Origin: Alphaproteobacteria bacterium
GTDB taxonomy: Bacteria; Pseudomonadota; Alphaproteobacteria; Micropepsales; Micropepsaceae
Direction: 5' to 3'
Length of the DNA stretch: 17,034 bases
NCBI GenBank assembly: GCA_015654715.1
Contig: JAATGK010000463.1
Location: forward strand, 1 to 17,034
Within the stretch, counting starts at the first letter, position 1. Every line of letters starts with the position of its first letter. The notes beneath the pieces are model-generated. The model saw only the letters and a program-made list of their open reading frames with translations. It had not been told where the DNA came from and did not search any database. The position numbers were made by a program, and so were the translations under genes. Shown here piece by piece: positions 1-17,034 of the stretch.

Positions 1-889
1 CGCCGATCACCGAGCGTGCCAGCTTGGCGTTTTTGCCGTTGGTCCACAGCGGTATGAGACCGGTGCGGCCTTGGCGGTCGATCGTCACCATCGGAATTTC
101 CGCGCGCGGATCGTTCATGCCGTAGTTGGGCGCGAAAAAACCGTCGGGCTTCACCTTTTTCACGGCTTCGTTCCAGACCGTGTATTGCGCCCAGCGCCGC
201 GCCTTGTTCCACGCCTCGTAAACGCGTTTGACGTCCTCGTTGGTTTCGTTGGAACGCGGCAGATCAAACCCGGTGGCCGCTTTGAACTGGGTGCGGCAGT
301 TGGCGCACCAGCACATGCCGGCGCCGTCCCAACGGTTGCCGAAGAAGCCGTCCGGCGCATAGCGCTCGGCGATCTCGGTCAGTACCTGCGGCATCAGATC
401 GAACATGAAGCCGCCGTTCTGGCAAGTGACATACATGTCGGGCGCGGCCCAGTGGCGGCGCGGCTTACCGTCTTCGGTACAAGCGGCCCATTCGAGATGG
501 GCGGCGAACACCTCTTCGGCCATCGCATGCGGATCGACCCGCGCAATGATACGAAGCCCGAGATTGCAGCAACCATTCACCATTTCGCCGAACAGATCGC
601 GACCACCAAGGTATTTGGCGCGGTGCTGCAACGGCAGCTTGGAGGGATAAAATGCAACACTGCCACCCGCCGACAGGCACACGCCGTCGGCGTGACACTT
701 CTGGAACAGCACGAACCAAAACTCCGTGTCGGCATTCTGCGGATTGTCTTCGGTGAAGGCCACCTGCATCCAGCGCATCGCGGTACGAGTCCACGACGGC
801 GCGCCGGGCGGCATGGCGATGGCGCCGTAGAACGGCGTCGCGGCGAGCAATGCGGCCATTTTCAGGGCGTCACGGCGTGTGGTCTTCAT
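1..889 (-). CDS. Tat-exported putative glycosyl hydrolase (GHL6-like), partial at C-terminus
   Basis: The reading frame starts at ATG 889 and runs off the left edge after 296 residues without a stop. The N-terminus (TRRDALKMAALLAA) is a twin-arginine signal, so the enzyme is probably exported folded to the periplasm. The body resembles the hypothetical glycosyl hydrolase 6 group (PF14871), TIM-barrel proteins with an unproven reaction. Matching stretches are AGGSVAFYPSKLP (about 74-86), RIIARVDPH (113-121), a Cys-Gln-Asn-Gly-Gly segment near 156, and DGFFGNRWDGAGMCWCANC (180-198). In related proteins a beta-galactosidase-type trimerisation domain often follows; here it would lie outside the window. 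It is the last visible gene of the xylan locus, 72 bases after the MFS gene. The ribosome-binding site is weak and a GC hairpin sits just upstream. Family placement is moderately sure; the substrate is unknown. Confidence 0.75.
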   Translation of the reverse strand, partial: MKTTRRDALKMAALLAATPFYGAIAMPPGAPSWTRTAMRWMQVAFTEDNPQNADTEFWFVLFQKCHADGVCLSAGGSVAFYPSKLPLQHRAKYLGGRDLFGEMVNGCCNLGLRIIARVDPHAMAEEVFAAHLEWAACTEDGKPRRHWAAPDMYVTCQNGGFMFDLMPQVLTEIAERYAPDGFFGNRWDGAGMCWCANCRTQFKAATGFDLPRSNETNEDVKRVYEAWNKARRWAQYTVWNEAVKKVKPDGFFAPNYGMNDPRAEIPMVTIDRQGRTGLIPLWTNGKNAKLARSVIG

Positions 890-902
890 GGCTGATTATC
901 GT

Positions 903-919
903 CCGGCCGATACGGCCGG
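903..919 (-). other. Perfect GC hairpin between the MFS and GHL6-like genes
   Basis: CCGGCC and GGCCGG arms flank a 5-base loop, and the structure ends 13 bases before the ATG of the GHL6-like gene. There is no T-run after it, so it is not a classical terminator. It may stabilise a processed mRNA end or damp translation of the downstream gene; that role is inference. Confidence 0.35.
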
Positions 920-961
920 TTCCAGAGATGTGTTTGGGACAGCCGCCGCGCGCACAATATA

Positions 962-2275
962 TTATCGCCCCAAGTCGGCGGCACCTTCCGGCTTGGCCCG
1001 GATCGAAAGCGTCAGCACCGCGCCAAGCACCATGATGCCGGCCAGCGCATACAAGGCGGGATTGGTGCTGTGGGTGGCGTCTTTGATCCAGCCGACGAAG
1101 TATGGGCTGGTAAAGCCTGCGATCTGGCCGGTGCTGTTGATCAGCGCGAGACCGCCAGCCGCAGCCGTCGCTGTCAGAAAGCGCCCCGACAGCGGCCACA
1201 GCATCGGCAACCCTGTCAGCGCACCCATGGTGGCAAAGGTTAATCCCACCATTGCAATCCATAGATCGGTGGCAAACGAAGCCGCCAGCAATAGGCCGCC
1301 GGCTCCCATCAACAGCGGAATTGCCAGATGCCAGCGCCGTTCCCGCCACGCGTCGGCGGAGCGTCCGGCGAGGATCATGAAAATGCTTGCGGCCAGATAC
1401 GGAATAGCGCTGAGCCAGCCGACGGCCGCCAAATCCTGATGGAGACTAACCTTGATGATCGACGGCAACCAAAAGTTGATCGCATAAACTCCGCTCTGGA
1501 TGCAGAAGTAGATGATGCCCAGGAGCCAGATGGAAGGATTGGTCACCACTTGGGCGAAGGAATCGGCCGCAGTTTTGGGGGTGTTCTTGCGGTCTTCGTC
1601 GAGTTCGTGGAACAGCAACTGCCGTTCGGCGTTGCTCAGCCAACTGGCATTCTCAACGCCGTTGCTAAAAGCCATCAGCACGCCGAACCCGAGCACGATG
1701 GTCGGCGCGCCCTGCAGCAAGAACAACCACTGCCAGGCTTCCAATCCTGCCTGATGGCTGGAAAAGTGCACCAGCATCCAACCCGACAGCGGTCCACCGA
1801 TCACGCCCGACAATGGAATGGCAGCCATGAACTGGGCCATGATCCGCCCCCGCCGGGCCGAAGGAAACCAACGCGTGAGATAAAGCACGATGCCGGGAAA
1901 GAACCCCGCCTCGGTAGCGCCGGTCAAAAAACGGATAATGTAAAAGCTTTCGGCGGTGTGCACGAGCAGCAGACTTGCCGAGAGCGCACCCCACAGCACC
2001 ATGATCAAAGCGAGCCAGCGCCGCGCTCCGACCTTGGACAGCATCAGATTGCTGGGAACGCCGCACAGAATATAGCCGATGAAGAACACACCAGCGCCGA
2101 GCCCGTAAGCGGTTTCGCTCAAATGCAGGTCGTCGAGCATTTGCAACTTGGCGAATCCGACATTCACGCGATCCAGGTAATTGAACAGATAGCAAACGAA
2201 GATGTACGGGATCAGGTGCCAGAATGCCTTGCGGTAGACGGAATCGAGCGCACGCTGGCTGCTGGAGTCGGCCAT
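962..2275 (-). CDS. MFS transporter, anion:cation symporter (ACS) type
   Basis: A 437-residue, 12-helix major facilitator protein of the inner membrane. The N-terminal half carries FNYLDRVNVGFAKLQ (about 31-45) and PSNLMLSKVGARRW (TM2-TM3 loop), hallmarks of the ACS subfamily whose characterised members import organic acids and acidic sugars such as hexuronates, galactonate and tartrate. The ATG at 2275 is preferred over a TTG one codon upstream because AGGAAAGG lies seven bases ahead of it. The gene sits 45 bases downstream of the large hydrolase gene and 72 bases upstream of the GHL6-like gene, so it is probably cotranscribed with both. Given a xylanase in the same operon, (4-O-methyl)glucuronate or another acidic product is a reasonable but unproven substrate. 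Confidence 0.88.
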   Translation of the reverse strand: MADSSSQRALDSVYRKAFWHLIPYIFVCYLFNYLDRVNVGFAKLQMLDDLHLSETAYGLGAGVFFIGYILCGVPSNLMLSKVGARRWLALIMVLWGALSASLLLVHTAESFYIIRFLTGATEAGFFPGIVLYLTRWFPSARRGRIMAQFMAAIPLSGVIGGPLSGWMLVHFSSHQAGLEAWQWLFLLQGAPTIVLGFGVLMAFSNGVENASWLSNAERQLLFHELDEDRKNTPKTAADSFAQVVTNPSIWLLGIIYFCIQSGVYAINFWLPSIIKVSLHQDLAAVGWLSAIPYLAASIFMILAGRSADAWRERRWHLAIPLLMGAGGLLLAASFATDLWIAMVGLTFATMGALTGLPMLWPLSGRFLTATAAAGGLALINSTGQIAGFTSPYFVGWIKDATHSTNPALYALAGIMVLGAVLTLSIRAKPEGAADLGR

Positions 2276-2320
2276 CAAAGTGCCTTTCCTGGAACGCGCA
2301 AATGGGAATGCGACACGGCT

Positions 2321-4930
2321 CTACGACTGTCTTTCCACGACTATGTACGGTAGCGCCGTAAACGCAATGGACAAGCCAGGATACATTACCGCACGCCCGG
2401 CAGCGGTCCGGAAAACGGCATAATACTGGAGCGCGTAAGGCGCCGCAGTGGCCGCCGCAGGAATGGTGCCTTGCCAGCCAGCCGGAGTTTTTGTCATGGC
2501 GAGGCTCTGCCATATCTGCGCTTGATTAACCTGACGATACCACAGTACGGCGCTATCGGCCGGTGCATCGGTCGCGAAGTCGAGCGAGAGATTCTGCCCC
2601 GGCGCGTAATTGGCGGGTGGCAGATGGCGCGCCAATCCCGGCAAAATGGCGACCACGGCTTCGGCGGCGGCAATCGCCTCCGCCAGCTTGGGGTCGGCAA
2701 CGGGCTTAGCGGCCGCCGCCAGCTTTTCAACCGCCGCGATATCGGCGTCGATGAGAGGCAGTTTGTCGACCCAGGCGCCGTGCTCGGTGAGGATGTCGCT
2801 CGACCCGAGGTCGCCGTAGACGCCGTCGGCCGTCGCCACGATGTCCGCCCAGGCTTGCCGCGCCTGACGATATTTTGCCAGCGCCGCGTCTACCGCCCGC
2901 TTGTCGCCGTTTTGCTCGAACAGGGCGAACAGAACACCAGCCCTGAATTTCGCGGCGAAGAAGCGGCCCAGACCAGCAAGAATGCGAATGTCGGTGGCAA
3001 GACACACTGCCTCGACCGATGACGGCGCGCCGACCTCTGCCAACTTCGCGTCGATCTCGGCCGCCAACTGTTCAAGCCAAGTTGCCACTTGAACCGGCGA
3101 ACACTTGCCGCTCGCCTCGCCCTTGAGTTCGCCGGCAAACTCGCGCATCGACGAGAACAACTGCGGATCGAGCGGACCGGAATTCTGGAATACCTTCGGT
3201 GCGAACAAATCGCCGTAAGGATTGGGTGTCGGCTCGCCCGCCATCGGCTGATTCCAATAGACTTCTGGCCAATAGGCATCGCACGCCGCCGACGGCATGT
3301 ACGACGTCGTTATGATCGGCAGGATGCGGCTGGCAAGCGCCAGCGCCTTGTGCAAGGAATCGGTGGGTGAGGCCGCCTCGGTCGGATCGTAAAGGCCGCG
3401 GCCGAGCGTGCGATACCAATCGCCGTATTTCTGCCAGTCCCAGTTCGCCCGCAGCTTGGTTGCGGCATAGCCGCTGCGGTCACCACCCGCGACTGCACTG
3501 CCACGTCGGCCGCGATACGTCAGCGGCTCCATCAAATCCGCACCCCGCGAACCGCAAAAGGCGAACATCTGGCCGTAACGCGCAGCCCATTCCGGATCGC
3601 CCCAGGCCAGAACATGCTGCGTGCCGGGGAAAACGCGATGGCGAATCGTATAACGCCGGCCGTCGCGCAACAAATCGGCAAAGCCGTAGCGGGTGAAGGA
3701 ACGCGAACCTTCGCTCAAAGTCATCAGGCCTTTGCCGACCTGGCCAGGCTTGGGCATGTCGAATTCCCGGATGGCCGCCTGATGATAGGGAACCCCCAGA
3801 TGCTCGGCCCAGTATTTCGGCGCAACGTTCACCGGCATACCGGTCGCTAGCGCGTTGTCGATCATCTTGGTGTCGACGCCTTTGGCGTGCAGATCGATTT
3901 CGATCCGCCGGCCTGCCGCCGGAATGCCGGCGAAGACCGTCTTCCAGAACTCATAGCTGCCTTCCTTGATGCCGCTCTCGCCGTGAAACCGCAGCGACAC
4001 CGAGGACACCGCGGGAAGGCTTTTCAACAGCAGCGTGAGGGCGTCGCGGCAGTACGCGGCGTGATTGTCGGGATTGAGGCCTTCGATAGTCGGAACGCCG
4101 GGCGCGGCAGGCCAGTCATAGCCGTGCATCCACAGACCGAGTTCGAAATCGAGGCCGTGCGCCACCGTCTGCTCGCTGATGAACTTCAGGGTTTCGAGAT
4201 TGCGCGCGCGCTCGGCATCGGGAAGACCGGAAACGCGTACCTTGTATGCCGGCACATCGACCAGGAAGGGATAAGTGAAGAGGAAATAGGAATCGGCGAC
4301 ATGGACGAGCGCATCATAAGCCAAGCCGAAGCACAGATGCAGGCGATTGAAGCGGTTTTCGGCCAGCATCGAAAGATAGACCGGCCACATCGCGCGATCG
4401 TGAAACCAATCCGTGTCGTAGGCCTTGCTGGTGAATTGGCGCATAACGCTGCGCACCGGATTGAACGGTGCACTCTTGAGCGGCGTTGCGAAGGATAGCG
4501 CGGTGGCCGGATCGCTCCGCAACCGAACCGTCAACTCGCGCAGGCCGTACATGAGGCCGCGCGCATCGGCGCCCGTAACCTGCAGCGCCCGGCGGCCCGC
4601 GAGCGTGGCGCCCGCGATGGTAAAGCTTTCCGCTACACCCCGCGCCGCATCGCGACCATCGAGGACGATCGCGAACGCATTCTTGGCACTAGCCTCGACC
4701 TTGGCGTGGTGGGCGACGGCAAAACCGGCAGCCACGAGCGCGGCTTCGAGCGCCTTGACGGCGTGCTGTACCGGCGCGCTTGCCGCTGTTTTGTCGGCAG
4801 GGTGTGTGATGAGCGCAATCGGGCCACGCGAGGCTCCATGCGCCAGCGGTGCAGCGGCTCCAACGGCCGCTCCAGCATAAAGAAATCCGCGCCGGCTGAG
4901 TTTGGTATTCTTGCTTTGCGTCGTCATCAT
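2321..4930 (-). CDS. Tat-exported large putative glycoside hydrolase of unassigned family (GH20/GH67-like N-domain)
   Basis: An 869-residue protein starting at ATG 4930, with AAGAAGG five bases upstream (a second ATG follows directly at 4927). A twin-arginine signal occupies the first 33 residues (LSRRGFLYAGAAVG). Residues 36-140 look like the alpha/beta N-terminal domain shared by GH20 hexosaminidases and GH67 alpha-glucuronidases (GADARGLMYGLRELTVRL). Residues about 155-560 look like a TIM barrel, with ENRFNRLHLCFGLAYD (191-206), LRFHGESGIKEG (313-324; Glu318 a candidate acid/base) and PKYWAEHLGVPYHQ (371-384). An alpha-helical region (about 585-765) and a C-terminal beta-sandwich-like domain (about 775-865) follow. 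I do not see the standard GH67 or GH115 motifs, so the activity is open. Position directly after a GH10 xylanase gene (56-base gap) suggests a xylan side-chain or oligomer substrate. Confidence 0.7.
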   Translation of the reverse strand: MMTTQSKNTKLSRRGFLYAGAAVGAAAPLAHGASRGPIALITHPADKTAASAPVQHAVKALEAALVAAGFAVAHHAKVEASAKNAFAIVLDGRDAARGVAESFTIAGATLAGRRALQVTGADARGLMYGLRELTVRLRSDPATALSFATPLKSAPFNPVRSVMRQFTSKAYDTDWFHDRAMWPVYLSMLAENRFNRLHLCFGLAYDALVHVADSYFLFTYPFLVDVPAYKVRVSGLPDAERARNLETLKFISEQTVAHGLDFELGLWMHGYDWPAAPGVPTIEGLNPDNHAAYCRDALTLLLKSLPAVSSVSLRFHGESGIKEGSYEFWKTVFAGIPAAGRRIEIDLHAKGVDTKMIDNALATGMPVNVAPKYWAEHLGVPYHQAAIREFDMPKPGQVGKGLMTLSEGSRSFTRYGFADLLRDGRRYTIRHRVFPGTQHVLAWGDPEWAARYGQMFAFCGSRGADLMEPLTYRGRRGSAVAGGDRSGYAATKLRANWDWQKYGDWYRTLGRGLYDPTEAASPTDSLHKALALASRILPIITTSYMPSAACDAYWPEVYWNQPMAGEPTPNPYGDLFAPKVFQNSGPLDPQLFSSMREFAGELKGEASGKCSPVQVATWLEQLAAEIDAKLAEVGAPSSVEAVCLATDIRILAGLGRFFAAKFRAGVLFALFEQNGDKRAVDAALAKYRQARQAWADIVATADGVYGDLGSSDILTEHGAWVDKLPLIDADIAAVEKLAAAAKPVADPKLAEAIAAAEAVVAILPGLARHLPPANYAPGQNLSLDFATDAPADSAVLWYRQVNQAQIWQSLAMTKTPAGWQGTIPAAATAAPYALQYYAVFRTAAGRAVMYPGLSIAFTALPYIVVERQS

Positions 4931-4986
4931 TGATGCCTTCTTGGGACAAATCGCCTGGTGAATTGTTCGGGCGGATAGACTGGCCG

Positions 4987-6162
4987 TTACCGACGTACCG
5001 CCGCGGCGGAACGGAAGGCAGCGGCGATCGCTTCGCGCATCTGTTTCGGCCGGTAATTGGGATCGTAAGGCGACGGCCGCTTCAACATACCGTCGGCACG
5101 CGGACCGCGTGTCTGCAACCAGGAATGATGATCCACCATTCCCCAAACCATAATGTAAGCGAGCTCGCGGTACCGTAGCATAAAATCAAAGTACCGCCGC
5201 GTCAGATCGGCAATGATCCGGTCGCGTTCGTCGATATCAGCCGGGGTGCCGTCTTCGCTAACGTCGAATTCCGTAACGGCGAGACGATAGCCCATGGAAG
5301 CAGCACCGTCGAGAAAGGACTTGAACCGGCGTTGCTCCTTGTCGTCGAAGACCATATTGCCGCCGACTTCGCCGCGGCGCCCGTCGCCGATATGGGCCTG
5401 GACGCCGAGGACATGAACGGGCAGCCGCGCCGACTTCATCGAAGACAGCAACGAAAGCACGCCGTCGCAATGGCGCTGGCTGTCCTCGGTCCAGGTCATG
5501 AAATCGTTGTAGACCAGGACGCAGCCCGGAGCCGCTTGGTGGGCAGCGTCATAGGCGATTTCGAACACCGCCGGCCCGAGATAGCGCGAAAACACCGTGT
5601 CGCGCGGCTTTCCGGTCAGCGGATCGATCGTCTCATTGACCACGTCCCAAGTGAAGATGCGCGAACCGTAACGCTTGCAAACCGTGGTGATGTGGTCGCG
5701 CAGCATCCGCTCGGCCTCCGTGGCGGGGCGGGAGCCGAAATCGTAATTGAGAAGCCACTTCGGCATCCGGTCGTCACGGTGCCATAACAAGGTATGGCCG
5801 CGCACCTTCATGGCGTTCTTCTCGCCCCATCCGACCACTTTGTCCCCGCGCTCGAACGCGAACGTCGCGGCGTCGGGCCGAACCACGGTCCATTTAAGCT
5901 CGTTGGAGGGCACAACGATGCTGCATTCCTTGCAATGAATTTTCCGAACGCCTTCATCATCGAAAGAGCCCGATACCGAAGTGCTTTTCGTCGAACCGAT
6001 GCAGCTGCCGAACCCCATCAATCCTGCCGCCTTGGCCAAGGCATCCAAGGATTCATCCGATGAAGCGGGTGGTGAAGCCGGCAAAGTTTCGGCGACAGCC
6101 GGTACCACACCGGCCGCCGCCATAAGGCCCAGCCAGCCTCGTCGCGAGACGTCACTTGCCAT
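4987..6162 (-). CDS. GH10 endo-1,4-beta-xylanase, Tat-exported
   Basis: A 391-residue glycoside hydrolase family 10 enzyme that cleaves internal beta-1,4 bonds of xylan by a retaining mechanism. The barrel runs from about residue 40 to 385. Visible landmarks are VRGHTLLWH (120-128), the acid/base region WDVVNETID with Glu177, the VQAHIGD strand (254-260) and the nucleophile region LAVTEFDV with Glu298. Length is normal for a single-domain GH10, with no carbohydrate-binding module. ATG 6162 is chosen because it places a twin-arginine signal (SRRGWLGLMAAAG) at the N-terminus; an in-frame GTG at 6201 would put 13 residues ahead of it and begins inside the terminator-like hairpin. The Shine-Dalgarno is weak (GGA eight bases upstream). 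The gene lies 68 bases after the receptor gene, behind that hairpin, so its level may be set by read-through. Confidence 0.95.
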   Translation of the reverse strand: MASDVSRRGWLGLMAAAGVVPAVAETLPASPPASSDESLDALAKAAGLMGFGSCIGSTKSTSVSGSFDDEGVRKIHCKECSIVVPSNELKWTVVRPDAATFAFERGDKVVGWGEKNAMKVRGHTLLWHRDDRMPKWLLNYDFGSRPATEAERMLRDHITTVCKRYGSRIFTWDVVNETIDPLTGKPRDTVFSRYLGPAVFEIAYDAAHQAAPGCVLVYNDFMTWTEDSQRHCDGVLSLLSSMKSARLPVHVLGVQAHIGDGRRGEVGGNMVFDDKEQRRFKSFLDGAASMGYRLAVTEFDVSEDGTPADIDERDRIIADLTRRYFDFMLRYRELAYIMVWGMVDHHSWLQTRGPRADGMLKRPSPYDPNYRPKQMREAIAAAFRSAAAVRR

Positions 6163-6173
6163 AGAGGCATTCC

Positions 6174-6223
6174 AAAAAAAGAGAAAAGAAGTGGCCGGCA
6201 CGGGGAGGAACTATGCCGGCCAC
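6174..6223 (-). terminator. Strong intrinsic-terminator-like hairpin between receptor and xylanase genes
   Basis: Perfect 10-bp arms (6214-6223 and 6191-6200; GTGGCCGGCA and its complement) enclose a 13-base loop. On the minus strand they are followed by a T-rich tract (6190-6174) ending in seven Ts. It begins seven bases after the receptor stop codon and ends 11 bases before the xylanase start. The loop is pyrimidine-rich and contains CCTCC, which resembles an anti-Shine-Dalgarno sequence. It should end or attenuate most transcripts after the receptor gene. Confidence 0.8.
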
Positions 6224-6230
6224 CTCGCTA

Positions 6231-9200
6231 TTACCAGTTCGCCCGAACGCCGATGGTAAAATACCTACCGACGGCATCGTACAGGAGCTGGTTGGCACCA
6301 CCCAGAGACTTGGCCGACATGAAGTAAAGGCCAGGGTTGGTACCATTGATCGGATCCACCGGCGGACGCGTATTGCCGATGTTCTGGACCGAAATGTAGA
6401 AGTCGGCCACCGAGTCAGCCGTAAGCTCGATCCTCCGGTCCACGGTGGCATCAAGATAATTGACCGATCCGACCGTCGGATCGGCGTAGATCTGGGTGAT
6501 CGATTGCAGCTTGGAGTAGCTGCTGAACCAGCGGTCCTGCAGACTGATGTCCCAATCGCCGAAAGCGTAATCGAAGAAGCCTGTGATATGCCCCTTCGGA
6601 TAGGACGTGAGCGTTATCGGCGCCCCGGCGTATTGCGTGCTCTCGTTGACCGGCTGGTAATTGGCCAGCAGACGCAGCTTCACGGCACCAGGTATACCGC
6701 TGACGAGATCGGCCGGGTTGAAGCCGTAGTTCACTTCGAAGTCGAAGCCCTCCAGAGTCTGATTGGCGGCGTTCAGACTCATGTTGTAGATGCGCGACAC
6801 GAAATTCGCTGGCGAGGAGTCGCTGAACGGCAGCGGGCGGACATACAAAGCACACAGCGGCGAGGTGCCGCCGGAAGATTCGCAGGTTGCCTTGACCGCC
6901 GCTGAGGACGCCGACAACGAGGTAATCGCGTTCTTCAGCGTAATATTATAGTAGTCCACCGACGCTGACAGATCCGACAGGAACGTAGGCGTGAACACGA
7001 TGCCCGCGGTGTAGGTGCGAGCAACCTCTGGCACCAGCGCGGCATTGCCCTGCTGGTACATGTTGACGGGTTTGGTCGGATTGCTGCAAGGCGTCGCGCT
7101 GCAGTCGAGCACATGGATGTCGGTGAAGGTCTGCGGCGAGACTTGCACCGGCGCATACAGATCGTTCAGTGTGGGTGCCCGGATGTCGACGGAGTTTGTG
7201 GCACGCAGCCGGAAGATGTCGTTGATGTGCCAATCGACGCCGATCTTCCAGGTCTCGACTGATCCAGACGTCGAATAGTCGGTGTAGCGGCCCGCGGTGT
7301 TCATCGACAGGTTCTGCACGAACGGCACGTCCTTGACCAATGGAATGTCAAGTTCGGCCGCGAACTCATAGACGTTCTCGCTGACCGGAGCCAACGCCGC
7401 ACCGACATTGCTGTTGTACAGCAGGGTGGAAGTGCCGCAGAGGCGGAGACCAGTGCAGTCCACTGTCGCGGTGGGAGACGCATTGCTCTGGACTTCATAG
7501 CTCTGCCAGCGTGATTCCGCGCTCAACGCACCTTTCACCGTTCCGGCGGGCAAATCGAACAGATCGCCGGAGATGCTGCCGCCGACGTCGTCGAGCTCAT
7601 TCTTGAGCACCATAAAGGTGTCCACGGCGAGGTAATTCGCCATCGACTGTGTCATCGTGCCGGGACCAAACACGTTGAGCGGAACGCAGTTCGCATACTG
7701 CGCGGCGGTCGCCCCCTGCGTAGCCGCGTAGCAAGCCGGAGTGCTGCCGCCAACCAGAACCGCGTCCTCGGCTGCATACAGGCGTTGGTTGTTGATGTTG
7801 GTCGGGTCGTCAATCTTCAACCGCGCCAGATCGTGGGTGTAATAGACGTCCCAGTCGAACTTGCCGAGCAGCGTACCTTCGAAGCCGGTCGTGATGGTCA
7901 CGTTGTCCGCCATGCCGTTGGTCTGGAAGCCGTCATGCGGCCCGCGGACCATGAACTCGGCGAGCTGGAACGCGTTGTTGGTCAGGGTGCCGTTGTTGCC
8001 GAGCGCGGTCTGCGCCGCCGGCGTCAGGAAGGCGTTGTTTTTGAAGAACGTGTTAGGTGTCGTGATGCTGGTTGGCGAACCACCGGTATTGAGCGACCAA
8101 TTGGTGAAGCCCGCTTTGTCGGCGCTTTGCGTGCCCGCCGCCTGGACATAGAACGTCGTCGAATCGTCGATGTTGTAGCTGAAACGACCGAACGACTCAT
8201 AGGTTGTCAGGCCAGCGGTGATCTGGCTGATGGTGTCGTAGATGCCGTCGCCGCCGCTCGAGATACCACTCGTGCCGGTCGCCACCCCGGGATTGAACGG
8301 ACCGATGACGCCCGGTGAGGAAAATTGCATGCCGTTGGCGTTGACGCCGCCCACCGTACAAGTACTGCAGGTGATCCTGCCCCCGAACGCATAAAGCGAC
8401 TGGCGCGCATTGTCCGTTGTGGTGAACGGGCGTTGGGCGCTGCCGTCGCCGGTAAGCAAGTAATAATGGGGCCCTTCCGGACGCGCGTTGTGGGGAATGC
8501 CCTCGGAGCGGAAGAACTGCACCGCACCTTCGACGTGGCCGCGGCCACCGAACAGATCAGTACCCGCCGTCAGACCGACTTTATAAGAAAGCCCGTCGCC
8601 GTAGCTGGAGATGCCGCTGTTCGCATCGACTTTGATACCGGAAAACTTCTTGTCGAGAACGAAGTTTACGACGCCGGTGACGGCATCGGAACCGTAAACG
8701 GCCGAGGCGCCACCGGTGACCACGTCAACCCGGCTGATCAGGGCTTGCGGCAGGGTGTCGATATCGACCGTGCCGTCGGCGTTGGTCGGCGCCACGCGGC
8801 GGCCATCGAGCAGGATCAGGGTGCGCTGCGCGCCGAAATTGCGCAGATTAAGCACGTTGCCCGCGGTGTTCATCGAGGCATTATTGATGGCGCGCGGATT
8901 GTTCGAGCCCTGGAATATCGGCAGCTTGTTCAACGCGTCCGGCATATTGCTGGGCGTGTTCATCTGCAGCTGTTGGGCGCTCACAACGGTCAGCGCCGTC
9001 GGCGAATTCGAGGAATCGGAGATAACGCGCGAGCCCGTCACGGTGACGGTTTCAAGCAAGGCGCCGCTGCCATCGCCGGTGGGAACATTCTCTTTCGTAG
9101 CCGGCACATTGGCCTGTGCCACCACCATCGCGCTGGCGGGCTGGAGCAGTTCGCTGCGGGAGCCGTGGCGCCTGGACACAACCACCGCACCACTACCGTC

Positions 9201-9473
9201 GCGCAGAGCGTGCACGCCGGTTCCTTGCAGCAGCAAGTCGAGGGCGTCGGCCGGGTTGTCTGCGTTGACAACGGCGTGGCTCCTAACGTTGTTGACGTCA
9301 TCAACCCGATATAAGAGCTGAACACTCGACAGTTTCACGTACTGATCGAGCGCCGACTTAAGATCCATCGATGGAATCGTGATGGCCTGCTCGGCGGCCA
9401 TGCTTCCTGTTGCAAAAACAGCGAAGCTAGCTGCGCTCAGCAAGGCGCATCTATACCCTTTGGTTCCTAGCAC
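6231..9473 (-). CDS. TonB-dependent outer-membrane receptor with N-terminal STN signalling domain
   Basis: A 1080-residue TonB-dependent receptor that would bring a bulky ligand, here probably xylo-oligosaccharides, across the outer membrane. The start is set at GTG 9473 because AAGGGG lies five bases upstream and the frame then opens with a Sec signal peptide (to about residue 26, GSMA/AEQ). An upstream in-frame GTG at 9557 would bury that signal. An STN domain spans about residues 28-100, a TonB-box-like ETVTVTG lies at 141-147, and a plug domain covers about 155-275, including SAVYGSDAVTGVVNFVLD. The rest is beta-barrel, ending in an aromatic residue (GVRANW). STN domains contact FecR-type regulators, and a FecR gene and an ECF sigma gene lie immediately upstream. 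The ligand is inferred from the downstream xylanase gene. Confidence 0.93.
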   Translation of the reverse strand: MLGTKGYRCALLSAASFAVFATGSMAAEQAITIPSMDLKSALDQYVKLSSVQLLYRVDDVNNVRSHAVVNADNPADALDLLLQGTGVHALRDGSGAVVVSRRHGSRSELLQPASAMVVAQANVPATKENVPTGDGSGALLETVTVTGSRVISDSSNSPTALTVVSAQQLQMNTPSNMPDALNKLPIFQGSNNPRAINNASMNTAGNVLNLRNFGAQRTLILLDGRRVAPTNADGTVDIDTLPQALISRVDVVTGGASAVYGSDAVTGVVNFVLDKKFSGIKVDANSGISSYGDGLSYKVGLTAGTDLFGGRGHVEGAVQFFRSEGIPHNARPEGPHYYLLTGDGSAQRPFTTTDNARQSLYAFGGRITCSTCTVGGVNANGMQFSSPGVIGPFNPGVATGTSGISSGGDGIYDTISQITAGLTTYESFGRFSYNIDDSTTFYVQAAGTQSADKAGFTNWSLNTGGSPTSITTPNTFFKNNAFLTPAAQTALGNNGTLTNNAFQLAEFMVRGPHDGFQTNGMADNVTITTGFEGTLLGKFDWDVYYTHDLARLKIDDPTNINNQRLYAAEDAVLVGGSTPACYAATQGATAAQYANCVPLNVFGPGTMTQSMANYLAVDTFMVLKNELDDVGGSISGDLFDLPAGTVKGALSAESRWQSYEVQSNASPTATVDCTGLRLCGTSTLLYNSNVGAALAPVSENVYEFAAELDIPLVKDVPFVQNLSMNTAGRYTDYSTSGSVETWKIGVDWHINDIFRLRATNSVDIRAPTLNDLYAPVQVSPQTFTDIHVLDCSATPCSNPTKPVNMYQQGNAALVPEVARTYTAGIVFTPTFLSDLSASVDYYNITLKNAITSLSASSAAVKATCESSGGTSPLCALYVRPLPFSDSSPANFVSRIYNMSLNAANQTLEGFDFEVNYGFNPADLVSGIPGAVKLRLLANYQPVNESTQYAGAPITLTSYPKGHITGFFDYAFGDWDISLQDRWFSSYSKLQSITQIYADPTVGSVNYLDATVDRRIELTADSVADFYISVQNIGNTRPPVDPINGTNPGLYFMSAKSLGGANQLLYDAVGRYFTIGVRANW

Positions 9474-9504
9474 TGGTTTCCCCTTTTGGTTCTTTTTTTG
9501 TTCG

Positions 9505-9522
9505 GAGCGGCTATACCCGCTC
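9505..9522 (-). other. Small hairpin in the receptor-gene leader
   Basis: GAGCGG and CCGCTC arms with a 6-base loop lie about 30 bases upstream of the receptor start codon. An A-rich stretch follows on the minus strand, so it is not a terminator. It could affect mRNA stability or translation of the receptor; the function is unknown. Confidence 0.3.
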
Positions 9523-9555
9523 GCGTTTCGTAAGACGAACAAACGACGAAATTCC

Positions 9556-9574
9556 ACCGGGCTAATTGCCCGGT
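9556..9574 (-). terminator. Hairpin overlapping the FecR stop codon; possible terminator or attenuator
   Basis: ACCGGGC and GCCCGGT arms (7 bp, perfect) surround a 5-base loop. The structure includes the last base of the FecR stop codon. The following minus-strand sequence GGAATTTCGTCGTTTG is only moderately T-rich, so termination may be partial. It would separate the sigma/FecR transcript from the receptor transcript. Confidence 0.45.
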
Positions 9575-10521
9575 TAGTTAGAAATCACAATTGTGTCGTC
9601 GGTTTCCGTCACGCTCAGTCCAAAGCCCTCCCTGATAAGCTGCGAAAAAGCGCTGACATTATTGATGCGGAAGCTGCCGCCGATGCGCAGATTTCGCGCC
9701 TCACCTTTGACGATGATCTGTTTGACGCTATAGCGATTGAACTGAGCAGCGGCGTCGGCCAGTGTCTGTTGATCGAAAACCAGCAAACCGCTTCGCCAGG
9801 CGAGATCCTCGTTGACGGCCCGTTGGGCCTTCTTCATCACCAGCGTCTCACCAGCCTTCGCAATGACGGCGTCGTTCGCCTTGACCAGTACCGATGCGCT
9901 CTGGCGTTTTTCGCTGGGGACGTCAACGCGAACCTGCCCTTCACTGACCAGGACCTTGACCTGGTCTCCTTCGCGGCGAACGGAGAACTTTGTCCCAATG
10001 TCGACGATCTGCCTGTCGCCAGCAATCACGACGAACGGACGTTTCGGGTCATGCACAACATCGAAATAGGCTTCGCCGCGCTCAAGCACAATCATACGGT
10101 GCTTGGGCGTGATCTTGGCATGCAAGCGTGTGTTGGTATTGAGCTCGACCTTCGTGCCGTCCGCGAGTTGAATTTCCCGCTGCTAACCGACCGCGGTAGC
10201 GTAGCCACCGCGCTGCAAACCGAATTGGTAGTACAGCCCACCGCAAATCACGACAGCCAGCAGCACCGCCGCGATTGCGCGAAAGTTGGACTTGGTGGCC
10301 CAGCGGCGGAGCAGATGCTGCGTCTCTACACCCGGTGCCCGCAGAGCCCCCAGACGGTCGGCCTGGCGCCAAGCATGTTGGAGCCTGAGATAAATCACGC
10401 GATGCAGATCCGATTCCGCAAGCCATGCCTCCATAGCGGCCTGGCCGGCGGGATCTAAACCTTCGTCCTCTCGCGCAATCCACCGAGCGGCACATTCCTG
10501 GATGCTGTCGAACCGGCTCAT
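9574..10521 (-). pseudogene. FecR-type anti-sigma/sensor gene interrupted by an in-frame TAG
   Basis: The frame encodes 315 residues with normal FecR architecture. It has a cytoplasmic N-terminal domain (DUF4880-like, about 8-60), one transmembrane helix (about 81-101), the periplasmic FecR domain, and a C-terminal STN-like segment (from about LVFDQQTLADAAAQF). Codon 113, at 10185-10183, is TAG. It falls right after YATAVG, where family members usually carry Glu (T-x-V-G-E), so GAG to TAG is the simplest explanation. Both sides remain in one frame with no other damage. The N-terminal piece (112 residues) keeps the anti-sigma domain and membrane helix but loses the receptor-sensing part. The periplasmic half has no good restart; the nearest is a TTG at 10125. 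The ATG overlaps the sigma gene stop (ATGA). Alternatives are read-through or an assembly error. Confidence 0.85.
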
Positions 10522-11105
10522 TGACTGGTATGCCCCAACTTCTTTTTCCGGCGCGCGATCATCATGACCGCTCCCTTATGCCTGCCATAGATCGCTTCGG
10601 CCAGAAGCCGCACCGCCCTGACAACTTGGTGCTCCACGATGACTTCACTGACCCCCATCTGCTGTGCGATCTCCCGTTGGGAATAGCCTTCCACCTTCTT
10701 CATCCACACGATCTGGCGGCATCTTTCCGGCAAAGCATCCAGTGCCAACTGCAGCGCCCTGAGTTCCTGGCGTGCGGAGACCTGACGTTCCGGATCCAGT
10801 TCGTCAGTAATAACGAGCGTCTGGTCGATATCCGCCACGGTTTCGATCGAAACGACGCTGACGCGCCGCAATTTGTCGATCATCAGGTTGCGGGCAGTGG
10901 CAAACAGGAACGCCTTGATCTGGGCGGGACGCTCGTGCCGCGCCGATTCGTAGACCCGGGCATAGGTCTCCTGCATCAGATCGTCGATCTCAGCATGGTC
11001 GTGCCATTTGCGGCGCAAATAGCGGACGAGATCACCTTCCAGCGGCAGCACTTGCTGCACAAACCAGCGGCCGAGATCGTCTGCGCAAAGCTTCCCAACC
11101 AACAT
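10518..11105 (-). CDS. ECF-type RNA polymerase sigma factor (FecI-like)
   Basis: A 195-residue extracytoplasmic-function sigma factor. Region 2 (about 25-82) contains DDLMQETYARVYE and AFLFATARNLMIDKLRR. Region 4 (about 120-172) contains ALDALPERCRQIVWMKKVEG and a helix-turn-helix, YSQREIAQQMGVSEVIVEHQ. There is no region 3, as expected for this class. ATG 11105 has GGGAG close upstream. The stop codon overlaps the FecR ATG by four bases, so the two are translationally coupled, typical of sigma/anti-sigma pairs of the Fec type. Its expected targets are its own operon or the receptor-enzyme operon downstream. If FecR is truncated, activity may be ligand-independent, because truncated FecR cytoplasmic domains in the Fec system can hold the sigma factor active. 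Confidence 0.93.
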   Translation of the reverse strand: MLVGKLCADDLGRWFVQQVLPLEGDLVRYLRRKWHDHAEIDDLMQETYARVYESARHERPAQIKAFLFATARNLMIDKLRRVSVVSIETVADIDQTLVITDELDPERQVSARQELRALQLALDALPERCRQIVWMKKVEGYSQREIAQQMGVSEVIVEHQVVRAVRLLAEAIYGRHKGAVMMIARRKKKLGHTSQ

Positions 11106-11592
11106 CGTCTCCCTTGCGACGGACTTGTTTTGCCCGATGCATGGCGTACGAAGTGCCCATTCCTCGCTGATAGTTTAAGACGAATAATGTCAGAAAGTCC
11201 GCCACCGGAAATTACGCCGAACAGCACAAATATCAGTTGCTCGCAGGATAATGTTATTTGGCGCTGGGGTTTAGCGCGCGGATCGGCGTGCTAATTTGTT
11301 GGAATATCTCGTGTCACGAGTATCCCGAGGGCGTGCCGCCTGGCAGCCGACAAGCGTCATTCGAATAGATGGCTTGGCGAACAGAAAGCCTGGACGAATC
11401 TCACCGCGGCAACGACCAATCCCGCGCTGACGACGACGGACGTGCAAGTTGCTTCCGGCACCGGAGTGGCACCGTCGACGGCGGATCGCCTTAACATCAC
11501 CGCGACGATCGGCAGCTTCAGCGCCCCGGAGAGCTCGACCATCAAAATCGAGGTGCACAATTCCTATAACTGTTTGATTTTATTGGAATAAC
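11106..11592. other. Intergenic region between tRNA-Phe and the sigma factor gene
   Basis: This 487-base gap holds the promoter region of the sigma gene, though no -35/-10 pair is convincing. The sequence next to the sigma gene is comparatively AT-rich (about 11160-11280). The half next to the tRNA contains the coding-like plus-strand remnant listed separately. Confidence 0.5.
11295..11591 (+). pseudogene. Coding-like gene remnant abutting the tRNA-Phe 3' end
   Basis: One open plus-strand frame runs for 98 sense codons to a TAA at 11589, with no ATG. From about 11378 to 11560 the codons have strongly G/C-biased third positions, as in real genes here. They read as a Thr/Ala/Ser-rich, beta-strand-like polypeptide (QKAWTNLTAATTNPALTTTD and ADRLNITATIGSFS). 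The last ten codons turn abruptly AT-rich, and the stop falls one base from the tRNA gene. This looks like an internal fragment of a secreted or surface protein gene cut at both ends. I do not recognise the family, and a chance frame in GC-rich DNA is possible. Confidence 0.35.
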
Positions 11593-11668
11593 TGGTGCCC
11601 AGGGGCGGAATTGAACCACCGACACGCGGATTTTCAATCCGCTGCTCTACCATCTGAGCTACCTGGGC
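11593..11668 (-). tRNA. tRNA-Phe (anticodon GAA)
   Basis: A complete 76-base cloverleaf on the minus strand. The acceptor stem GCCCAGG pairs with CCTGGGC, followed by discriminator A and an encoded CCA. The D-arm is GCTC/GAGC. The anticodon stem GCGGA/TCCGC holds the loop TTGAAAA, giving anticodon GAA. The T-arm GGTGG/CCGCC holds the loop TTCAATT. It reads phenylalanine codons. The glycan-use locus begins downstream of its 3' end. Confidence 0.98.
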
Positions 11669-11827
11669 ACAGTGGGAGGCGTCTTTTAGGCAAGGAGCAC
11701 CGTTCTGTCCAGCCTAACCAGCGGGTTTGGCTATACACTTCGCCGCGCCCCCCTGCCCGACCACGGCAAGTCGCGAGGGTTGGTCAAAGGCCGCCGCTGT
11801 GGCCGCGAACGCCCCCCCTAAACGCAC

Positions 11828-11866
11828 TTCCGCCGCGGCTCCCGGGGGGCGGGGACCGCGGCGGAG
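11828..11866. repeat. GC-rich inverted repeat between tRNA-Phe and the fadL-like gene
   Basis: Perfect 9-bp arms CCGCCGCGG (11830-11838) and CCGCGGCGG (11856-11864), extendable by an A-T and a wobble pair, enclose a 17-base G/C-rich loop. It sits inside the 283-base interval 11669-11951, which has no convincing gene. No T-run follows on either strand, so it is not a simple intrinsic terminator. Confidence 0.5.
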
Positions 11867-11951
11867 TGGCCCTTCCAGCCTTGCGGCCAGCCGGACCAAA
11901 CGATGTAGCGCAGCTACTTAATTAACCGCGCGAGCTTTTCCAATCAAGCGA

Positions 11952-13328
11952 CTACAGGTGATAGTTCAGCTCGACGCCAACCAGGGTCACCCGCATGTTC
12001 ACGTCGCCGGTGAGGTTGCCGCGAAATGACTGGGCATTGGTCGGTTCGGCCATGCTCAGCGCAACGTTTCCCCTTTCGGCGATCAAACGGGCCACCGACA
12101 GGTCGAGGTCGATGTTCTGATTGACCTTGTAGCCGACACCGGCGCTGAGCCAATAGCGGCCCCCATCAGGGATGCCCGGGGTGCGGTACGCCGTGTCAGT
12201 CGGCGTATCGTCAAAGCCGGCACCGAGGCTGAACTTCCAATCGTCGGTCGGCTTGTACTGCGCGCCCACCGAACCGAACCAGCTGTCATGATAGTTGAAT
12301 AGCGTGACGTCGTCAGGTTGAACCGGATTGGTGGAATGGATGGTGAGGTTCTTGACAATGCTCCAGCCGGTCCAATCGCCGCCAACCATAACACTCCACT
12401 GGGGATCGATGTCCCACTTGGCGCCGAAGGTGACGATCGGCGGATTGTGCAACTTGCCCGAGGCGCCGCTGGTCGTGAAGGCGCCGCCGGTCACAGCCGG
12501 CTGCTGCAGCACGGTCAACACATGCGTGCTGTCGGGCGTGAAGTACTCGTTGCCCTTAAGGGTGTTGTAGATCGCCGAACGGTACGACACGCCGATCGAC
12601 AGGTCCGGCCGCGGCTTCCATTCGGTACCGAGCACCCATCCTTCCGACCAGTCCTGGGCCCTGAGTTCGACCGAGCTGTCGTTGGCGCCCGGAGCCGTGC
12701 CGGGCGGAAGCAGGCGCACCAGAGCCGGATTGAGCGACGCATAATACAGGGCGATCGAGCCCGTATCGACCGCCTTGGCCAGACGGCCCTTGAGGTACTG
12801 AACCTGCAGGCCGCCGCCGATCGAAAGTTCCGGCGTCAGCTGATAGCCGACGATGAACTGGAAATTGGCCGACTTCACATCGCTCATGGTGGCGTAGTAC
12901 CGCGTCACCGATGAGTCATAATCGGTGATCATGCCCCACGGCGATGAGGCCTGCACACCGATCGCCAGCTTGTCGGTCAGGCGATAGCGCAACGCGAACG
13001 ACGGAATCAGCGCCGTGTTGACGATATCAACCGGGTGCGTGGGACCCGACACCTTAAGGGCCGGGTTAGGCGCAAGGCTCGCCGAGAAATTGCCTGACGT
13101 TTCCGGAATCAAGCCGGTGCTGCTGAGCGCGACGTCAAACGTGCCAACGTCGTTCACCAGGGCCGGATTGAAGGTCATGGTGGACGCAACCGAACCGTTG
13201 GCGGCATTGCCGGCGTAGGACACGCCCAACGTGGACGCACTCGAGTCACGCAAGCCAAAACCGCTTGCGAGCGCGGAACTACTGAGCATTAAAGACACAA
13301 AAATGACTGCTGCTGCCGTGCGGCGCAT
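11952..13328 (-). CDS. FadL/OmpP1/TodX-family outer-membrane transporter
   Basis: A 458-residue outer-membrane beta-barrel of the FadL family, which passes hydrophobic compounds such as long-chain fatty acids or aromatics. After a Sec signal (MRRTAAAVIFVSLMLSSSAL...) the mature protein opens with SGFGLRDSSASTLGVSYAG. This is the usual FadL N-terminal hatch motif, followed by an Ala/Asn segment ending in FNPAL. Regular amphipathic strands run to the C-terminal NYHL. ATG 13328 is preferred because GAGGG lies five bases upstream; ATG 13340, four codons earlier, with GGGGA nine bases upstream, is a real alternative. The gene follows yacG by about 50 bases on the same strand, with a palindrome between them, so it may have its own promoter. 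The substrate is not evident from sequence. Confidence 0.9.
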   Translation of the reverse strand: MRRTAAAVIFVSLMLSSSALASGFGLRDSSASTLGVSYAGNAANGSVASTMTFNPALVNDVGTFDVALSSTGLIPETSGNFSASLAPNPALKVSGPTHPVDIVNTALIPSFALRYRLTDKLAIGVQASSPWGMITDYDSSVTRYYATMSDVKSANFQFIVGYQLTPELSIGGGLQVQYLKGRLAKAVDTGSIALYYASLNPALVRLLPPGTAPGANDSSVELRAQDWSEGWVLGTEWKPRPDLSIGVSYRSAIYNTLKGNEYFTPDSTHVLTVLQQPAVTGGAFTTSGASGKLHNPPIVTFGAKWDIDPQWSVMVGGDWTGWSIVKNLTIHSTNPVQPDDVTLFNYHDSWFGSVGAQYKPTDDWKFSLGAGFDDTPTDTAYRTPGIPDGGRYWLSAGVGYKVNQNIDLDLSVARLIAERGNVALSMAEPTNAQSFRGNLTGDVNMRVTLVGVELNYHL

Positions 13329-13349
13329 GGCATCCCTCATAAGTACGTT

Positions 13350-13361
13350 TCCCCGCGGGGA
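13350..13361. promoter_or_regulatory. 12-bp palindrome upstream of the fadL-like gene
   Basis: TCCCCGCGGGGA is a perfect palindrome lying 21 bases upstream of the preferred fadL-like start and 16 bases past the yacG stop. It could be an operator or a short stem. It also supplies the GGGGA that would serve as ribosome-binding site for the alternative start at 13340. A TAATAT sequence sits next to it on the minus strand. Confidence 0.3.
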
Positions 13362-13377
13362 TATTAGGCCGGACAAG

Positions 13378-13587
13378 TCAGAGCGCCAAACCCCGGTGCG
13401 GCAATTCGTCAAGCGTACCCAATTCCTCTTCCGCTGCGATAGCTTCTAAGGGAATTGCGTAATTTCCATTGAGCCAATTGCCTAAATCGACGTCAGCGCA
13501 GCGCTTGGAACAGAACGGCCGGCAGGCGGCGACCGTGTCCTTTTTGCAAATCGGACACTTATTTGTCGCGTCAGTCGGCTTTGGCAC
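13378..13587 (-). CDS. yacG: DNA gyrase inhibitor YacG, zinc-binding
   Basis: A 69-residue YacG protein. The family binds GyrB and inhibits DNA gyrase in E. coli. Four zinc-ligand cysteines are visible in CPICKKD and FCSKRC (Cys11, Cys14, Cys26, Cys30), followed by the family signature DLGNWLNGNYAIPLE. No ATG is available. GTG 13587 is chosen because it gives the usual short lead (ten residues) before the first cysteine and has GGA and GAGG upstream. GTG 13611 is an alternative. The start lies inside the end of the upstream RNase gene (17-base overlap), so translation is probably coupled. RNase E/G and YacG genes are commonly adjacent in Alphaproteobacteria. Confidence 0.9.
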   Translation of the reverse strand: MPKPTDATNKCPICKKDTVAACRPFCSKRCADVDLGNWLNGNYAIPLEAIAAEEELGTLDELPHRGLAL

Positions 13588-15046
13588 GGGTTCCGACCTC
13601 AATTCGCTCACGCGAAAAGCTCTCTTCGATCTGAAGCGTGACGCGGGCGATTCCCTTACCGGCAAGGGCTTCGATTGCGCCCTGCCCCTCCATCCAATGC
13701 ACCACTACGGGCGCCGCGCGCACGATGATCGGAAGTCCAGGCGCAACCTTCGCAGTCTCCTCAATCCGGCGCAGCACATCCATCGCCACGACATCCGGAC
13801 GGCGCACACGGCCGAGGCCGTGACAGGATGAGCAATCCTCGCTCCATTGCGACACCAGCGGGCCGCGCACCCGCTTGCGCGTGACCTCGACCAGACCGAA
13901 CGCGGTCACCGGACCGACGTTCACCGGCACACCATCGCGCGCCAAACTGCCGGACAACTCGGCCAAAACCTGCTCGACGTTGCCAAGCTCTTTCATATGA
14001 ATGAAGTCGATGACGATCAGCCCACCGATACCGCGCAAGCGGATTTGACGGCCGATCTCGCGCGCCGCCTCGACGTTGACGATCAGGCCGGTGTCTTCCA
14101 CCGCCGCGGCATGAGTAAAGCTGCCGGAATTGACGTCGACCGCGGTCAGCGCCTCGGTGCCTTCCACCGTGATCCAACCGCCGCACGCCAGCGGCACGCG
14201 CAAGTGCCCCAAGCCGTCAATGTCGGCTTCGAGATCGGCGAACAGCGCTCCCGGGCCTTCAAACAAGGCAACGCGTTCTTCCATATCCGGCATCGCTTCG
14301 CGGCAATAGGCTCGCGCGCGGTCCGCCGCATTGGCGTCATCGATCAGGATCGAACGGGTGCCGTCCTGCACGGTGTCGCGCAGCGCCCGCTCGACCGGAC
14401 CGAGATCGCGACGCAGCGTCGACGGCACCTTGGCGCTTTTGCGCATCGCGGAAATCTCGCCCCATTCCTCTTCCAGGCGGATGAGGTCTTCGCGCAATTC
14501 TTCCTCGCCAGCACCGATCGCAGCGGTGCGCAGGATACAGCCGCCCTTGAGCTCGCCCGAGGCGAACAGCGCTTCACCGATGGCGGCCAGACGGGCACGC
14601 TCGGCTTCGTCTTCGATGCGCCGCGAAATACCGACGCCGGGCTGCAGCGGCGTAAACACGGAAAGTCGGCCCGGAATGGTGACGTTGGCGGTGAGACGGG
14701 CACCCTTATCGCCGATCGGCTCCTTGACGATCTGCACCAGCACCTTGTCACCTTCGCCCAGGACTGAACCAATCGGCGGGTCGACGGAAGGATCCTCTGT
14801 CAGGCAGCGCAACTCACGGGCACCCAGAAAGCCGGCGCGCTCGTGGCCGATCTCGACGAACGCCGCCTGCACCGCCGGCACCACGCGCGCCACCCGACCA
14901 AGCACGATGTCGCCGATCAGGCCAACCCCGCCGGGCTCCTCCGCTCCCAAGAGCCGCGTGCAACTCAGGGCTTGGAGACGGCCGTCTTCCACTGCCGCAA
15001 CGCGGACCTCGCCGATGCTGACATTGATGAGAATGTCCTGAGCCAT
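13571..15046 (-). CDS. rng: Ribonuclease E/G family endoribonuclease
   Basis: A 491-residue RNase of the E/G family, which cuts single-stranded RNA in rRNA maturation and mRNA decay. It is close to RNase G in length and lacks the long C-terminal scaffold of RNase E. An S1-like domain spans about 36-125. The catalytic metal ligands are visible as Asp304 in TAVDVNSGSFTHA and Asp347 in IVIDFIHM. The zinc-link is CSSCHGLGRV (Cys405, Cys408), a variant of the usual Cys-Pro-x-Cys with Ser after the first cysteine. VTRKR precedes it, as in the family. The start ATG 15046 lies in one arm of a perfect inverted repeat, and no clear Shine-Dalgarno is present. yacG overlaps the 3' end. Confidence 0.95.
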   Translation of the reverse strand: MAQDILINVSIGEVRVAAVEDGRLQALSCTRLLGAEEPGGVGLIGDIVLGRVARVVPAVQAAFVEIGHERAGFLGARELRCLTEDPSVDPPIGSVLGEGDKVLVQIVKEPIGDKGARLTANVTIPGRLSVFTPLQPGVGISRRIEDEAERARLAAIGEALFASGELKGGCILRTAAIGAGEEELREDLIRLEEEWGEISAMRKSAKVPSTLRRDLGPVERALRDTVQDGTRSILIDDANAADRARAYCREAMPDMEERVALFEGPGALFADLEADIDGLGHLRVPLACGGWITVEGTEALTAVDVNSGSFTHAAAVEDTGLIVNVEAAREIGRQIRLRGIGGLIVIDFIHMKELGNVEQVLAELSGSLARDGVPVNVGPVTAFGLVEVTRKRVRGPLVSQWSEDCSSCHGLGRVRRPDVVAMDVLRRIEETAKVAPGLPIIVRAAPVVVHWMEGQGAIEALAGKGIARVTLQIEESFSRERIEVGTRAKAD

Positions 15047-15061
15047 AACCAGTGGTTATGG
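15043..15061 (-). promoter_or_regulatory. rng: Inverted repeat covering the rng start codon
   Basis: CCATAACC and GGTTATGG, 8-bp perfect arms with a 3-base spacer, place the ATG start within the downstream arm on the minus strand. No recognisable ribosome-binding site precedes the start. As RNA the structure would occlude the start codon; as DNA it could be a protein-binding palindrome. Function is inferred only. Confidence 0.45.
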
Positions 15062-15191
15062 AGCTTTGGCAGGGAAGTGCAAGAGGGACTGCGCGGATTG
15101 TGCCGCAATTTTCGGCAAGCCCGATTCGGCGGCACGGAAAGATGAACGCCGTACCGGCGGCCGGCAAATCATCCGCATACGTTACATTAAC

Positions 15192-15212
15192 AAAAAAGCT
15201 GGCTGCCTGAGC
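15192..15212 (-). terminator. Probable rho-independent terminator of the marC-like gene
   Basis: Seven bases after the stop, the minus strand reads GCTCAGGCAGCCAGC followed by TTTTTT. It can fold with five pairs, a two-base bulge and a three-base loop before the T6 run. The stem is short, so strength is uncertain. Confidence 0.4.
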
Positions 15213-15218
15213 GGCGAT

Positions 15219-15872
15219 CTACGGACCGCGTAACAGTATCAATCCCTGCCAGCCGTGCCAGATGATCTGGATGCCGATGCAGAGCAGGATGAACGCCATC
15301 AGGCGCACCACGACATTGACACCTGATGGACCGAGCCACTTCACGGTACGCTCGGCAAATCGGTAACAGACATAAATGGTGATGCAGAGCGCGAGAATGC
15401 CAATCAAAGCGCCGCCGCCGATCATCGCCAGACTGGCCAGATCATCGTAGGCTGGGCGCTGGCTGCCGAGCGCAATCGCCACCGACATCGACCCAGGACC
15501 GACGGTGAGCGGCATGGTGTAGGGATAGAACGATTCCAGCGGTTGGCCGTCGCTGTTCGTGACGGGCGCGTTGCTGTCGGCGCTGACACCCGAGTTCAGC
15601 ATGCGCCAGCCGAACGCCGTCACCACCAGGCCACCGCCGATGCGCACCACCGGTAGACTGATGCCGAAGAACTCCAAGACATGCGAACCGACCAGGAGCG
15701 AGCCGGTGAGCAGGAAGAAGCTGGCGATCGCCACCCGCCACGCCAGCATCGCGCGTTCGTGTTCGGTGCGGCTGTGCGTCATCGACAGGATGATCGGCGC
15801 GTTGCCGACCGGGTTGATGATCGGAAACAGCGCCGCGTAAGTGAGCAGAAAGGCGTTGGCGAAGGCGTTCAT
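15219..15872 (-). CDS. MarC-family integral membrane protein
   Basis: A 217-residue inner-membrane protein of the MarC/UPF0056 family with about six predicted helices. The N-terminus contains the family motif FPIINPVGNAPI (about 16-27). The middle carries YTMPLTVGPGSMSVAIALGS, the second half of the repeated MarC core. Length is typical. ATG 15872 has CAGGG five bases upstream. The molecular role of the family is not established; the early link to multiple antibiotic resistance in E. coli was not upheld. It is transcribed in the same direction as the RNase gene but is separated by 172 bases and a probable terminator, so it is likely its own unit. Confidence 0.93.
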   Translation of the reverse strand: MNAFANAFLLTYAALFPIINPVGNAPIILSMTHSRTEHERAMLAWRVAIASFFLLTGSLLVGSHVLEFFGISLPVVRIGGGLVVTAFGWRMLNSGVSADSNAPVTNSDGQPLESFYPYTMPLTVGPGSMSVAIALGSQRPAYDDLASLAMIGGGALIGILALCITIYVCYRFAERTVKWLGPSGVNVVVRLMAFILLCIGIQIIWHGWQGLILLRGP

Positions 15873-16563
15873 GGGTGCCCTGGGTAGAATCTGGAGAACA
15901 GACCGTAGCAGGCACCCCTATAAACGGCAAAAAGCGGAGAAATGTCGCCATCCTCCGCTTCGCCTCGAAGCCGCAGCCGCCTCCGGAAGCCGTTTTCAGG
16001 CGGCAATCGACAGAGCACATTCGCTTCCTTCCCGCGGAGCCGAGGGCGAACCGTTCGACGCGCGTGCGCCGCGCGTATGTCTCCTGTCTGTCTTTGACGC
16101 ACTGATCGTATAGACCCTCTGCGCGTTACGCCCCGTCTTCCTCCGGAACGGTTTCACCCCATTCCGGTCGCGCGCTGCGGTCGCCAAGCCCCTCCATCGA
16201 AAAATTCCGGTTCTGGAAATGGGTACGCGGTGCCAACAATTCAAGCCAGTGCGACAAACGTGACGCTGTTACGCGCGAGGCGCAGTTGCAGTTGTTCATG
16301 TCGATGAACGGATGGGGTTAACGATCGGGAGGGTTCTGTTTGCCGCTCTTCGCAGGTGGCTTACGCGGCCGCAGCGCCGAACGACCGCGCCTTGCGCCGC
16401 CCGCCCGCGAAGGGGCGGTCCGCACCCGGGTTCGGACTTTCGAGCAAGCGCAGTTTGGTCTGGGATGCGGCAGGTGCGAACATTGTTTTGACACCGATTG
16501 CCACTTTTGCCGGGCTCAGCGAAAATGGTGATTCAACGTGGCGGCGAATAACAGGGGCACGCA
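15873..16563. other. 691-base gap without a recognised gene
   Basis: No frame here has a convincing start, ribosome-binding site and recognisable product. A CCGCCC/GGGCGG hairpin lies at 16397-16418. The left end must hold the marC-like promoter and the right end the promoter of the small lipoprotein gene. A TTGACA at 16488 lacks a matching -10 at normal spacing. Confidence 0.5.
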
Positions 16564-16914
16564 ATGAAGCGAACGGTCGTTACTCTGGCAATACTGCTTC
16601 TTTGCGGATGTCACAGCGATCAGGCAAAAGTCGAGGGCTTCTGCGAGTTGGAGACGATCAAGTTCTCAGCCCAGCACTTCGATAATTACGCGGAGCGACT
16701 TCAAACTCTGAAAGAAGTTCAGATGATGCACGCTTGCATGCAGAGCTACGGTTATCGTTCGCGCTTTGATAAGTTGTGTCCTGTCGATGAAAAGGGAATT
16801 GACATTCTGGTGACCGAATATGGGAATGCAACAAACCCCTATTGCTATGAACCTGAAGGTTGGGGGGCGCGCCAATCATCTCATTTTGAGGGGTGGGTGA
16901 AAAGCTGGACATAG
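16564..16914 (+). CDS. Small putative lipoprotein of unknown function
   Basis: A 116-residue protein with a lipoprotein signal, MKRTVVTLAILLLCGC, in which Cys16 is the likely lipidated residue (Leu-Cys-Gly-Cys lipobox). The mature part has four further cysteines (27, 58, 72 and 93), which could form two disulphides in the periplasm. The segment ACMQSYGY resembles a Cys-Met-x3-Gly-Tyr motif seen in many small exported proteins. The start is supported by AGGGG six bases upstream. It is the only plus-strand gene supported here and is visibly AT-richer than its neighbours, suggesting separate acquisition. I do not recognise a family. Confidence 0.72.
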   Translation: MKRTVVTLAILLLCGCHSDQAKVEGFCELETIKFSAQHFDNYAERLQTLKEVQMMHACMQSYGYRSRFDKLCPVDEKGIDILVTEYGNATNPYCYEPEGWGARQSSHFEGWVKSWT

Positions 16915-17034
16915 GGAGTTTTCTTCCGGGCCATCGACCATTTTTTTCCCAAAATTCCCTCCGCTATTGCCTTTTAAGACTTTGCCAGAGGCAGAGCTAG
17001 AATACGCGCACTTCGTATGGATGCTGCTGCAGAA

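Follow-up and report, generated by a model that had tools for sequence, protein, structure and literature searches.

The gene for a FecR-type regulator in a six-gene locus of an alphaproteobacterium (family Micropepsaceae) is interrupted by one in-frame TAG, and the truncated product (FecR1-112) would end shortly after its membrane helix. We tentatively propose, at somewhat less than even chances, that this is a recent and real nonsense codon in fecR, that FecR1-112 constitutively activates the partner sigma factor, and that the receptor–xylanase genes of the locus run without a xylan signal. This proposal combines four premises, and we infer each of them: the base is real, the fragment is stable, the fragment activates rather than inhibits the sigma factor, and xylan is the signal. 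The stretch analysed (the window, 17,034 nucleotides) is a whole contig (GenBank JAATGK010000463.1, assembly GCA_015654715.1); the genome to which it belongs comprises 3.13 Mb, is split into 518 contigs, and is 74% complete and 4% contaminated.

Translated, the minus-strand frame from 10521 to 9574 gives a FecR-type regulator of 315 residues with no interruption other than the TAG. Its parts are the following:

10183..10521, minus strand: fecR codons 1–112 plus TAG, encoding the sigma-binding cytoplasmic part, one membrane helix and a short tail
10183..10185, minus strand: the in-frame TAG, codon 113, at the start of the FecR domain
9574..10182, minus strand: the remainder of fecR, codons 114–315 plus TAA, encoding the FecR domain and a FecR_C-like end, open and undecayed

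The FecR domain (PF04773) spans the stop with a score of 82 bits (cut-off 24), indicating that the frame is not due to chance, and it still matches the part comprising codons 114–315 with 74.8 bits (Pfam). Two flanking matches are weak, namely FecR_C (PF16344) in the part after the stop (20.6 bits, below the cut-off of 24.4) and DUF4880 (PF16220) in residues 1–112 (23.0 bits, below the cut-off of 25). Hydropathy reaches its maximum (2.03) at residues 82–100, the one membrane helix separating the two parts of FecR, so that about 12 residues remain behind the helix when translation ends at codon 113; because the FecR domain lies almost wholly 3′ of the stop, the translated product would lack it. 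Used as a protein query, the frame matched 2314 proteins, and the comparisons below draw on the best 120 of them; labels attached to a few hits (Rhizomicrobium sp., Alphaproteobacteria and, in one case, Mucilaginibacter) hint at an alphaproteobacterial source. An initial annotation of the locus had described a FecR-like protein, complete except for the TAG, with the stop just past the transmembrane helix, and the domain matches, the translation, the hydropathy profile and the number of matching proteins agree with it on each of these points. In the database, perfect matches to the broken gene come from two pieces annotated on the contig itself, P0121 (112 aa) and P0006 (173 aa), the latter beginning at residue 143.

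The interrupted gene lies in a compact locus whose order on the minus strand is sigma factor, fecR, receptor, GH10, 941-aa protein and MFS transporter:

10518..11105, minus strand: ECF sigma factor, FecI-like (Sigma70_r4_2 54 bits, Sigma70_r2 46 bits)
6231..9473, minus strand: TonB-dependent receptor (Plug 69.7 bits, barrel 78.4 bits)
4987..6201, minus strand: GH10 endo-xylanase family protein (Pfam GH10 228 bits)
2321..5146, minus strand: frame of 941 aa, without a Pfam family, weakly like an alpha-D-galacturonidase model
962..2278, minus strand: MFS transporter (MFS_1 164 bits)

The end of the sigma gene overlaps the start of fecR by 4 bases. The receptor gene likely begins with a GTG at 9473, preceded by AAAAGGGGAAACCA as read by eye, and the match to its N-terminal STN domain is weak (23.9 bits, below the cut-off of 28.4). 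The true start of the 941-aa protein probably lies inside its frame; the protein has weak matches to BPa0997 structures and, judged by sequence, could possibly represent an undescribed family of uronidases acting on xylan side chains. The MFS transporter is nearest to the D-galactonate transporter subfamily (TIGR00893, 305 bits, below the cut-off of 395). A tRNA-Phe gene occurs upstream of the sigma–fecR pair, at window positions 11593–11668.

One genome of the same genus (G010) contains all six genes in the same order, with a fecR frame free of stops and, as in the window, an ECF sigma gene adjoining fecR, a feature of FecIRA-type systems. Identity to G010 is 73% for the sigma factor (over 166 residues), 60% for FecR, 74% for the receptor, 77% for GH10, 69% for the 941-aa protein and 75–79% for the MFS transporter, which aligns in two pieces. 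A search of the genome contigs with the receptor yielded one relative, at 25%.

Between fecR and the receptor gene lies a further candidate feature:

9532..9555, minus strand: ECF-type promoter-like element, GGAATT-N12-CGTCTT

The form GGAAYT-N12-CGTCWT occurs behind fecR in both the window and G010, at nearly equal distances past the fecR stop (offsets 21 and 20). Among 17 fecR loci, GGAANT-N12-CGTC is present within 190 bases behind fecR in four (the window, G010 and two loci of the window's own genome, L076 and L077) and absent from 13; in none of the 17 do GGAANT and CGTC stand at a spacing between 8 and 18 other than 12. The stretches compared do not all lead into a receptor gene. Shuffled sequences gave a mean of 0.006 loci of 17 against the four seen, and the mean chance value was 0.01 per window; since the pattern was written after the sequences had been seen, these values are not independent tests. 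For a looser form, 0.94 occurrences would be expected in the window and three are present. The element supports, without proving, the prediction that the sigma factor drives the receptor–xylanase genes.

In the matches compared, the stop is confined to the window. Among 87 FecR-like matches in 18 genomes (61 searched), only the window's own is interrupted: one of the 12 in its own genome and none of the 75 in others. The five nearest proteins among the best 120 (P0001–P0005) are full length and 60–73% identical, the closest non-self protein being 73% identical, so that the nearest relatives, with which the initial annotation had called for a comparison, carry an unbroken FecR, as does G010. 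A tree was built from 51 rows, namely the window, 12 genome loci and 38 of the best 120 proteins. In it the window groups with P0001 and P0002 (support 100/99), and these three join P0003–P0005 and G010 in a seven-member group (support 93/99). A search with the 112-aa piece matched only itself among 42 candidates, the same truncation being absent there from other assemblies, and neither this search nor that with the whole frame found a second assembly of the species. The best hit of the 112-aa piece among solved structures had an E-value of 0.38, which is not meaningful. In one paper linked to FecR and nonsense mutation, the fecR change named is a missense change.

Downstream of the stop we found no trace of relaxed constraint, in line with the earlier claim that there is no other decay. 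Sixty columns after the stop are at least 95% conserved among 118 full-length relatives; the window changes none of them, against a mean of 0.54 per relative, and 80 of the 118 relatives also leave all of them unchanged. With P0003 as outgroup, 10 changes 3′ of the stop are specific to the window and 15 to P0001 (9 and 14 with P0004, 7 and 11 with P0005), hence no rise in rate; for the first 80 residues the numbers are 4 and 8 (outgroup P0003). If the stop is a mutation, it would be too young to have left any trace; on sequence evidence, a very recent mutation, an erroneous base and translation that continues past the TAG would each fit.

Which codon the TAG replaced cannot be told, because column 113 varies widely. 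The initial annotation had matched the site to a family pattern T-x-V-G-E and concluded that GAG had changed to TAG. The pattern stands as far as the glycine: among the best 120 of the 2314 matched proteins, 118 have T at 109 and 119 have G at 112, the one remaining protein being the window's own C-terminal piece, which does not cover columns 109–113. It does not extend to the glutamate. At column 113 the same 120 proteins have Q in 38, R in 21, A in 20, E in 9, K in 9, G in 7, T in 5 and H in 4 (7 not printed), and the nearest relatives have E (P0001, P0002 and P0004) or Q (P0003 and P0005), which leaves the specific ancestral codon GAG without support.

The undecayed 3′ part is also what would be expected if the TAG were suppressed or read through, some full-length FecR being made with the truncated form as a side product. 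We consider this very unlikely, since TAG terminates 98 of the 339 frames that exceed 300 codons in 49 stretches of the genome (the window included), the genome encodes release factor 1, and none of the 24 tRNA genes found in this 74% complete genome has a CUA anticodon. The same three observations weaken the earlier suggestion of read-through as a programmed trait. Genome-wide recoding of TAG was rejected on these grounds.

A working two-piece FecR, with residues 1–112 complemented by a separately started periplasmic piece, is suggested by the 173-aa database entry, and it would require an internal start. Possible restarts all lie at least 20 codons past the stop; by eye, inspecting up to codon 199, none of the start codons at 133, 143, 145, 156 and 165 has a convincing ribosome-binding site. 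Moreover, the C-terminal piece would begin within the FecR domain and has no membrane segment, its highest 19-residue hydropathy being 0.98. A split gene shared by relatives, which had been named as the case that would overturn the idea of a truncation, was not seen in any of the 75 FecR-like matches from other genomes. Based on the lack of a plausible start, of a membrane segment and of any such split elsewhere, a functional split fecR was rejected, and we regard it as extremely improbable.

A base error, or a base from a minority strain, is a far more serious alternative: the living population would then have an intact FecR and normal regulation. To gauge it, five families were screened in the window's own genome, comprising 12 FecR, 36 ABC, 50 receptor barrel, 39 MFS and 32 SDR matches. 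Stops were found in 5 of these 169 domain matches, of which only fecR and an ABC-F type ATPase have clean mid-gene stops; in two MFS rows the alignment seems, from the DNA, to overrun the natural gene end, and the fifth row, SufC, has its stop next to a contig end. With just 2 of 169 matches interrupted in this way, the assembly is not riddled with stops. A wider screen for mid-gene stops in 437,547 unmasked bases of the genome flagged 6 places under strict and 12 under looser settings, and by eye only fecR and ABC-F resemble real mid-gene stops, the others looking like gene junctions or non-coding frames; no stop rate can be derived from this screen because the contigs with the fecR and ABC-F stops were chosen for holding them.

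The ABC-F type ATPase (locus L107, contig C49, near 4088) has a clean in-frame TAA directly before its Walker A motif. In sufC (locus L078, contig C164), an in-frame TAG lies four codons short of where the contig ends and is probably an end-of-contig error. In four better genomes of the same genus, none of the ABC matches listed has a stop (177 in total, the weakest left out).

A base error is thus consistent with the fragmentary and partly contaminated assembly, with further stops inside conserved genes of that assembly (ABC-F and SufC), with the complete absence of decay 3′ of the stop, and with the failure of the protein searches to recover the same stop in a second assembly. Against it stand the rarity of clean mid-gene stops in the five-family screen and the unbroken frames elsewhere in the window (sigma factor, receptor, GH10, 941-aa protein, MFS, FadL-like and RNase E/G). 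The assembly has a few suspicious stops, and we judge a base error to be nearly as likely as a real allele, and itself also somewhat below even odds.

If the base is real, our analysis points to a locus that is uncoupled from its receptor and switched on as the likeliest effect. In that case, a point mutation would very recently have introduced a nonsense codon into the fecR gene of a conserved cell-surface-signalling xylan locus, and the cell would make a FecR1-112 with the sigma-binding N-terminus and the membrane anchor but without the periplasmic part that would contact the receptor. In alignment, residue 112 falls opposite residue 116 of E. coli K-12 FecR, so that the fragment, in which the sigma-activating N-terminus remains but the periplasmic part is gone, stops at the position equivalent to a tested E. 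coli truncation. Tryptophans W14, W33 and W51 align with E. coli W19, W39 and W50, the match to W50 depending on a 7-residue alignment gap. The genome encodes one RseP-type protease.

Precedents for activation are described in the accessible text of several papers. Chromosomal nonsense mutants of E. coli fecR (codons 82 and 202) transcribe fec without ferric citrate, and plasmid-borne FecR59, 61, 65, 68 and 116 turn on fecA-lacZ in the absence of a signal, which FecR46 and 56 are reported not to do (PMC9249621); this literature contains the precedent that the initial annotation had invoked for short E. coli FecR fragments acting without signal. RseP converts FecR121, which is missing nearly all of the periplasmic part, into a small N-terminal fragment (PMC8144685). 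Among signal-independent clones of IutY, 39 of 46 had premature stops, and short anchored IutY truncations were dependent on RseP and independent of Prc (PMC5411451). Because FecR1-112 is the counterpart of FecR1-116 and short anchored fragments of this kind are RseP substrates, the anchored fragment would most likely yield the sigma-activating N-terminus constitutively, as an RseP substrate, and the receptor–xylanase genes would in consequence run without a xylan signal.

A real nonsense allele could also have another outcome, in which FecR1-112 is degraded or inhibits the sigma factor in the manner of FpvR and the locus is off or basal. FpvR of P. aeruginosa is a case in point: its N-terminal fragment inhibits FpvI and PvdS (PMC9249621), and truncation need not therefore mean "on"; in E. 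coli, FecI requires FecR for activity (PMC9249621). The position opposite E. coli L13 is Q8 here (E in the intact FecR of G010, with an adjacent I in both), and L13Q in E. coli FecR abolishes induction (PMC9249621). FecR101 gave only a single band (PMC8144685), suggesting that very short tails may escape processing, and the 112 residues retained here fall between the E. coli lengths tested for RseP processing, FecR101 and FecR121. The Q8 counterpart of L13, the inhibition by FpvR and the single band of FecR101 call for caution about the constitutive reading, the FpvR inhibition above all. Nevertheless, activating truncations are reported for FecR, FoxR, FiuR and IutY (PMC5411451, PMC9249621), and the activating segment has all three of its conserved tryptophans, so we consider an inactive or repressed locus unlikely.

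From what these sources describe, the truncation of a FecR regulator is an already known kind of event, which would here have occurred at a telling position. The E. coli FecI-FecR-FecA system has the same order of sigma factor, FecR and receptor, a 4-base overlap of sigma gene and fecR, the three tryptophans and the truncation counterpart at FecR residue 116. However, it serves ferric citrate transport, whereas the present locus is a carbohydrate locus (GH10, a second hydrolase-like protein and an MFS transporter), and the E. coli truncations were made in the laboratory, while this one occurs in a wild assembly and its activity is predicted from sequence. P. putida IutY and P. aeruginosa FoxR and FiuR likewise lost their periplasmic part and reportedly gained signal-independent sigma activity, through RseP in the case of IutY; they differ in that IutY is a sigma/anti-sigma hybrid, the alleles come from screens or constructs, and the systems are for iron (PMC5411451). 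In the wild strain Stenotrophomonas maltophilia KJ, one premature stop interrupts a FecIRA-type operon that is intact in the reference strain, but the broken gene is the receptor, not FecR (PMC12772443). In Xanthomonas campestris CUT loci, a TonB receptor lies beside xylan-related genes, whereas the fecI/fecR pair is linked to iron rather than to the xylan locus (PMC1790865).

A stronger form of the proposal, that selection in a wild bacterium has produced a permanently "on" xylan locus by a stop recreating the E. coli FecR1-116 allele, strikes us as improbable. Should the stop be a base error, it would warn against inferring regulation from single bases in fragmentary assemblies. If it is real, it would be a wild case of the easiest "on" switch that a laboratory screen found for cell-surface signalling, the removal of the periplasmic half of the regulator, and would carry this rule over from iron to the use of plant polysaccharides. 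In either case, the window appears to encode a compact xylan system that includes an unclassified 941-aa protein and is probably sigma-regulated.
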